From positions 1 through 64,000 of the forward strand of contig JAIOZA010000004.1 of the NCBI GenBank assembly GCA_021740825.1: a stretch of 64,000 nt of DNA, given 5' to 3'. Positions 1 through 64,000 of the stretch are shown in pieces. Within the stretch, counting starts at the first letter, position 1; each line of letters opens with the position of its first letter. A model generated the notes under the pieces. It had not been told where the DNA came from. It searched no databases and saw only the letters and a program-made list of their open reading frames with translations. Origin of the DNA: Bacteroidia bacterium. GTDB taxonomy: Bacteria; Bacteroidota; Bacteroidia; B-17B0; Aurantibacillaceae. The translations under genes were made by a program, and so were the position numbers.

Positions 1-2
1 GA

Positions 3-221
3 GTAGGTATTAATGAAGATAAGTACCGTATGGATATTTATGATAGATGGGGCGAAAACATTTTTACAAGTACTGAATTCAAAAAAGGATGGGATGGCTT
101 TGTAAAAGGGGATTCTAAGGCAGCACCGCAAGGCGTTTACACTTATAAAATAGTAGTTACTGATTTATTGGGGAACCAATACGCCAAAATTGGACATGTA
201 ACTGTGATTAAACAAGAATAA
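3..221 (+). CDS. 3' end of a T9SS cargo protein (gliding motility-associated C-terminal domain)
   Basis: Only the last 72 codons are visible. The reading frame is open to the left edge (codons from base 3), so the ATG at 30 is internal and the gene begins outside the window. The segment has the YDRWGE motif, the WDG turn and the final VTVIK strand that mark the type B T9SS C-terminal domain. Such domains direct the protein across the outer membrane, after which the domain is normally removed or anchored. The same kind of domain ends the large protein at 59849-64000. The cargo part is not visible, so no function can be given. Confidence 0.85.
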   Translation, partial: VGINEDKYRMDIYDRWGENIFTSTEFKKGWDGFVKGDSKAAPQGVYTYKIVVTDLLGNQYAKIGHVTVIKQE

Positions 222-236
222 AACGACAAAAAATAA

Positions 237-270
237 AAAAACTCTGCTAAGAAATTTGCAGAGTTTTTTT
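237..270. terminator. Intrinsic terminator, probably bidirectional
   Basis: A 9-bp stem (239-247 with 258-266, core ACTCTGC/GCAGAGT) encloses a 10-nt loop. It is preceded by an A-run and followed by a T-run. It lies between convergent genes, the one ending at 221 and the minus-strand gene ending at 321, and could serve both. Confidence 0.8.
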
Positions 271-320
271 CGAGAATTTTTATTGTACAATGCGTCTAAA
301 AAAGGTCAATTGCAATCACC

Positions 321-1310
321 CTAATGAATCATAATCTCAGTTGCGCCGTAACCATAATTTTTATAAGAAGCGTCGTAATAAGATATATCATCAATTGTTT
401 TTAATACAGAAATAATCTCCTGCTTTAATTTACCATTTCCAACACCATGAATTACGATTAATTTTTTAATGCCATTACTCAAGCAATATTGAATTTCTTT
501 TTCAAAGCGTTCTAATTGAATTGATAATATTTCGGAGTTAGTTAAGCTGCTCTTAGAGTCTACTAACTCTTCGATGTGTAAATCGATTTCCTTTGTTAAA
601 TCTTTTATTTTTTGTTTTGCAATTGATTTTTTTTGCGGCTGCTTAAATTCCTTTATCGCTTTTAACCTCATTACATCTTCTATATTCAAAGCTCTTTCAA
701 TCACCTCCTTATCCAAAAAATTTTCTTTTAAAATGTAGGCGTAAACTGGAAATTTAAATTCGTTGTGCTGAATTAAAGTGGACTGCGACATGATTTTATC
801 ATTAATATATAAAATTTCCGCTAATGGAATTTGAGATTTATAATGCATGTTTTTAAAAAACAAACATTCTACTTTATGATAAACATATTCTTTAAAAAAA
901 TTCTTCTTAACCTGCTTTAAGAATATTTTTTGGTATGACCCCAATTCTCCGTGTTTCAAAGTTTGAAAATACTCATCGTCTTTTACCGAATAAGAAAACG
1001 ATACATTGTATGAAGACGAATTAAATAAATAAAATTTATAATCACTCACCAATGCAGGTAGCTCATGGTCTGGCTCGATAATAAAATAAATAGAATCTGA
1101 TAAAATAGTTTCCAATTCCATTTCAATGTTTTCAACTTCAGGGTTCAAAATAAGCTCCGTATGAATTGGCACTAATTGTTTACAAAGATAGGGGATTTCA
1201 AAGCCATCTTTCATTTCAACAAAAACAGTTTCTTTATCTTTAAATCGTGTAATGATGCCCTCTCCTACTTCGTTTAAAAAACGCACTTTATCTCCAATTC
1301 GTAATTTCAT
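321..1310 (-). CDS. DUF2027 and Smr domain protein
   Basis: The 329-residue protein has an N-terminal DUF2027-type region starting MKLRIGDKVRFLNEVGEG. Its C-terminal Smr domain carries the motif HGVGNG at about residues 288-293 and ends YGYGATEIMIH. Smr domains, also found at the C-terminus of MutS2, bind or nick nucleic acids. This DUF2027-Smr layout is a standard Bacteroidota family whose precise role is unknown. There is no signal peptide, so it is probably cytoplasmic. It lies 22 bp downstream of comEC on the same strand and may be co-transcribed. The domain call is firm, but the nuclease or RNA-related activity is inference. Confidence 0.85.
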   Translation of the reverse strand: MKLRIGDKVRFLNEVGEGIITRFKDKETVFVEMKDGFEIPYLCKQLVPIHTELILNPEVENIEMELETILSDSIYFIIEPDHELPALVSDYKFYLFNSSSYNVSFSYSVKDDEYFQTLKHGELGSYQKIFLKQVKKNFFKEYVYHKVECLFFKNMHYKSQIPLAEILYINDKIMSQSTLIQHNEFKFPVYAYILKENFLDKEVIERALNIEDVMRLKAIKEFKQPQKKSIAKQKIKDLTKEIDLHIEELVDSKSSLTNSEILSIQLERFEKEIQYCLSNGIKKLIVIHGVGNGKLKQEIISVLKTIDDISYYDASYKNYGYGATEIMIH

Positions 1311-1332
1311 CTTTATGGTTTGTTTTTTAATG

Positions 1333-3378
1333 TTATAAATTTATTTGTACCGCACCAGTTTCTTTAATCGAATAAAAAGGTACTTCTAATGAAGCACACA
1401 ACTTCTTTAATTCTTTCACAAATTTATAACTGTTAGAGCAATCTGCAATGACTAAAGGCTTAGTTTTAAAATTACTTATTAATTCAAAAGGGGCATCATT
1501 ACTAACTATTATATAATTAGCGGTTAAAGCAGAACTATAAGGATAATTTTGGTTAACGTTTAAAATAGTTGATGCTTCACAATTTATAAAGTTACTTTTA
1601 GTTTGAATCAATTTTAAATTAGAAATAGAAAGCAAATAAGGTTTTACGTTTCGCTGAAATTCATTTTGGTTAATTGTATTAAAATTGCCGTACACGCTTT
1701 GCCCAAGCCTTAAAGCAAAAACAGATTTATGCTTAACGTGAAACACCACCAATTCGTTTTGTTGAGTTTGTTTAAAGTTGTTATAAAATGAACAAACAAG
1801 CCAAACTATAAGTGTCGAACACAATACTATAACTTGTTTGTATTGCTTGGTTTGTATAATTATAAAGAATAAGCCAATGCTTATAGTCATAAAAACCAAA
1901 TCTGTAAATGAAAATGGAATAAAATCAATAAATCCATATGTTGAATTGTCGGTTAGTTTTGCAAACCACAGCATGACGGATGTTGAGCCATTTATTATAT
2001 ATACCAAAACATGATTTAAAAAAATTATTTTGTACAAGGCTATAAAACAAATAGCTGCAATCATAACTAAAATACTTATTGGAATAATAATCAAATTAGA
2101 TAACGCAAACCAAATAGGAAACTGATGGAAAAAGTAAAGTGAAATTGGTAATGTAAATAGCGTGGCAGCAACCGAAATCAAAACGCTTGTCCATAGCCAT
2201 TGCAGAATGTTATTATCAAACACATATAACTTATTTAACAATGGATAAAAATACATGATTCCAAAAACAGCAAAATAACTTAATAAAAAACCTACATCAA
2301 TAATCAAATAAGGATTATAAAGCAATAGTAAAAAAGCAGATAAAAATAAAGTGTTAAACGAATTGCCTTGCTTATAAAATGTTTTACCAAACAAAACTAA
2401 TACTAGCATTAGCACCGCTCTCAATATTGAAGGAGAAAAGCCCGTTATAAAAACAAATAAGATCAAAAACGATAAAACAACGCCAAGCTTCGTTTTTTTA
2501 AATCTGTCATATTTATCGAATTTTGAAAATATAAATATTAAAATGGCATACAGCACTCCTGTGTGCATACCAGATACAGATAAAATATGCAAGGTGCCTG
2601 AATGAGAAAAACTCTGCATAACACCACTTTCTATTTCATCGTCATAACCTACTAATAATGCCGAACAAATTGAAAACGCTTCTTGAGACAACTCACTTTT
2701 TCGTAATACAGATACGAGATGTGATTTTATTTTAGTTCCTAAGTGAGTAAAACTAAAGTCTTTACTCGTATTAGAAATTATCCGGACGTCACAAGAATTG
2801 GCGTAAACTGTATGAAAAATGTTTTTCTTTTCTAAAAAAGATTTATAATCAAATTCATTAGGGTTTTTAGGTGTGGTTACATAACTAAATTTTGCTTTTA
2901 AAAACAGCATGTTTCCAAGAGCTGGCTTTAGTGCAGAATCGTTTTTTAAATAAATAATAGTATTACCATTTGTAAAATGCCACTTGCTATCAAATTCAAC
3001 AGAATTAATAGATACGGATAGCTTTATAAATTTTTCCGAAATAACAGGAATATCATTTATTGTTGTAAAAAAAGATTGAGGTTGTGAACTTACATAATGC
3101 GTATAGTGATTGCTATCGTTTTTAGCGTTATATAAAAAGCACGCTTCATGGGCTAAAAAAAACAAAATCGCATTAGTGATTACTATATAAGTTATTTTGT
3201 TTAATTCCCTTTTTTGTTTAACAAAATATTGAATCATAAATGAAATGATCCACAAGATAATTGTGAGAAAAAAGGCTTGATGTAAATGCGGGAATAAACC
3301 AAACTTCAGAAAAAAAATAATTCCAATAATGTACGGAACTATTATTTTTAAAAAAGGAATTGCTTTAAAATTTATCAT
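1333..3378 (-). CDS. comEC: ComEC/Rec2 family membrane protein
   Basis: This 681-residue protein has many hydrophobic segments. It has an N-terminal soluble domain of the DUF4131 kind after the first membrane helices. The conserved ComEC competence motif LSVSGMHTG is at about residue 265. In naturally transformable bacteria ComEC forms the inner-membrane channel for incoming single-stranded DNA. The C-terminal 140 residues show no HxHxDH metallo-beta-lactamase motif, which is usual for Bacteroidota homologues but differs from the longer Bacillus type. It lies upstream of the Smr gene and 65 bp downstream of the Omp85-like gene. No other competence gene is in the window, so transformation itself is not shown. 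Confidence 0.88.
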   Translation of the reverse strand: MINFKAIPFLKIIVPYIIGIIFFLKFGLFPHLHQAFFLTIILWIISFMIQYFVKQKRELNKITYIVITNAILFFLAHEACFLYNAKNDSNHYTHYVSSQPQSFFTTINDIPVISEKFIKLSVSINSVEFDSKWHFTNGNTIIYLKNDSALKPALGNMLFLKAKFSYVTTPKNPNEFDYKSFLEKKNIFHTVYANSCDVRIISNTSKDFSFTHLGTKIKSHLVSVLRKSELSQEAFSICSALLVGYDDEIESGVMQSFSHSGTLHILSVSGMHTGVLYAILIFIFSKFDKYDRFKKTKLGVVLSFLILFVFITGFSPSILRAVLMLVLVLFGKTFYKQGNSFNTLFLSAFLLLLYNPYLIIDVGFLLSYFAVFGIMYFYPLLNKLYVFDNNILQWLWTSVLISVAATLFTLPISLYFFHQFPIWFALSNLIIIPISILVMIAAICFIALYKIIFLNHVLVYIINGSTSVMLWFAKLTDNSTYGFIDFIPFSFTDLVFMTISIGLFFIIIQTKQYKQVIVLCSTLIVWLVCSFYNNFKQTQQNELVVFHVKHKSVFALRLGQSVYGNFNTINQNEFQRNVKPYLLSISNLKLIQTKSNFINCEASTILNVNQNYPYSSALTANYIIVSNDAPFELISNFKTKPLVIADCSNSYKFVKELKKLCASLEVPFYSIKETGAVQINL

Positions 3379-3443
3379 ATACTAAAATAATAAATTACTT
3401 TTTGACATTAGCATTACAAAGTTTGCTATAATTAAACTAGACA

Positions 3444-5180
3444 CTAAAACAATGCCGTTAAACCCGCATGTATTTTTCCTATTCGCAAATCAAAGCCATT
3501 GCCTTGTTGCTTTCCAATAGCATAACTTAAATTAAAAATGCCCGCTTTGGTTTCAAAGTTTATACCGGCACCTACACTTATGGGAATATCATTTACATAC
3601 CCCGACACGTTTTGGTTTTCATACCAAGCGCCTTCGCCAAATACAAATAAATTAGAATTTCTCTCAAACAAAAAACGGTATTCAATTGTAGGAATAACAA
3701 ATGTTGAAGCATAAATACTCTCCTCATCAAATCCTCGCAAGGTTCTTAATCCTCCAATTCTAAATAACTCGTTCTTATATATAGTGTTACCAAATACACT
3801 TCCAAATTGAGAGGATAGTTTTATAACGTGGTTTTTAAATACATTTAAATAACCAACAATCATTCCCTCAGTTTGATATTGTGATGTTTTTAAGGCAACG
3901 GTAGAATAAGCCACATCATTTATTTTTGGATTTTTCTTTATTTGTCTGGTTCCTACCGAGCCTTGAACATTAACACTAATTCCTTTTCGGGGATTAAAAC
4001 GATAATCTAATTTTTCAATAAAAAATCCCACGCCGTATGCTTTTGTAGTAACATCGGCATAATCAGGTAAAACAGTAATATTTGTAAGTCCAGATGTAGA
4101 TATTAAATTGGCATTGCGCTGCTTGTAAAATACTTTGAGGTGGTTTAATCCACTGAAATAATAATTTAAACCCAATGCATTATTAACGTCTAAAAACGCA
4201 CTGTCTTTTTTGTAAATTTTTAAATTATAGTCAATGCCGGCTGGCAATCCTGCAATGTAGGGATATATAACGGCCGCTTTTAAATCCTGTGTCTGTGTTT
4301 GTAATCTACGCCAATTAATGTCAATTGTTTCTCCACTTTTAAAAATAGCATTCACTACTTTTATTTTTAAATCTCCTGTAAATACCGTTTTACCTTTATC
4401 ATTAGGTAAAATACCTATAATACCATCAAATTGTGAAGCGTTCTTTTTCTCTAAAAATAAAAATAGTTTATTTTTTTTATCTGTTAACTGTATAATTGGC
4501 GGTTTTTTTTCTGTTACAAATGGTAACTGTTTTGTTTTTTTTGAAACTGCCGAAAACAAAGCTGAATTATAAGGCATCCCTTGTTTAATTCCCAAATACC
4601 TCAGCAAAAATTTCTGACTCACTTTTCCGGTGCCTTCAGTTACCAGACTATCCAGTTTTATAAAGATGTTTTTTTCGATTATTAATTTTGCTTGAATGTT
4701 TGAATCACTAATTTGCAAACTATCCAATTTAGCAGCAGCGAAAGGGTAACCATTATTTTCATAATAGGTGACAATTTTTTCCATCAATCGTGATAGTTCA
4801 ATAAACTTAAAAGGTCGGTTTGTAAAAAAACGCTCATTGTATCCTAATTTACTGATAATACCTTGGTCTTTTTGATTATATTTTAAAGTAATCCACTTGT
4901 ACTTTTTTCCTGCACATACATATGCAACGTAATTTAAAGAATCATTTTTTATACTATCAACACTCGCCGAGATATAACCTTCATCTATAAGTGAAATATA
5001 AATTTTATTTATTTCCTTATTTATAAAGTCGACGCTATTGAGCTGTTTTTTATAATCAATCTTTTTAAAAACAAATGCACTATCTGTATTCATTATTTTA
5101 AGATTATAAATATTTTGGGCAGCTAATGGAAAATTTGCCAAAAGCATTACTACTAGTAAATATGGATGTTTATATTTCAA
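3444..5180 (-). CDS. Omp85/BamA-like outer membrane protein
   Basis: The 578-residue protein has a signal peptide (LLVVMLLANFPLAAQ). The N-terminal half looks like POTRA-type modules. The C-terminal half is a beta-barrel with alternating aromatic strands and an LRGF motif in GGLRTLRGFDEES, which corresponds to the conserved (V/I)RGF loop-6 motif of the Omp85 superfamily. It is shorter than BamA (about 800 residues), so it is more likely a TamA- or surface-antigen-like relative involved in outer-membrane insertion or export. Its substrate is unknown. It is on the same strand as comEC, with 65 bp between them. Confidence 0.82.
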   Translation of the reverse strand: MKYKHPYLLVVMLLANFPLAAQNIYNLKIMNTDSAFVFKKIDYKKQLNSVDFINKEINKIYISLIDEGYISASVDSIKNDSLNYVAYVCAGKKYKWITLKYNQKDQGIISKLGYNERFFTNRPFKFIELSRLMEKIVTYYENNGYPFAAAKLDSLQISDSNIQAKLIIEKNIFIKLDSLVTEGTGKVSQKFLLRYLGIKQGMPYNSALFSAVSKKTKQLPFVTEKKPPIIQLTDKKNKLFLFLEKKNASQFDGIIGILPNDKGKTVFTGDLKIKVVNAIFKSGETIDINWRRLQTQTQDLKAAVIYPYIAGLPAGIDYNLKIYKKDSAFLDVNNALGLNYYFSGLNHLKVFYKQRNANLISTSGLTNITVLPDYADVTTKAYGVGFFIEKLDYRFNPRKGISVNVQGSVGTRQIKKNPKINDVAYSTVALKTSQYQTEGMIVGYLNVFKNHVIKLSSQFGSVFGNTIYKNELFRIGGLRTLRGFDEESIYASTFVIPTIEYRFLFERNSNLFVFGEGAWYENQNVSGYVNDIPISVGAGINFETKAGIFNLSYAIGKQQGNGFDLRIGKIHAGLTALF

Positions 5181-5339
5181 ACGGAATAAGTTTAAAAGTA
5201 AATAATTTTATATTCAACTTACTAATTTCATCCATTAAACGACAGAATTGGTTTATTATTTTAGTATTGGATAATAAATATCATCCATTAATTTAAATGT
5301 TTTTAACCTATTTTAGATTAATTCCGGCTAAAATAAGTG

Positions 5340-5347
5340 TAGCTTTG
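5340..5347 (+). promoter_or_regulatory. -7 promoter box of lemA
   Basis: TAGCTTTG matches the Bacteroidota -7 consensus TAnnTTTG exactly. It lies 20 bp before the lemA ATG, in the 187-bp gap between divergent genes. No clear -33 TTG at ideal spacing was seen. Confidence 0.6.
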
Positions 5348-5367
5348 TACTTCAAAATTAATTAAAA

Positions 5368-5931
5368 ATGAAAAAAGGATATATTGTTTTAGCAGCGATT
5401 GTTGGGTTAGTATTAATTGTTTTTATGATGTACAGAAGCTCTTATAATACAGCTATTGAGTTACAAGAAAATGTAACAGAGAAATGGGGAGATGTAGGGG
5501 TTACATATCAGCGCCGAGCAGATTTAATTCCTCAATTAGTTGCAACTGTTAAAGGTGCTGCAGCAAACGAAAAAGGGATTTTAACTCAAGTAACAGAAGC
5601 AAGAGCTGGAATTGTAAACGCTAAAACGCCTGAAGACATGGATTTAATGGGTAAAAAAATAAACACGGCTATTAATTTGGCTTTTGAAGCCTATCCGCAA
5701 ATTCGTTCAACACAAAACTTTAGCGACTTGCAAACTCAGTTGGAAGGAACAGAAAATAGAATTTCGGTGGCCCGCCAAAATTATAATGGCGCAGTAAAAG
5801 AATACAACTCGCACATTAGAGGATTTTTTAATAGTATGTTTTTAAATAAGGAAGTATTTGCTAAAAAAGAAGCCTTTAAAGAAACTGCTGGTTCTGAAGT
5901 TGCACCAAAAGTTGATTTTGAAACAAAATAA
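5368..5931 (+). CDS. lemA: LemA family protein
   Basis: The 187-residue protein has one N-terminal membrane helix (about residues 4-23) followed by a helical domain. It carries the family motifs QRRADLIPQLVATVKG, FEAYPQI and SVARQNYN. LemA proteins are membrane-anchored with the helical bundle outside the cytoplasm, and their molecular function is not settled. The length is typical. It is followed after 3 bp by two TPM-domain genes, an arrangement common in bacteria that suggests one operon concerned with envelope or membrane-protein homeostasis (inference). It has its own -7 box at 5340. Confidence 0.93.
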   Translation: MKKGYIVLAAIVGLVLIVFMMYRSSYNTAIELQENVTEKWGDVGVTYQRRADLIPQLVATVKGAAANEKGILTQVTEARAGIVNAKTPEDMDLMGKKINTAINLAFEAYPQIRSTQNFSDLQTQLEGTENRISVARQNYNGAVKEYNSHIRGFFNSMFLNKEVFAKKEAFKETAGSEVAPKVDFETK

Positions 5932-5934
5932 CCG

Positions 5935-6369
5935 GTGTTATTTAAAAAAAGACTCATATCAAAAACCAATGAAACGCGTTTAATAAATGCTATTCAAGCA
6001 GCAGAATTACAAACCTCTGGAGAAATTAGAGTGCATATTGAAAAAGCCTGTAAAACAGATGCTTTAGAAGAATGCAAAAAAAAATTTACAGAACTTAATA
6101 TGCATGAAACAAAGGACAGAAATGGTATTTTGTTTTATTTAGCAATCAACTCAAAATCTTTTGCCGTTTGGGGAGACGAAGGTATTCATCAAAAAGTTGA
6201 CGATGCCTTTTGGAAAAGCATTACCGATTGTGCTATTGGTTATTTTAAGCAAAATGAACTTTTAACAGGTATAGAAAAAGCGGTTGAATTATGTGGCGAA
6301 AAATTAAAATTGCATTTTCCATTAGAAGCAAATGATAAAAACGAACTCTCTAACGACATCTCTTACTAA
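5935..6369 (+). CDS. TPM domain protein (short, cytoplasmic type)
   Basis: The 144-residue protein starts at GTG (5935), three bases after the lemA stop. It contains a TPM fold: TSGEIRVHIE near residue 28, then a strand FYLAINSKSFAVWGDEGIH. There is no signal peptide and no C-terminal membrane helix, unlike the next gene. TPM domains are named for TLP18.3, Psb32 and MOLO-1. Several have acid phosphatase activity in vitro, but their role in bacteria is not established. The tight packing with both neighbours and the GTG start point to translational coupling in a lemA operon. Confidence 0.85.
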   Translation: MLFKKRLISKTNETRLINAIQAAELQTSGEIRVHIEKACKTDALEECKKKFTELNMHETKDRNGILFYLAINSKSFAVWGDEGIHQKVDDAFWKSITDCAIGYFKQNELLTGIEKAVELCGEKLKLHFPLEANDKNELSNDISY

Positions 6370-7140
6370 TTGAAATTTCTTTTTTGGATAGTCGCCTTTT
6401 TTGTTACATTATTTGCAAATCAAATAGTTGCACAAATTCCAGAAAGACCAAGTCCTGAGAGATTAGTTAATAATTTATCAAAGGAATTTCCTGATTTTTT
6501 ATCTCCACAAGAAGAAAAGCAATTAGAGCAACAACTTCAAAATTTTAGCTTAGAAACATCTAATCAAATTTGTGTTGTTATTGTTGATGACTTAAACGGC
6601 ATGGATGAAGCATCTTTTGCAGTTGACATATTAAATAATTGGGGCGTTGGACAAAAAAAGAAAAACAACGGAATTGTAATTTTAGTAAAACCTACCGGTA
6701 ACGCAGGTTCGCGTAAATTATTTATTTCAATAGGTTATGGTTTAGAGGGCGCTATTACTGATTTAAAAACAAAACGAATTCGTGAAAACGAAATTGTTCC
6801 TTACTTTAAACAAAAACAATTTTATTCAGGATTAGAAGCTGGTTGCCAAGCTTTAATGAAAGCAGCCAAAGGCGAATACAATGATAAAACCGCTCCAAAA
6901 GGTTCAGGCATTGAAAGTTGGGTTAAAAATCATCCCATTTTATTTATAATTCTAGTCATAATTTTTGTTTTTATTATGTTTAAAGGATCTTCCGGCGGCG
7001 GCCACGGACGAGGCATGACCTACTTTGGTGGAGGCTCTGCCTTTGGTGGCTTTGGCGGTGGTTCTGGTGGAGGCGGCTCCTCGTTTGGCGGATTTGGTGG
7101 CGGTTCCGGTGGCGGTGGCGGTTCGGGAGGCAGTTGGTAG
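6370..7140 (+). CDS. TPM domain protein with glycine-rich tail
   Basis: The 256-residue protein starts at TTG (6370), immediately after the previous stop codon with no spacing. It has a signal peptide (FWIVAFFVTLFANQIVAQ) and a TPM domain at about residues 40-165, with motifs NQICVVIVDDLNG, NNGIVILV and SIGYGLEGAITD. A membrane helix follows at about 188-203, then a Gly/Ser/Phe-rich tail. This is the YgcG-like architecture. The TPM domain would face the periplasm. It is the second of two TPM genes after lemA, and the three probably act together. Function is inferred from context only. Confidence 0.87.
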   Translation: MKFLFWIVAFFVTLFANQIVAQIPERPSPERLVNNLSKEFPDFLSPQEEKQLEQQLQNFSLETSNQICVVIVDDLNGMDEASFAVDILNNWGVGQKKKNNGIVILVKPTGNAGSRKLFISIGYGLEGAITDLKTKRIRENEIVPYFKQKQFYSGLEAGCQALMKAAKGEYNDKTAPKGSGIESWVKNHPILFIILVIIFVFIMFKGSSGGGHGRGMTYFGGGSAFGGFGGGSGGGGSSFGGFGGGSGGGGGSGGSW

Positions 7141-7183
7141 TAAATAAATTTTTGTATATTTATAGTTGAAAATTATTAATACT

Positions 7184-8302
7184 ATGAAGAAAAATTTACT
7201 CATCCTTTTTATTGGCTTTTTGAGCCTATCATTATCAGCCCAAACAAGTATAAGTATTACTTCAGCTAATATGCCTATTTCTGGTGACACTTGCAGATAT
7301 AGTAATGCTAATCTTAATTCTTTAGGGAATTTTACAGTTACAGGTTCAAACCAAATTTGGGATTTTAGTACGCTAGATTCTACAGGACAAGGGATTCGTC
7401 AATTTTTACCATCAACGTCAACTCCTTATTTTTTTTACTTCTTACCGCCAAAATATGGTGAAAAAACTGTTGATTCTGTTCCAATTCCAGCAATACCATT
7501 AGCTGGCACAACGATTTCTATTAAAGATATTTACAGTTTTTATAAAAAAAATGGCTCATTATCATTTAATTCCGAAGGATTAGGATTAACGCTTTCTGGT
7601 ATTCCAATTGGAACAACGGCAACAGGTTCAAATGATGATGAATTATATATGTTTCCGTTAAACTATTCTGATAGAGACTCAACAACTTTTAGTTTTTCTA
7701 CGCCCACTTTCAGTTCTATTCCATTTACATACAAAAAATACGGGTATCGTATTACAGAGGCCGACGGATGGGGAACCGTTACAACGCCATATGGTACTGA
7801 ATCTTGTTTAAGGGTAGTTACTACTCAATATTCTATCGATACAATTAAAATTAATGCCTTACCTGCACCTTTTAATAAGTTTGGATTTCCGAACTATGTG
7901 CGTAGTTATCAATGGCTGACTTTAGGCGAAAAAATACCATATTTAGAGGTTTCTGGAAATTTAATTGGCGGTAACTTTACTCCTACACAAGCAAAATATC
8001 GTGATAAAATTCGCTCTTTTGTTGGCATAAAAGAAGAACAAACTACCATAGCTCTCGCTCTCTCTGTTTTTCCAAATCCCGCAAATAATGAAGTTAATAT
8101 TATTATACCTCAAAACACCAATAATGTTGTTGCTGAAATTATTGATTTACAAGGAAAGCTTATTTTAACAAAAAATTTAAACCAAAATTCTCAAATTGTA
8201 AATAAACATCAAATAGATGTATCAGCTATTGCCAAAGGAACTTATTTTTTAAACCTAAGTACTAGTAAATCTAAACAAACTTTAAAAATTTCTGTGCAAT
8301 AG
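7184..8302 (+). CDS. T9SS type A sorting domain protein
   Basis: I take ATG 7184 as the start, giving 372 residues with a normal signal peptide (MKKNLLILFIGFLSLSLSAQ). A TTG at 7166 would only add six residues before it. The C-terminal 80 residues form a type A T9SS sorting domain: VFPNPANNEV, a central strand pair with DLQGK, and an ending in TLKISVQ. The middle has no domain I recognise. The protein is expected to be exported and released or attached at the cell surface. Confidence 0.85.
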   Translation: MKKNLLILFIGFLSLSLSAQTSISITSANMPISGDTCRYSNANLNSLGNFTVTGSNQIWDFSTLDSTGQGIRQFLPSTSTPYFFYFLPPKYGEKTVDSVPIPAIPLAGTTISIKDIYSFYKKNGSLSFNSEGLGLTLSGIPIGTTATGSNDDELYMFPLNYSDRDSTTFSFSTPTFSSIPFTYKKYGYRITEADGWGTVTTPYGTESCLRVVTTQYSIDTIKINALPAPFNKFGFPNYVRSYQWLTLGEKIPYLEVSGNLIGGNFTPTQAKYRDKIRSFVGIKEEQTTIALALSVFPNPANNEVNIIIPQNTNNVVAEIIDLQGKLILTKNLNQNSQIVNKHQIDVSAIAKGTYFLNLSTSKSKQTLKISVQ

Positions 8303-8355
8303 TTTTAAATACTAAATAATTAAATTATTTTTACCGCAAATTTAACACACACACT

Positions 8356-8592
8356 ATGAGTTCTCATCACGATCACGATAATCATTCGGCCGAAGCAAAA
8401 CCAGTTGCATTTGGAACCCCATTAATTTTAGCTTTAGTTACTGTTTTAATTATCTTAGTAGGAGTTAGTACTTGCGATAATAAAAAACATGAAACCGCTC
8501 ATGCTGAAGAGGCTCATAAAACAGTTTCTGAGGAACACTCTGCCGTGGCTGACACATTAGTAAAAACGGATACAACTGCCGCTCATCATTAA
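8356..8592 (+). CDS. Small His-rich single-pass membrane protein
   Basis: This 78-residue protein has a His-rich N-terminus (MSSHHDHDNH) and one membrane helix of about 20 residues (FGTPLILALVTVLIILVGV). A tail rich in His, Glu and Ala ends HH. I do not recognise the family. The His clusters at both ends suggest metal binding, or possibly a small accessory subunit of a membrane complex, but neither is shown. A strong terminator follows at 8611, and the gene is 53 bp from the preceding T9SS gene. Coding status is supported by the start, the TM pattern and the terminator. Confidence 0.7.
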   Translation: MSSHHDHDNHSAEAKPVAFGTPLILALVTVLIILVGVSTCDNKKHETAHAEEAHKTVSEEHSAVADTLVKTDTTAAHH

Positions 8593-8610
8593 TTAATACT
8601 TTATTTATAT

Positions 8611-8643
8611 ACAAAGCTCTACAACTTTTGTAGGGCTTTTTTG
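8611..8643 (+). terminator. Intrinsic terminator
   Basis: A 12-bp stem (8613-8624 with 8628-8639, one G-T pair) encloses a 3-nt loop and runs into a T-run. It closes the His-rich small gene. Confidence 0.85.
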
Positions 8644-8729
8644 TTATAATAAGGAACTTCACAATGCGCGGCTTTTCTTTTGTGGGTTAAAGATGATTTT
8701 TGTAATATTGTACACTTAAAAAACATAAA

Positions 8730-9914
8730 ATGGCTACAGATAACTTTCAGGCACATGATTATTATTTAATGGATGAACTATTAAGTGATGAACATAAATT
8801 AATTCGTGATACTGCCCGCGCATGGGTTAAAAAAGAAGTAACTCCAATAGTTGAAGAGGCTTGTCAAACAACAACGTTTCCTAAACAATGGATTAAAGGA
8901 TTAGCAGAAATTGGTGCGTTTGGACCTTATATTCCAGCTGAATATGGAGGGCCGGGTTTAGATCAAATTTCCTATGGATTAATTATGCAAGAATTAGAGC
9001 GTGGCGATAGTGGCTTACGTTCAACAGCTTCAGTTCAAAGTTCATTAGTGATGTATCCAATTTATGCATACGGTAGCGAAGATCAAAAGAAAAAATATTT
9101 ACCAAAATTAGCAACTGGCGATTTAATGGGATGTTTTGGTTTAACAGAACCAGATCATGGTAGTAATCCTAACGGAATGCTTACTAACTTTAAAGATGCT
9201 GGTGACGGAAAAAACGTAATACTAAACGGCGCAAAAATGTGGATTAGTAACTCACCATTTGCTGATATCGCTGTTGTTTGGGGTAAAGATGAAGCTGGAG
9301 AAATTAGAGGAATTATTGTTGAAAGAGGCATGCCTGGCTTTACAACTCCAGAAACTCATGGCAAATGGAGTTTACGCGCAAGCGCTACTGGCGAATTAGT
9401 TTTTGCTAATGTATTAGTACCAAAAGAAAATATTTTACCAAATGTAAAGGGATTGAAAGGCCCTTTAGGCTGTTTAAACTCTGCTCGTTTTGGTATTGCA
9501 TGGGGTGTAATTGGTGCTGCCATGGATTGTTATGACAGCGCTTTACGTTACAGTAAAGAGCGTATTCAATTTGGTAAACCGATTGGTGCATTTCAATTAA
9601 CTCAAAAAAAATTAGCTGAAATGATTACCGAAATTACCAAAGCACAATTATTAACTTGGAGGTTAGGGGTTTTAAAAAACGAAAACCGCGCAACACCTGC
9701 ACAAATTAGTATGGCCAAACGTAACAACGTAAACATGGCTTTACAAATTGCTCGCGAAGCTCGTCAAATACATGGAGGCATGGGCATTACTGGCGAGTAC
9801 CCAATTATGCGTCATATGATGAATTTAGAATCGGTTGTTACATACGAAGGAACTCATGATATTCATTTACTGATAACCGGTATGGATATTACTGGCTTTA
9901 ATGCCTTTTCTTAA
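8730..9914 (+). CDS. gcdH: Acyl-CoA dehydrogenase, glutaryl-CoA dehydrogenase type
   Basis: The 394-residue protein spans the full acyl-CoA dehydrogenase fold. Its motifs follow the glutaryl-CoA dehydrogenase branch: GCFGLTEPDHGSNP near the flavin, WISNSPFADI, SLRASATGE, GCLNSARFGIAWG, and VTYEGTHDIH with the catalytic Glu. That enzyme converts glutaryl-CoA to crotonyl-CoA with FAD during lysine and tryptophan breakdown. The specific substrate is inferred from motif similarity; a general short-chain acyl-CoA dehydrogenase is the alternative. It stands alone between two terminators, with no pathway partners beside it. Confidence 0.85.
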   Translation: MATDNFQAHDYYLMDELLSDEHKLIRDTARAWVKKEVTPIVEEACQTTTFPKQWIKGLAEIGAFGPYIPAEYGGPGLDQISYGLIMQELERGDSGLRSTASVQSSLVMYPIYAYGSEDQKKKYLPKLATGDLMGCFGLTEPDHGSNPNGMLTNFKDAGDGKNVILNGAKMWISNSPFADIAVVWGKDEAGEIRGIIVERGMPGFTTPETHGKWSLRASATGELVFANVLVPKENILPNVKGLKGPLGCLNSARFGIAWGVIGAAMDCYDSALRYSKERIQFGKPIGAFQLTQKKLAEMITEITKAQLLTWRLGVLKNENRATPAQISMAKRNNVNMALQIAREARQIHGGMGITGEYPIMRHMMNLESVVTYEGTHDIHLLITGMDITGFNAFS

Positions 9915-9930
9915 TTTTAATTTCAAATTT

Positions 9931-9972
9931 CTAAACTCCTATTCACCAAAAATGGATAGGAGTTTCTTTTTG
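9931..9972 (+). terminator. Intrinsic terminator
   Basis: A 10-bp stem, AAACTCCTAT (9933-9942) with ATAGGAGTTT (9956-9965), encloses a 13-nt loop and is followed by CTTTTTG. It terminates the acyl-CoA dehydrogenase gene. Confidence 0.8.
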
Positions 9973-10010
9973 TCTAATTTCTCTTTTTTTAACCACAGCA
10001 AAACTAAAAG

Positions 10011-10029
10011 GCGTGTATCTTTGACACGC
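10011..10029 (+). promoter_or_regulatory. -7 promoter box inside a short dyad
   Basis: TATCTTTG at 10016-10023 matches TAnnTTTG and lies 35 bp before the nitroreductase ATG. It is framed by a 6-bp inverted repeat, GCGTGT (10011-10016) and ACACGC (10024-10029). This would let a dimeric regulator cover the box; that use is inference. Confidence 0.55.
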
Positions 10030-10058
10030 AATAATAAATTAATTTCAAACCACACACC

Positions 10059-10691
10059 ATGACCTTATTAGAAAACTTAAACTGGCGTTATGCCACCAAA
10101 AAAATGAATGGAACAGCAGTTCCTCAGGATAAAGTTGATTTTATTTTAGAAGCGGCACGTTTAGCGCCTTCTTCTTCAGGTTTGCAACCTTATGAAATTA
10201 TTGTAATTTCTAATAAAGAATTATTAGAAAAAATAAAACCAGTAGCTAATGGTCAAACTCAAATTACTGATTGTTCTCACCTATTAGTATTTGCAGCTTG
10301 GGACACTTACACTGAAGATCGCATTAACGAGGTATTTAAGCGTCATAGTATTGAGCGCAACATGCCAGAAAGCGTTTCTGATGCTTACAGAATTATGTTA
10401 ATTGGAGCATACCCTAATAGACCGGCAGAAGAAAATTACATACATGCAGCTAAGCAAGCTTACATTTCTTTAGGTATAGCTATGGCCGCCGCCGCCGAAG
10501 TAAAAGTAGACGCAACACCAATGGAAGGTTTTGATTACAAAGCTTTAGATGAATTATTAAATTTAAAAGCAAAAGGATTAAGAACAGCGGTTATTTTACC
10601 TTTGGGATATAGAGATGAAGCTAACGATTGGTTACTGAATTTAAAAAAAGTGCGCACTCCGAAAGAAAAATTTTTTACTGAAATAAAGTAA
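10059..10691 (+). CDS. Nitroreductase family NAD(P)H oxidoreductase
   Basis: The 210-residue protein starts with the family pattern of an N-terminal helix (LENLNWRYATKKM). ARLAPSSSGLQPYEIIVI binds the FMN phosphate, and the ending DEANDWLLNLKKVR completes the fold. This matches NfsB-like flavoproteins, which reduce quinones, nitro compounds or related electron acceptors with NAD(P)H. The physiological substrate cannot be read from sequence. It is a single gene with its own -7 box (10016) and a 116-bp gap before ribBA. The proximity to flavin biosynthesis may be chance. Confidence 0.88.
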   Translation: MTLLENLNWRYATKKMNGTAVPQDKVDFILEAARLAPSSSGLQPYEIIVISNKELLEKIKPVANGQTQITDCSHLLVFAAWDTYTEDRINEVFKRHSIERNMPESVSDAYRIMLIGAYPNRPAEENYIHAAKQAYISLGIAMAAAAEVKVDATPMEGFDYKALDELLNLKAKGLRTAVILPLGYRDEANDWLLNLKKVRTPKEKFFTEIK

Positions 10692-10807
10692 ATTATGATT
10701 ATTAGATGTATACTAATGATGACGGTTTTTCTTTGGAGTTAATTCATAAACTAAAAAGGAAAACTACTGTTCCTATAAATACTATTAAATTCTTAACTTA
10801 GCGCACC

Positions 10808-12013
10808 ATGGAAACAATAAAAGTAAATACAATTGAAGAAGCCATTGCTGATATAAAAGCAGGTAAAGTTATTATTGTAGTTGATGACGAAGACAGAGAG
10901 AATGAAGGTGATTTTTTAACGGCCGCACGTAATGTTACTCCTGAAATTATAAACTTTATGGCTACTCATGGTCGTGGACTAATTTGTGCAGCGGTTACCG
11001 AAGAAAAAGCCCGAGAATTAAAATTAGAGCTAATGGTAACCTCTAATACAGCATTGCACGAAACGGCATTTACTGTTTCAGTTGATTTATTAGGTTATGG
11101 ATGTACTACCGGAATTTCAACATCCGACCGTTCTAAAACTGTAAAAGCTTTAATTGATCCCAACATGAAAGCTTCCGACTTTGGAAGACCTGGACATATA
11201 TTTCCTTTAATAGCAAAAACTGGTGGTGTTTTACGTCGCACCGGGCACACTGAAGCAACCATTGATTTTGCGCGTTTAGCTGGATTTGAACCTTGCGGTG
11301 CTTTAGTAGAAGTATTAAATGAAGACGGAACTATGGCTCGTTTACCCGACTTGGTAAAAGTTGCCAAACAATTTGATTTAAAAATTGTAACCATTAAAGA
11401 TTTGATTAGTTATCGTTTAAGTAAAGAAAGCATCGTGACTCGCCAAGTTGAAGTTGATATGCCAACCCAATGGGGCGATTTTAAATTAGTAGCATATAAA
11501 GTGGATATAAATGGTGAAGAGCACATGGCTTTGGTAAAAGGTGAATGGGCAAAAGACGAAGCCGTTATGGTTAGAGTACACTCTTCGTGTGTTACTGGAG
11601 ACATCTTTGGCTCTTGCAGATGTGATTGTGGCCCACAATTACATAAGGCAATGGAGTTGGTAGAAAAAGAAGGTAAAGGCGTCATTGTGTACATGAATCA
11701 AGAAGGTAGAGGTATTGGCTTATTAAATAAGTTAAAGGCTTATAAATTACAAGAGCAAGGCAGAGATACGGTTGAAGCTAACTTAGAGTTAGGTTTTAAA
11801 ATGGACGAACGAGATTATGGTGTTGGCGCGCAAATTATCAGAGATTTAGGAATTAGAAAAATGAAATTAATTACCAATAATCCTGTGAAACGTGTTGGCT
11901 TAATTGGTTATGGTTTGGAGGTTGTTGAGAATATTCCCATCATCATTCAATCCAATCCGCATAACGAAAAGTATATGCAGACCAAGAAAGATAAAATGGG
12001 ACATAGTTTTTAA
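10808..12013 (+). CDS. ribBA: Bifunctional DHBP synthase / GTP cyclohydrolase II
   Basis: The 401-residue protein is a full-length fusion. Residues 1-205 are RibB ([37 protein letters not shown]), which makes 3,4-dihydroxy-2-butanone 4-phosphate from ribulose 5-phosphate. Residues 206-401 are RibA ([13 protein letters not shown] and CRCDCG with the three zinc cysteines, then NQEGRGIG), which opens GTP. Together they supply both precursors of riboflavin. No FMN riboswitch motif was seen in the 116 bp upstream, and no other rib gene is nearby. Confidence 0.97.
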
Positions 12014-12087
12014 TTTTTTTATTCATTCTGAACTTGTTTCAGCATCTCAATTATTTTTACTACCTTAATTATTACTAATCGTAATGC

Positions 12088-13674
12088 ATGAAGAGACTTT
12101 TACTTTTCTTTTATTTCATATACATCTATTCTTCTAGCTTTTTAAAAGCACAGCAGGTATATCCATATCTCAATGCATCTACCGGGAATGAAGGCCAATA
12201 TGTTATCGATGCTGATACAAATATCTATATGTATCAAGGCAATCAGCTTGAAAAGCTGGATAAAAATTTCAATCCTATTTGGGTTAAAACATATGATGGT
12301 CTGGAGTTTTATAGTTTGTTATTATCCAAAACCGGTAGCTTATTCTTTATTGCAAAAGACTTAGTAAGCTATACAGGCACGAATAGTAATCCCAACACCA
12401 AATATGTTGGAAAAATAGATAATAACGGAAATACTGTTTGGACAAATATAGTTGACCATCCGTCGTTTTCGGATATTTACATCAGACAATTACTACTAGA
12501 CAGAAATAATAATTTAATGCTTTCAGGAGAAGCAGTCGATTTTAATTCTCCCTCTGCACTTTTGATAAAACTGGATACTTTGGGCAATATGATATTCTTT
12601 AAACATTTTGCCAAGCTATTCGCATTTAGTCATGTTACCATTTTAAATGATTCCTCAGGGTATTATAAATGTATTTATACAGATCATGGATTCGAACATG
12701 ATAATGTGTCCACTTTTACATATACCGAAGCGGGTGATTCGATCTTTGCGCAATCAATCATTAATGAGTATCCGCAACATTACTATATAACTGCTTCAAA
12801 CTACTATAAATCCAAAAACGATTCAGATGTTTTTTATTCAATCACTGAACATTCCTATCAAGGCAGTGGCTTGCAGCGTTATATAACTGTAAGGAAATAT
12901 AAAAAAAATTCCATTGTATGTAACAAAAAATTTCCTTCTTTTTACGGATCTAACTTTTTAATTAATAGTTTTGATGAAGACGACAACAAAAATGTAATTT
13001 TTACAATGTCACCAAAATATGGACCGGGAAATAACCATACAGGATTTTATAACATGTGTTTTAAATTCGATTCTACAGGTGTTTTTAGCGGACAATACAA
13101 AACACTCTTTTCATATAACTGGTGGCCGCCATCATCACAGCCCGAATCTGCTAAACTGCATTTCTTAAATAACAACACCTATTTCTATGACTTAATCGCA
13201 CCTAACTTTCCTTCAAACCCTCTATCTGTTACTTTTTTAGATTCATCATTAAGTACAAACTGCACTACCTCCACAGTAAATTCAATGATGACTTCGTTTA
13301 ATGGGCCTATCGGAAACACTTTAAGGTATCTGACAACTAACGATACGCCGCCTTATACATTGATAAGTAATAATCCAACGGTTAATACAGTAACTAATTT
13401 CACAATAAATACAAATTATTGTTTAGCCTTAAATATCAAAGAGTCGGATAAAAATAGTGTATTGGAAATTTATCCTAACCCTGCAAATAACTCATTAAAC
13501 ATTAATTCAAATTATAGAATTATTAAATCAACCGTTTATGACGTAACAGTGAGAACAGTATTATCGAGCGACGACAAAACATCGATTGATGTCTCTAAAT
13601 TAAATTCCGGTCTTTATTTTATTAAAATAAAAACAGATCAGGGAGAGTTTAGCAGGAAATTTATTAAGGAATAA
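12088..13674 (+). CDS. T9SS type A sorting domain protein
   Basis: The 528-residue protein has a signal peptide (LLLFFYFIYIYSSSFLKAQ) and a C-terminal T9SS type A domain (LEIYPNPANNSLN to FSRKFIKE). The body has repeated strands of the type VGKIDNNGNTVWTN and LIKLDTLGNMIFF, which resemble the beta-propeller-like repeats of secreted Bacteroidota surface proteins. No enzyme motif is visible. It ends 17 bp before the truB start, and the truB promoter sits in that gap. Confidence 0.85.
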   Translation: MKRLLLFFYFIYIYSSSFLKAQQVYPYLNASTGNEGQYVIDADTNIYMYQGNQLEKLDKNFNPIWVKTYDGLEFYSLLLSKTGSLFFIAKDLVSYTGTNSNPNTKYVGKIDNNGNTVWTNIVDHPSFSDIYIRQLLLDRNNNLMLSGEAVDFNSPSALLIKLDTLGNMIFFKHFAKLFAFSHVTILNDSSGYYKCIYTDHGFEHDNVSTFTYTEAGDSIFAQSIINEYPQHYYITASNYYKSKNDSDVFYSITEHSYQGSGLQRYITVRKYKKNSIVCNKKFPSFYGSNFLINSFDEDDNKNVIFTMSPKYGPGNNHTGFYNMCFKFDSTGVFSGQYKTLFSYNWWPPSSQPESAKLHFLNNNTYFYDLIAPNFPSNPLSVTFLDSSLSTNCTTSTVNSMMTSFNGPIGNTLRYLTTNDTPPYTLISNNPTVNTVTNFTINTNYCLALNIKESDKNSVLEIYPNPANNSLNINSNYRIIKSTVYDVTVRTVLSSDDKTSIDVSKLNSGLYFIKIKTDQGEFSRKFIKE

Positions 13675-13678
13675 AACT

Positions 13679-13686
13679 TATCTTTG
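13679..13686 (+). promoter_or_regulatory. -7 promoter box of truB, very near the start codon
   Basis: TATCTTTG is an exact TAnnTTTG match ending 5 bp before the truB ATG at 13692. With a usual start-site distance the transcript would begin at or next to the ATG, so it may be leaderless. This is inference. Confidence 0.5.
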
Positions 13687-13691
13687 CCGCC

Positions 13692-14396
13692 ATGACAACT
13701 GATTACCGCAGCGGCGAATTACTTTTAATTAATAAACCATATGCATGGTCGTCGTTTCAGGCTGTCAATAAGCTAAAGCATGCTTTAAAAAAACATCCTT
13801 CTTTATTATTAGATGACAAACTAGTTCATTTAAAAATTGGACATGCCGGAACTTTAGATCCATTAGCAACAGGTTTACTAATTATTTGTACAGGAAAAAA
13901 AACCAAAGAAATTTCTTCTTTTCAAGATTTACCTAAAGAATATACAGGTGCTTTTTTTATCGGTGCCACCACTCCTTGTTATGATAAAGAAAAAGAAGTT
14001 GATCTTGTTTACCCTACAGATCATATTACCGAAAAACTTATTTACGAAACTGCAAAATCATTTATAGGCAAGCAAGAACAAGTGCCGCCAATGTTTAGTG
14101 CTGTAAAAGTTGATGGTAAACGTTTATATAAATTAGCACGTGTTGGCGAAGAAATAGAGTTGAAAGCTCGCCCCATTGAAATATTAGAATTTGAAATAAC
14201 GAGCTGCAAGTTGCCACTTGTTGAATTTAGAATTACTTGCACCAAAGGGACCTATATTAGAAGCATTGCGCGTGATTTTGGTTTAGCATTAAACAGTGGA
14301 GCTTATTTAGATGCTCTTTGCAGAACTAAAATTGGCCATTTTTCTATTAAAGATGCTAAAACACCCGAAGAATTTATCACTGAAAACCCTTACTAA
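13692..14396 (+). CDS. truB: tRNA pseudouridine(55) synthase
   Basis: The 234-residue protein carries the TruB motif GHAGTLDPLATG, with catalytic Asp at residue 56, and KEYTGAFFIGATTPCYDKE. VPPMFSAVKVDGKRLYKLAR and CTKGTYIRSIARDFG complete the set. The enzyme makes pseudouridine 55 in the T-loop of tRNAs. It is short relative to E. coli TruB (314 residues) because it lacks the C-terminal PUA extension, which is common in Bacteroidota. The next gene begins 39 bp downstream and may be co-transcribed. Confidence 0.95.
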   Translation: MTTDYRSGELLLINKPYAWSSFQAVNKLKHALKKHPSLLLDDKLVHLKIGHAGTLDPLATGLLIICTGKKTKEISSFQDLPKEYTGAFFIGATTPCYDKEKEVDLVYPTDHITEKLIYETAKSFIGKQEQVPPMFSAVKVDGKRLYKLARVGEEIELKARPIEILEFEITSCKLPLVEFRITCTKGTYIRSIARDFGLALNSGAYLDALCRTKIGHFSIKDAKTPEEFITENPY

Positions 14397-14435
14397 AACC
14401 GTTAATCCGCACACCTCTAATTTACACGTTGTATT

Positions 14436-14918
14436 TTGGATATTGAAAAACATAATCAAAAAGCGTCTACTCTTAAGAAAGAGAACAGGATTTTTTTTGA
14501 CAAACTCAAGCGGACCAAACCAAAAAATTTAGATAACCAATTTCATACTTTACACGATGACGTGTTTGAAGAAATTGATTGTTTAAGCTGCGCTAACTGT
14601 TGTAAAACAACCTCACCCATTTTTTATAACAGAGATATTGAACGTTTAGCAAAAAATCTTCGCATAAAACCCGGCGAATTTATTGAAAAGTATTTACGCG
14701 TTGATGAAGACAAGGATTTTGTTTTAAGAGAAGCTCCTTGTCCGTTTTTAGATAATGATAATTATTGCTCTGTTTACGAAGCAAGGCCAAATGCCTGCAG
14801 AGAATATCCGCATACCGATAGAAAACGCATGGAACAAATTTTAGATTTAACTTACAGAAATACATTTGTTTGTCCGGCTGTATTAGAAATAACAGAGCGG
14901 CTAAAGAAACTAATTTGA
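14436..14918 (+). CDS. YkgJ-like cysteine-cluster protein
   Basis: The 160-residue protein starts at TTG (14436). It has the cysteine cluster CLSCANCC near residue 50 and further Cys residues in CPFLDNDNYCSVYEARPNACREYP. This is the zinc/iron-chelating domain of the YkgJ (UPF0153) family. The cysteines are thought to hold a metal or Fe-S cluster, and no reaction is established. There is no signal peptide. It lies directly downstream of truB on the same strand. Confidence 0.82.
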   Translation: MDIEKHNQKASTLKKENRIFFDKLKRTKPKNLDNQFHTLHDDVFEEIDCLSCANCCKTTSPIFYNRDIERLAKNLRIKPGEFIEKYLRVDEDKDFVLREAPCPFLDNDNYCSVYEARPNACREYPHTDRKRMEQILDLTYRNTFVCPAVLEITERLKKLI

Positions 14919-14968
14919 ATAAATTGCCTGTTCGGGTGATTTTTTATTTCAAAAAATCGTATCGAGAA

Positions 14969-15034
14969 CTTTCTGTCAAAAACGCTACTCGATATACATT
15001 TTCAAAAAACAAAAAATGCTACTCGAAGTGACTT
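14969..15034. repeat. Degraded interspersed repeat (GCTACTCGA copies)
   Basis: The gap holds two copies of GCTACTCGA in A-rich context (about 14984-14992 and 15018-15026), plus GTATCGAGAA upstream and TCGAAGTGAC at the right end. Read on the minus strand it begins GTCACTTCGAGTAGC, which resembles the short interspersed repeats common between Bacteroidota genes. It is probably a decayed copy. Confidence 0.45.
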
Positions 15035-15052
15035 AAAATTAAGTTAGATTTT

Positions 15053-15466
15053 TTACAAACGCTTCACCTTATATTTGTCTGCCATTTTTTGTAATTGCTC
15101 TTCGCTTACACCATGTGTATTTTGTTTGCCATGATAATTTTCAACAGTTAAAACAAATAATTCATAATTAAATTCAGCTGCTAATTTAAAGTACGGCTCT
15201 AACTCCCACTCCATCGTAAAGGTATTGTGTACAAAAATCTTGGTGCTATTTTGTTGGATAGCTTCTTTCGTAAGTTCTTCGCATTGCTTATAAGCTAAAT
15301 GATTGTTCTTAAAATTAAATAAATATTCTCCAGTAACTTTGTTGGTAAAAAAATCATCAACCGAAAAAATTGGATAGGTATTATTCTCTGATAACACTTT
15401 AGCTAAAGTAGTTTTACCGCTTCCGGGCAAGCCACGTAAAAGAATTAGAGCGTTTTTTGGCGACAT
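15053..15466 (-). CDS. Small P-loop ATPase/kinase-like protein
   Basis: The 137-residue protein has a Walker A motif in LLRGLPGSGKTTLAK at about residues 8-22. SVDDFF follows, then a Walker-B-like hydrophobic strand (KIFVHNTF), and the protein ends KVKRL. It matches the short AAA_33 family of nucleotide or polynucleotide kinase-like ATPases (NEDD4-binding protein 2-like). The substrate is unknown. A zeta-toxin role was considered, but there is no antitoxin partner. It stands alone downstream of the TonB receptor terminator. Confidence 0.75.
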   Translation of the reverse strand: MSPKNALILLRGLPGSGKTTLAKVLSENNTYPIFSVDDFFTNKVTGEYLFNFKNNHLAYKQCEELTKEAIQQNSTKIFVHNTFTMEWELEPYFKLAAEFNYELFVLTVENYHGKQNTHGVSEEQLQKMADKYKVKRL

Positions 15467-15512
15467 GTTTTATAATACAAAATAAAAATCATGATAAAGA
15501 TAAAGTAAAGTT

Positions 15513-15549
15513 TTAAAAAATGCCTTTCTAAAAAGAAAGACATTTTTTT
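15513..15549 (-). terminator. Intrinsic terminator of the TonB receptor gene
   Basis: The stem 15515-15529 with 15534-15548 (one mismatch) has a 4-nt loop. It is flanked by A-runs and T-runs, so it can end minus-strand transcription 13 bp after the receptor stop codon. Confidence 0.8.
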
Positions 15550-15561
15550 ACAAAACAGAAA

Positions 15562-17982
15562 TTATATTTTATAACGCAAACTCACAATGACGTTTCTCCC
15601 TGAAGCATTGATTCCACTAGCAAATACTCTGTAACGATTGTCGGTTATGTTTTCGCAAGCGACGTTTAATCGCAAACTTTTTGTAAGGTTAATTCCCATT
15701 CGGACATTTAATGTAAACCATCCGGGCATATAGCCCTTTATTTTATCTGCAGAATAAACGGCATTATCTTCTCCACTTAGACTATAGTCATTTGCTGTTT
15801 TTTTGCCATTATATCGCACAAAAAACTCAACATCAATGTTTTTTGCTTTATAGATTATACTTGTTTGTCCGAATATTGGAGCTATATGATCCAATGGCAA
15901 AACCGTGTCGTTTTGAGAATCAATATAACGGCCATAAGTATAATTTAATACACTTTTAAATGATACACTTGAATTAAAATCAAATTGAACCCCGCCGGTT
16001 AATCCATAAATATAAGCTTTGTCTACATTTTGAGTAGCCTGCACTTTACTTTTTGTTCCGTTATAAATTGCAGAATCACTTCCATTTAATTTAAAATCTT
16101 TAACTACTAATACATTAGTTAAGTTTGTATAATAGCCAGCAATATCAAATTTATATCGACCATTAATTACCTTACTTAAATTTAATTCGAAATTATAAGT
16201 ATACTCTGGTTTTAAAGTTGGATTGGGAACAATAACCGTGTTTCCAGAACTTTCAAAAACTTTGCTCATATCATCCACGTTTGGGGAACGAAATCCAGTG
16301 CTGGTTAACATACTCACTTTATAGTCATTTTCTGATTTCCATGTAAATCCTAAATTTCCTGTAAGAGCCTGATTGTTTTGCTTAGCTGTTGCAAATGGGA
16401 ATTTAAAAAAAGTGGTATCTTTAAAATTACAAGTTAAACTTGTATTTGTAAAACGTAAACCATCGGTAATAATAAAGTTTTTATTCACTTCCCAAGAATG
16501 AGACAGATAAACCGCAGCGGTTGACATTTTGCTTCCTCCATCCGCATACCTAGTATCGGCAGGCGTTTCTACATTAGTTACAATATCTTTAAAGTTTGCT
16601 GTAGATTTAACATCGTTACTTGTGATTTCTAAACCATAACGTAGCTCGTGCTGCTCTTTTATTTGTTTATACACATCCACGTTAACAGATAAAACAGCTA
16701 CATCTTCATTTTGAGTTTTTTGATTAGTGTTTTGAAATCGACGAGTTATGCGTTCTTGATCAATTTTTTGATAAGCCAAAATCACCTTCATATTATCAGA
16801 GATAACCGTTTTGCCGTCAAAATTTAGTGTATAAGCCGCTAATACTCGTTTTTGAGGCCCATACCCGTTTTCTGCAAACTTAAATTTACCTCCCAAATAA
16901 TCACCCGCTAATCTATCATACCTTGGAAGAAATGAAGAGGTGCTATATTGAAAATTTAAATTATGAGTTATATGCTTACCAGTTTTAATATTGAACCGTT
17001 GCATCACATCAACCTGCTTATAAGCACTTCCTTTTTGTAAATTATTGTTTGTATTAATGAGCATGGTATCATGATTATTAATTCGTTCCACATAATAATT
17101 TCTATCCCAAGTATTTGTATACCCTGTCAACTTCGTTGAACCACTCATCACATCTCCAAAGTCTGAAAAAGTAACATTAGTAAGCGACGCAAATTTTTTT
17201 CCGCCTAAATTAAAATCCAAGTGTCCCGTTTTTTCTTGCGCAGCAGAGGCATAACGCACCATGCCATTTGCTTTCACAAGCATTTTCTCATCGGAACTAA
17301 ACTGTGCGTTTTTAGTATAAAAGTGCATAACACCTCCTAATGCATCGCTGCCATAAATTGTTGACGATGGCCCAAAAACAACTTCGGTTCTATCCAACAT
17401 GTTTGGGTCAAGAGTCATAACATCTTGCAAATGTCCACCTCTATAGATAGCGTTATTCATACGCACACCATCAACCACTAATAAAACTTTATTTGCTTCA
17501 AAACCTCTTAAACTTGGACTTCCGCCACCCGCCTGACTTTTTTGAAGAAACACTTGTCCGGTATTTTGTAATAAATCTCCGCTAGTTGCAGGATTAGAAA
17601 ACTCAATGTCCTTTTGCTTAATAATTTCCAGTTGATATGGGACATCCATTTTAGATTCCGCTTTACGGTTTGCCGAAAAAACAATTTCATCTAAGTTTAC
17701 CGACTTTGCTGCTAAATCAATTGAAAGATCAACAACTTCAGTTCCTACCCATATTTTTCTTGTAGCATATCCATACTGAAAAACAAACACAGAATCTCCT
17801 TTTAATAGCCTAGAAATATCTGCCGTTCCTTTAATGGTTGTTTTAACCTGCATATTGTTTTTATCTTGTATAACAACATTTTCTAAAGGTTCGCGTGTGG
17901 ACTTGTCGCGTACAATTATTGTTTGAGCATAGCTTGAAATTGATAGCGCAATCAATAAAATAAGTAATTTAATTTTTTGCAT
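15562..17982 (-). CDS. TonB-dependent outer membrane receptor
   Basis: The 806-residue protein has a signal peptide (LLILLIALSISSYAQ) and a short carboxypeptidase-D-like N-terminal domain (about residues 20-95). A plug domain follows (SPSLRGFEANKVLLVVDGVR, VVFGPSSTIYGSDALGGV), then a 22-strand-type barrel ending VSLRYKI. The plug motifs resemble the hemoglobin/heme receptor branch, but no FRAP/NPNL motif was noted, so heme is only a suggestion. The partner gene at 18084 lies just upstream on the same strand, as is common for such pairs. Confidence 0.9.
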   Translation of the reverse strand: MQKIKLLILLIALSISSYAQTIIVRDKSTREPLENVVIQDKNNMQVKTTIKGTADISRLLKGDSVFVFQYGYATRKIWVGTEVVDLSIDLAAKSVNLDEIVFSANRKAESKMDVPYQLEIIKQKDIEFSNPATSGDLLQNTGQVFLQKSQAGGGSPSLRGFEANKVLLVVDGVRMNNAIYRGGHLQDVMTLDPNMLDRTEVVFGPSSTIYGSDALGGVMHFYTKNAQFSSDEKMLVKANGMVRYASAAQEKTGHLDFNLGGKKFASLTNVTFSDFGDVMSGSTKLTGYTNTWDRNYYVERINNHDTMLINTNNNLQKGSAYKQVDVMQRFNIKTGKHITHNLNFQYSTSSFLPRYDRLAGDYLGGKFKFAENGYGPQKRVLAAYTLNFDGKTVISDNMKVILAYQKIDQERITRRFQNTNQKTQNEDVAVLSVNVDVYKQIKEQHELRYGLEITSNDVKSTANFKDIVTNVETPADTRYADGGSKMSTAAVYLSHSWEVNKNFIITDGLRFTNTSLTCNFKDTTFFKFPFATAKQNNQALTGNLGFTWKSENDYKVSMLTSTGFRSPNVDDMSKVFESSGNTVIVPNPTLKPEYTYNFELNLSKVINGRYKFDIAGYYTNLTNVLVVKDFKLNGSDSAIYNGTKSKVQATQNVDKAYIYGLTGGVQFDFNSSVSFKSVLNYTYGRYIDSQNDTVLPLDHIAPIFGQTSIIYKAKNIDVEFFVRYNGKKTANDYSLSGEDNAVYSADKIKGYMPGWFTLNVRMGINLTKSLRLNVACENITDNRYRVFASGINASGRNVIVSLRYKI

Positions 17983-18007
17983 AATTTAATTTTAAAATCA
18001 CTATGGC

Positions 18008-18040
18008 AACAGTCTATAATTTAAATTATAGGCTGCTGTT
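18008..18040. repeat. AT-rich palindrome upstream of the TonB receptor
   Basis: A perfect 18-bp palindrome at 18014-18031 (halves CTATAATTT/AAATTATAG) is flanked by AACAG (18008) and CTGTT (18036). It lies between the small minus-strand gene and the receptor gene, 26 bp or more before the receptor start. It could be an operator, for instance for an iron or metal regulator, or a leader hairpin. No T-run follows, so it is not a clear terminator. Confidence 0.5.
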
Positions 18041-18083
18041 TAATTAATAAGAACTTTGCTCACGTTAGAACAAAATAAAATAA

Positions 18084-18629
18084 TTAAATGCAAAAATCTG
18101 GCGGAGGTGTTTCCTGTTGAATAAACACTTCGGTTATTTGAAACAATAATTTAGTATTTGGAGAACACCTTTTGATAGTAGAATTTTTAAATTCCATTAA
18201 TGAGTTATTTACAATATACTTAAAAGCAAAAAAGTTTTTTAATAAATCAAGCGGTGCTTTTGTTTTATTATTATTTGAACTACTATTAAACAAAGCCGCA
18301 AATTGATTTTTCAATTCCATTTCTTGTTTATCACTAACAACAGACAATCTTACATAAACTCCAAATTGCTTTATACTTATAATGTCATACAGCACTCCTT
18401 GATAAACAATTTCTTGATTATCGTCTTCCCACATGATTGAGGATGAGTTTTTGTATAGTTGATTTTTATGGATAGTGATGTTTGTAAAAGCAGTTTCTTT
18501 TTTATTACTAAAAAGATAAGACCTAAATTCTTGTTTATACTTATTTAAATAAACTTGATGAATAAAAAAACTCCCAACTGAAAAAACCACAATTAAAATA
18601 AAAGAAAATATGACCGCTAGTTTTTTCAA
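18084..18629 (-). CDS. Hypothetical secreted or membrane-anchored partner of the TonB receptor
   Basis: The 181-residue protein has one N-terminal hydrophobic helix (AVIFSFILIVVFSVGSFFI) and then a soluble domain with no recognised family. It ends in ETPPPDFCI, a Pro-rich tail with a terminal Cys. Small proteins with Pro/Cys-containing tails next to TonB receptors are frequent in Bacteroidota and may help capture a metal or cofactor; that role is inference. It is upstream of the receptor on the same strand with a 101-bp gap. Confidence 0.7.
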   Translation of the reverse strand: MKKLAVIFSFILIVVFSVGSFFIHQVYLNKYKQEFRSYLFSNKKETAFTNITIHKNQLYKNSSSIMWEDDNQEIVYQGVLYDIISIKQFGVYVRLSVVSDKQEMELKNQFAALFNSSSNNNKTKAPLDLLKNFFAFKYIVNNSLMEFKNSTIKRCSPNTKLLFQITEVFIQQETPPPDFCI

Positions 18630-18673
18630 GAAAAATAAATTTGAAGTTTTAGTTGTTTAGGATAAATATAACA

Positions 18674-18681
18674 CAAATTTA
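18674..18681 (-). promoter_or_regulatory. -7 promoter box for the 18084-18629 gene
   Basis: On the minus strand this reads TAAATTTG, an exact TAnnTTTG match. A TTG lies 15 bp further upstream (18697-18699). It sits 44 bp before the start codon and may drive both this gene and the receptor. Confidence 0.45.
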
Positions 18682-18768
18682 AAATAAAAGGGGCAGCAAA
18701 ATATATGGCTCGCAATCGAACTATTTAACTTTTGATTTTCACTTCAAAACAAATGCTATTTATAATAT

Positions 18769-18776
18769 TATATTTG
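18769..18776 (+). promoter_or_regulatory. -7 promoter box of the glycosyltransferase gene
   Basis: TATATTTG matches TAnnTTTG and ends 11 bp before the ATG at 18788, giving a predicted 5' leader of only a few bases. Confidence 0.45.
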
Positions 18777-18787
18777 CTTATAAAATT

Positions 18788-20716
18788 ATGCTCTCTTTAA
18801 ACAAAATAAAAAACAATTACAGTATAATTATATTACTTTTTTTAGCAAGCGTTTTAAGGTTTTATAATTTTTTTGGTTTACAATATACATACGACGAATT
18901 AAGTGCATTAAATCGTTTAGAATTTAATTCTTTTAATGAGCTTATTAAAAAAGGTGTGATGCCAGATGCCCACCCTGCATTAATACAAGTGTTTTTATAT
19001 TACTATGCCTTGTTGTTTGGAACCGGAGAATGGATTATTAAACTACCGTTTATTTTAGCTGGCATTGGCTCCGTTTATATTATATATGATATTGGGAAAC
19101 GTTGGTTTAGCGAAACGGTAGGACTTTTAACTGCAACACTTCTTGCTTGTACACAATATTTTGTTTTTTACAGTGTGATCGCTCGTCCCTATATCAGTGG
19201 TCTATTTTTATCCTTATTGGTTCTAAAGTTTTGGTTGGAAATACTTTTTAATGACTCAGCTAAAACAAAGCATTACTTTTGTTTTGCTTTATTTGCAGCA
19301 CTTTCAGCACTCAATCACCATTTTAGTATGATGTTTGCTGCCTTATGCGGACTGATAGGCTTGGTTTTTTTAACAAAAAACACTGCTAAAACATATTTAT
19401 TTTTTTGTGGCTTAGCTGTTTTGTTTTACTCACCACATTTTCCTATTTTAATTAATCAACTTAACACCGGCGGTATTGGTGTTTCAAGTGGTGGTTGGTT
19501 AAGTCCACCTGAAAATAATTTTATAGTGAATTTTATTCTTTATTTGTTTCATTATTCTTATGCTTTAATTTTTGTTTTTATTGGCATCATTACATTTGCA
19601 TATTTTAAAACAGAAAAAAACAATAGTACAAAACAAAATAAGATTCGCTTAGTGCTACTGTTATTGTTTGCGCTTACATTCCTTATTGGATTTTACTATT
19701 CCATAAAAATTAATCCTGTAATTCAATTCTCCACTTTAATTTTTGCGGCTCCTTGCCTTCTTTTATTTTTGGCTTCATTTGCGGGAGAACTATCACTAAA
19801 AATCAAATGGCTAAGTATATGTTTACTGGCAATAATTTGTATTAGCACACTTATCTTCAAAAGAAATTATTATGCGCTGGTTTTTAATCAATCATTTGAT
19901 ACTTATATACAAACAGCAGACCTCATAGCTCAAGAAAAAGGAAATAATAATGTATACAGCTTGTTTAAAGGCGAGCGCTGGTTTTTAAACTATTACAAAA
20001 AAAAGTATCATTCTAACGCCAAATTTGAGGTGATTGAAAACGAGACAAAAAGTTTATTCGATTATAAAAACGTGTACGATACTTTATCTGCAAAGTACCT
20101 TGTTTTGGGTGATTTTAATCCCGCTCAAGTACTTCAAGCATCACTTTATTATCCTTTTGTTTACAAAAAAATAAGTGGATATGGCTATGAATTTTATGTG
20201 TTGAGTAAAGAAAAATCAGCTAGTAGTTTGGAATGTGAAAAGTTTAATAAAATCTATACTGATTTTATTAAAATCTCTAAGGAATTTACTTTAAACGCTG
20301 ATTTAATTATTTCTGATTTGGACAACAAACTATATAAAATTGATAGTCTTAACGAATACCCTATTTCTTTTAAAATAAAAAGCGCAGATTTAAAATGTAA
20401 AGAAGGACAAAGTATTGTAGCAGAAATTAAATATATATCGAATGCGCCCGTAAACGGATTGTTATGCGGCAGCACTGATGCCAATAAACAAAACCTACAC
20501 TGGACTTCAAATGACATTGCGGCGTTTTACAATGCTGATGAAAAAATACAAACGGCCTATTTATCAATATACATTCCCGCCAATTTTAATGAGCCAGATA
20601 ACGAGTTAACTATTTTTATTTGGAATGATAAAAAAGAAACATTCTTATTAAAAGAATTTTCTATTTATACGTGGGATAACAATCCATATCGCTATGGATT
20701 ATTATCTGACTTTTAA
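18788..20716 (+). CDS. Family 39-like membrane glycosyltransferase
   Basis: The 642-residue protein has about ten membrane helices in residues 10-360 and a soluble C-terminal domain from about 380 on. The first periplasmic loop has YTYDELSALNR, with the acidic YDE pair typical of PMT/ArnT-like GT39 enzymes. A later ADAHPAL-like segment reads MPDAHPAL. These enzymes move a sugar from a polyprenyl-phosphate donor to a protein, lipid or glycan outside the inner membrane. The donor and acceptor are unknown. It is monocistronic and convergent with tig. Confidence 0.82.
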   Translation: MLSLNKIKNNYSIIILLFLASVLRFYNFFGLQYTYDELSALNRLEFNSFNELIKKGVMPDAHPALIQVFLYYYALLFGTGEWIIKLPFILAGIGSVYIIYDIGKRWFSETVGLLTATLLACTQYFVFYSVIARPYISGLFLSLLVLKFWLEILFNDSAKTKHYFCFALFAALSALNHHFSMMFAALCGLIGLVFLTKNTAKTYLFFCGLAVLFYSPHFPILINQLNTGGIGVSSGGWLSPPENNFIVNFILYLFHYSYALIFVFIGIITFAYFKTEKNNSTKQNKIRLVLLLLFALTFLIGFYYSIKINPVIQFSTLIFAAPCLLLFLASFAGELSLKIKWLSICLLAIICISTLIFKRNYYALVFNQSFDTYIQTADLIAQEKGNNNVYSLFKGERWFLNYYKKKYHSNAKFEVIENETKSLFDYKNVYDTLSAKYLVLGDFNPAQVLQASLYYPFVYKKISGYGYEFYVLSKEKSASSLECEKFNKIYTDFIKISKEFTLNADLIISDLDNKLYKIDSLNEYPISFKIKSADLKCKEGQSIVAEIKYISNAPVNGLLCGSTDANKQNLHWTSNDIAAFYNADEKIQTAYLSIYIPANFNEPDNELTIFIWNDKKETFLLKEFSIYTWDNNPYRYGLLSDF

Positions 20717-20779
20717 TAATCTTTAGTAAACTAAAATTAATTAACCAAGAAAACGGGAATTAGTTACGCATACTAAATT

Positions 20780-22120
20780 TTATTCAGTTATACCAAAAAA
20801 CTCGTTATAACTTAACTCTTTAGTATCTAATGTGCATGAGGATTTTAATACGTCTATCACCTTTTTGCTATACAAGCCTTCAAATATTTTTTGAGCTTCT
20901 TTTTCTTTGCTTAAAATCCCATCCGTAATTTTAGCTACTTCGGTTTCATCTGGAACTTGTCCATAACGAGCAAATTGAGAACGCACATAATTTGCAGCTT
21001 CAACTTTTGCCTCGTCAGCAGTTACAGTAATATTACTGTTTTTAATGATTTTATTTTCTATTAACTTCCATTGCATCGATTTTGCATAAGATGGGTATTC
21101 TGCATCTAATTGCTCTTTAGTCAATGGCTTTTCGTTCACGGCCATTAACCAACGCTTTAAAAATTCATCTGGTAAAGTAATATTTAGTTTTTCTACTAAT
21201 GTTTTTTCTGCAGCCTCAACAAATTTACGATCCGTATCCTGCATAAACATTAATGCTAACTCTGACTTAATTTTATCTTTAAATTCTACTTCAGAATTAA
21301 TAGTTCCTGCACCGTATAATTTATCAAATAATTCCTGGTTTAATTCCGCATCTTCCATTCGAGCAATATTACGGACCGTTAATTGTAAGTTTGCATTAAA
21401 ATTTTCTGCAACTTCTTTATCAATGCCTAATGACATAGATTTATCAACAGCTGAATCATATAGTTCATTTGAATTGATAAAAATTTTATCTTCTTTTTTA
21501 GCACCAGTTAGTTTTGCTTTTGCAGCTTCATTTTTTAAACGATCAATGCCAATACTAGTTGATTTAAAAACGCCTCCTGCAACAATATTATTTTGTTCAT
21601 CTAGTTCAACAATATCAATGTAAAGTACATCGGATACTTCCGCAACTTCTGGGTTAGAAGGTTTTCCATAATTACGTTTTACATCTTTTAAATATTTTTC
21701 TACCAACTCATCATCTATCTTTACGGTATTATATACAAATGTTTGAGAATTATCTAAATTAACTTCAAATTGCGGAGCTAAACCTAAATCATAATTAAAA
21801 GTCCATTCAGTTTGGTTGTCAAAATCAACCGTATTATTTTCTTTAGGGATAGGGTTTCCTAAAATTTCGATTTTATTTTCATTTATATAATTATATAGCG
21901 ATTCGTTTAATATTTTATTTATCTCATCCACTAATATAGATTTACCGTGCTGTTTTTTAACTAATCCAACTGGCACTTTTCCTGGCCTAAAACCTGGCAT
22001 TGAAATTTGCTTTTGTACTTTTTTTATTGCCCCCTCAACTTTATCTTGATAGTCATTTGGAGTAACCGTGATGCTTAATTCTGCATTTAATGCATTAATT
22101 TCTGTTTTAGATATATTCAT
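20780..22120 (-). CDS. tig: Trigger factor (ribosome-associated chaperone)
   Basis: I place the start at ATG 22120, giving MNISKTEINALNAEL and 446 residues. The longer TTG start at 22153 lies inside the -7 promoter box and is rejected. The N-terminal ribosome-binding domain has the signature GFRPGKVPVGLVKKQHG. A middle region replaces the classical FKBP domain and looks degenerate, and the C-terminal helical chaperone arms follow. Trigger factor binds near the ribosomal exit tunnel and holds nascent chains. Some annotators call the Bacteroidota version peptidyl-prolyl isomerase, but that activity is uncertain here. Confidence 0.92.
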   Translation of the reverse strand: MNISKTEINALNAELSITVTPNDYQDKVEGAIKKVQKQISMPGFRPGKVPVGLVKKQHGKSILVDEINKILNESLYNYINENKIEILGNPIPKENNTVDFDNQTEWTFNYDLGLAPQFEVNLDNSQTFVYNTVKIDDELVEKYLKDVKRNYGKPSNPEVAEVSDVLYIDIVELDEQNNIVAGGVFKSTSIGIDRLKNEAAKAKLTGAKKEDKIFINSNELYDSAVDKSMSLGIDKEVAENFNANLQLTVRNIARMEDAELNQELFDKLYGAGTINSEVEFKDKIKSELALMFMQDTDRKFVEAAEKTLVEKLNITLPDEFLKRWLMAVNEKPLTKEQLDAEYPSYAKSMQWKLIENKIIKNSNITVTADEAKVEAANYVRSQFARYGQVPDETEVAKITDGILSKEKEAQKIFEGLYSKKVIDVLKSSCTLDTKELSYNEFFGITE

Positions 22121-22150
22121 GTTGTTATATTTTAATATTAATAAGGGGTG

Positions 22151-22158
22151 CAAAAATA
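22151..22158 (-). promoter_or_regulatory. -7 promoter box of tig
   Basis: On the minus strand this reads TATTTTTG, an exact match to TAnnTTTG, 31 bp before the chosen tig start. It also argues against the upstream TTG start. Confidence 0.55.
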
Positions 22159-22452
22159 AGGGATTTTAGCTAAAAATCAACTAATTAGGTTTAATATTTA
22201 TTAAATAAAAGGAAAATAACTATGTGCTCATTTTAATTTAAAGCTAGTAGTTACTAAGTCTGAGATAATTAAAAAAGGCTTTACTCATATTCAAGTAAAA
22301 ACGACTGCTATCAAGCAAAACTTTGAATGCCGTATTTGTAAATCAATTATAAACTAGTGGGTTGCTAAGGGGTTATTGTGAAAAACTAATTTCACTAACT
22401 GTTGAATATTATAAAGTCTTTAGCAAATTGCAGTATAGAATAATTACAAATT
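22159..22452. other. Divergent intergenic region with no gene seen
   Basis: This 294-bp stretch separates tig from the SGNH gene. I found no ORF, hairpin terminator or repeat in it. A promoter for the rightward gene must be here, but no exact TAnnTTTG box was found. Confidence 0.5.
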
Positions 22453-23901
22453 TTGCAGAAACCAAGTCACACTCTATTTTTTATTTTTCTAACATTTATA
22501 ATGTTAGGGTTTATTAGTACGGTGTTTCCGGAAAAAGGAATGTGTTTCAGTGAAAAATTATGTTTACACTACCCAACTTTCTCTTCCTTGTTTTTTGAAA
22601 AAAAGGGTGCTAAGGTTGATATTACAAGTATAATCAATTTAGCTGATGAGAAAGATAAGCCAAAAGAAAAAAGTAACGATACAACCTTTACAAATACTGA
22701 GATGGTTGCAGATTCAATTGTTAAAGTTGCAACTAGTATTCAATATAAAAACGCCAATAAATCTGCTTTGGCCAACTTTTTTAATGCTTTAAATACAATA
22801 AATAATCAAGAAAAGAGTATCCGAATTTTACATTACGGCGATTCACAAATTGAAGGGGACAGAATAAGTGACTATCTGCGACTAAAACTACAATCGCAAT
22901 TTGGTGGAGAGGGGCCTGGATTAATTTCATTTATGCCGGTAGCGCCTAGCGTAATTAATAAATTATCTTGGAGCGCAAGTTGGGACCGGTATCCAGTATT
23001 TGCAGGAAAAGACAAGCGCGTCAAGCATAATAACTTTGGAGCCTTAGCGCACGTTACACGATTTAATAATTATGTTACTGTTACTGATACTACACAATAT
23101 AAATCCGCCTGGGTAAAAATTGTTACTAGTAAAAATGGGGGGCCAAAAGCGGCGGCATATAAAAAAATTAAATTATTTTACGGAGGCTCACAAAACAAAA
23201 CCTACGTTGAGTTATATGAAAACGGAAGTTTAAATAATACTGATTCGTTAAATGCTGGTGGAAATTTTAATATAAAAGAATTTACACTTAACCAAAGTGC
23301 TTTATTACAAGAATTTAAATTTAAAGGAAAAGATAGTCCTGATTTTTATGGGGTTTCACTAGAAGGTAATAAAGGGGTTATGGTAGATAATTTTGGATTA
23401 CGCGGTAGTTCAGGAACTTTTTTTAATCAAATTAATTATGGCCAGTTAAAGCAATTTTACGATTACCTAAATTCTAAATTAATTATCCTTCAGTTTGGTG
23501 GTAATGCATTACCATATATGACTACAAAAGAACAAGCAGATAATTTTGGAACCTATTTAAAAGCACAAATATTAATTATAAAAAAGTTAGCACCCGAAGC
23601 TTCTATTTTGGTTATTGGCCCTGCAGATATGAGTGTGAAAGTTGGAGCAAATTATGAAACGCATCCGCAACTAGAAAACCTAAGAGATGCCATAAAAAGA
23701 AACGCCTTTGAAACCGACTGCGCTTTTTTTGACATGTATAATTGTATGGGCGGAAAAAACAGTATGTTATCGTGGGTTGAACAAGGTATTGGAGCAAAAG
23801 ATTACATTCATTTTAGTTCAGGCGGTGCACGTAAAATAGCGGTGCTATTATATTCCTCGTTGATTAGCGATTATAACGCATTTACAAAAAGTAAAAAATA
23901 G
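22453..23901 (+). CDS. SGNH/GDSL-type hydrolase, probable acetyl-transfer partner
   Basis: The 482-residue protein starts at TTG 22453 (an ATG at 22501 is possible but would cut the signal anchor). It has an N-terminal hydrophobic helix and a low-complexity linker to about residue 90. The SGNH domain follows: RILHYGDSQIEGD (block I with the nucleophile Ser), LQFGGNALPYM (block III-like), and DYIHFSSGGARKIA (block V with the Asp-x-x-His). It precedes a second SGNH gene by 12 bp and an MBOAT gene. That suggests O-acetylation of an exported polysaccharide in the periplasm, by analogy to alginate AlgI/AlgJ/AlgX. Confidence 0.85.
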   Translation: MQKPSHTLFFIFLTFIMLGFISTVFPEKGMCFSEKLCLHYPTFSSLFFEKKGAKVDITSIINLADEKDKPKEKSNDTTFTNTEMVADSIVKVATSIQYKNANKSALANFFNALNTINNQEKSIRILHYGDSQIEGDRISDYLRLKLQSQFGGEGPGLISFMPVAPSVINKLSWSASWDRYPVFAGKDKRVKHNNFGALAHVTRFNNYVTVTDTTQYKSAWVKIVTSKNGGPKAAAYKKIKLFYGGSQNKTYVELYENGSLNNTDSLNAGGNFNIKEFTLNQSALLQEFKFKGKDSPDFYGVSLEGNKGVMVDNFGLRGSSGTFFNQINYGQLKQFYDYLNSKLIILQFGGNALPYMTTKEQADNFGTYLKAQILIIKKLAPEASILVIGPADMSVKVGANYETHPQLENLRDAIKRNAFETDCAFFDMYNCMGGKNSMLSWVEQGIGAKDYIHFSSGGARKIAVLLYSSLISDYNAFTKSKK

Positions 23902-23913
23902 AATAAAAAATTA

Positions 23914-25161
23914 ATGCCAAAATATAGCACTATACTAATAAAAAAATCAAACTTACTTTTCATCGGTGTTTTATTTTTTGTCTTTTATTTAGTGTCCTTT
24001 CAATTAAAAGCACAGAAATTTCCTTTTATAAATTACGATCAAAGTAAATTGTATTTTAGCAAGGATAGTTCTCAGTTTATGGATTTTTATAAAAAAATTG
24101 ATGATTTAAGGGATGGAAAACGCAATAAAGTTAGCGTCATCCATTTTGGTGGCTCACATATCCAAGCGGGTTTTTGGACAGAAGTTTTAATGGATGGTTT
24201 TCAAAGCATCGGTAATTTTAAAGGGGGCGGGACTTTTATTTTTCCATTTAAAATAGTGAAAAGTAATAGCCCGTATTTTTTTAAATCTTTTACAACCGGT
24301 AAATGGGTTCGTAAAAGAAATGCTTTAGCCAAAGAGATGTGTGACAATTTAGGGCTAGCAGGAATAGCTGGCATTAGTAATGATAGCGCAAACACATTTG
24401 GATTTAAATTGCTAAAAAATAATCATCATCAATCTTTTAATACATTGCGCGTGTACCATAATTTTAATCCAAGCTTTAATTTTTTTATGGACGAACAAAT
24501 TGGTCTAAAGTTTACTAGAAAGGATTTTAAAAAGGAAAGTTATTCAGAATACTATTTTGAAAACTACATCGACTCAATAAATTTTAATTTAGTGAGAATC
24601 GATACAATCATTAAAGATTTTATGTTACGTGGTTTTAGTATTGAAAATTCTAAGCCGGGATTTTACTATGCATCTATTGGTGTAAATGGAGCAAGCACTT
24701 CCTCTTATTTAAAATGCCAAGAGTTTGTAAATGAATTAAAAGGTATTCCGCCCGACTTAGTCATTTTTTCTCTAGGGGTTAACGACACACATAGTGTAAA
24801 TTTTTCAAAGGAACAATTTATATCAAATTATGATAGTTTAATTGCTCTTGTAAAAATAGCATCTCCTAACTGCTGCTTTTTATTTACAACAGTTACTGAT
24901 AATTTTATGACACGTAGAACGTCCAACAAAAGGCCTATTAAAGCGCAAGAAGCTATATTTGAATTAATGAATAAACATAACGCTGCCGTATATGATTTGT
25001 ACTCGGTAATGGGGGGTTATAAATCTATTTACAAATGGTATAAAGCAGGCCTGGCAGCAAAAGACAAAGTGCATTTTAATGGGCGAGGTTATACTATTTT
25101 AGCAAATTTAATGTTTGACGCCATAAATAGAAGTTATAAGTGTAATAGTAAAGTAAATTAG
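23914..25161 (+). CDS. SGNH-like protein, second of pair
   Basis: The 415-residue protein has an N-terminal helix (LLFIGVLFFVFYLVSFQLKAQ). Block I reads SVIHFGGSHIQAGF, where GGSH replaces the usual GDSQ or GDSL. Block III is FSLGVNDTHS with the Asn, and block V is DKVHFNGRGY with the Asp/His. The catalytic Ser and His are therefore present although block I is unusual. It is probably an O-acetyltransferase or esterase of the AlgX/AlgJ kind acting with the MBOAT protein downstream (73-bp gap). The two SGNH genes are divergent in sequence. Confidence 0.83.
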   Translation: MPKYSTILIKKSNLLFIGVLFFVFYLVSFQLKAQKFPFINYDQSKLYFSKDSSQFMDFYKKIDDLRDGKRNKVSVIHFGGSHIQAGFWTEVLMDGFQSIGNFKGGGTFIFPFKIVKSNSPYFFKSFTTGKWVRKRNALAKEMCDNLGLAGIAGISNDSANTFGFKLLKNNHHQSFNTLRVYHNFNPSFNFFMDEQIGLKFTRKDFKKESYSEYYFENYIDSINFNLVRIDTIIKDFMLRGFSIENSKPGFYYASIGVNGASTSSYLKCQEFVNELKGIPPDLVIFSLGVNDTHSVNFSKEQFISNYDSLIALVKIASPNCCFLFTTVTDNFMTRRTSNKRPIKAQEAIFELMNKHNAAVYDLYSVMGGYKSIYKWYKAGLAAKDKVHFNGRGYTILANLMFDAINRSYKCNSKVN

Positions 25162-25234
25162 TTGGGGTAAAATAAAAGATTTAACTAATGTATGTCATGA
25201 TTCTTTAATCCTTCATCCAGAATCAGTAAAAATA

Positions 25235-26902
25235 ATGTTCAACGATATACTTACATATTTAAAGTCTTGTTTCTTTTATGTAAAAGGACAACCTGTTATT
25301 TTTACACAACTTTACTTTTGGGTATTTTTTGTTGTAGTACTTGGAATCTATTCTTTGATTTATAAAAAAAATACGCTCAGAACGTTTTACTTATTATTAG
25401 TTAGTTTTTTCTTTTACTATAAAACAAGTGGTGTCTTTTTAATATTGCTCATCTTCACTATTATTAGTGATTATAATTGGGGGCGACTCATTTATCAAAG
25501 TAAATCCGACGCTCACAAAAAGGTATATCTAACAATTAGCCTGCTGCTTAATTTATTTTTATTATGTTATTTTAAATACGCATACTTTTTTACAGAAAGT
25601 GTTAATCAATTAGCGGGAACTGAAATATCTTTTTTTAATCACTTCGCACAATTTAGTAATACATTTTTAGGCACGACCGATCCGGTAGATAAATTAATTT
25701 TACCAGTTGGTATTTCTTTTTTCACTTTTCAGTCTATATCGTATACAATTGATCTGTACAGAGGCAAGGTAACGCCCGTGAAATCTATTTTTGATTACGG
25801 TTTTTTTGTTTGTTTTTTTCCGCATTTAGTAGCTGGGCCTATTGTAAAAGCAAACGAATTTTTGTATCAAATTTATCAAGAGTATAGCTTAACACGTAAG
25901 GAATTCGGTTATGCTATTTTTTGGATATTAAATGGTTTAGGGAAAAAGATATTAGCAGATTACATTGCCATCAATTATATTGATCGCATTTTTGATAACC
26001 CAAATTACTATTCAGGAGTAGAAACTGTTTTCGGGATCTTTGGTTATTCCTTACAAATTTATGCTGATTTTAGTGGTTATACAGACATTGCAATTGGCGT
26101 AGCTTTATTATTAGGTTATCGTTTAAAAACAAACTTTAAATCACCTTATAAGGCACAAGATGTTAGTGAGTTTTGGAAGCGCTGGCATATTTCTTTATCA
26201 ACTTGGTTAAAGGATTATCTATACATTCCATTAGGTGGCAATAAAAAAGGAACTATTGGTTCTTACATATGTATTGCTTTTTTATCCATAGTATTAGTGA
26301 TGCTTACGGGTAAAATTTGGTTGTTATTAGTGTTATTATTTATCGCGATTTTATTTGTTCTATTAGCCTATTTTTTTCCTAAAGTAAAACAGAGTGTAAA
26401 TACAAATATTAATTTATTAGTAACCATGCTGTTAGGAGGCTTTTGGCATGGTAGTTCTTGGTTGTTTATTATTTGGGGAGGCCTAAATGGTTTAGGATTA
26501 GTAGTTCATAAACTATGGCAAAACATTTCTCCGTTTAAAAACACTAGTTCGTTTTTTGTGAAAGGCATCTTAGTATTTATAACTTTAGCTTTTATAAGCT
26601 TTACACGTATCTTTTTTAGAAGCGACAGCTTAGATACCGTTAGTTTAATTTTTGATAGAATAATAAATCATTTTGGTGGCGCGTTAACGTTAAATATTAT
26701 CCAAGGATATGCCTTAGTATTTTCAGTTATTTCAATTGGTTATTTAATCCACTGGATACCAGAAAGCTTTAAAGAAAGGTATCGATTGAAATTTGCAGAA
26801 TTATCTTTACCCGCTATGAGTGTAGTAACTCTTCTGTTTGTGTTTTTTATTTATCAAATGGTAAGTGGCGAAATGCAACCATTTATTTATTTTCAGTTTT
26901 AA
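25235..26902 (+). CDS. MBOAT family O-acyltransferase (AlgI/DltB-like)
   Basis: The 555-residue protein has about twelve membrane helices. MBOAT motifs are LPVGISFFTFQSISYTID, HLVAGPIVKANEF, EFWKRWHISLSTWLKDYLYIPLGGNKKG, and GGFWHGSSWLF with the active-site His near residue 405. AlgI-type MBOATs pass acyl groups, usually acetyl, across the membrane to periplasmic transferases. The two preceding SGNH genes supply likely partners. The acceptor glycan is not identified, and there are no glycan synthesis genes beside it. Confidence 0.93.
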   Translation: MFNDILTYLKSCFFYVKGQPVIFTQLYFWVFFVVVLGIYSLIYKKNTLRTFYLLLVSFFFYYKTSGVFLILLIFTIISDYNWGRLIYQSKSDAHKKVYLTISLLLNLFLLCYFKYAYFFTESVNQLAGTEISFFNHFAQFSNTFLGTTDPVDKLILPVGISFFTFQSISYTIDLYRGKVTPVKSIFDYGFFVCFFPHLVAGPIVKANEFLYQIYQEYSLTRKEFGYAIFWILNGLGKKILADYIAINYIDRIFDNPNYYSGVETVFGIFGYSLQIYADFSGYTDIAIGVALLLGYRLKTNFKSPYKAQDVSEFWKRWHISLSTWLKDYLYIPLGGNKKGTIGSYICIAFLSIVLVMLTGKIWLLLVLLFIAILFVLLAYFFPKVKQSVNTNINLLVTMLLGGFWHGSSWLFIIWGGLNGLGLVVHKLWQNISPFKNTSSFFVKGILVFITLAFISFTRIFFRSDSLDTVSLIFDRIINHFGGALTLNIIQGYALVFSVISIGYLIHWIPESFKERYRLKFAELSLPAMSVVTLLFVFFIYQMVSGEMQPFIYFQF

Positions 26903-26948
26903 GTATTATAGTACATTCATGCAGAACCAAAGTTTCGAAAAGTTTATT

Positions 26949-27866
26949 TTATTTTAGAGGAGTCATATCAAGTTCAATTAAGCGCTCTTCTTGTCTGTTG
27001 GGAGGCAGACCTTGCTTTAAAAACATCAATTGACCTGTTGGCCCTGCAATAAATGTTTCAATACCTTTTCCTAAACTAAATTCTGCTGAACGACGAATGA
27101 TGGAAATACTGCGGCACAATGGATAATTTTTTGTGGCAATATTAGATTGATCTGGCATATAAGCAATTTCATTATTATTTTTAGAAACTGCTAAAATTTT
27201 AATTGTTTTTAAAAATTCTTTTGTTGTGTTATCATCTTTATCACTCAACCAAGCATAATCACAAACACCAATAGATTTCGGGTTTACTGAAATTGCCTTT
27301 ATTAATTCCGTAGTATTATTTAAAGCGGTACAGTTTTTTCCAAACTTTTCTAAAACAACTAAAGAATCTTTTAACTGACGAGTGCTACCGGAATTTGCAT
27401 TATCAAAAACAATATTAATATGCTGTCCAGGAATAAAAGTACTATCGTTTCCTTTTAATAGTTCTGTCAATTCCTTAATAGAAATTGTAGAATCATTAAA
27501 CGTTTTACTTACAATAAAAGCAATAGCATCACCAGCAACAATGGAAGTTTGCGGAAAAATATTTTTTGCTTTAAATTGCGTTAATTCCTTTTCTGTTAAC
27601 TCACGAGAAATAGCAATTACTTTAGTACTATCATTATATAACGCTTCTATACAAGCTTTTTCGTTAGAGGTTCTTAATACAATATCGGCATATTTATACG
27701 TTGTTTGAAATGTATAAATTTGATTTTTGACATGTAGCGTCAACCCTTCATCATAAAACAAATTTGTTTTTCCTGAAGTTGGAGAATCTTTTTTTGTGAT
27801 GTCTTCTTTTAATCCACATGAGAAAGTAAAAAGTGATAAAATGATAATTAGAAAAGTCCCTTTCAT
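26949..27866 (-). CDS. PstS-like periplasmic substrate-binding lipoprotein
   Basis: The 305-residue protein has a lipoprotein signal ending at FTFSC (Cys 17). Its PBP-like fold has strands such as VIAISRELTEKEL, IVAGDAIAFIVSK and a GSTRQL anion-binding turn. This matches the phosphate-binding PstS-like family that is widespread in Bacteroidota. No pstC, pstA or pstB is nearby, so a transport role is not supported here and it may be a sensor or scavenging protein. It lies 108 bp downstream of sufS on the same strand. Confidence 0.8.
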   Translation of the reverse strand: MKGTFLIIILSLFTFSCGLKEDITKKDSPTSGKTNLFYDEGLTLHVKNQIYTFQTTYKYADIVLRTSNEKACIEALYNDSTKVIAISRELTEKELTQFKAKNIFPQTSIVAGDAIAFIVSKTFNDSTISIKELTELLKGNDSTFIPGQHINIVFDNANSGSTRQLKDSLVVLEKFGKNCTALNNTTELIKAISVNPKSIGVCDYAWLSDKDDNTTKEFLKTIKILAVSKNNNEIAYMPDQSNIATKNYPLCRSISIIRRSAEFSLGKGIETFIAGPTGQLMFLKQGLPPNRQEERLIELDMTPLK

Positions 27867-27974
27867 TGTATAAGTATTTAAACGAAATCGAAATTAATCA
27901 ATATTTTACTATATACATCTGCTAAAAATTACATCCACAAATATCAAAAGTCATTTACAAACATTGAGTTGAGT

Positions 27975-29219
27975 TTAACTCAATAATCTAATAGATTTTT
28001 TAAGTGCTTCAATAAACAAATCAACTTCTTCAAATGTATTATAAAAAGCAAAGGATGCTCTTATGGTTCCCGGAATATTATAAAACTGCCAAAGCGGCTG
28101 CGTGCAATGATGTCCGCTTCGAACAGCAACTCCGTATTTATCAAGTAACGTTCCAATATCAAAAGGATGAATAGTGCCAACATTAAAAGATATGACTGAC
28201 GTTTTATGTTTAGCGTTTCCGTAAATAACTAAACCTTGAATTTCATTTAATTGCTTGGTAGCATATTCTAATAATTCATGTTCGTGTTTTTGAATATTAT
28301 CAAAACCAATTTCTGCAACATAATTAATTGCAGCTGCTAAACCAATTCCTCCTTCAATATGTGGCGTTCCTGCTTCAAATTTTAATGGCGACTCGGCAAA
28401 TTCCGTTTTTTGTAAAGTAACTGTTTTAATCGTTCCTCCCCCAGTTTGGTATGGAGGAAATTTTTGTAACCACTCTTCTTTTCCATATAAAATACCAACG
28501 CCTGTTGGTCCAAATAATTTATGTCCACTAAACACATAAAAATCACAATCTAAATCTTGAACATCTGGTTTTAAATGCGGAACCGCTTGTGCGCCATCTA
28601 TTAGTATGGCAGCCCTCCTCTTATCCTCCCTCAGGGAGGAAGATAGAGTATGGATTTGTTCAATCATTTCTTTTACAGGATTAATTGTTCCGAGTGTATT
28701 AGAAATATGAGTGAATGCAACAAGCTTTGTTTTTGATGTAATTAATTGAGGTAGTTCGTCCAACATTAATTCACCTGCTTCATTTATAGGAATAAATTTT
28801 AAAACGGCTTTCTTTTCTTCACACAATAATTGCCAAGGAACAATATTGCTGTGATGTTCCATTTGTGTGATAATGATTTCATCTCCTTCAGCAATAGCTA
28901 ATTTTCCAAAACAATGCGCCACTAAATTGATTGATTCAGTAGTTCCTTTTGTGAAAATAATTTCACTCGCTTGTTTTGCGTTGAGGTGAAGTTGTATTGT
29001 TTTACGAGCTTCTTCATAAGCAATCGTAATCTCTCTGCTTAATGTATGAACGCCGCGATGAATATTTGAGTTTTGAAAAGAATAATAATGAGAGATGGCA
29101 TCAATAACAACTTGAGGTTTTTGTGCAGTAGCTCCATTATCAAAATACACTAAGGGTTTTCCGTTAACTGTTCTAGATAGAATAGGAAAATCTTTGCGTA
29201 TTTCGTTTACATTAAACAT
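27975..29219 (-). CDS. sufS: Cysteine desulfurase SufS
   Basis: The 414-residue PLP enzyme carries the SufS features: GTTESINLVAH, DGAQAVPH, FSGHKLFGPTGVGILYG with the PLP Lys (about 234), and SGHHCTQPLWQ with the persulfide Cys (about 372). It takes sulfur from cysteine for Fe-S cluster assembly on SufBCD. It is the last gene of the suf operon, 2 bp after sufD. Between the IEQIH helix and ILIDGAQ there are about nine extra residues relative to the E. coli enzyme (SSSLREDKRRAA), encoded by a palindromic element (28617-28650). An AT-rich hairpin overlaps the stop codon (27963-27984). Confidence 0.96.
   Translation of the reverse strand: MFNVNEIRKDFPILSRTVNGKPLVYFDNGATAQKPQVVIDAISHYYSFQNSNIHRGVHTLSREITIAYEEARKTIQLHLNAKQASEIIFTKGTTESINLVAHCFGKLAIAEGDEIIITQMEHHSNIVPWQLLCEEKKAVLKFIPINEAGELMLDELPQLITSKTKLVAFTHISNTLGTINPVKEMIEQIHTLSSSLREDKRRAAILIDGAQAVPHLKPDVQDLDCDFYVFSGHKLFGPTGVGILYGKEEWLQKFPPYQTGGGTIKTVTLQKTEFAESPLKFEAGTPHIEGGIGLAAAINYVAEIGFDNIQKHEHELLEYATKQLNEIQGLVIYGNAKHKTSVISFNVGTIHPFDIGTLLDKYGVAVRSGHHCTQPLWQFYNIPGTIRASFAFYNTFEEVDLFIEALKKSIRLLS
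28617..28650. repeat. Palindromic element inside sufS
   Basis: The core is a perfect 7-bp inverted repeat, TCCTCCC (28624-28630) and GGGAGGA (28634-28640), with loop TCA. Outside it, CTCT-rich and GATAGAG-rich arms pair imperfectly. It is read in frame and encodes the extra SLREDKRR residues of SufS. Its GC-rich, symmetric composition is unlike the surrounding gene. Confidence 0.6.
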
Positions 29220-29221
29220 AA

Positions 29222-30505
29222 TTAAAGTGCTTTTTCAAACAAATGCAAAACTCTTTCTTGTAAAGAAGGGGTTTCAATTTTGTCAATTAATTCTTGTGCA
29301 AATGCTTGTAACAATAATTTACGAGCGCTTTCTTCGCCAATACCACGTGCTTTTAAATAAAATAAAGCCTCTGTGTCTATTTTACCAGTTGATGTTCCGT
29401 GCGAACATTTTACATCGTCGGCGTAAATTTCTAATTGAGGCTTTGTATTAATCGTCGCATCGTCACTCATCAAAATGTTTTTACTGCTTTGATAAGCGTT
29501 TGTTTTTTGTGCGTCTTTACGAACAAATATTTTTCCGTTAAACGTTCCTACTGATTTATCTTTAGCAATACCTTTATACAATTCATTACTTTCGCAATGT
29601 GGCATTTGATGATCAATTAAGGTATGATTGTCAACTGACTGTGTTCCATTTGAAATAAACAATCCATTTAAGTGTGCTTCGCAATTAGAATCTGCTAAAA
29701 CAACATTATGATTGTTGCGCACTAACTCGCCACTTAATGTAAATGTGTTGTTTGTGTAATTTGAATATTTATTAATTCGTACTTGGTTTGTATTCACCGA
29801 ATAGGATAAAGCGCCTTCGTTTTGAAATGTATGACACGTTAATTTCGCATTCTCTCCAACAAACTTTTCACTTACAAAATTTGAAAACACTTTTGCTGAA
29901 CCAATATTATAAAAACTTTCGATTAATGTTACTTCAGCATTAGCTTGAATATTAATAAAACTGCGAGTATTCGTTACAATATTTGCATTGCCACTATTCA
30001 CATAAATTACATGTAATGGCATTGGAATGATATTGTTTTTATCCACTTGTAAAAACAAACCGTTACCAGTAAAAGCAGTGTTTAAGGCTATTAAAGCATC
30101 AGTGTCAGATTTTGCTTGAGAACATAACAACACTTTTTCAGAAGAAGATAATTCATTTAACGAGTTAACTGTTAAACCTTTCACAATCATTTTCTCACTT
30201 AACTCTTCACTATAAACGCCATTCACTACCACTAAGTTAATTGCCTCATCAATTTTCAATGGAGCAATATCAGCGTTAGTTAATTCATTAAATGCTTGTT
30301 CAACTGATTTAAATTCTTTACGAAGAACTGCTTCAATATTACAGTATTTATAGTCTTCGTGTTTGTTATTAGGAATACCTTTATCTTCTAAATATCTGAT
30401 GGCAGAAATAATTTCTGCGTCAGGCATAAATGCAACCTTTGAAGACTTAATTTGAAGTTGGTCTAACAATGTTTGTGTAACTGCACTTTTATTATCTACT
30501 ACCAT
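29222..30505 (-). CDS. sufD: Fe-S cluster assembly protein SufD
   Basis: The 427-residue protein has the SufBD beta-helix core, with the conserved KCSHGTSTGKID segment (the His linked to cluster assembly in SufD) and EALFYLKARGIGEESARKLL at the C-terminus. With SufB and SufC it forms the scaffold on which clusters are built. It starts after the four-helix-bundle gene, with a 21-bp gap containing repeated AAACTTTCATAAC-type sequence on the minus strand, and abuts sufS. Confidence 0.95.
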   Translation of the reverse strand: MVVDNKSAVTQTLLDQLQIKSSKVAFMPDAEIISAIRYLEDKGIPNNKHEDYKYCNIEAVLRKEFKSVEQAFNELTNADIAPLKIDEAINLVVVNGVYSEELSEKMIVKGLTVNSLNELSSSEKVLLCSQAKSDTDALIALNTAFTGNGLFLQVDKNNIIPMPLHVIYVNSGNANIVTNTRSFINIQANAEVTLIESFYNIGSAKVFSNFVSEKFVGENAKLTCHTFQNEGALSYSVNTNQVRINKYSNYTNNTFTLSGELVRNNHNVVLADSNCEAHLNGLFISNGTQSVDNHTLIDHQMPHCESNELYKGIAKDKSVGTFNGKIFVRKDAQKTNAYQSSKNILMSDDATINTKPQLEIYADDVKCSHGTSTGKIDTEALFYLKARGIGEESARKLLLQAFAQELIDKIETPSLQERVLHLFEKAL

Positions 30506-30508
30506 TTG

Positions 30509-30539
30509 GTTATGAAAGTTTGTTTGTTATGAAAGTTTA
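30509..30539. repeat. Tandem 13-bp repeat at the end of the four-helix-bundle gene
   Basis: GTTATGAAAGTTT occurs at 30509-30521 and again at 30526-30538 (period 17). A related inverted copy, CATAACTTTCTTAAC, begins at 30932 at the other end of the four-helix gene. The gene is thus bracketed by inverted AACTTTC-type motifs. Confidence 0.6.
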
Positions 30540-30934
30540 GAAAGTTTTTTACTCTCTATACTATTTTTCTTTTGTAATCTTAAATAAGAGATAAATCCGC
30601 TTATTGTTTTACTAACTTCAATTACTTTATTATTAATACTATCAAATTCGTTTTGCGAAATATAGTTTTGATTTCTCGCAATATATAACTGTGCCCTTAA
30701 TTCTCCAGCAGAAGCTTTTGCAATTAAAAGAAAATAAATAAATTGATTATTTCCTTCTCGCTCAAATCCTTCTGCAATATTAGAAACAACAGAAACAGAA
30801 GCTCTTCGCATTTGGTCTTTTAAGCCAAAATCTTTAGAAAACTTATCATTGTTTGAATACGAATATATTAAATCAGAAAGTTCCAAAGCTTTTTGCCAAG
30901 CAACAATGTCTTCAAATTTTAATATCGTAGGCAT
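30527..30934 (-). CDS. Four-helix-bundle protein (S23/IVP family) within the suf operon
   Basis: The 135-residue protein has the family pattern: FEDIVAWQKALELSDLIY at the start, QMRRASVSVVSNIAEGFER in the second helix, and IYFLLIAKASAGELRAQLYIA in the third. These proteins were first seen inside intervening sequences of 23S rRNA genes and are scattered in Bacteroidota genomes. The biochemical role is unknown. Here it sits between sufC and sufD, which are normally adjacent, and is bracketed by inverted repeats. The C-terminus (KKLSKLS) is itself encoded by the repeat. It is probably an inserted cassette. Confidence 0.9.
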   Translation of the reverse strand: MPTILKFEDIVAWQKALELSDLIYSYSNNDKFSKDFGLKDQMRRASVSVVSNIAEGFEREGNNQFIYFLLIAKASAGELRAQLYIARNQNYISQNEFDSINNKVIEVSKTISGFISYLRLQKKNSIESKKLSKLS

Positions 30935-30949
30935 AACTTTCTTAACTAA

Positions 30950-31711
30950 TTAACTTTCCAAACTATCAAACTGAGCCTTAATTTCATCATATCCTTTAGC
31001 TTCCATTTCTAGAGCTAATTCTTTTCCACCGCTTTTGACGATGCGACCTTTGTAAAGAATATGAACAAAATCAGGAACGATATAATCTAACAAACGCTGG
31101 TAGTGTGTAATCACAATGGTTGCGTTATCTTTTGATTTTAATTTATTAACGCCAGTTGCTACAATACGCAAGGCATCAATATCTAATCCACTATCCGTTT
31201 CATCTAAGATGGCTAATTTGGGATTCAACATTGCCATTTGAAAAATCTCGTTACGTTTTTTTTCTCCGCCACTAAATCCTTCGTTTACACTGCGGCTTGC
31301 TAATTTAGAATCTAACTCTACTAGTTTTGATTTTTCTTTTACTAATGCTAAGAAATCTTTAGCAGGCATTTCTTCTTGTCCGTGGTATGCTCTAATTTCG
31401 TTTAAAGCAGTACGTAAAAAATTAATGTTACTTACTCCTGGAATTTCAACTGGATATTGAAACGCTAAAAATAAACCTTCGCGTGCTCTGTCTTCTGCAG
31501 GCAAATCTAATAAGTTTTTACCGTTAAACGTTACTTCGCCTTCCGTTACATCATAATCTTCGCGCCCTGCTAAAACACTTGATAATGTTGACTTTCCAGA
31601 ACCATTTGGTCCCATAATCGCGTGAACTTCTCCAGCTTTAACTTCTAAATTAATGCCTCTTAATATTTCTTTATCGCCAATTGAGGCGTGTAAATTTTTA
31701 ATTGTTATCAT
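30950..31711 (-). CDS. sufC: Fe-S cluster assembly ATPase SufC
   Basis: The 253-residue ABC-type ATPase has Walker A GPNGSGKST, the signature FSGGEKKRNE (SufC-specific form), Walker B LAILDETDSGLD and the switch His in IVITHYQRLLDYI. SufC binds SufB and SufD and drives the shape changes needed for cluster assembly; it is cytoplasmic and not a transporter. It lies 88 bp after sufB. That gap holds a duplicated CCCGCAGATTT repeat. Confidence 0.97.
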   Translation of the reverse strand: MITIKNLHASIGDKEILRGINLEVKAGEVHAIMGPNGSGKSTLSSVLAGREDYDVTEGEVTFNGKNLLDLPAEDRAREGLFLAFQYPVEIPGVSNINFLRTALNEIRAYHGQEEMPAKDFLALVKEKSKLVELDSKLASRSVNEGFSGGEKKRNEIFQMAMLNPKLAILDETDSGLDIDALRIVATGVNKLKSKDNATIVITHYQRLLDYIVPDFVHILYKGRIVKSGGKELALEMEAKGYDEIKAQFDSLES

Positions 31712-31721
31712 TTTATTATTT

Positions 31722-31751
31722 CCCGCAGATTTCGCAAATGCCCGCAGATTT
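31722..31751. repeat. Duplicated CCCGCAGATTT between sufB and sufC
   Basis: CCCGCAGATTT is at 31722-31732 and 31741-31751 (period 19). Its reverse complement contains ATCTGCG, the unit also duplicated at 55695-55710. It looks like a short interspersed repeat family of this genome. Confidence 0.55.
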
Positions 31752-31799
31752 ATTTTTTTATTGCGTCGTTTTTTTAAATTTTAACTTTTGACTTTTTAA

Positions 31800-33251
31800 T
31801 TAACCAACACTTCCTTCTAAACTAATTGCTAATAATTTTTGTGCTTCAACAGCAAATTCCATTGGTAATTTATTTAATACTTCTTTGCAGTAACCATTAA
31901 CGATTAAGCCAATTGCTTTCTCGTTATCAATTCCACGTTGCTTACAATAAAACAATTGATCTTCACCAATTTTACTTGTAGTTGCTTCATGCTCTACTAC
32001 TGCTGATTTATCTTTTATTTCAATATATGGAAATGTATGCGCACCACATTTATCTCCCATTAACAAACTATCACATTGCGAAAAGTTACGAGCGTTGCTT
32101 GCTCCTTTTTTAATTTGCACTAAGCCACGGTAACTATTATTACTAAAGCCTGCTGAAATTCCTTTTGAGATAATAGTAGAACGGGTATTCTTTCCAATAT
32201 GAATCATCTTAGTTCCAGTGTCAGCTTGCTGATAGTTATTAGTAACAGCTACAGAATAAAATTCGCCAACTGAATTATTTCCTTTTAAAATTACTGAAGG
32301 ATATTTCCAAGTCACTGCAGAGCCTGTTTCTACTTGTGTCCAGCTAATTTTAGAATTATCTTCTAAACAAATTCCACGCTTCGTTACAAAATTAAAAATT
32401 CCACCTTTACCCTCTTTATCGCCAGGATACCAATTTTGTACAGTACTATATTTTACCTCAGCATTTTTATGTGTAATGATTTCTACAACAGCCGCATGTA
32501 ATTGATTCTCGTCGCGTTGAGGAGCGGTACAACCTTCTAAGTAAGACACAAAAGCATCTTCATCAGCAATGATTAATGTTCTTTCAAACTGACCAGTTCC
32601 ACTTGCATTGATACGAAAGTAGGTTGATAACTCCATTGGTGAACGAACACCTTTTGGAATGTAACAAAACGAACCGTCCGTAAATACGGCAGAATTTAAT
32701 GCCGCATAAAAATTATCGGTTGGAGGCACTGCCATGCCCATGTATTTTTTTACTAGTTCAGGATGATCTTGAACAGCTTCGCTGAAGGAACAAAAAATAA
32801 TTCCTTTTTCAGCTAAGGTTTCTTTAAAAGTTGTTTTTACAGAAACGCTGTCAAATACAACATCAACTGCAATATTGCTTTGTACACCACTCAATCGTTT
32901 TTGTTCGTCGATTGATATGCCTAGCTTTGCAAATGTTTTTAATAATTCAGGATCAACTTCATCTAAACTCGCTAACTCCTTTTTTGGTTTAGGAGCAGAG
33001 TAATAAATAATGTCTTGAAAGTTTGGTTTTGTATAGGATACATGTGCCCATTCAGGCTCTACCATGTTTTGCCAATTACGAAATGCTTTTAAACGAAATT
33101 CCAACATCCATTCAGGTTCGTTTTTTTTAGCTGAAATAAATTTAATGATGTCTTCGTTTAAACCTTTAGGCGCCTCATCAGCCGCAATATCGGTTATAAA
33201 GCCCCACTCGTAATCTTTATTAATATGTTCTTCTAGTATCTCGTTAGCCAT
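31800..33251 (-). CDS. sufB: Fe-S cluster assembly scaffold SufB
   Basis: The 483-residue length is typical. Conserved segments include [57 protein letters not shown], and [19 protein letters not shown], the last with the Cys implicated in cluster assembly. SufB is the core of the SufBC2D scaffold that receives sulfur from SufS. It follows sufA after a 105-bp gap with inverted AACTTTC-type repeats. Confidence 0.97.
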
Positions 33252-33272
33252 TTCTTTTAGTTTAAAAGGTTT

Positions 33273-33358
33273 AAGTTTTAGAAAATTTAGAAAGTTCTAT
33301 TTGGTTAGTGTTGAATGAACAAATTTCATAACCCATCAACTTTCATAACTTTTAAACT
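33273..33358. repeat. Inverted AACTTTC-type repeats between sufA and sufB
   Basis: The gap contains TTTAGAAAGTT (33286-33296, in a longer similar stretch from 33273) facing AACTTTCATAACTTTTAAAC (33338-33357). The motif is the same as at the ends of the four-helix-bundle gene at 30509-30970. There is no ORF between the arms. It may be an empty or deleted copy of that cassette. Confidence 0.45.
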
Positions 33359-33683
33359 ATACAGAGAACGATTCTCCGCAACCACAAGAGCGCGTAGCGT
33401 TAGGGTTTTTAAAAATAAAACCTTTACCGTTTAATCCTCCGCTATAATCTAATTCGGTTCCTACCAAATACAAAAAACTTTTACGATCAACCACAACTTT
33501 TACTCCGTTATCTTCAAACAATTGATCGCCCTCTTTTATTATATTATCAAAAACTAAATTGTACATTAACCCAGAACATCCTCCGCCATCAACACCCACA
33601 CGAATGAAAGTATCTACTGGTTTATTTTCTTCTTTAATTAAATTAATAGCGTGTTCTTTTGCCGCGTTGCTTACTGTTATCAT
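33357..33683 (-). CDS. sufA: HesB/IscA-type iron-sulfur carrier
   Basis: The 108-residue protein has the A-type carrier fold, with the three ligand cysteines in GGGCSGLMY and RSCGCGESF at the C-terminus. Such proteins accept clusters from SufBCD and deliver them to target enzymes. It is the first gene of the suf operon (sufA-B-C-[four-helix]-D-S), with the promoter and dyad at 33750-33780 just upstream. SufA and IscA cannot be separated by sequence alone, but the operon supports sufA. Confidence 0.93.
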   Translation of the reverse strand: MITVSNAAKEHAINLIKEENKPVDTFIRVGVDGGGCSGLMYNLVFDNIIKEGDQLFEDNGVKVVVDRKSFLYLVGTELDYSGGLNGKGFIFKNPNATRSCGCGESFSV

Positions 33684-33749
33684 TTTGTAAGTAATTAATT
33701 GTTAGTTGCTTGGCGCTTATCCTTAATTAGATTAATTCTAAACGAAGCA

Positions 33750-33780
33750 CAAAAATACCACTTTTGTGGTAGTTAAACAA
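33750..33780 (-). promoter_or_regulatory. suf operon promoter with internal dyad
   Basis: On the minus strand TATTTTTG (33750-33757) matches the -7 box, and a TTG lies 20 bp upstream (33778-33780). Between them a 6-bp inverted repeat, TACCAC (33756-33761) and GTGGTA (33766-33771), spaced by TTTT, overlaps the -7 box. This is a good place for a repressor to bind. The regulator is not identified in this window. Confidence 0.6.
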
Positions 33781-33843
33781 ATATTTTTGAGGAATAGTTT
33801 TTGGTTAAAAAAGAAAGTTGAGGCATTTAAAAATAGTATCACA

Positions 33844-34905
33844 CTAATCCGTTACTCTGCTAAATCTTAGTGCCTTTAAAATAAAATTAGGCAGCGCTTT
33901 TTTAGGATTTCTTTTTCTTAGATCTAAATACCACCCGATTTTTTTTACAATAGGTAGTTTTTTTGTTTCTACAAATTCAATTAGCGTTCCATCTGCGTCT
34001 TCAATATATGTAAAGTGTCCAGCAGCTTCGCCCATTTCAAAACCTGCACCACCATCAACAGTAAAAGGCTGTCCAGCTTTTACGCAAGCTTCTTCTAAAG
34101 CTTTCATATTTTTAATATCAAAACATAAATGAATAAAGCCGCAATCTCCCCACAAACGGTTTTCAAATATTTTGCGTGGCGTATAATCCAGCGCTTGTAT
34201 TAATTCAATTTCATTATCTCCTAATAATGGGCCAAAACTTCCTTCACGAGCTTTGCTGTTTCTTAAAACAACGCGTCTGATTTTTTTTCTCGAACCTTCA
34301 ACCCCATTCCAATCTGCAAACACGCCAGTTATATCACTGATTACAGTATCAAAACCTAAAACTGTTTTATATAAACCTATTGATTTCTCAATGTCTTTTA
34401 CTCCAATAACTGCGCCTAATATGCCGCCTGTTGTAAAATCTTTTTGTTGATACCAAGATGTTTTTTCTTCAATAATTTCAAAAACATTGCCCCATAAATC
34501 ATGAATATAAAAATGTCTTCTGCCATCTGGGGCGGCTGTAATGTCTGTTAATAATGCAGCACCAAAGTTTTTTAAGTGACTATAGGATGCTTGAATATCA
34601 TATGATTTTACTTTTCCAGCATAAATTCCAATATCACCTAATTGTATTTTAAAATCAGCGATTTGTGCTTGACGACTTGTGTATTGCCAAATCTCAAAGC
34701 CGCCTCCACCATTCATACTAATTGCTAAAATTGCATGGCGTGCATGGGGTTTGTTAGCTGTATAGGGAAGCATTAATTCGGCCATGGCCGCTTCTTCAAA
34801 TATTTTTACATCAGTGCCAAACGCTCTTCTATACCAATTAAATGTTTCTTGCACGTTAGTGTTTCCTACTCCTAATTGCTGTATTCCCGAAATTATATAA
34901 CTCAT
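33844..34905 (-). CDS. VOC family protein with two glyoxalase-like modules
   Basis: The 353-residue protein has paired vicinal-oxygen-chelate modules. The first is at about residues 5-150 (QQLGVGNTNVQETFNWYRRAF ... DLWGNVFEIIE) and the second at about 165-320 (GVKDIEKSIGLYKTVLGF ... DADGTLIEFVET). The Glu and His metal ligands are plausible. The family includes glyoxalases, dioxygenases and resistance proteins, and I cannot choose. It is the sole gene between suf and the GNAT gene, with its own orientation matching both. Confidence 0.82.
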   Translation of the reverse strand: MSYIISGIQQLGVGNTNVQETFNWYRRAFGTDVKIFEEAAMAELMLPYTANKPHARHAILAISMNGGGGFEIWQYTSRQAQIADFKIQLGDIGIYAGKVKSYDIQASYSHLKNFGAALLTDITAAPDGRRHFYIHDLWGNVFEIIEEKTSWYQQKDFTTGGILGAVIGVKDIEKSIGLYKTVLGFDTVISDITGVFADWNGVEGSRKKIRRVVLRNSKAREGSFGPLLGDNEIELIQALDYTPRKIFENRLWGDCGFIHLCFDIKNMKALEEACVKAGQPFTVDGGAGFEMGEAAGHFTYIEDADGTLIEFVETKKLPIVKKIGWYLDLRKRNPKKALPNFILKALRFSRVTD

Positions 34906-34933
34906 ATCTAGATTAAAATTGCAAAATTATAAA

Positions 34934-35464
34934 TTAATCATTGCCATTTGACTTTATCCCCTCATATTTCATTACCACATACTTCTCAGGAACAGCTAAC
35001 TCTGCAGTGCAGTAGTTCAATTTATCAGTCATTTCTTTTGGAAATTTATCAGTAACAACAAATCCGAGGCTTTCAAAATACTTTGGCGTTATGCACACTA
35101 AATAAATAGGTTGGGTAGCTATTTTTATTCTAGCTTCAATTAACAATTTTGCAATTCCATTAAATCGTTTTTCTTTCAAGACCCCTAGTGAACAGAATTC
35201 ATCGCATCCAACGTGTTTTCTTATTCTTCCAAATCCAAGTAATACATTATTTTGTTTAGCTACCAAAAACTGATTTACTTGTAAATCTCTATTATCTAAA
35301 TCAAACTCTTTAATTGTTTTTTTGATAACCTCAAAATCGCTAGCTGTAGGTTTATTTATAGTAATAGTTTTAATAGTAGTGTTATTAATATTTTCTATAA
35401 AAGTAATGAAAGAAAATAAAACAACGATAGATAAACCTTTTATGAAACTATTTGTTTGAAACAA
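34934..35464 (-). CDS. GNAT-type N-acetyltransferase-like protein, start uncertain
   Basis: The 176-residue frame begins at TTG 35464. The GNAT part runs from about residue 30: KTITINKPTASDFEVIKK, VAKQNNVLLGFGRIR, then CSLGVLKEKRFNGIAKLLIEAR with the acetyl-CoA binding R/Q-x-x-G-x-G/A-like loop (KRFNGIA). The first 28 residues are hydrophobic and unlike normal GNAT starts, so the real start may be further in. The substrate is unknown. It is 28 bp upstream of the VOC gene. Confidence 0.65.
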   Translation of the reverse strand: MFQTNSFIKGLSIVVLFSFITFIENINNTTIKTITINKPTASDFEVIKKTIKEFDLDNRDLQVNQFLVAKQNNVLLGFGRIRKHVGCDEFCSLGVLKEKRFNGIAKLLIEARIKIATQPIYLVCITPKYFESLGFVVTDKFPKEMTDKLNYCTAELAVPEKYVVMKYEGIKSNGND

Positions 35465-35603
35465 GCAAGCACATTTTACAGACTTAATAAATCTATTTTT
35501 GTAATTTATAATTCATAAATACATTGGAAAAAGTTAAAGCAACTGAAATCTCTTTGATTATATTATTAAACGCAATCAATAGTACAAGCATTTTTAATGT
35601 AAC

Positions 35604-35633
35604 TTGATAAAAAAATTAAAAAGATTATCTTTG
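35604..35633 (+). promoter_or_regulatory. Promoter of the DUF420 gene
   Basis: There is a -33 TTG (35604-35606), a 19-bp spacer and a -7 TATCTTTG (35626-35633), 31 bp before the ATG. This is one of the best complete Bacteroidota promoters in the window. Confidence 0.65.
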
Positions 35634-35664
35634 ATCGCATAATAAAACGTTATTAAAATTAAAC

Positions 35665-36264
35665 ATGGAGACTCAAGAATTATTTAATAAACAAAATGAT
35701 AAAACTGTATTTAAAATCGTACTTGGTATTAGTATACTTATCTGTATTGTGGTAGTTGTGCTTAATCAAAAATTAATTCCAGTACCCGATAAATTTCCTG
35801 ACTTCATTTTTAAACTACCACTATTAAACGCAATCTTAAATGGTTCGTGCAGTTTATTATTAATAGCATCCTTGTGGGCTATAAAAAAACGCAACATCGT
35901 TTTGCACAAGAAGCTGAACTTAACGGCATTTTTATTATCATCTTTATTTTTAATTTCATATGTAACCGCGCATTATTTTATACCAGACACAAAGTTTGGG
36001 GATAGTAATCATAATGAAGTTTTAGAATCTTCGGAATTATTAATTGTTTCAGGAATTAGACCAATTTATTTGACAATTTTATTAAGTCATATATTCTTGG
36101 CAGTAATTGTTTTGCCGATGATCCTTTTATCGTTTTATTATGCTTTAAAAGACGATAGAGTAAAACATAAAAAAATAACCAGATTTAGTTATCCACTTTG
36201 GTTATACGTTACAGTTACCGGAGTTATAGTATATGCTATGATTTCTCCTTACTATAACTATTAA
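35665..36264 (+). CDS. DUF420 family membrane protein
   Basis: The 199-residue protein has four to five membrane helices (about 18-34, 52-72, 86-105, 130-158 and 178-194). It has the DUF420 layout, with conserved polar residues such as HKKLNLTAF, the His in VTAHYF and the His-rich LSHIFLAV. DUF420 (YozB-like) proteins often accompany cytochrome oxidase assembly genes and may bind heme or copper, but no such gene is present here. It is a single gene with a well-formed promoter. Confidence 0.82.
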   Translation: METQELFNKQNDKTVFKIVLGISILICIVVVVLNQKLIPVPDKFPDFIFKLPLLNAILNGSCSLLLIASLWAIKKRNIVLHKKLNLTAFLLSSLFLISYVTAHYFIPDTKFGDSNHNEVLESSELLIVSGIRPIYLTILLSHIFLAVIVLPMILLSFYYALKDDRVKHKKITRFSYPLWLYVTVTGVIVYAMISPYYNY

Positions 36265-36317
36265 TTACCTTATTGTTTTATTGTGTTTTCGGCCGATATT
36301 TGTTCGGGTCGGTTTTG

Positions 36318-36325
36318 TATATTTG
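36318..36325 (+). promoter_or_regulatory. -7 promoter box of rpoN
   Basis: TATATTTG matches TAnnTTTG and ends 10 bp before the rpoN ATG. A TTTG at 36299-36302 could serve as -33 at 15-bp spacing. The 5' leader would be only a few bases. Confidence 0.5.
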
Positions 36326-36335
36326 CTAAATTATT

Positions 36336-37823
36336 ATGGCACTAAAACAATCTCAACATTTAAAGTTATTACAAAAGCTTTCACCTCAACAAATTCAGTT
36401 GATGAAGCTATTGCAATTGCCAACGGTTGCATTAGAACAAAGAATAAAAGAAGAGCTTGAAATAAACCCTGCATTAGAAGAAGATATTAGTGATTTAGAA
36501 AATGAGGTGGTTGATAACGAATATGACGAAGTGGAATCTACAGATAACGAAGATGTTAACGATTTTGAAGAGAAAGAAGTAGATAAAATAGATGATGGTT
36601 ACGAATTAGAAGATTATATGGATGCAGGCGATTTAGATGCCTATAAGTATGAAATTTCTAATAGAAGCGCTGATGATGAGGTTTTTCAATCAGTTATTGT
36701 TGAGGGCCCTAATTTCCATTCTCAATTAGAAGAGCAACTTGGGTTAAGAAATTTAACAGACCAACAATTTACAATTGGATTATATTTAATTGGCTGTATT
36801 GATGAAGATGGATATATTAGAAGAGACCTGGATTTAATAGTTGACGATTTAGCTTTTTCTCAGAACACTCAAATCACCAAAGAAGAATTAGAATTTGTTT
36901 TAAAAACAATACAAGAGTTTGATCCAGCAGGAGTTGGTGCGCGATCGTTACAAGAGTGTTTATTAATTCAATTAGAACGAAAAACAATTAAAGCAAAAGA
37001 AACTCATTTAGCTATAGAGGTTGTAAAAAACATGATGGATGAGTTTTCTAAAAAACACTACGATAAAATAATTAAAAGATTAAATATTGAGGAAGATGAT
37101 TTAAAGGATATTATTACTGAAATAACGCACTTAAACCCGCGCCCGGGTGGATCAGAGGCTGATAATAAAGGACAAATGTCGGAAATTGTGCCAGATTTTA
37201 ATATTACCGTTAACGATGGTGTTCCTGAATTAAGTATAAATCAAAGAAATTTACCCGAATTAAAAATAAGCAATGAATACATTGAGATGCTTAAAGAATA
37301 TTCGAAAGCAAAAGAAAAGTCGATCAGGGAAGCAAGTTCTTTTATTAAAGGAAAAATTGAATCGGCTCAATGGTTTATTGATGCTTTGCAACAGCGCCAC
37401 CAAACCATGCTAGTTTCAATGCATTGCATTATGCAATATCAAAACGATTACTTTGCAAGCGGCGATGAATCGAAATTAAAACCAATGATTTTGAAAGACA
37501 TTGCCGACAAAGTAAATTTAGATATTTCAACAGTATCAAGAGTTGCAAATAGTAAATATGTGCAAACGCCATATGGAACCTTTTTATTGAAAACATTTTT
37601 CTCTGAATCTTTAAGCACAGAAGGCGGTGAAGAAGTTAGTACTCGTGAAGTAAAAAAAATATTACAAGAATGTATTTTTAATGAAGATAAAAAAAAGCCC
37701 CTAACTGATGATGCCCTTTGCGCGATTTTAAAAGAAAAAAAATATAATATTGCCCGCCGAACAGTTGCAAAATACCGCGAACAATTAGATATCCCTGTTG
37801 CGCGCATGAGAAAAGAAATTTAA
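36336..37823 (+). CDS. rpoN: RNA polymerase sigma-54 factor
   Basis: The 495-residue protein has the Gln-rich region I (QLMKLLQLPTVALEQRIKEELEINPALEE), an acidic region II, core-binding and DNA-binding regions, and the RpoN box ARRTVAKYRE near the C-terminus. Sigma-54 directs transcription from -24/-12 promoters and needs ATPase activators. None is encoded in this window, so its targets are unknown. It lies 57 bp before lepA, which has its own -7 box. Confidence 0.96.
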   Translation: MALKQSQHLKLLQKLSPQQIQLMKLLQLPTVALEQRIKEELEINPALEEDISDLENEVVDNEYDEVESTDNEDVNDFEEKEVDKIDDGYELEDYMDAGDLDAYKYEISNRSADDEVFQSVIVEGPNFHSQLEEQLGLRNLTDQQFTIGLYLIGCIDEDGYIRRDLDLIVDDLAFSQNTQITKEELEFVLKTIQEFDPAGVGARSLQECLLIQLERKTIKAKETHLAIEVVKNMMDEFSKKHYDKIIKRLNIEEDDLKDIITEITHLNPRPGGSEADNKGQMSEIVPDFNITVNDGVPELSINQRNLPELKISNEYIEMLKEYSKAKEKSIREASSFIKGKIESAQWFIDALQQRHQTMLVSMHCIMQYQNDYFASGDESKLKPMILKDIADKVNLDISTVSRVANSKYVQTPYGTFLLKTFFSESLSTEGGEEVSTREVKKILQECIFNEDKKKPLTDDALCAILKEKKYNIARRTVAKYREQLDIPVARMRKEI

Positions 37824-37852
37824 AGCTTTTTTATTTATTACGTCCAATAACG

Positions 37853-37860
37853 TATCTTTG
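37853..37860 (+). promoter_or_regulatory. -7 promoter box of lepA
   Basis: TATCTTTG matches TAnnTTTG and lies 20 bp before the lepA ATG, in the short gap after rpoN. lepA can therefore be transcribed independently. Confidence 0.55.
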
Positions 37861-37880
37861 CATTCTTATTTTTAAAGTTA

Positions 37881-39671
37881 ATGAAAAACATACGTAATTT
37901 TTGCATTATTGCCCATATTGATCACGGTAAATCTACTTTAGCAGATAGGTTATTAGAATATACTAATACAGTCTCTAAAAGAGATATGCAAGCGCAGGTA
38001 TTAGATGATATGGACTTGGAAAAAGAGCGTGGCATTACTATTAAAAGTCATGCCATTCAAATGGACTATGGGTACAAAGGTGAAAAATGGATTTTAAACC
38101 TTATAGATACGCCAGGCCACGTAGATTTTAGTTATGAGGTTTCTCGTTCTATTGCAGCGTGTGAAGGCGCTTTGTTAATTGTAGATGCGGCGCAAGGCAT
38201 CCAAGCACAAACAATTTCTAATTTGTATTTAGCTCTTGAGCACAACCTAAAAATCATTCCTATTTTAAATAAAATTGATTTGCCAAGCGCAGAGCCAGAA
38301 ATGGTAAAAGATCAAATAGTAGATTTATTAGGATGTGATAGAGATGAAATTATGACGGCTTCTGGTAAAACAGGAATAGGCGTTTATGAAATTTTAGAAG
38401 AAATTGTAAATCGAATACCACCACCAAGTGGAAATGAAAGCGCACCATTACAGGCTTTAATTTTTGATTCTGTATTTAACTCTTTTAGAGGAATTATTGC
38501 TTATTTCCGTATTTATAATGGAAGCATTAAAAAGGGAGAAAAGGTAAAATTTTTTAATACAGGTATGGAATATAATGCCGACGAAATTGGTGTACTACGT
38601 TTAAAACCCGAAGCGAGAGATGTTGTAAAAACAGGCGATGTAGGTTATATTATTTCGGGCATAAAAGAAGCAAAAGAAGTAAAAGTTGGAGATACTTTAA
38701 CAAGTGTTGCTAATCCTTGCATAGAAGGTATACATGGTTTTGAAGAGGTTAAACCAATGGTGTTTGCAGGGATTTATCCAGTAGACACGGAAGATTACGA
38801 AGAATTACGTTATAGTATGGAGAAGCTTCAATTAAACGATGCATCTTTAACTTGGGAACCAGAATCCTCTTTAGCGTTAGGTTTTGGGTTCCGTTGCGGA
38901 TTTTTAGGAATGTTGCACATGGAAATTGTTCAGGAGCGTTTAGAGCGCGAATTTAAAATGACCGTTATTACAACCGTTCCTAACGTTTCGTACATTGCTT
39001 ATCAAACCAACGGAGAAGTGGTAAAGGTTAATAACCCGAGTGATTTACCTGATCCAGGAAGAATTAATTATATAGAAGAACCATATATAAAAGCTAATAT
39101 TATAACCAAATCAGAATTTATTGGGCCTGTAATGAGCTTGTGTATTGAAAAACGAGGGCAAATTGTAACACAAAATTATTTAACAGCTGATAGAGTAGAG
39201 TTGGTTTTTGAAATGCCATTAGGAGAAGTTGTATTTGACTTTTTTGATAGATTAAAATCAATTTCAAAAGGGTACGCATCTTTTGATTACCATCCAATTG
39301 GAATGAGAGAAGCGGATTTGGTAAAATTAGATATTTTATTAAAAAGCGAAATAGTTGATGCTTTATCTTGTTTAATTCACAGAAGTAATTCGTACCACTT
39401 TGGAAAAAAGATTTGTGAAAAATTAAAAGAGTTAATACCTAAACAACAATTTGAAATTCCTATTCAAGCTGCTATTGGGGCTAAAATCATTTCGCGTGAA
39501 ACCATCAGCGCTATGCGGAAAGATGTAACTGCTAAATGTTACGGAGGAGATATTAGTCGTAAACGGAAGTTATTAGAAAAACAAAAAGAAGGTAAAAAGA
39601 GAATGAAGTCGGTTGGTAATGTCGAAATTCCTCAGAGCGCCTTCATGGCTGTTCTAAAACTAAACGACTAA
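37881..39671 (+). CDS. lepA: Elongation factor 4 (ribosome back-translocase LepA)
   Basis: The 596-residue GTPase has [19 protein letters not shown] (G1), RGITIK (G2), DTPGHVDF (G3) and NKIDLP (G4). The LepA-specific C-terminal domain carries [16 protein letters not shown]. The family is typically about 600 residues. LepA acts on translating or initiating ribosomes. A terminator follows and overlaps the end of the convergent gene. Confidence 0.98.
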
Positions 39672-39696
39672 AAAAACAAAATTAATAATTGCAAAT

Positions 39697-39727
39697 AGCC
39701 CATAGAATTTATTCTGTGGGTTTTTTT
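39697..39727 (+). terminator. Intrinsic terminator of lepA
   Basis: A stem, CCCATAGAAT (39699-39708) with ATTCTGTGGG (39711-39720, one G-T pair), is followed by seven T. It overlaps the stop codon of the convergent O-antigen ligase gene. Confidence 0.75.
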
Positions 39728-41292
39728 ATTAAAACAAAATCCTTGAACGATGCTAGCCATAAAAACAATGTATGGAAAAATATAAAAAACGTAACTCCGG
39801 ATTGCGTCTCAAGCGTGTCTTCTGTAATAAAGGACAATAAAGCTATTAAAAAAAATGGCCAATATAAGTAATGCAATTTTTTTCTTAAAACGATAGCTGG
39901 ATAAAATAAATAAACCAGGAACACGAGTAAGCCTATAAAACCAAAAGCAACTGTTATAGCGAGGTATTGATTATGGCTCCGTAATCTCCAAACTAGATCT
40001 AATTTTGTTTTAGTGTTCTCGTACATTTTATTGAAAGAGTCCTGAATGTCACCTGTTCCAACTCCAAAAACAGGGTTTTGATAAATAATAAAAGTTGCCG
40101 TTTTCCAAAACTCAAACCTCATGGTAACAGAATGCCCTGAAGGGTTTTCTCCTATTTTATAATTGTAATATTCATATACTAATTCTCGCCATTTACCAAA
40201 TAAACCAATGCTTCCAGAATATGTGTAATTGGTAATTCCGTTTTCAATATTAATGATGTCGCTATTACTTAAAGTATTAATTCCAATAGAATCTTTAGTA
40301 TAACCCTTACTTGCTAAATACCTCAAAATAGTAAATGCAAGTGGGTTTCTTTTTTTATCTAAACTATCAAAATTTAAATGGCTTTTTTTACCCCATTCGT
40401 TCCTTAGCTCTACTTCATTTATATTAATAGTAATTTGGTTTCCATTTTCAGCCATAGCAAAAACTGTATCGTGCACATATAATCTGCCATTTTTAGTTTT
40501 TGATAAAAGTGCGTTTGCTTTATTATTCTGCACCTTATCAAACATTTGCAGGCTTGTTAAAACCTTACTTCCAATAAAAACAATGGCAATTAAAAAAATT
40601 AACACAAAACTTACAGAGATTTTTTTTGGAAACCATTTAAAACTAAATACAAGAATTAAAAACCCTCCTGCAAACAGTAGGCACAAAAAACCGGTTGCCA
40701 TTTCTAGCTTATACATAAAAAATAAGAGCCAAACTATACTTACAGCGCAGGTTGTTTTTAATATATGATTTTGCTCCTTAATTACTGCATATATCAATCC
40801 TATAACGGCGAGCGCAATAAAAAGCGAAAACCGAATATGCGACATAAAAACCGACGCTTGCCGAGCGTCGATAATTATTTTTTTTGTATAACCCATATAA
40901 ACTATATAACAACAAATAGAGCTAACAAAAACGCTTAAAAAGAAAAAACCAAATAATAATTTAAACTCCTTTTTATTTAAAGGTTTTGTAGAGAACAAAA
41001 CAAGAGGCAATAATAGTAGGGGTGCTTTATTTCGAAGGTCATCTAAACCCCTTTGGATGTTTTCTGTATAAAACATACCAAAAACATGTATTAAAAACAA
41101 TGAAGATAAAATCCAAAAATATTTATTTGATTTTAATTGCTGCCACTTCCAAATAAAATTCCTTTCTAATAACCAATTAGCTATTAAAATAATTTGAGGG
41201 ATGCTAGTGGGCACGGTTCCAAACAACATCCCTGCAGCTAAGCCAATAATTCCAAATAAAAATATATAACGATGCCAAGTGGCTGAAATCAT
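39709..41292 (-). CDS. O-antigen ligase/polymerase family membrane protein
   Basis: The 527-residue protein has about twelve membrane helices and a large soluble loop (about residues 250-420). The segment WRLRSHNQYLAITVAFGFIGLL has the SHNxYL motif of the Wzy_C/WaaL family. Such proteins join or polymerise O-antigen or exopolysaccharide chains on the periplasmic side. No polysaccharide cluster surrounds it, so ligase and polymerase cannot be distinguished. It is monocistronic and convergent with lepA. Confidence 0.85.
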   Translation of the reverse strand: MISATWHRYIFLFGIIGLAAGMLFGTVPTSIPQIILIANWLLERNFIWKWQQLKSNKYFWILSSLFLIHVFGMFYTENIQRGLDDLRNKAPLLLLPLVLFSTKPLNKKEFKLLFGFFFLSVFVSSICCYIVYMGYTKKIIIDARQASVFMSHIRFSLFIALAVIGLIYAVIKEQNHILKTTCAVSIVWLLFFMYKLEMATGFLCLLFAGGFLILVFSFKWFPKKISVSFVLIFLIAIVFIGSKVLTSLQMFDKVQNNKANALLSKTKNGRLYVHDTVFAMAENGNQITININEVELRNEWGKKSHLNFDSLDKKRNPLAFTILRYLASKGYTKDSIGINTLSNSDIINIENGITNYTYSGSIGLFGKWRELVYEYYNYKIGENPSGHSVTMRFEFWKTATFIIYQNPVFGVGTGDIQDSFNKMYENTKTKLDLVWRLRSHNQYLAITVAFGFIGLLVFLVYLFYPAIVLRKKLHYLYWPFFLIALLSFITEDTLETQSGVTFFIFFHTLFLWLASFKDFVLIKKPTE

Positions 41293-41416
41293 GTTATTTA
41301 ACGAATTTAATATTCAACGTAATAGTCTGCTCTTTATTGTATTTTGATTATTAAAAATAATGTTGATTATATTGTTTTTTTTTTTAATTTTATCATATAC
41401 ATTAAATAAAACTAAA

Positions 41417-42706
41417 ATGAAAAAAACACTACTCTCTTCAATTATTCTGTGCTCTGTTTTAATGGTCGCACAAAACAAAACATCAACAAATGCTGTCCAT
41501 TCAGAACCGGCTCATGCATTCAAAAAATCAAATTTACAAGTATTTAAAGGAACTAAGTTTTCTTCTGTAAACAAAACCTCTAGTCAAGTTGGATCAGCTT
41601 GGTTTAATCAAGTTGATTTTATAGAATTAATACAACCTAATACACAGGTATTTAGCGCAATGCATGTTTTTCCTGATTCAGCAATTATTTGGGGTTATGA
41701 TAGCGGTAATTTACCTGTTAACCCTTACATTCATAAAGCGGCGAATTATATGGACCCATATTTTATGGCGCAACAAACCATTATCACTGATAAATTAACA
41801 ACTTATTTTTTAGACTCAGTTTCAGTTGGTTATTTATATGAAAGAAATACGGGTTTAGCTGATAACACAGCCGATTCGTTGATTATTCAAGTTATTGCAG
41901 AAAAGCCCGCTAATAATTATGATTTAACCACTTTTTCTTACCAAGATATTACTTATAATTATTTAAATGATAAAGTTACAATGACTATTTTAAAAAGAAT
42001 AGCTATTCCTTTAACTTATGCAGACACTTGTTCTGGTTCAGTTTATAAGCAAATAGTTGTAGCAACTCCTGGTATCGCGGGACAAATTAATTCTAAAAAA
42101 ATTGGAACTGTTATTTCATTTAAGCCAGGTTACACATATACTCCAACAGACGTTCTTCTTGGAGACGCAACTAATCCTGCAACTAAAAACATTTTTATGG
42201 TTCTTTCATCAGAACAAAATGGTTTAGGAACAGATCCTACTTATTTTGGAACATTAGCTGATTATACTTCGGATATGAATATGTCATTTATTTTACCTAC
42301 AGATGTTAGATATAATATTAATGCTAATGGTTGGAATGGATATTTTTTACCAACTTATGCATACACTGCCCCATTTGCTTACGAAAGCCATGATATTGGT
42401 TATAAATTAAGGGTTGTATCTTTACCTGTTGGTATTGAAGAGTTGGAAAAAAACGGATTTGCTTTAGGTCAAAATGCACCAAATCCTTTTTCAAATGAAT
42501 CAACTATAAACTACCAATTAGCCAATGATGCTGAATCTGCATTGTTTACGATAAGCGATGTAACTGGGCGAGTAATTTCAACTGAATTAGTTAATGCTAA
42601 TAAAGGTTCCCATTCAATCAAACTGCAATCTTATGCGGCTGGTTTATATTATTACACTTTAAACGTAGATGGTATAAGCACTTCTAAAAAAATGATTATT
42701 GAATAA
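41417..42706 (+). CDS. T9SS type A sorting domain protein (paralog 1)
   Basis: I use ATG 41417 (MKKTLLSSIILCSVLMVAQ), giving 429 residues and a clean signal peptide. The frame is open further upstream, but that part is hydrophobic and not signal-like. The C-terminal domain (NAPNPFSNESTINY ... KKMIIE) is a T9SS type A sorter. The middle contains FKPGYTYTPTDV and ILPTDVRYN, shared with the next gene. No catalytic motif was seen. A terminator follows at 42723. Confidence 0.87.
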   Translation: MKKTLLSSIILCSVLMVAQNKTSTNAVHSEPAHAFKKSNLQVFKGTKFSSVNKTSSQVGSAWFNQVDFIELIQPNTQVFSAMHVFPDSAIIWGYDSGNLPVNPYIHKAANYMDPYFMAQQTIITDKLTTYFLDSVSVGYLYERNTGLADNTADSLIIQVIAEKPANNYDLTTFSYQDITYNYLNDKVTMTILKRIAIPLTYADTCSGSVYKQIVVATPGIAGQINSKKIGTVISFKPGYTYTPTDVLLGDATNPATKNIFMVLSSEQNGLGTDPTYFGTLADYTSDMNMSFILPTDVRYNINANGWNGYFLPTYAYTAPFAYESHDIGYKLRVVSLPVGIEELEKNGFALGQNAPNPFSNESTINYQLANDAESALFTISDVTGRVISTELVNANKGSHSIKLQSYAAGLYYYTLNVDGISTSKKMIIE

Positions 42707-42722
42707 AAAAAACAACTTTTTT

Positions 42723-42752
42723 AAAAACGACTTTTAGGAGTCGTTTTTTTTT
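42723..42752 (+). terminator. Intrinsic terminator
   Basis: A 10-bp stem, AAAAACGACT (42723-42732) with AGTCGTTTTT (42739-42748), with a 6-nt loop and a long T-run. It separates the two paralogous T9SS genes. Confidence 0.85.
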
Positions 42753-42766
42753 GAACAATATTTTTT

Positions 42767-42774
42767 TATTTTTG
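42767..42774 (+). promoter_or_regulatory. -7 promoter box of the second T9SS paralog
   Basis: TATTTTTG matches TAnnTTTG, 33 bp before ATG 42808 and directly after the terminator, so the second paralog has its own promoter. Confidence 0.5.
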
Positions 42775-42807
42775 TTTTACTATAAATCTTCACTAAAAAA
42801 TAGCACC

Positions 42808-44130
42808 ATGAAAAAAATTTACACTTTACTAACCGCAACATTAATTACATCTATTACTGTTGCTCAAAGCCCTTCTTTAGGGAATTTAATTTCTCCAAGC
42901 AAAAAAATAACAAACGTTAAGCCTTTTGATAAAAATTCAATGAGAGCTGTTAAAAGTAAAAATGTTGCAAAAACATCCTCTAATGGTAATGCCGCATGGT
43001 TTAATTATGGCACTGCAATTGAAGCTCTTGGTGGTTTACCAAGTGATTTAAATTCGAACTATTTATTCCCTGATTCGATGGGCTATGGCGATTTTGGAGG
43101 ATCTATTTCTTCAATATGGATTCATCATTTGGCAGAGCTAGTTGACTTTAAATCTGTTGCGTTTAGTGGCGATCCAAGTACTAGTTGGGTAGCGGCTAGT
43201 CCAACAGCTTCATTTAAAATTGACTCAATGTCTATTGTTTATGCATATTCTAGAAATCATCCAGACCCAACAGTTGTTGATACATTATTAGTAACCGTTT
43301 ATAATAATAATACTGCTTCTAATTTACCAGGGGCATACTTTACAGGTACAACAGCTTCGAATTACGCAACGGATACCCTTTCTATTAAGCTAGTAAAATA
43401 TACACAAACAACAAATGTTATTAATGCTGCTAATAAATATGTTTTCAAAGTGCCATTAACTATTGCCGACACTGCAGTTAGTGAATACAGAGAAAAAGCA
43501 TTCAAGCTTCCTGTTCCTTTTTCAAATGTTGCAACAAAATTAGTAGTTGGTAGCGTAATGTTTAAACCTGGCTACACCTACACTTTAACTCAAAATGTAG
43601 ATGCAACAGCAAACTCTTTCTTTTTTACTTCATTAGAAGAAAACGGACCCGGTACATTTCCATTTTATTTAGATTGTAATGCTAACTCAATAGCGTGTGA
43701 TTTTTCTTCTTCATATATTTTACCTCAAGATGTTCGTTATGGTCTTGGTGGTACTTGGAATCCTTATTTTATTCCTTCATATGCCTATACAATTGGTTAT
43801 GGTTTTGAACATCATTTAATTTCTTTTCACTTAACAGATGATATGACAACTGGTATTAATAATTTATCTGCTACAAATGTATTTGGATTAACACAAAATA
43901 TTCCTAATCCTTTTACTAAAGAATCAATTGTAAAATACAATTTAGATAAAAATGTAAACTCAGCTACATTTACTGTTACTGATATAATGGGCCGAGTAAT
44001 TTCGTCTGAAAAAGTAGAAACAACAACTGGAAGTCATTCTATAAAGTTAAGTTCTTATGCGGCTGGTGTTTATTATTACACATTAAACGTAGATGGAAAT
44101 ACAACTACAAAGAAAATGATTGTAGAGTAA
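42808..44130 (+). CDS. T9SS type A sorting domain protein (paralog 2)
   Basis: I use ATG 42808 (MKKIYTLLTATLITSITVAQ), giving 440 residues. The body parallels the preceding protein: AAWFNYGTAIEAL against SAWFNQVDFIELI, FKPGYTYTLT against FKPGYTYTPT, and ILPQDVRYG against ILPTDVRYN. Both end in near-identical sorting domains (SYAAGVYYYTLNVDGNTTTKK). They are tandem duplicates that have diverged. The function is unknown and surface exposure is expected. Confidence 0.87.
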   Translation: MKKIYTLLTATLITSITVAQSPSLGNLISPSKKITNVKPFDKNSMRAVKSKNVAKTSSNGNAAWFNYGTAIEALGGLPSDLNSNYLFPDSMGYGDFGGSISSIWIHHLAELVDFKSVAFSGDPSTSWVAASPTASFKIDSMSIVYAYSRNHPDPTVVDTLLVTVYNNNTASNLPGAYFTGTTASNYATDTLSIKLVKYTQTTNVINAANKYVFKVPLTIADTAVSEYREKAFKLPVPFSNVATKLVVGSVMFKPGYTYTLTQNVDATANSFFFTSLEENGPGTFPFYLDCNANSIACDFSSSYILPQDVRYGLGGTWNPYFIPSYAYTIGYGFEHHLISFHLTDDMTTGINNLSATNVFGLTQNIPNPFTKESIVKYNLDKNVNSATFTVTDIMGRVISSEKVETTTGSHSIKLSSYAAGVYYYTLNVDGNTTTKKMIVE

Positions 44131-44148
44131 AATAACTTAATTAAATTA

Positions 44149-44184
44149 AAAAGCCGTTTCAAACAAAATGAAACGGCTTTTTTG
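44149..44184. terminator. Intrinsic terminator between convergent genes
   Basis: A 13-bp stem, AAAAGCCGTTTCA (44149-44161) with TGAAACGGCTTTT (44169-44181), with a 7-nt loop and T-run. It lies between the T9SS gene and rpiB (minus strand) and may work both ways. Confidence 0.85.
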
Positions 44185-44208
44185 TTTTTCAACTTTTTTT
44201 TTAAAAAA

Positions 44209-44637
44209 TTAGCAATTTATTTTTTTTATTCTATCAAGGTGTCGTCCTCCTTCAAATTGTTCGTTTAAAAATGCATCCAAACATTTAACCGCTTCCTCAA
44301 AATTAATATACCTTGCGGGTAAAGTAAGTATATTAGCATCGTTATGTTGCCTTGCTAATGCTGCTATTTCACTATTCCAACATAAAGCAGACCGTATACC
44401 ACTATGTTTATTAGCTGTCATATTAATACCATTTCCACTTCCGCACATTAAAATTCCAAAAGTTACCTCTTTATTAATAACAGCTATTGCAACAGCGTGT
44501 GCAGCATCCGGATAATCTGCTCGATCTAAACTATAACATCCTTTATCGGTAATACTTATATTCTTCAACTTTAAATATGCAATTATTTCTTGTTTTAATT
44601 CGAATCCAGCGTGATCACTTCCAATTGCAATTTTCAT
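44209..44637 (-). CDS. rpiB: Ribose 5-phosphate isomerase B
   Basis: The 142-residue protein has IGSDHAGFELK (substrate binding), YPDAAHAVA, GILMCGSGNGI with the catalytic Cys, and ARQHNDANIL with the His. This is the RpiB/LacAB fold, and the full length (142 residues) is normal. It interconverts ribose 5-phosphate and ribulose 5-phosphate. It stands next to the candidate replication origin. Confidence 0.95.
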   Translation of the reverse strand: MKIAIGSDHAGFELKQEIIAYLKLKNISITDKGCYSLDRADYPDAAHAVAIAVINKEVTFGILMCGSGNGINMTANKHSGIRSALCWNSEIAALARQHNDANILTLPARYINFEEAVKCLDAFLNEQFEGGRHLDRIKKINC

Positions 44638-45188
44638 TATTTTAATATTACTTTTAATTATTATATAAACCTTTTTAGCTTTGTTTAATAAAACAATATA
44701 TATTATAAATACAACTTTTGTTCATACTTTATAATACACGTTAATTAACACTCATAAAAATATAGATTGATAATAAGTGTTTTAAATACAGTACGAATTA
44801 ACAAAATTACTGTGTATAAATAAATTTAACGTTAATAAGTTTATATAATTAATTTATGATTTATTAATAGCTAATTTACATAGTTTATTTTTTATTGTTA
44901 CAAAATTTACTTTCAAAAACTATTAGTTAGTTTATAAAGTTTTATTCACAATAATTTAAAGTCAAAATTAATTTACTTTTAAACTATTTTTGTAGGTAGC
45001 TTATTTGTTAATTACTACTCACTCATTTAAAAACCAAGTAATTAAGACTTATAATAGTGTTTAATAATTGTTAATAGACTATAATATACTATAAAAGCTA
45101 GTAAACAAAAGCTTATTTTTACACAGTACTAACAGCTTATATACTATAACCATAATTTTAAAATTTTAAAAATTATTATATTATTATA
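44638..45188. other. Candidate chromosomal replication origin (AT-rich, DnaA-box-like sites)
   Basis: This 551-bp non-coding gap between divergent rpiB and nadA is the most AT-rich long stretch of the window. It contains TGTGTATAA (44811-44819, i.e. TTATACACA on the minus strand) and TTATTCACA (44942-44950), both exact TTATNCACA DnaA-box matches. TTTTACACA (45117-45125) has one mismatch. An almost pure A/T stretch (about 45151-45188) could be the unwinding region. Five parS sites lie 7.4-8.9 kb to the right. Origin function is inferred, and dnaA is not in the window. A long nadA leader is the simpler alternative. Confidence 0.5.
44985..44992 (+). promoter_or_regulatory. Possible -7 box for nadA
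   Basis: TATTTTTG matches TAnnTTTG but is about 196 bp before the nadA ATG, which would give a long leader. In such AT-rich DNA a chance match is possible. Confidence 0.3.
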
Positions 45189-46166
45189 ATGAATTTAGAA
45201 AAAGGTTTCTTAGAAAAAAAAATTGATTCTTCGCTTGATTTGTTCAAAGAGATTTTGCATCTTAAGAAAACTAAGAATGCAATCATCCTTGCTCATTACT
45301 ATCAAGATGCTGATATTCAGGATATTGCAGACTATATTGGGGACAGTTTAGGACTTGCTCAACAAGCAGAAAAAACCAACGCAGATATCATATTATTTGC
45401 AGGCGTTCATTTTATGGCAGAAACGGCTAAAATATTAAATCCTAAAACTAAGGTATTAATTCCAGACTTGAAAGCAGGTTGTTCTTTAGCTGATTCTTGT
45501 CCGCCTGCTGAATTTTCGGCTTTTAAGGCTGCTCATGCAGATCATATTGTGTTAACCTATATAAACTGTACGGCAGATATTAAAGCGCTCTCAGATGTAA
45601 TTGTAACGTCTACAAACGCAGTTCAAATAGTAGAGTCTTTTCCTAAAGACCAAAAAATAATATTTGCACCAGATAAAAATTTAGGTGCCTATATTAATAA
45701 AATTACAGGTCGGAACATGATTTTATGGAATGGTAGCTGCATGGTCCATGAAATTTTTAGTTTAGAAAAGTTAATTAAGTTAAAAGCTCAACATCCTAAA
45801 GCATTAATATTAGCACATCCTGAATGTGAAGCAGCTATTTTAGAATATGCCGATTTTATTGGAAGTACTACTGCAATTTTAAATTATAGTAAAAAATCGG
45901 ATGTGCAAGAATTTATAGTGTTAACGGAAACTGGTATTATTCATCAAATGCAAAAAGCTAGTCCAACAAAAACTTTTATTCCTGCTCCTCCAAATAATAG
46001 TTGTGCATGCAATGATTGTCCTCATATGAAATTAAACACTTTAGAAAAAATTTATATTGCTTTAAAATATGAACAACCTGAATTATTAATGAGTGACGAA
46101 TTAATTCAAAAATCAAGAAAACCAATTGAACGAATGCTTCAATTATCTGCTAAATTTGGATTATAA
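45189..46166 (+). CDS. nadA: Quinolinate synthase
   Basis: The 325-residue NadA has [41 protein letters not shown], and the three cluster cysteine regions [22 protein letters not shown] and [11 protein letters not shown]. It condenses iminoaspartate with dihydroxyacetone phosphate to quinolinate using a 4Fe-4S cluster, in NAD synthesis. nadB and nadC are not adjacent. The cluster would depend on assembly systems such as suf at 27-34 kb. Confidence 0.96.
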
Positions 46167-46219
46167 ATAAAATTAAATTTGTTTGAATTATAAATTATAA
46201 GATTAAAAAAATATAATAA

Positions 46220-47917
46220 TTGATTTTTATTAAAAAATATTTTTTATTTACCATTATAACTTTTGTTAGTTGTAAAGTAGAGAGTCAAGTTACCAATCCA
46301 AATGGTTATAATATTTTTTATTATGATAATGGATCTAAATCTTCTGAAGGAATCATGCGTGATGGAAAAGCAGATGGTTATTGGAAAAACTATTATAAAA
46401 ATGGAATGCTAAAAATAGAAGGAAATAGAAGAAATTTTGAATTAGATAGTATATGGAAATTTTATTCTGAAAAAGGTAAAATTACAAAGGCGGTTAATTA
46501 TTTAAAAGGTAAAAAAAATGGGTATTCATTTAATTACGATACTAACCAAAAAGTTTTAAATAAAGAATATTTTATGAATGATATAAAGCAAGGTAATATG
46601 GTTGCTTATTATCCTTCCGGAAAAGTAAAATTATTAACTCCCTATATTAATGGTAAACCAGATGGTTATGCTTACGAATACTCTGAGGATTCATTAATTA
46701 TTTCTATTATGAAATATCAGGGAGGAATTTTAGCAAGTGTAGATCGTTTAAATCGTAAAGATGAAACTGGTAAAAAGCAAGGTGTTTGGAAAGAATTTTA
46801 TGAAGATGGAAAATTAAAGGAAGAAAAAAAATATAAAGATAATTTAGTGGATGGATATGTTAAAACATTTGATAAAAAGGGCAATTTAACTAATACAGAA
46901 AAATTTAATAATGGTAAACAAATTAAGAATGCTCCTGAATTAGCAAAGCTAGATGTATATAAAGATTTTTATGAAGATGGTACTTTAAAATATGAAGGAG
47001 GTTATATTAATGGTATACCTGCTGGAACTCATTATCATTACAGGTTAAAGTATGTATGTGATTCTTTACCGATAGCTCGCGATGATACTAGTAATGTGAT
47101 GGTTAAAAAATATGTTTGCAAAAACAAAGCTATTCCTGATTCGGCAATAATATATTTAGATGGAGTAAAAACAGATTATGGTGCTGTTGATAGCATGCGA
47201 AATAAAACAGGTATTTGGACAGAATACCATAATTCGGGTGAATTTAAAGGTAAAGGATTATATACAAATGATAAACGCACAGGAGATTGGTTGTTTTATT
47301 ATCCAAATGGTAAAATAGAACAAAAAGGAAAGTATGATAAAAAAGGTCGTGCGCAAGGAGAGTGGAAGTGGTTTTATGAAAATGGGTCAATTCTTCGCGA
47401 AGAAGTGTATATAAATAATTTAAGAGAGGGATTAATGAGCGAATATACCGAAGACGGAAAAATAATTACAAAAGGTGAATTTATAGAAGACATGCAAGAG
47501 GGTATTTGGTATTATGAAAATCCAATTTATAAAGAAATTGGAAAGTATGTTAACGATAAACCAGATAGTTTATGGAAGCGGTATTATATGCCAAATGAAA
47601 AATTACAATTTGAAGGAAATTTTATTAATGGTTCAGAAGAAGGATTACATATATGGTATTATGAAAATGGTAAAAAATTAGCAGTTGGAAATTATGAGGG
47701 AGGAATGAAACAAAAAGACTGGAAATATTATGATGAAGCAGGATATAATTATTTAACTATTTATTATGAAAATGATATAGAAATTAAATTTCAAGGTATA
47801 AAAGTCACTCCTACTTATGAAGAAAGTTTAAGAGATTATTCATCAATTTATAATAAAAAGCCAGACAAAACCATTATTTTAGATAAGGATAAAAAAAATA
47901 ATGAAAACAAGGATTAA
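46220..47917 (+). CDS. MORN-repeat lipoprotein (YwqK-like)
   Basis: The 565-residue protein begins at TTG 46220, with a lipoprotein-like signal (FTIITFVSC). It then carries many copies of the MORN_2 repeat, such as YYDNGSKSSEGIMRDGKADG, EFYEDGKLKEEKKYKDN and YYPNGKIEQKGKYDKKGRAQG. These repeats form beta-hairpin solenoids that bind proteins or membranes. The family is often auto-labelled an antitoxin, but nothing here supports a toxin pair. The last 17 bases overlap the histidine kinase gene, so the two are likely translated together. Confidence 0.85.
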   Translation: MIFIKKYFLFTIITFVSCKVESQVTNPNGYNIFYYDNGSKSSEGIMRDGKADGYWKNYYKNGMLKIEGNRRNFELDSIWKFYSEKGKITKAVNYLKGKKNGYSFNYDTNQKVLNKEYFMNDIKQGNMVAYYPSGKVKLLTPYINGKPDGYAYEYSEDSLIISIMKYQGGILASVDRLNRKDETGKKQGVWKEFYEDGKLKEEKKYKDNLVDGYVKTFDKKGNLTNTEKFNNGKQIKNAPELAKLDVYKDFYEDGTLKYEGGYINGIPAGTHYHYRLKYVCDSLPIARDDTSNVMVKKYVCKNKAIPDSAIIYLDGVKTDYGAVDSMRNKTGIWTEYHNSGEFKGKGLYTNDKRTGDWLFYYPNGKIEQKGKYDKKGRAQGEWKWFYENGSILREEVYINNLREGLMSEYTEDGKIITKGEFIEDMQEGIWYYENPIYKEIGKYVNDKPDSLWKRYYMPNEKLQFEGNFINGSEEGLHIWYYENGKKLAVGNYEGGMKQKDWKYYDEAGYNYLTIYYENDIEIKFQGIKVTPTYEESLRDYSSIYNKKPDKTIILDKDKKNNENKD

Positions 47918-49856
47918 TAATAGAATTATTACTTCATTAGCTTCTAATACTTTAGATGATAGCATAAACGTTAAAAAATTGGTACAACGTTCACAAGGAA
48001 AACAAAAAGCGGTAAAAAATATACAAGAAGCAAATGAACAGTTATTAAATACAGTACCTGTTGCTATTTTTATACACGAAAACGGAATTTGTAAATATTG
48101 TAACCTTGAAGCAATTAAAATATTAGAAGAAGACAATAGTAATGTTGTTGTTGGAAAATATTTAATTGATTATTTTATTCCCGAACAAAAAGCAATTGCA
48201 ATTGACAGAATAAAAAAAACAATTGAAGGAGAGTTATTTGAAAGCATGACTTATACTTTTATTTCAGGTAAAAATAATTTCATTGAAGTAGATATAAAAT
48301 CAAACCCCGTTATTTATAATGGAAAACAATGCGTTTGTTCTGTTTTAACCAGCGTTTCAGCAGAAAAAAAGCTTGAGAAAGAAATTTTACGCGCAAAAAT
48401 AGCAGAGGAAACAAATAAAAAATTAGTAGAAGAGATAATTTATCGACAAAAAATTCAAGACGAGCTTTCTAAACAAACCACTAAATATGAAGCTATTTTT
48501 AATAATACATCACATTTAATTTGGACAATAGATAAAAGTTTAAAGATAACTTCATTTAATCAAAATTATAAAAATTATGTAAAAACGGTTTTTAACCACA
48601 ATTTAGAAATTGGACAACACTTTGATTTAGATTTTAAGTTAGAATCCTCAAAATTATGGGCAAGGAAACTCATGCCATTTTTTAACAATAAAGAAAAAAA
48701 TAAAGCAGAGTTTTTTGAAGTTAAAAACACAACGTTAGACGGTAAAGTGTATTATATAGAATTGTATTTGCAGCCTATTAAAAATATAAATGGTAAGGTT
48801 GCAGAAATATCAATAATTGCGCAAAACACAACTGAAAGACGAATATTTGAAGAAAAAGCAATAGAACAATCTGCAAAATTAAAAGCAATTTTTGAAAGTG
48901 GCGATCAGTTAATGTGGACTATTACTAAAGATTTAAAAATAACTTCATTTAATCAAAATTATGCTTCGGCTATTTTTGATTTATATGGCTATTTTCCTGA
49001 AATCGGTATGAGTATTAGATCTGATAAATCCCTACCTAATCATAATTTTTGGGATGAAAAATACAAGCTCGCTTTCGAAGGAAATAAGGTTGAGTTTATT
49101 TCAGAAAGACAAAAAGCAGATGGTGAAAAGGTGGTGCGGCAAATGATACTATATCCTATTAAAGATAAAAATAACAATACAACAGAGGTTTCTGGAATAG
49201 GTTTTAATATTACTGAAAATAAGAAAAATGAAGAAAAGTTAACTCAGTCTTTGCGCGAGAAGGAAATTCTTTTAAAAGAAGTTCATCATCGTGTAAAAAA
49301 TAATATGCAGGTAATTTCAAGTATATTAAACATTCAGTCATCTTACGTAAAAGATGTATATGCTTTGAATTTATTAAACGAATGTCAAAACAGAATAAAA
49401 TCCATGGCCTTCATTCACGAAAGCCTTTATCAAAGTGAAAATTTCGAATCCATTAATTTTTCGGAATATTTAAGTTCATTAACTAAAAACCTAGTACACA
49501 CCTACTCTATTAATTCGCAAAAAATAAAATTAATTTTAACGCTTGATAAATTAATTTTAAATCTCGATCTTTCTATTCCGTGTGGTCTCATTATTAATGA
49601 AATAATATCAAATTCATTAAAATATGCGTTTCCGAACAATAGAGATGGAATAATCTTTGTAACTTTGACCGCAAAACAAAAGAAGGTGATAATAGAGGTT
49701 GGCGACAATGGCATTGGACTTTCTAAAAAGATTGATATAAAAAATAGTGAAACGCTAGGCTTGCAATTAATAGAAACACTTGTTGATCAAATTAATGGAA
49801 AAGTGAAGTTGAGTAGGAATAAAGGAACGGTTTTTAAAATAAATTTTAATATTTAA
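47901..49856 (+). CDS. PAS-domain sensor histidine kinase, HisKA_2 type
   Basis: The 651-residue protein has no membrane helix. Three PAS-like domains lie at about residues 45-155, 195-315 and 325-445; the second and third share LKITSFNQNY. A HisKA_2 dimer/phosphorylation domain follows (LKEVHHRVKNNMQVISSIL, phospho-His about 462), then a HATPase domain (NEIISNSLKYAF, DNGIGL). It is expected to sense a cytoplasmic signal and phosphorylate the response regulator that starts 3 bp downstream. It overlaps the MORN gene by 17 bp. Confidence 0.9.
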   Translation: MKTRINNRIITSLASNTLDDSINVKKLVQRSQGKQKAVKNIQEANEQLLNTVPVAIFIHENGICKYCNLEAIKILEEDNSNVVVGKYLIDYFIPEQKAIAIDRIKKTIEGELFESMTYTFISGKNNFIEVDIKSNPVIYNGKQCVCSVLTSVSAEKKLEKEILRAKIAEETNKKLVEEIIYRQKIQDELSKQTTKYEAIFNNTSHLIWTIDKSLKITSFNQNYKNYVKTVFNHNLEIGQHFDLDFKLESSKLWARKLMPFFNNKEKNKAEFFEVKNTTLDGKVYYIELYLQPIKNINGKVAEISIIAQNTTERRIFEEKAIEQSAKLKAIFESGDQLMWTITKDLKITSFNQNYASAIFDLYGYFPEIGMSIRSDKSLPNHNFWDEKYKLAFEGNKVEFISERQKADGEKVVRQMILYPIKDKNNNTTEVSGIGFNITENKKNEEKLTQSLREKEILLKEVHHRVKNNMQVISSILNIQSSYVKDVYALNLLNECQNRIKSMAFIHESLYQSENFESINFSEYLSSLTKNLVHTYSINSQKIKLILTLDKLILNLDLSIPCGLIINEIISNSLKYAFPNNRDGIIFVTLTAKQKKVIIEVGDNGIGLSKKIDIKNSETLGLQLIETLVDQINGKVKLSRNKGTVFKINFNI

Positions 49857-49859
49857 ATC

Positions 49860-50624
49860 ATGGAAAAAGAAAGTATAAGTGTATACATTGTAGAAGATGA
49901 AAGTATAGTGGCTAAAGATATTCAGCGGTGTTTAATTAAATTAGGGTATAATGTTTTAGGTATTAGCAATAACGGACAAGATGCTGTGAAGAAAATTGTT
50001 GACCTTGAGCCAAACATTATTTTAATGGATATAATGATCAAAGGATCTATGACAGGAATAGAGGTTGCCGATCTTATTAAAAAGAATTACAATATTCCTG
50101 TTATCTTTTTGACTGCCTATGCCGATGAAGATACTTTAATGAAGGCTAAAAACACTGAGCCATACGGATATGTTTTAAAACCATTTAAAGAGATAGATTT
50201 ACATTCTACGATTGAAATGGCTGTACACAAGCATAAAAAAGATACAGAAATTATTAAAGAGCGAGATTTTTTATTTTCATTAGTTGAGCATAAAGATGAA
50301 GGTGTTCACGATTTATTATTTGTAAAATCTAATGGACGTTTAGTTAAACTAAATTTAAAAGATATTTATTATGTAGAAGCACTTAAAGATTATGTTGTAT
50401 TAAACACTTTAAACACACGTTATACAATTCATTCCACTATGAAAGAAATAGAGAAAAAGCTTGATAATGGTGATTTTATCCGCGTCCATAGATCTTTTAT
50501 TACCCGAATCGATAAAATACAAACTATTGAAAATCACACAGTTGTGATGGAAGACAATAAAAAAGTAATTCCCATTGGAGGCTCTTATCGAGATGAGTTG
50601 TTGGCTAAATTAAATATGGTTTAA
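49860..50624 (+). CDS. LytTR-type response regulator
   Basis: The 254-residue protein has a receiver domain (residues 6-120) with VEDE, phospho-Asp 57 (LMDIMIKG), Thr 85 (FLTAYAD) and Lys 107 (VLKPF). A LytTR DNA-binding domain (about residues 148-252) follows, with DIYYVEALKDYVVL and FIRVHRSFITRIDKI. It would bind direct repeats in target promoters when phosphorylated by the adjacent kinase. Targets are not visible. It ends 30 bp before mnmG. Confidence 0.93.
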   Translation: MEKESISVYIVEDESIVAKDIQRCLIKLGYNVLGISNNGQDAVKKIVDLEPNIILMDIMIKGSMTGIEVADLIKKNYNIPVIFLTAYADEDTLMKAKNTEPYGYVLKPFKEIDLHSTIEMAVHKHKKDTEIIKERDFLFSLVEHKDEGVHDLLFVKSNGRLVKLNLKDIYYVEALKDYVVLNTLNTRYTIHSTMKEIEKKLDNGDFIRVHRSFITRIDKIQTIENHTVVMEDNKKVIPIGGSYRDELLAKLNMV

Positions 50625-50654
50625 AAAAATCTACTATTTAAGTTCTCAAAAGCA

Positions 50655-52550
50655 ATGTCTTCACAATATGATATTATAGTAGTTGGTGCTGGCCACGCAG
50701 GTTGCGAGGCCGCTGCAGCAGCTGCAAATATGGGTTCCAAGGTATTATTATTGACTATGAACATGCAAACCATTGCTCAAATGAGCTGTAATCCAGCCAT
50801 GGGTGGTATTGCAAAAGGACAAATTGTTCGTGAGATTGATGCTTTGGGTGGTTATAGCGGAATTGTTTCTGATAAGTCTGCTATCCAATTCAGAATGTTG
50901 AATCGTTCAAAAGGACCTGCGATGTGGAGTCCAAGAACACAAAATGACAGAATGTTATTTGCCCAAACCTGGAGAGAAATGTTAGAGCAAACGCCTAATG
51001 TTGATTTCTGGCAAGACATGTGTCGCGAATTAATTGTTTCTAAAGACGGTAAACATGTTGAAGGTGTTATTACAGGAATGGGCTTAGAATTTAAAGCTAA
51101 AGCCGTTGTATTAACTAATGGAACATTCTTAAACGGATTAATCCACTTAGGAGAAAAACAAATTGGTGGAGGTCGTAGCGGCGAATCTGCTTCATACGGA
51201 ATTACCGAACAATTACTGAAATTAGGTTTCGAAAATGGTAGAATGAAAACCGGAACACCTCCTCGAATTGATGGACGCTCTTTAGATTATTCTAAAATGG
51301 AAGAGCAAGAAGGTGATGTGGCCATTGATAAATTCTCTTATTTAGATAACACCTCTCCGTTTATTTCAAATGACGGACGTCCAGTAAAAAAACAAGTTCC
51401 TTGTCATATTACTTATACTAACCAGGACGTTCATGATATATTAAGAACTGGTTTCGAAAAATCACCAATGTACTCAGGACGCATTCAAGGTTTAGGTCCG
51501 AGATATTGTCCAAGTATTGAAGATAAAATTACACGTTTCTCGGAGCGCGATAGGCATCAATTATTTGTAGAACCAGAAGGCTGGGATACGGTTGAAATTT
51601 ATGTGAATGGATTTTCAACATCTCTCCCAGTTGAAGTTCAACAAAAAGCATTAAAATTAATTCCTGGTTTTGAGAACGCTAAAATGTTCCGCCCAGGTTA
51701 TGCTATAGAGTACGATTATTTTCCACCTACTCAATTACAATTAACTTTGGAAACGAAGTTAGTGGAAGGCTTATATTTTGCAGGTCAGATTAATGGAACA
51801 ACAGGTTATGAAGAAGCAGCATGTCAAGGTCAAATGGCAGGTATTAATGCACATTTAAAAATCAACGAAAAAGACCCATTAATTTTAAAACGTCACGAAG
51901 CATACATTGGAGTTTTAATAGATGATTTAGTAACTAAAGGAACGGACGAACCTTATCGTATGTTTACCTCTCGTTCAGAGTATCGTTTACTATTACGCCA
52001 AGATAATGCTGATGTTCGTTTAACACCTCTATCCCACTCTATAGGTTTAGCAAGCGACGAGAGAATGAATCGTGTTTCGGATAAGATTAAAAACTATGAA
52101 AACCTAATTAAGTACTTTAAGAATACAAGTGCCGAACCAGAAGAAGCTAATGCTTATTTGGAGAGCATTAACTCTGCGCCTTTAGCACAAAAAATTAGGT
52201 ACTTCAATGTGTTGTCTCGCCCTGATGTTTCCATTATTGATTTAGCTAAGAATTGCACAGATTTAAAAACCACCGTTGCTGGTATGGATGCTGACACCAT
52301 GATGCAAGCAGAGATTTTAATGAAGTACGAGGGCTATATTGAGAGAGAAAAAGAAAATGCAGAAAAGGTTGCGAAACTAGATAACTATAAAATTAAACCA
52401 GACTTTGATTTTAAGGCAGTGGCTAGTCTGTCTTTAGAAGCTAAAGATAAATGGACAAAATTACGCCCAACAACTATTGGTCAGGCTAGTCGAATTTCAG
52501 GAATTAACCCAGCTGATATTTCTGTTTTGTTAGTGCACCTGGGCAGATAA
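50655..52550 (+). CDS. mnmG: tRNA uridine-5-carboxymethylaminomethyl modification enzyme MnmG (GidA)
   Basis: The 631-residue FAD protein has [56 protein letters not shown] and a C-terminal [20 protein letters not shown]. With MnmE it modifies wobble uridine 34 of several tRNAs. mnmG (gidA) is often close to the chromosome origin, which fits the parS sites directly downstream. The start is the ATG at 50655. Confidence 0.98.
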
Positions 52551-52557
52551 AAATAAA

Positions 52558-52573
52558 CGTTCCACGTGGAACA
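52558..52573. promoter_or_regulatory. parS-like ParB-binding site 1
   Basis: CGTTCCACGTGGAACA contains the perfect 14-bp palindrome GTTCCACGTGGAAC and matches the parS consensus TGTTNCACGTGAAACA with variation in the symmetric positions. It lies 8 bp after mnmG and overlaps a GTG that is not the likely start of the next gene. Confidence 0.8.
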
Positions 52574-52586
52574 ACTAGAATTAAAT

Positions 52587-53471
52587 ATGTTAACTATAGA
52601 AAAATGTTTAGTGTGTGGCTCAAATCAGTTTGAGCCTTTTTTAGTTTGTAAAGACCATACAGTAAGTAAGGATGATTTTAATATTGTTTCCTGTAAGATG
52701 TGTGGATTTAAATTTACAAATCCTCGTCCTACAGATTTAGTGTTAGGGGATTATTATAAAGCTGAGGAGTATGTTTCTCATACTAATACTAAAAAAGGAA
52801 TTATAAACAAGCTATATCATATTGTAAGAAATCATACTCTTAAGAAGAAGATTCAATTGGTTTCTTCTTATGTTTCACGTGGAACTATTTTAGATTACGG
52901 TTGTGGGACAGGAATGTTTTTAGCGGCTTGTAAAGACGCCGGTTGGAGTACTATTGGAATGGAGCCAGATGATAGCGCTAGAAAAATTGCTTCAGACCAA
53001 GACTTAAGTGTGTATTCAAATAAGGATAATGTTACTACTTATATAAAAGAAAAACAAGTTGATGCTATTACATTGTGGCATGTATTAGAACATGTAACAG
53101 ATATGCCTGAGACTTTAGCGTTCTTTAAAGCTAAACTTAAAAAGGATGGCGTTTTAATTGTTGCTGTTCCTAATCATGTTTCTTATGACGCACAATATTA
53201 TAAAGAGTTTTGGGCAGCTTATGATGTGCCTCGCCACCTTCATCATTTCGATTTAAAATCTATGAAAGCTTTGCTGCAAAACGACGGATTCAAATTAGTT
53301 GAGACTAAGCCAATGAAGTTTGATAGTTTCTATGTATCTATGCTTAGTGAGAAATGTAAAACTGGCTCTGTGAATTTAGTCAAAGCGTTTTGGATAGGAT
53401 TAATATCTAACTTTAAAGCCAAAGATTCTAGTTCCTACTCTAGTACTATTTATGTATTTAAACACGCATAA
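52587..53471 (+). CDS. Class I SAM-dependent methyltransferase with N-terminal Cys motif
   Basis: I use ATG 52587 (MLTIEKCLVCGSN), giving 294 residues. The upstream GTG at 52566 lies inside parS site 1 and is rejected. The N-terminus has CLVCG and CKMCGFKF, a putative zinc ribbon, and then a methyltransferase domain begins with ILDYGCGTGMFL near residue 105. The later WHVLEHVTDMPETL and PRHLHHFDLKSM match ubiE/3-demethylubiquinone-type or sugar methyltransferases. The substrate is unknown. parS site 2 is embedded in codons YVSRGTI. Confidence 0.85.
   Translation: MLTIEKCLVCGSNQFEPFLVCKDHTVSKDDFNIVSCKMCGFKFTNPRPTDLVLGDYYKAEEYVSHTNTKKGIINKLYHIVRNHTLKKKIQLVSSYVSRGTILDYGCGTGMFLAACKDAGWSTIGMEPDDSARKIASDQDLSVYSNKDNVTTYIKEKQVDAITLWHVLEHVTDMPETLAFFKAKLKKDGVLIVAVPNHVSYDAQYYKEFWAAYDVPRHLHHFDLKSMKALLQNDGFKLVETKPMKFDSFYVSMLSEKCKTGSVNLVKAFWIGLISNFKAKDSSSYSSTIYVFKHA
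52871..52886. promoter_or_regulatory. parS-like ParB-binding site 2 (inside a gene)
   Basis: TGTTTCACGTGGAACT matches the parS consensus with one or two substitutions. It is inside the methyltransferase gene and is read as V-S-R-G-T. Confidence 0.75.
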
Positions 53472-53486
53472 GTTTCACGTGAAACA
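53471..53486. promoter_or_regulatory. parS-like ParB-binding site 3
   Basis: AGTTTCACGTGAAACA contains the perfect palindrome GTTTCACGTGAAAC, identical to the classical parS core. It starts at the last base of the methyltransferase stop codon. Confidence 0.85.
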
Positions 53487-53490
53487 TAAT

Positions 53491-53523
53491 AGCCCTAGTA
53501 GACAATTCTATTGGGGCTTTTTT
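53491..53523 (+). terminator. Intrinsic terminator
   Basis: A 12-bp stem (53491-53502 with 53507-53518, two G-T pairs) with a 4-nt loop and a T-run. It closes the mnmG-methyltransferase transcript. Confidence 0.8.
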
Positions 53524-53579
53524 ATTTATACTTGTTCATTATCCTCTTTGAGTTAAAGGGAGTGTTTTATGTATACTTA

Positions 53580-53603
53580 ATCCTGTTCCACGTGGAACAG
53601 GAT
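53580..53603. promoter_or_regulatory. parS-like ParB-binding site 4 (extended palindrome)
   Basis: The core TGTTCCACGTGGAACA (53584-53599) is a perfect palindrome. Symmetry extends outward for four more bases on each side (53580-53603), making this the longest and most symmetric of the five sites. Confidence 0.85.
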
Positions 53604-54023
53604 ACTTTATGTATAACTTTAAACCGGAGAAGATCTTTTACTCTTAACTCCTTTTTGGTTTCCATTGGATTATTACTATTAAACTCCATTGGGTTTTAAT
53701 AGCCACTAATCAATCTCTCCCTTTTATTAGTGTGCTTTCCATGTTCGTGTTGAATGCGAAGGCTGTAAACAAAAACGTATAAGGTATTCCAATGGCGTTC
53801 AAAAGATAAACCAATAAACTTCTTACAGGGATTGTTTCAAATATCTAAAGTCTTTATTTTTTATGGGCTACTAACTTTTGTGAGTTTTAGTATGTTTTAT
53901 GATTTGTTTCCAAAAGCATATTTCCTTTTAAACCTCAATTGTTTTTGAATGTAAATGAGTTAAATTATTTGCATTAGACTTTATTTTCTATCACAATTCT
54001 TATAATGCAGAATGAGAGTTTTT
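53604..54023. other. Gene-poor stretch between parS sites 4 and 5
   Basis: About 420 bp with no convincing ORF, RNA gene or repeat. A 62-codon hydrophobic frame (53511-53699) reaches into it but looks like chance. The whole 53472-54116 gap is unusually long for this window and is bracketed by parS-like sites. Confidence 0.5.
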
Positions 54024-54039
54024 AGTTCCACGTGAAACC
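54024..54039. promoter_or_regulatory. parS-like ParB-binding site 5
   Basis: AGTTCCACGTGAAACC has the GTTnCACGTGnAAC core, with one half TTCC and the other AAAC. It is the rightmost of the cluster. Confidence 0.75.
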
Positions 54040-54066
54040 ATTTCGTTTACGTATTAATGGAAACAT

Positions 54067-54097
54067 AAAAGCCCCTCCAATTTGGAGAGATTTTTTA
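54067..54097 (-). terminator. Intrinsic terminator of the SDR gene
   Basis: The hairpin centres on CTCCAATTTGGAG (54074-54086), with further G-C and G-T pairs outside, and gives a U-run on the minus strand. It ends the minus-strand SDR transcript. Confidence 0.7.
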
Positions 54098-54116
54098 AGA
54101 TTGATGTAATCTATCT

Positions 54117-54935
54117 TTATTTCAATTGACTCAAGAAGATTTTATCAAATAGTTTATCTGATAAAATACGACGAACAAATAACAATAGTTTTGCTCCTCC
54201 CCCAACAGCATATCTTGTTTGAGGATTGTTTGAGTTAATTGCTTTAGCAATTGTTTTGGCAATAACTATTGGCTCCGATCCAACACGCTTATATGTTTCG
54301 TCAATTAACGCTGCGTGTTTTGTGGCTAGGTTTTTATAGGCTGTATTTCCTGATACTTTTAGAAGGTTTTCTTTAGCTATTCCTTCCCACTCAGATTTAA
54401 TGGCTCCTGGTTCAATAATGATCACATCAATATTAAACTGCTTCAGTTCCATTCTTAAACTATCGCTTAATCCTTCCACTGCAAATTTGGTTGCATGATA
54501 CCAAGCGCCGTGTGGTTCACCAAATTTTCCTCCCATTGAAGAAATGTTCACGATTTTTCCGGACTGCTGTTTACGCATATGTGGAAGTACTAATTGAGTC
54601 AATCGAGCTAGTCCAAAAATGTTAACTTCAAATTGGTACTTGGCTTCCGAAAGCGGAACATCTTCCAAGGCACCAAAAGAACCATAGCCAGCATTGTTCA
54701 CCAATACATCAATACGCTTTTCCATTTCTATAATTTTTTGAATACCCTTAACCATTGATTCATCATTGGTTACATCCATTTCTAATAATTTTATTCCAGC
54801 TTCTTTTAGGTCATTCATTTTATCTAGTCGACGTGCAGCACCATAAACAATGTGTCCGTTTTCCACTAAAAGTTTGGCAGTTTCTTTTCCAATTCCAGAA
54901 GATGCTCCAGTTATTAACACTACTTTTTTTTCCAT
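54117..54935 (-). CDS. Short-chain dehydrogenase/reductase
   Basis: The 272-residue classical SDR has TGASSGIG (residues 8-15), the NNAGYG motif, catalytic Ser in NISSMGG and the YHATK active site. The Asp in MDVTND and an Arg in AARRLDK suggest NADP preference. The substrate is unknown. A 19-bp operator identical to the one before the tetR gene lies 36 bp upstream (54971-54989), so the TetR protein encoded just upstream probably controls it. Confidence 0.9.
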   Translation of the reverse strand: MEKKVVLITGASSGIGKETAKLLVENGHIVYGAARRLDKMNDLKEAGIKLLEMDVTNDESMVKGIQKIIEMEKRIDVLVNNAGYGSFGALEDVPLSEAKYQFEVNIFGLARLTQLVLPHMRKQQSGKIVNISSMGGKFGEPHGAWYHATKFAVEGLSDSLRMELKQFNIDVIIIEPGAIKSEWEGIAKENLLKVSGNTAYKNLATKHAALIDETYKRVGSEPIVIAKTIAKAINSNNPQTRYAVGGGAKLLLFVRRILSDKLFDKIFLSQLK

Positions 54936-54970
54936 GATTTTAATTTATTTGTTTATTATTGATTTTATAT

Positions 54971-54989
54971 TGATTGACTAATCAGTCTA
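54971..54989. promoter_or_regulatory. TetR operator copy 1 (before the SDR gene)
   Basis: TGATTGACTAATCAGTCTA is identical over 19 bp to the copy at 55573-55591. Its core GACTAATCAGTC is an imperfect palindrome typical of TetR-family operators. Confidence 0.75.
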
Positions 54990-55006
54990 TTTGTAATTAA
55001 ATTTTT

Positions 55007-55567
55007 TTAGGTGATCATATCCCATAACAGTTGGAAGGACTCATTAATAATTTTCTTTTGTTTGTCTGTCGAAAACTCCTGAGACGATAAGTATTGATTA
55101 ATGCCAGCGATGTGACTGTTAATAAGTGTATAAAGCAAATCAACGGGCATTGGTTTTATCACAGCTGCCTTAATACCATCCTGCAAGAAATCTAAATGTG
55201 GTTTGGCTTGTTTGGTAATTTCTTCGTGAGAAATCAACCCATAAAACGGCGAGGTCGAAAACTGCTGAATAAAATAAAATTCCGGCTTATTTTCCTGTGC
55301 CCACTCTATCGTGTTTGTGTAAATAGATTTGAATACTAATTCCAACGATTCATCTTTACTCGCATTAGCATACATATATTCCGTTAAATGAGATTTAGTA
55401 TGCGCATATAGCGCAAAAATGAGCTCATCCTTTGTTTTGTAATAGTGAAACAACGTGCCATTAGCAACGCCAGCTTCCTTCGCTATTTTACTAGTTGGAG
55501 TTGCGTGAAACCCAAATTCTACAAACAACTTTAGGGCCGTTTTTAATATTTCTTCTTTTTTATCCAA
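55007..55567 (-). CDS. TetR/AcrR family regulator
   Basis: The 186-residue protein has an N-terminal helix-turn-helix (TPTSKIAKEAGVANGTLFHY, residues about 24-43) after KEEILKTALKLFVEFGF. The helical ligand-binding domain follows. The gene is upstream of the SDR gene on the same strand, with a 71-bp gap. Both genes are preceded by the same operator sequence, so I infer autorepression and control of the SDR gene, released by an unknown ligand. Confidence 0.92.
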   Translation of the reverse strand: MDKKEEILKTALKLFVEFGFHATPTSKIAKEAGVANGTLFHYYKTKDELIFALYAHTKSHLTEYMYANASKDESLELVFKSIYTNTIEWAQENKPEFYFIQQFSTSPFYGLISHEEITKQAKPHLDFLQDGIKAAVIKPMPVDLLYTLINSHIAGINQYLSSQEFSTDKQKKIINESFQLLWDMIT

Positions 55568-55572
55568 AACAA

Positions 55573-55599
55573 TGATTGACTAATCAGTCTACAAATATA
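55573..55599 (-). promoter_or_regulatory. tetR promoter with operator copy 2
   Basis: On the minus strand TATATTTG (55592-55599) is a -7 box. The operator TGATTGACTAATCAGTCTA (plus strand, 55573-55591) follows directly, covering the expected start site 5 bp before the tetR ATG. This is a typical autorepression layout. Confidence 0.75.
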
Positions 55600-55636
55600 T
55601 AAATAGTTTTTCAAACCTCCAAATTTTTTTAAAAGA

Positions 55637-55715
55637 ACACTGATAACACTGATATATATGATTATCATGATTTATATCTTACATAATCTTAATCATCTGC
55701 GATATCTGCGTTCCG
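55637..55715. repeat. Interspersed repeat with short internal duplications
   Basis: ACACTGAT is duplicated at 55637 and 55646 (period 9), and ATCTGCG at 55695 and 55704 (period 9), followed by TTCCG. The same ATCTGCG unit occurs in the sufB-sufC gap. Similar tracts are frequent between Bacteroidota genes. Confidence 0.5.
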
Positions 55716-55753
55716 TTTTTTTACTAAATTCGCCCATCTAAAAACAAACTACT

Positions 55754-57151
55754 ATGGAATTCAGAATTGAAACAGACACAATGGGCGAGGTAAAAGTACC
55801 AGCTCACGTTTATTGGGGAGCACAAACAGAACGCTCTCGTAACAACTTTAAAATAGGGCCTGAGGCTAGCATGCCAAAGGAAATTATATATGCGTTTGGT
55901 TACCTTAAAAAAGCAGCAGCTTTGGCTAACTGCGAATTAGGAGTTTTATCAAAAGAAAAATGTGATTTAATTGCTAAAGCTTGTGATGAAATTTTAGAAA
56001 AGAAGTTAGACGATCAGTTTCCATTAGTTATTTGGCAAACAGGTTCTGGTACGCAAAGTAACATGAACGCGAATGAAGTTATTGCTTACCGCGCACATGT
56101 AATGCAAGGGGGTAATTTAACAGACGAACCAAAAGTATTACACCCAAATGATGATGTGAATAAATCACAATCATCAAACGATACGTATCCAACAGCGATG
56201 CATATTGCAGCGTACAAGCAAGTAGTAGAAATCACTATTCCAGGAATGGAAAAATTAGGTGATTCTTTAGCTAAAAAAGTAAAAGAGTTTGATGGCATTA
56301 TTAAAACGGGCCGTACTCACTTTATGGATGCAACGCCCTTGTCGTTAGGACAAGAGTTTAGTGGATATGTGCAACAAATTAACATGAGTATTCGTGCATT
56401 GAAAAATGCTTTAGAAGCCGTTAAAGAATTAGCATTAGGTGGCACAGCTGTTGGAACAGGATTAAATACACCAAAAGGATATGATGTGTTAGTGGCTAAA
56501 AAAATTGCTGAATTAACAGGCTTACCTTTTGTAACTGCTCCAAACAAATTTGAGGCATTAGCAGCACACGATGCCATGATTGAATTAAGCGGAGCGTTGA
56601 AACGCAGCGCTGTGGCTTTATTTAAAATAGCAAACGATATTCGTATGTTATCTTCTGGACCACGTTGTGGAATAGGGGAGATTGTGATTCCAGATAACGA
56701 ACCCGGTTCTTCAATCATGCCAGGAAAAGTAAACCCAACTCAACCAGAAGCATTAACCATGGTTTGTGCTCAAGTTATTGGTAACGATGTTGCAGCTACT
56801 GTTGGAGGATTGAACGGACATTTTGAATTAAACGTATTTAAACCATTAATTGCAGCTAACGTTTTACAATCTGCTCGTTTAATTGGCGATGCTTGTGTAT
56901 CTTTTACAGAGAAATGTAGCGATGGCATTACTGCCAATTTACCAGAAATTAAAAAACATTTAGAGAATTCTTTAATGTTGGTAACAGCATTAAATACGCA
57001 TATTGGTTACGAAAAAGCAGCTAAAATTGCGAAAACAGCTCACAAAGGAAATAAAACATTGCGAGAAGCAGCAATTGAGTTAGGTTACGTAACTAATGAG
57101 CAATTTGATCTATGGGTTCGTCCTGAAGATATGATTGGTAGTTTAAAATAG
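55754..57151 (+). CDS. fumC: Class II fumarate hydratase
   Basis: The 465-residue protein has the class II signature [16 protein letters not shown], substrate-binding NDTYPTAMH and [20 protein letters not shown], and the tetramer-forming helices. It catalyses fumarate to malate in the TCA cycle. The close relative aspartase is excluded by the usual pattern [11 protein letters not shown] and the overall fit to FumC. It is monocistronic, preceded by an interspersed repeat. Confidence 0.96.
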
Positions 57152-57272
57152 AGTTTAAACAAAAGTGGTTTAATTTTAGTGATAACTTCAAAATTTTTGA
57201 AACCCAACGTAAGGGAGACAGATAATAGTAGAGATAATTCATTTAAAAGGATATATTTTATCGTTAAATATA

Positions 57273-57295
57273 AACAATAGATGATTTTTATTGTT
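57273..57295. promoter_or_regulatory. Inverted repeat before the CarH-like gene
   Basis: AACAATA (57273-57279) faces TATTGTT (57289-57295), with 9 bp between, ending 17 bp before the start codon. This is a possible autoregulatory operator for the MerR-type protein. Confidence 0.4.
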
Positions 57296-57312
57296 CACTA
57301 ATAAAATTCATT

Positions 57313-58233
57313 ATGCCTACTCAATATGCTATAAAAGATTTAGAACGGCTTTCCGGAATTAAAGCTCATACACTTCGTATTTGGGAGCAGCGCTATGGTA
57401 TATTGAAGCCTGAGAGGACCGATACTAATATTCGTTACTATACATCTGACGACTTAAAGCGTATTTTAAATATTTCTTTGTTAAACTGCAATGGATTTAA
57501 AATATCTAAAATTGCGAAACTACCTGATGATGAAATTATAAAGCAAGCGCATTCTATTTTAAATAATTATAATAAAGAAAGTGATCAAATAGATAATTTG
57601 GTACTTTGTATGATGGAAATGAATGAATTGAAATTTGAAAAAATTATTTCCAATTGTATTATTCATTTTGGCTTTGAAAGCACCATCGAAAAAATTATTT
57701 TTCCTTTTATGCGACAAATTGGTAATATGTGGCAAGTTGGGATTGTAAATATTTTGCAAGAGCATTTCATTACACATCTTGTTAGGCAAAAAATAATTGT
57801 TGGAATAGATGGTTTATTCCCAGAGCCCCTAACAAATCCAAAAACTTTTTTATTGTATTTGCCCTCTAATGAGATGCATGAATTAGGGTTGTTATATTGT
57901 AATTTTTTAATTAAAGCTAAAGGACATAAATGTTTATACTTAGGTCAATCAGTACCCTTTAACGATTTATTTTCGGTAACCAATATAGCTCATCCAGACA
58001 TTATTGTAACTACATTTACAAATAAAATGGAAAGTATTTCTACTCAAGAGTACTTAAATAATCTTGCGAGATCATTCCAAAATTCAACAATTATGGTGTC
58101 CGGAAGGCAGTTTTTTATTCCTAATGAGCCAATAACGCTCCCAAAAAACGTTATTTTGTTCGAATCGCATGAACAATTTAAAAATGTGCTGCATAGTGTT
58201 AACTTTGCATTCAATGTATTTAAACCTAATTAA
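57313..58233 (+). CDS. MerR-type regulator with cobalamin-binding domain (CarH/LitR-like)
   Basis: The 306-residue protein has a MerR winged helix (residues 5-72: YAIKDLERLSGIKAHTLRIWEQRY). A helical cap with W140, E150 and H151 follows, in the same W-x9-E-H spacing as the cobalamin cap motif of CarH. A Rossmann B12-binding domain then has EMHELG (His 189) as a candidate lower ligand. CarH-type proteins use adenosylcobalamin as a light sensor to repress carotenoid genes. The sensor role here is inferred from motifs, and no carotenoid gene is in the window. Confidence 0.85.
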   Translation: MPTQYAIKDLERLSGIKAHTLRIWEQRYGILKPERTDTNIRYYTSDDLKRILNISLLNCNGFKISKIAKLPDDEIIKQAHSILNNYNKESDQIDNLVLCMMEMNELKFEKIISNCIIHFGFESTIEKIIFPFMRQIGNMWQVGIVNILQEHFITHLVRQKIIVGIDGLFPEPLTNPKTFLLYLPSNEMHELGLLYCNFLIKAKGHKCLYLGQSVPFNDLFSVTNIAHPDIIVTTFTNKMESISTQEYLNNLARSFQNSTIMVSGRQFFIPNEPITLPKNVILFESHEQFKNVLHSVNFAFNVFKPN

Positions 58234-58570
58234 ACTTTTTTTTGTAGTTGTTTTATTTTTTTCTTGTGCTCCAACTAGTGGCGACGAAGAATTAATACCT
58301 GAAAACATATTGACCGAAGGCAAATTAATTAACGTTTTAACGGACGCTTATTTATCGGAGGGCGCTTCAGGAATTAACGTAAAGAATGTGCCAGGAGAAA
58401 AATTTGATTCAGCATATATATTTAATCCATTAAAGGAGAATAATGTTGACAAGGATAAATTTGATTCCACAATGGCTTATTATACAAGACGCCCAAAGAA
58501 GTTAAAAATAATTTACGATAAAGTACTAGCTAAATTAAGTGAAGCACAAGCTAAAGGAACTATTGAATAA
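58214..58570 (+). CDS. DUF4296 lipoprotein
   Basis: The start at ATG 58214 gives a lipoprotein signal (MYLNLIKLFFVVVLFFSC) and 118 residues. An upstream start at 58169 would destroy the signal. It has the DUF4296 pattern LIPENILTEGKLINVLTDAYLSEG and a helical C-terminus. Its function is unknown, and it is a common Bacteroidota family. It overlaps the end of the MerR gene by 20 bp, so the two are probably translationally linked. Confidence 0.85.
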   Translation: MYLNLIKLFFVVVLFFSCAPTSGDEELIPENILTEGKLINVLTDAYLSEGASGINVKNVPGEKFDSAYIFNPLKENNVDKDKFDSTMAYYTRRPKKLKIIYDKVLAKLSEAQAKGTIE

Positions 58571-58579
58571 GCAGTTGTT

Positions 58580-59794
58580 ATGTCTACTATAAATACGATA
58601 AAAAATTTAGCTAATTTGCATTTTAAGGATGTTGTAGAATTTAGAAGGCACATTCATCAAAATCCCGAGTTGTCATTTCAAGAATTTAAAACGTCAGAAT
58701 TCGTTTGTTCCATTTTAGATAAACATTCTATTTCATATACAAAGGGAATTGTAAAAACTGGAGTTGTTGCAATTATAGAAGGAAAAAATCCCACTAAAAA
58801 AACAATTTTATTACGGGCCGATTTAGACGCTTTGCCAATTGAAGAAAAAACCACTGTAAAGTATATTTCAAAAAATAGTGGCGCAATGCACGCATGCGGA
58901 CACGATGTGCATACAGCCTCTGTTTTAGGAACAGCAATAATTTTAAATGAGCTAAAGAGTGAGTTTGAAGGAACGGTTAAAATTATGTTTCAGCCAGGAG
59001 AAGAGGTGTTACCCGGCGGCGCCTCATTAATGATAAAAGAAGGTGTATTACATAATCCAAAAGTAGATGCAGCAATTGCACAACATGTTTTTCCTAGCAT
59101 GGAAGTGGGTAAAGTTGGCTTTAGAAGTGAGATGTATATGGCGAGTACTGATGAAATCCACATTACTATTATCGGTAAAGGTGGACATGCAGCAATGGCT
59201 GGAGAATACAACAATCCCTTATTGGTTGCAGCAAGCATTATTAAAGAAATAGAAAAACAATTTCCTTTTGTAATTGACGATGAAGGAGTTTCTAGAAACA
59301 CAAATAATAATATTCCAACAGTTATTGCTTTTGGAAAAATTGAAGGAAAAGGCGCAACTAATGTAATTCCAGAAACAGTTTATTTAGCAGGCACTTTTAG
59401 AACAATGGATGAGCTTTGGAGAAATGAGGTGAAAGAAAAAATCAAACAAATTAGTAATGATGTTTGCCAAATTTACAAAGTAAAAATAGATTTAAATATA
59501 ATTGATGGCTATCCATTTTTAAGTAATGATATTGCTGTTACAAACCTTTGCAAGCAAGCTGCTATTGAGTATTTAGGTGAAGATAATATAGAAGATTTAC
59601 CTTTAAGAATGACCGCAGAAGACTTTGCATATATTTCACAAGTTGTTCCAAGTTGTTTTTATAGATTAGGAACGGGAAACAAGTTAAAAGGCATTACCTC
59701 TGGTGTTCACACAGCAACATTTGATATTGATGAAGATGCATTAAAAATATCCACAGGATTAATGGCGTGGATTGTGTTTAAACAACTTTTATAA
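58580..59794 (+). CDS. M20D family amidohydrolase
   Basis: The 404-residue protein has M20 peptidase motifs: RRHIHQNPELSFQEF, RADLDALPIEE, HACGHDVHTASVLG, FQPGEEVLPGGASLMI and the dimerisation-domain GKGGHAAMAGE. Such metal-dependent enzymes hydrolyse N-acyl amino acids, including hippurate, IAA conjugates or N-acetyl-diaminopimelate. The exact substrate is unclear. It lies 9 bp after the DUF4296 gene and is followed by a strong terminator shared with the convergent gene. Confidence 0.93.
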   Translation: MSTINTIKNLANLHFKDVVEFRRHIHQNPELSFQEFKTSEFVCSILDKHSISYTKGIVKTGVVAIIEGKNPTKKTILLRADLDALPIEEKTTVKYISKNSGAMHACGHDVHTASVLGTAIILNELKSEFEGTVKIMFQPGEEVLPGGASLMIKEGVLHNPKVDAAIAQHVFPSMEVGKVGFRSEMYMASTDEIHITIIGKGGHAAMAGEYNNPLLVAASIIKEIEKQFPFVIDDEGVSRNTNNNIPTVIAFGKIEGKGATNVIPETVYLAGTFRTMDELWRNEVKEKIKQISNDVCQIYKVKIDLNIIDGYPFLSNDIAVTNLCKQAAIEYLGEDNIEDLPLRMTAEDFAYISQVVPSCFYRLGTGNKLKGITSGVHTATFDIDEDALKISTGLMAWIVFKQLL

Positions 59795-59810
59795 AATATA
59801 GTGTTTTTTT

Positions 59811-59847
59811 AAACTAAAAGCGCCCCATATTGAGGCGCTTTTAGTTT
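59811..59847. terminator. Bidirectional intrinsic terminator
   Basis: A 14-bp stem (59811-59824 with 59834-59847, core AAAAGCGCC/GGCGCTTTT) with a 9-nt loop. It lies between the convergent amidohydrolase and the giant T9SS gene, with A/T-runs on both sides. Confidence 0.85.
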
Positions 59848-59848
59848 A

Positions 59849-62800
59849 TTATTTTCCTTTAAACACGGTGACAAAACCATTATATTTTTTATCATCAGGA
59901 ACTTCTACAATATAAAAGAATGTACCATCAGAAACACCTTCAGCCTTCCATTCATTTTTATAGTTTGGATTTTCATAAATTTTCTTGCCCCATCTATCAT
60001 AAATAGTAACAATTGTATTCGGATGATATTCTATGTTTTTTATCACAAAAAACTCATTTGCATTATCCCCGTTAGGTGTAATAACATTTGGTATAACAAC
60101 TTGGCATGGAGGTAATACAGTTATAAGTTGTATATCAGTTTGTTCATAACCACAACTATCAGTAACTGTAATTGCAATTGGATAAGCGCCTTCAAATTCA
60201 GGCGTAATAGAATTTAGAACAGTGGTATTTGAAATACTATTTGAACTAGGATAGTTGTACCAATTGTAAGTAAAATTAGGATAACCCCCGGTTACAGAAG
60301 CGTTTAATGTAAACGGCGTATTTCCGCATAAAGCAACAGAATCAATGATAGCTACATTTAAGGTGTTTGGCAATACAACAATAACATTACTAGCAGTATT
60401 TTGGTAACCACAACTGTCAGTTACCGTCAAACCAACATTGTAATTTCCTCCAGAAGCAGGTGCGTTGTTAATATAATCAGCAATAGTAGAAACCGTTGCA
60501 GAGTTCAGTGTCCAAACATAATTATAAGAGGGATATCCTCCATTAACAATTGAATTGAATGTAAATGGTGTATTAGGACAAACAACTATAGAATTACTAA
60601 TGGCAGCAGTTAAATTATTAACAAAATTATTTACAACAACAGTGTCAGATATTGGATAGGCACAAATACCACTTACAGTAACAACTAAAGTTGTTGTTGA
60701 ATTTGAATTTGTAGTGTAGCTTGAACTATTTGTTGCCCCAACAGCTGGGATGTTTCCAGGTAAAGTCGTCCAAGAATAGGTATACGGAGTTCCTTGGTTA
60801 CCCGGAGGAAGTATTGATGAACCAGCTGCAGTATTAAAGGTAAACGGTTTATTTAAACACTTTGTAACGTCTGGTAAAGGTGTAACAAGTAAGTTTGCTT
60901 TTGGTGTTACATTAACCGTTATGGTTTTGGTATCAGGTGTGCTACTTGGGCAAGGGGCGTAGCCAGTTACTACATAGGTATTTATACCAACAATAGGAGG
61001 CACTACAGTAATTGCTGTTGCTGTTGAAATAGGAATTAATGACCCACCTTGTAAATAAGACCAATTGTAATTAAAAGCGCCAAGGGCCGACATTGATGTA
61101 TTATCTCCTTCGCATAAAGTAGTATTTGTAACCGCGGCGGTAATAATAGTAGCTAGAGGAGGAAATAATACAGCAACAGTTTTAGTTGCTACACAACCAC
61201 CAACGGGATTAATTACTGATATAGTATAAGTTACGTTTCCTGCTAATGGAGGTGCAGAAAAAGTCGGTGCAACCCTAATAGAATCGTTATCGAAATTAGC
61301 TGTAATAGTGCCATTTGGAGATACAGAAACAGTATAACTTGCAGGATTAGTTGCACCACAGTTTCCGAATTTTACGTTTGGTCTATTACTTGAAGTCGTG
61401 GCGACATTTGTTGTCATGCACGCTACAATTCCATCGCTAATATAATATCTTACTGAAGGAAAAGTGGTAAGCGTATAAGGCATAGAAGAATTATTAGTCC
61501 AAGAAGGGTTTGTAATACTATTGCAAACATCAATTAATATATTTGACACACCATCCCATTCATAAGCGTTTGGAAAATTATATGTATTCCAGCCTGAGGT
61601 AATATTTGCTGTGGGCGCGTAATAAACTTGAATTAATCCAGTGTTATCAAATGTTGTTGATGTTAAATCTGCTGCAGTTGTACATTTCATTTTTATTGTA
61701 AAATCGGGGTAAGCAGTAATACCATTTATTGTTGTAACATTAAATGCTATACTTGAAATTTTTCCTGCTTGAACTCCCGCCGCTAATAATTCTGAAGCCT
61801 TGTATAAAATTTGATGCCTTGTGTTTCTAAAAAAATTACCATAAATCGCGGGGTAACCTGTACTTGAATTAACTAAGGTTCCATTTCCAATTTGAACGCT
61901 ATTAGGTGTTGAGCAAGAGCCAGAAGATGACAAACCGCAAGATGAAGGCGCAACTTCACCAAAATCTAAATTTAAAGTAACGGCATCCGGAAAACACAAG
62001 ACTGTGTTAGTAGGTGTAATTGTAAAATTTGTTTGAATAACGCCTATTGTGACTGTATTATTATAAATACAAACACCATCAGTAATAATGGCGGTGTAAG
62101 TTCCAGGCGCAAGTGGCGCAAGTGCAATAGTGGTAGTACTAGTGGTTGTATTAGTAACCGTATTTGCTGCTGTTGGACCAGTAATATTATAACTATATGG
62201 CGCTGAAAATGGCGTAGTTAAGTTTAACAAAGTTGAACCATTTACATCATTAGGACAAACGTTTGTAGTATTAGAAAAATAAGCATTCCCTCCAGCTACT
62301 AGTCCTAATGTATATTTTATTGAATCTCGGCAACCTTGAGGATTTTCATAAACAACCGAGTAAATATCACCATCCACAGCTGGCGTAATATAAAGTGTGT
62401 CATTTGTTCCAATAGGTGCGGGTATTAGTGTTGTTCCTTGATACCAAGTATAATTAGACCCTCCCGGAAGCGCAATGGAAGTAGAGTTACCACAAAAAGG
62501 TTTGTTTTGACTTATAAAGAATGGGGGAGATACGCCAACCGATAGATTAGCCGAAGCTTGCCCGCAGGTTGTAGACGACACCAATACACTATAAGTACCC
62601 GGCGATAGTCCTGTGGCCGTTTGAGATGTACTGACTATGTTACCATTAGTTGACCCCGAGGTACTCGTCCACTGATATGTATATATTCCATTGCTTCCGT
62701 TAGCTTGAACATAAGCCGTTCCTGAATTACCATTAGCACATGAACTAGTCGAATTTAAATTGATAATATTTACAATTGTATTTGGCGGAATAGTCACCGT

Positions 62801-64000
62801 TTGTGAGAGAACGCAACCTCCTGGAGAAATCATACTAACAGTATAAGTTGAACCAGCAACTGGTGTAGCAACCTGCAAAGTATCATTAACAGCACCTGAA
62901 ATTAACCCTCCCGGACCAGTCCATTGATAAGAATTAAATCCTGTTGGCGCTACTAAAGTTGCATAAGAGGTTCCAGAACACCAATTTGCATAAGGGGTTC
63001 CTAATCCGCCACATTCAGCGTCAACGTATGCATAACCCCAATGCCCACTTAATGAACATCCGCCAACCTCAAAATTGATAGAAACATTTGTACCTAAAGG
63101 TAAAGTTGACAAGTCTACAGAATAATATTGCCATTTTCTATAAAAAGTTGGATCAAAGGTGCTGCCTATGGCAGATTGAAATAATGAATCTGAAGCAAGA
63201 GTGGACTTTGGATTAAAAGTATAAGAAGTACAACCTGGTAAAATAGCCCCAGTTGTCTCATTTCTAATCTCAACTTTAAAATAAGGAGATTCGCCCGCTG
63301 AGTGGCCTGATGGGTTTTGTAAAACTACAGCGTAGCTGAATGATAATCGTTGATTGATTGAAGAAGATGTTGTTATGTATTTTAATCTACAAGCTCTTGC
63401 GTTTGCAACAGATCCATTCATCCTCACAGAAACTGGATCAAAGCTAAAAGGGCTCACAAATGGAATTTGAGAAATTGTTTGCGAACCAACCGCTTTGCAA
63501 GCTAAAGAGTCGTATCCATCAATTACTTGATAAATTGGATTAACGGGTGGTAACGACATAATAGTATGGTAATTTGTTGTATTAAGCACCGAAACATTAT
63601 TTCCCGCACCGTTTAAAATTGCGGTACCGGCAACCCCATAATTAGGCACTGTTCCGCCTGTTGAAGTTGTTCCTGAGCCACCAGACCATCCATTAAAGTT
63701 ATATTGTTCAAAACCCATATTAGGGCAACCTAAACTCATTGGTTTATTTGGCTCTAAATATATCACCGTTTCACTTTCGCCAGGAGTTCCCGCCGCCTCA
63801 TATGGCGAATGAATATGCCCTTGTTTTTTTAATGCCTTTTTCGATGAAAAATCATTTTTTAAAAATTCAACGTAACCATTAATTTCACTTGCTTTTATTC
63901 CTTTAGCTTTAGCTGTGTTAATAGCCGCTTTCTCATCGAAAACATTAGGATCATGTTTTTTTATTTCTTTAGTTTGAGCTACTAATACTTGCGTGTAAGT
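59849..64000 (-). CDS. Very large T9SS cargo protein (type B CTD), 5' end outside the window
   Basis: The frame is open for 1383 codons up to the window edge. The GTG at 63766 is internal: the next 78 codons upstream are open with no stop, so the start lies beyond 64000. The protein has repeated Ig/PKD-like modules of the kind GYPSYNYVWTLNSATVST and GGYPNFTYNWYNYPSSNS, and a middle jelly-roll-like part (about codon 650-900 of the visible part). The C-terminal T9SS type B domain (ITPNGDNANEFFV, TIYDRWGKKIYENP) completes it. It is probably a surface adhesin or matrix protein. The N-terminal region seen is helical (NVFDEKAAINTAKAKGIKAS). Confidence 0.9.
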   Translation of the reverse strand, partial: TYTQVLVAQTKEIKKHDPNVFDEKAAINTAKAKGIKASEINGYVEFLKNDFSSKKALKKQGHIHSPYEAAGTPGESETVIYLEPNKPMSLGCPNMGFEQYNFNGWSGGSGTTSTGGTVPNYGVAGTAILNGAGNNVSVLNTTNYHTIMSLPPVNPIYQVIDGYDSLACKAVGSQTISQIPFVSPFSFDPVSVRMNGSVANARACRLKYITTSSSINQRLSFSYAVVLQNPSGHSAGESPYFKVEIRNETTGAILPGCTSYTFNPKSTLASDSLFQSAIGSTFDPTFYRKWQYYSVDLSTLPLGTNVSINFEVGGCSLSGHWGYAYVDAECGGLGTPYANWCSGTSYATLVAPTGFNSYQWTGPGGLISGAVNDTLQVATPVAGSTYTVSMISPGGCVLSQTVTIPPNTIVNIINLNSTSSCANGNSGTAYVQANGSNGIYTYQWTSTSGSTNGNIVSTSQTATGLSPGTYSVLVSSTTCGQASANLSVGVSPPFFISQNKPFCGNSTSIALPGGSNYTWYQGTTLIPAPIGTNDTLYITPAVDGDIYSVVYENPQGCRDSIKYTLGLVAGGNAYFSNTTNVCPNDVNGSTLLNLTTPFSAPYSYNITGPTAANTVTNTTTSTTTIALAPLAPGTYTAIITDGVCIYNNTVTIGVIQTNFTITPTNTVLCFPDAVTLNLDFGEVAPSSCGLSSSGSCSTPNSVQIGNGTLVNSSTGYPAIYGNFFRNTRHQILYKASELLAAGVQAGKISSIAFNVTTINGITAYPDFTIKMKCTTAADLTSTTFDNTGLIQVYYAPTANITSGWNTYNFPNAYEWDGVSNILIDVCNSITNPSWTNNSSMPYTLTTFPSVRYYISDGIVACMTTNVATTSSNRPNVKFGNCGATNPASYTVSVSPNGTITANFDNDSIRVAPTFSAPPLAGNVTYTISVINPVGGCVATKTVAVLFPPLATIITAAVTNTTLCEGDNTSMSALGAFNYNWSYLQGGSLIPISTATAITVVPPIVGINTYVVTGYAPCPSSTPDTKTITVNVTPKANLLVTPLPDVTKCLNKPFTFNTAAGSSILPPGNQGTPYTYSWTTLPGNIPAVGATNSSSYTTNSNSTTTLVVTVSGICAYPISDTVVVNNFVNNLTAAISNSIVVCPNTPFTFNSIVNGGYPSYNYVWTLNSATVSTIADYINNAPASGGNYNVGLTVTDSCGYQNTASNVIVVLPNTLNVAIIDSVALCGNTPFTLNASVTGGYPNFTYNWYNYPSSNSISNTTVLNSITPEFEGAYPIAITVTDSCGYEQTDIQLITVLPPCQVVIPNVITPNGDNANEFFVIKNIEYHPNTIVTIYDRWGKKIYENPNYKNEWKAEGVSDGTFFYIVEVPDDKKYNGFVTVFKGK

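Follow-up and report, generated by a model that had tools for sequence, protein, structure and literature searches.

The five parS-like sites that lie downstream of mnmG in this stretch of DNA very probably form the parS centromere of the chromosome in a Bacteroidota species, and each is a putative binding site of ParB. This reading is supported by the sites themselves, the lack of any further exact copy in the draft genome, their conservation among relatives, the presence of parA and parB elsewhere in the genome, and a codon-level constraint on the site that is embedded in a gene; all of this support is sequence-based. The system is an ordinary ParABS, a type that is already known. Two features raise it a little above the ordinary. 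First, the centromere is anchored at mnmG across samples of the phylum, away from parAB and dnaA. Second, it occurs in coding sequence, at places that depend on the lineage.

The parS-like sites and the partition genes

The analysed stretch, here called the window, comprises the first 64,000 nucleotides of contig JAIOZA010000004.1. The exact 14-mer GTTYCACGTGRAAC occurred five times within 1.5 kb downstream of mnmG, with starts at 52559, 52872, 53472, 53585 and 54025. These are the five sites of the original prediction, whose starts (52558, 52871, 53471, 53584 and 54024) refer to the 16-bp footprint, so that the 14-mers begin one base higher. The prediction had noticed no such site elsewhere in the window, and we likewise found no further match at zero or one mismatch and three at two mismatches. 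In shuffled versions of the window, matches with at most two mismatches averaged 0.38 with a maximum of 2, and 0 of 100 shuffles reached 8. The features of the cluster are as follows.

mnmG (gidA), 50655..52550, + strand: TIGR00136, 838.6 bits; flanked by parS in most related genomes examined
parS site 1 (putative), 52558..52573, unstranded: exact 14-mer GTTCCACGTGGAAC; 11 bp past the last sense codon of mnmG
Methyltransferase gene, 52587..53471, + strand: class I SAM-dependent, PF13489, 100.4 bits; homologues align from ATG 52587; carrier of site 2
parS site 2 (putative), 52871..52886, + strand: exact 14-mer; spans codons 96-100 (V S R G T) of the methyltransferase CDS
parS site 3 (putative), 53471..53486, unstranded: core GTTTCACGTGAAAC; begins directly 3' of the methyltransferase stop codon
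parS site 4 (putative), 53580..53603, unstranded: perfect 24-bp palindrome around its 16-mer, TGTTCCACGTGGAACA
parS site 5 (putative), 54024..54039, unstranded: exact 14-mer; between the methyltransferase gene and a short-chain dehydrogenase gene

The finer claims about these sites also held. Site 3 has the classical core, the palindrome at site 4 is perfect over all 24 bp, and the site said to lie within a coding sequence is site 2, in the methyltransferase ORF. The GTG that had been called a false start is at position 52566, inside site 1, and the homologous proteins align from the ATG downstream of it. Sites 2 and 5 fall short of a palindrome by a single asymmetric pair each. No ORF longer than 62 aa overlapped positions 53475-54110, and no Rfam match was found within the window. 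Further along the window, a 1305-aa ORF (59849-63766) encodes a very long protein with repeated segments, the end of which presumably looks like a sorting domain of the gliding or type IX secretion kind.

The draft genome comprises 2,946,009 bases in 58 contigs and is 87.6% complete. A whole-genome scan for the consensus, the check proposed with the original prediction, returned five exact places, all of them in the cluster in the window, and none for the reversed pattern. The sites are thus few, clustered and not dispersed, with 5 of 5 exact sites in 1.5 kb of 2.95 Mb. Equally good sites spread over the genome had been named as evidence against a centromere; the draft contained no further exact site. 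We also considered degenerate sites elsewhere in the genome and rejected them. At up to two mismatches there were 28 places (5 exact, 0 with one mismatch and 23 with two) versus 25 for the reversed control, so the remaining inexact matches are background. Given the 58 contigs and the incomplete assembly, some sites or a second ParB may have been missed.

A genome lacking a ParB homologue had likewise been named as contrary evidence, and one homologue was found. A single gene with a ParB_N match (C6:49435-49713) encodes a 295-aa product with ParB_N (116.8 bits) and HTH_ParB (121.1 bits) domains and the motifs GERRFRA and ENIQRED. By its sequence this is a canonical, Spo0J-like ParB, with a predicted CTPase-type N domain and an HTH. 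Its best matches among solved structures were ParB and Spo0J chains (166-169 bits), followed by Noc chains (161-163 bits). The Noc chains score nearly as high as the ParB chains, and the assignment as ParB therefore depends on the HTH residues together with the sequence of the sites. Identity with Noc, the nucleoid occlusion protein of NBS sites, is not supported by the recognition residues: in the alignment to Noc chain 7ng0, the protein has R and G in place of Noc's Q and R. We take these two to be among the positions that determine specificity for parS versus NBS.

The parA gene (AAA_31, 219.1 bits) adjoins parB (locus L006). The original prediction had placed parAB outside the window, and both genes are indeed on contig C6; summing the distances to the nearest contig ends puts them at least about 100 kb away from parS. 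The dnaA gene is on contig C5 (214 bits), with a second, weaker Bac_DnaA match (44 bits) on C24. Therefore, parS, parAB and dnaA are on three separate contigs.

Placement beside mnmG and inside coding sequences

Two samples of 60 genomes each, both including our own, were searched for exact sites. The first covered the genus, family and class, and 57 of its 60 genomes carried exact sites (none in G030, G036 and G046). The distance to mnmG was determined for the 56 genomes with listed site places; G052 has sites and was left out, and two sites of G018 were taken from L150. The nearest site was at most 5 kb from mnmG in 53 of the 56 and at most 100 bp in 46. Two of the 53 close cases use mnmG fragments (G034, and G049 with a 22-residue match, E 6e-4). 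The exceptions were G041 and G051, in which mnmG is on another contig, and G043, at 88 kb. Counted individually, 149 of the 154 sites entered were within 5 kb of mnmG, or 149 of 157 once three sites on other contigs (two of G010 and one of G059) are included.

The second sample was phylum-wide and shared G050, G055 and G057 with the first. Sites were again present in 57 of 60 genomes (no exact site in G090, G103 and G110). In 27 of the 29 loci drawn from this sample (L236-L264, one site each), mnmG adjoined the site, even where MnmG identity had fallen to 48%. The original prediction of a probable chromosome centromere is supported by the lack of other exact sites in the draft genome, the one canonical ParB with parA beside it, and the recurrence of the cluster beside mnmG in these phylum loci and in most of the genomes examined from the genus, the family and the class.

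In addition, we examined named mnmG loci, taking the best 80 of 588 by MnmG similarity, a set that is biased to closer relatives for this reason. Exact sites were found in 53 of the 80: downstream of mnmG, upstream of it or both, and in two loci inside the gene. A spacing of 2 to 14 bp between the end of the mnmG match and the site after it recurred, and some lineages had sites just upstream of the gene. In the other 27 loci, the locus sequence examined, in some cases with short flanks, contained no exact site; one of them, L089, had two sites with one mismatch each by mnmG. Within the locus sequence examined, 45 of the best 80 loci had a methyltransferase homologue near mnmG. In the openly licensed literature, surveyed mostly at the level of titles and abstracts, we found no description of parS next to gidA/mnmG in Bacteroidota, and we do not claim that it is unpublished.

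The mnmG anchor breaks in some genomes. In G119, G041 and G051 (identical to G116 as judged by its site coordinates), mnmG is away from the sites, which lie beside or inside the methyltransferase gene. Among 27 genomes without exact sites near mnmG, 15 of them Saprospiraceae, 21 had exact sites elsewhere and 6 had none. In 12 of the 21 (7 Saprospiraceae, one Haliscomenobacter), a site was found inside the threonine synthase gene, thrC, at the corresponding place, where it encodes STWN.

thrC with an embedded parS site (putative), L297:3949-5265 (same genome as L279): also in L265, L266, L270-L274, L277, L280, L281 and L303

These placements bear on the possibility that the sites are operators with a CACGTG core through which a transcription factor controls mnmG and the methyltransferase gene. 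The position of sites near gene ends, and just upstream of mnmG in some lineages, is what such operators would show. However, across the loci the sites are found downstream of, upstream of and inside these genes, they accompany the methyltransferase gene in genomes where mnmG has a different location (G041, G051/G116 and G119), and in 12 genomes they are within thrC. What does not vary across loci is the site sequence, the grouping in clusters and the small number of copies. Regulation of the two genes is therefore a very unlikely explanation of the sites.

Plasmids also use ParABS, and the cluster might in principle be the remnant partition locus of an integrated plasmid or another mobile element. 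Our analysis found no support for such an origin. The flanking genes include mnmG, nadA and rpiB, the layout by mnmG recurs across the class and phylum samples, and parAB is not nearby. We consider a mobile-element remnant to have almost no probability, and retain the chromosomal centromere as the explanation of the cluster.

Given that site 2 lies within the methyltransferase gene, its codons were compared in 20 genus members, our own included, all of which have the gene. An exact in-frame site at codon 96 was present in 19 of the 20, and G002 had one mismatch. The residues V, S, G and T of VSRGT were invariant in all 20 members and R in 19, a pattern that a conserved peptide alone could produce. 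However, of 62 columns with an invariant residue and at least four-fold degeneracy, V96, S97 and G99 were the only ones to use a single codon, and all three are in the site; outside it, codon identity averaged 0.43 and reached at most 0.90. The R98 codon was CGT in 19 of the 20 members. The neighbouring Thr100 used four codons, its third base, which lies beyond the 14-mer, taking all four letters. If columns are assumed to be alike and independent, the probability that the three single-codon columns fall on three named columns of the 62 is about 1 in 38,000.

The wider methyltransferase alignment had the codon-96 site in 26 of 42 rows, a count of carriers and not an independent sample. Seven rows from sister groups had a site at codon 26 instead (VSRET), and four of these had a further, out-of-frame site near codon 265. 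Enzymes without the codon-96 site departed from VSR in at least one position of codons 96-98 (for example GKQ, LKS or YKT). Since codon invariance is confined to the site and related enzymes tolerate other residues, maintenance of the embedded site is best explained by selection on the DNA, and a constraint on the VSRGT peptide itself is an extremely improbable cause. ParB needs an exact core, and selection for the centromere would thus keep codons 96-99, and all but the third base of codon 100, unchanged. In this way, the centromere may have chosen some of the amino acids of the methyltransferase.

GC skew and a candidate replication origin

GC3 skew was modelled with gene strand as a covariate on six contigs, with 300 permutations each; the permutations treat genes as independent and ignore the correlation of neighbours, and the significance values are therefore generous. 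The clearest flips were found in two relatives. On contig C1 of G026 (28 sampled stretches), the skew changed from negative to positive at 490-500 kb (0/300 permutations); parS of this genome is at 469 kb, and its dnaA lies 1.1 Mb away, at 1588 kb. On contig C2 of G057 (21 stretches), the break was at 574-579 kb and parS at 589-591 kb (0/300). In both, the flip was within 21 kb of parS. The contig of the window had its break at 21-31 kb, 22-32 kb from parS (0/300). In G043, the break at 225-230 kb fell between parS (179 kb) and mnmG (267 kb), 46-51 kb from parS (9/300). The break of G024, at 456-471 kb, coincided with parS and was not significant, as 43 of 300 permutations reached its fit. No significant break was obtained for G031 (130/300).

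According to the available part of PMC4755523, oriC of Bacteroidetes is commonly far from dnaA. The accessible text of PMC10197239 describes clustered parS in 12 mouse-gut bacteria, with origins that are not always at dnaA; there, origins were placed by skew together with parS, and read coverage was reported to agree. Because parS and skew were used jointly in that study, its support is only partly independent, though agreeing read coverage is reported.

We infer a candidate oriC in an AT-rich stretch about 7.4 kb from site 1.

Candidate oriC, 44638..45188, unstranded: AT-rich non-coding DNA between rpiB and nadA; neighbours PF02502 and PF02445

The lowest-GC 500-bp window of the contig C1 on which the cluster lies (17%) falls inside this stretch, and among 13 loci of relatives that include nadA with the region upstream of it, this stretch contained the lowest-GC window in 12 and the second lowest in 1. 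The candidate region contains three TTWTNCACA boxes, a number that none of 1000 dinucleotide shuffles attained; the comparison is post hoc, since the region was picked for boxes noticed earlier. Over the whole window the motif was no commoner than chance (10 found versus 12.70 expected), and the canonical DnaA box TTATCCACA was absent from the window. Among the 11 genus members with a full upstream region (G005 covers only 81 bp upstream of nadA), boxes recurred at about -378, -249 and -72 from nadA, with all three present in 5 members and one or two in the other 6. This conservation is better support for the candidate oriC than the shuffle figure. Outside the genus, G020 and G024 had one box each upstream of nadA, and G023, G026, G031 and G032 had none there. 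TGTTAA-like repeats in the candidate region were not above shuffles (132/1000 reach their number), so only the TTWTNCACA boxes were kept.

Partition mechanism and relation to known systems

From established ParABS biology, ParB, encoded far from the cluster, would load on the five sites as a CTP-dependent clamp and spread over mnmG and the methyltransferase gene. ParA would then pull the two copies of the origin-near region apart after replication. The origin itself is probably within tens of kb of the sites and not at dnaA, perhaps in the AT-rich stretch upstream of nadA.

The step that would usually follow loading of ParB is less certain. ScpA (PF02616) gave no match in our own genome (87.6% complete), none in the 37 genomes of its family, f1, and matches in only 4 of 60 genomes overall, in a search that found it in 9 of 14 control genomes. 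Within family f1, a ParB_N match was present in 33 and parS in 35 of the 37 genomes. The usual SMC-ScpAB loading step is therefore doubtful here and may not apply. In the available part of PMC10197239, no known condensin is reported for the two Bacteroidetes studied.

Taking these observations together, we lean slightly towards a broader reading, in which the Bacteroidota centromere is a slowly moving dual-use sequence. It would be anchored by mnmG in most of the phylum, with parAB and dnaA elsewhere, and written inside protein genes (at codon 96 or 26 of the methyltransferase, and in thrC in Saprospiraceae and similar genomes), where over long stretches of evolution it would dictate codons and probably also some of the amino acids. 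Such a centromere would work without SMC-ScpAB in much of the group, so that ParB may load another condensin or none.

Three consequences follow. First, the parS cluster, usually beside mnmG, is suggested as a marker of the origin region that needs no more than sequence, in a phylum where dnaA misleads. Second, in the embedded site the constraint that a centromere places on a protein sequence can be measured. Finally, with ParABS present in bacteria for which the search gave no ScpA, it becomes possible to ask by direct test what ParB loads in Bacteroidota.

The chromosomal ParABS systems of Bacillus subtilis and Caulobacter have a canonical ParB, a ParA and clustered sites near the origin, and the present system resembles them in these respects, its sites being probably near the origin. 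It differs from these Soj/Spo0J systems in the separation of parAB from the sites, by at least about 100 kb and on another contig, and of dnaA, on a third contig, in the position of the sites beside mnmG, and in that ScpA was not found in the genome. The parS core is the same, the consensus used in PMC10197239 being TGTTTCACGTGAAACA in the text available.

In Pseudomonas aeruginosa, as described in the accessible part of PMC4368675, parS2 and parS3 are identical to the 16-mer of site 4, and the four sites parS1-parS4 cluster near oriC, as the sites described here probably do. In contrast to the distant parAB of our genome, parAB of P. aeruginosa and its oriC are ~7 kb apart, and there are six dispersed sites that are weaker (PMC4368675), whereas our draft genome has no dispersed exact sites. 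A further parallel is with the parS clusters of mouse-gut bacteria, two of which are Bacteroidetes (PMC10197239). There, as here, the cluster is taken as a mark of the origin; the linkage to mnmG and the codon-embedded sites, which are not described in the available part of that paper, are present here.
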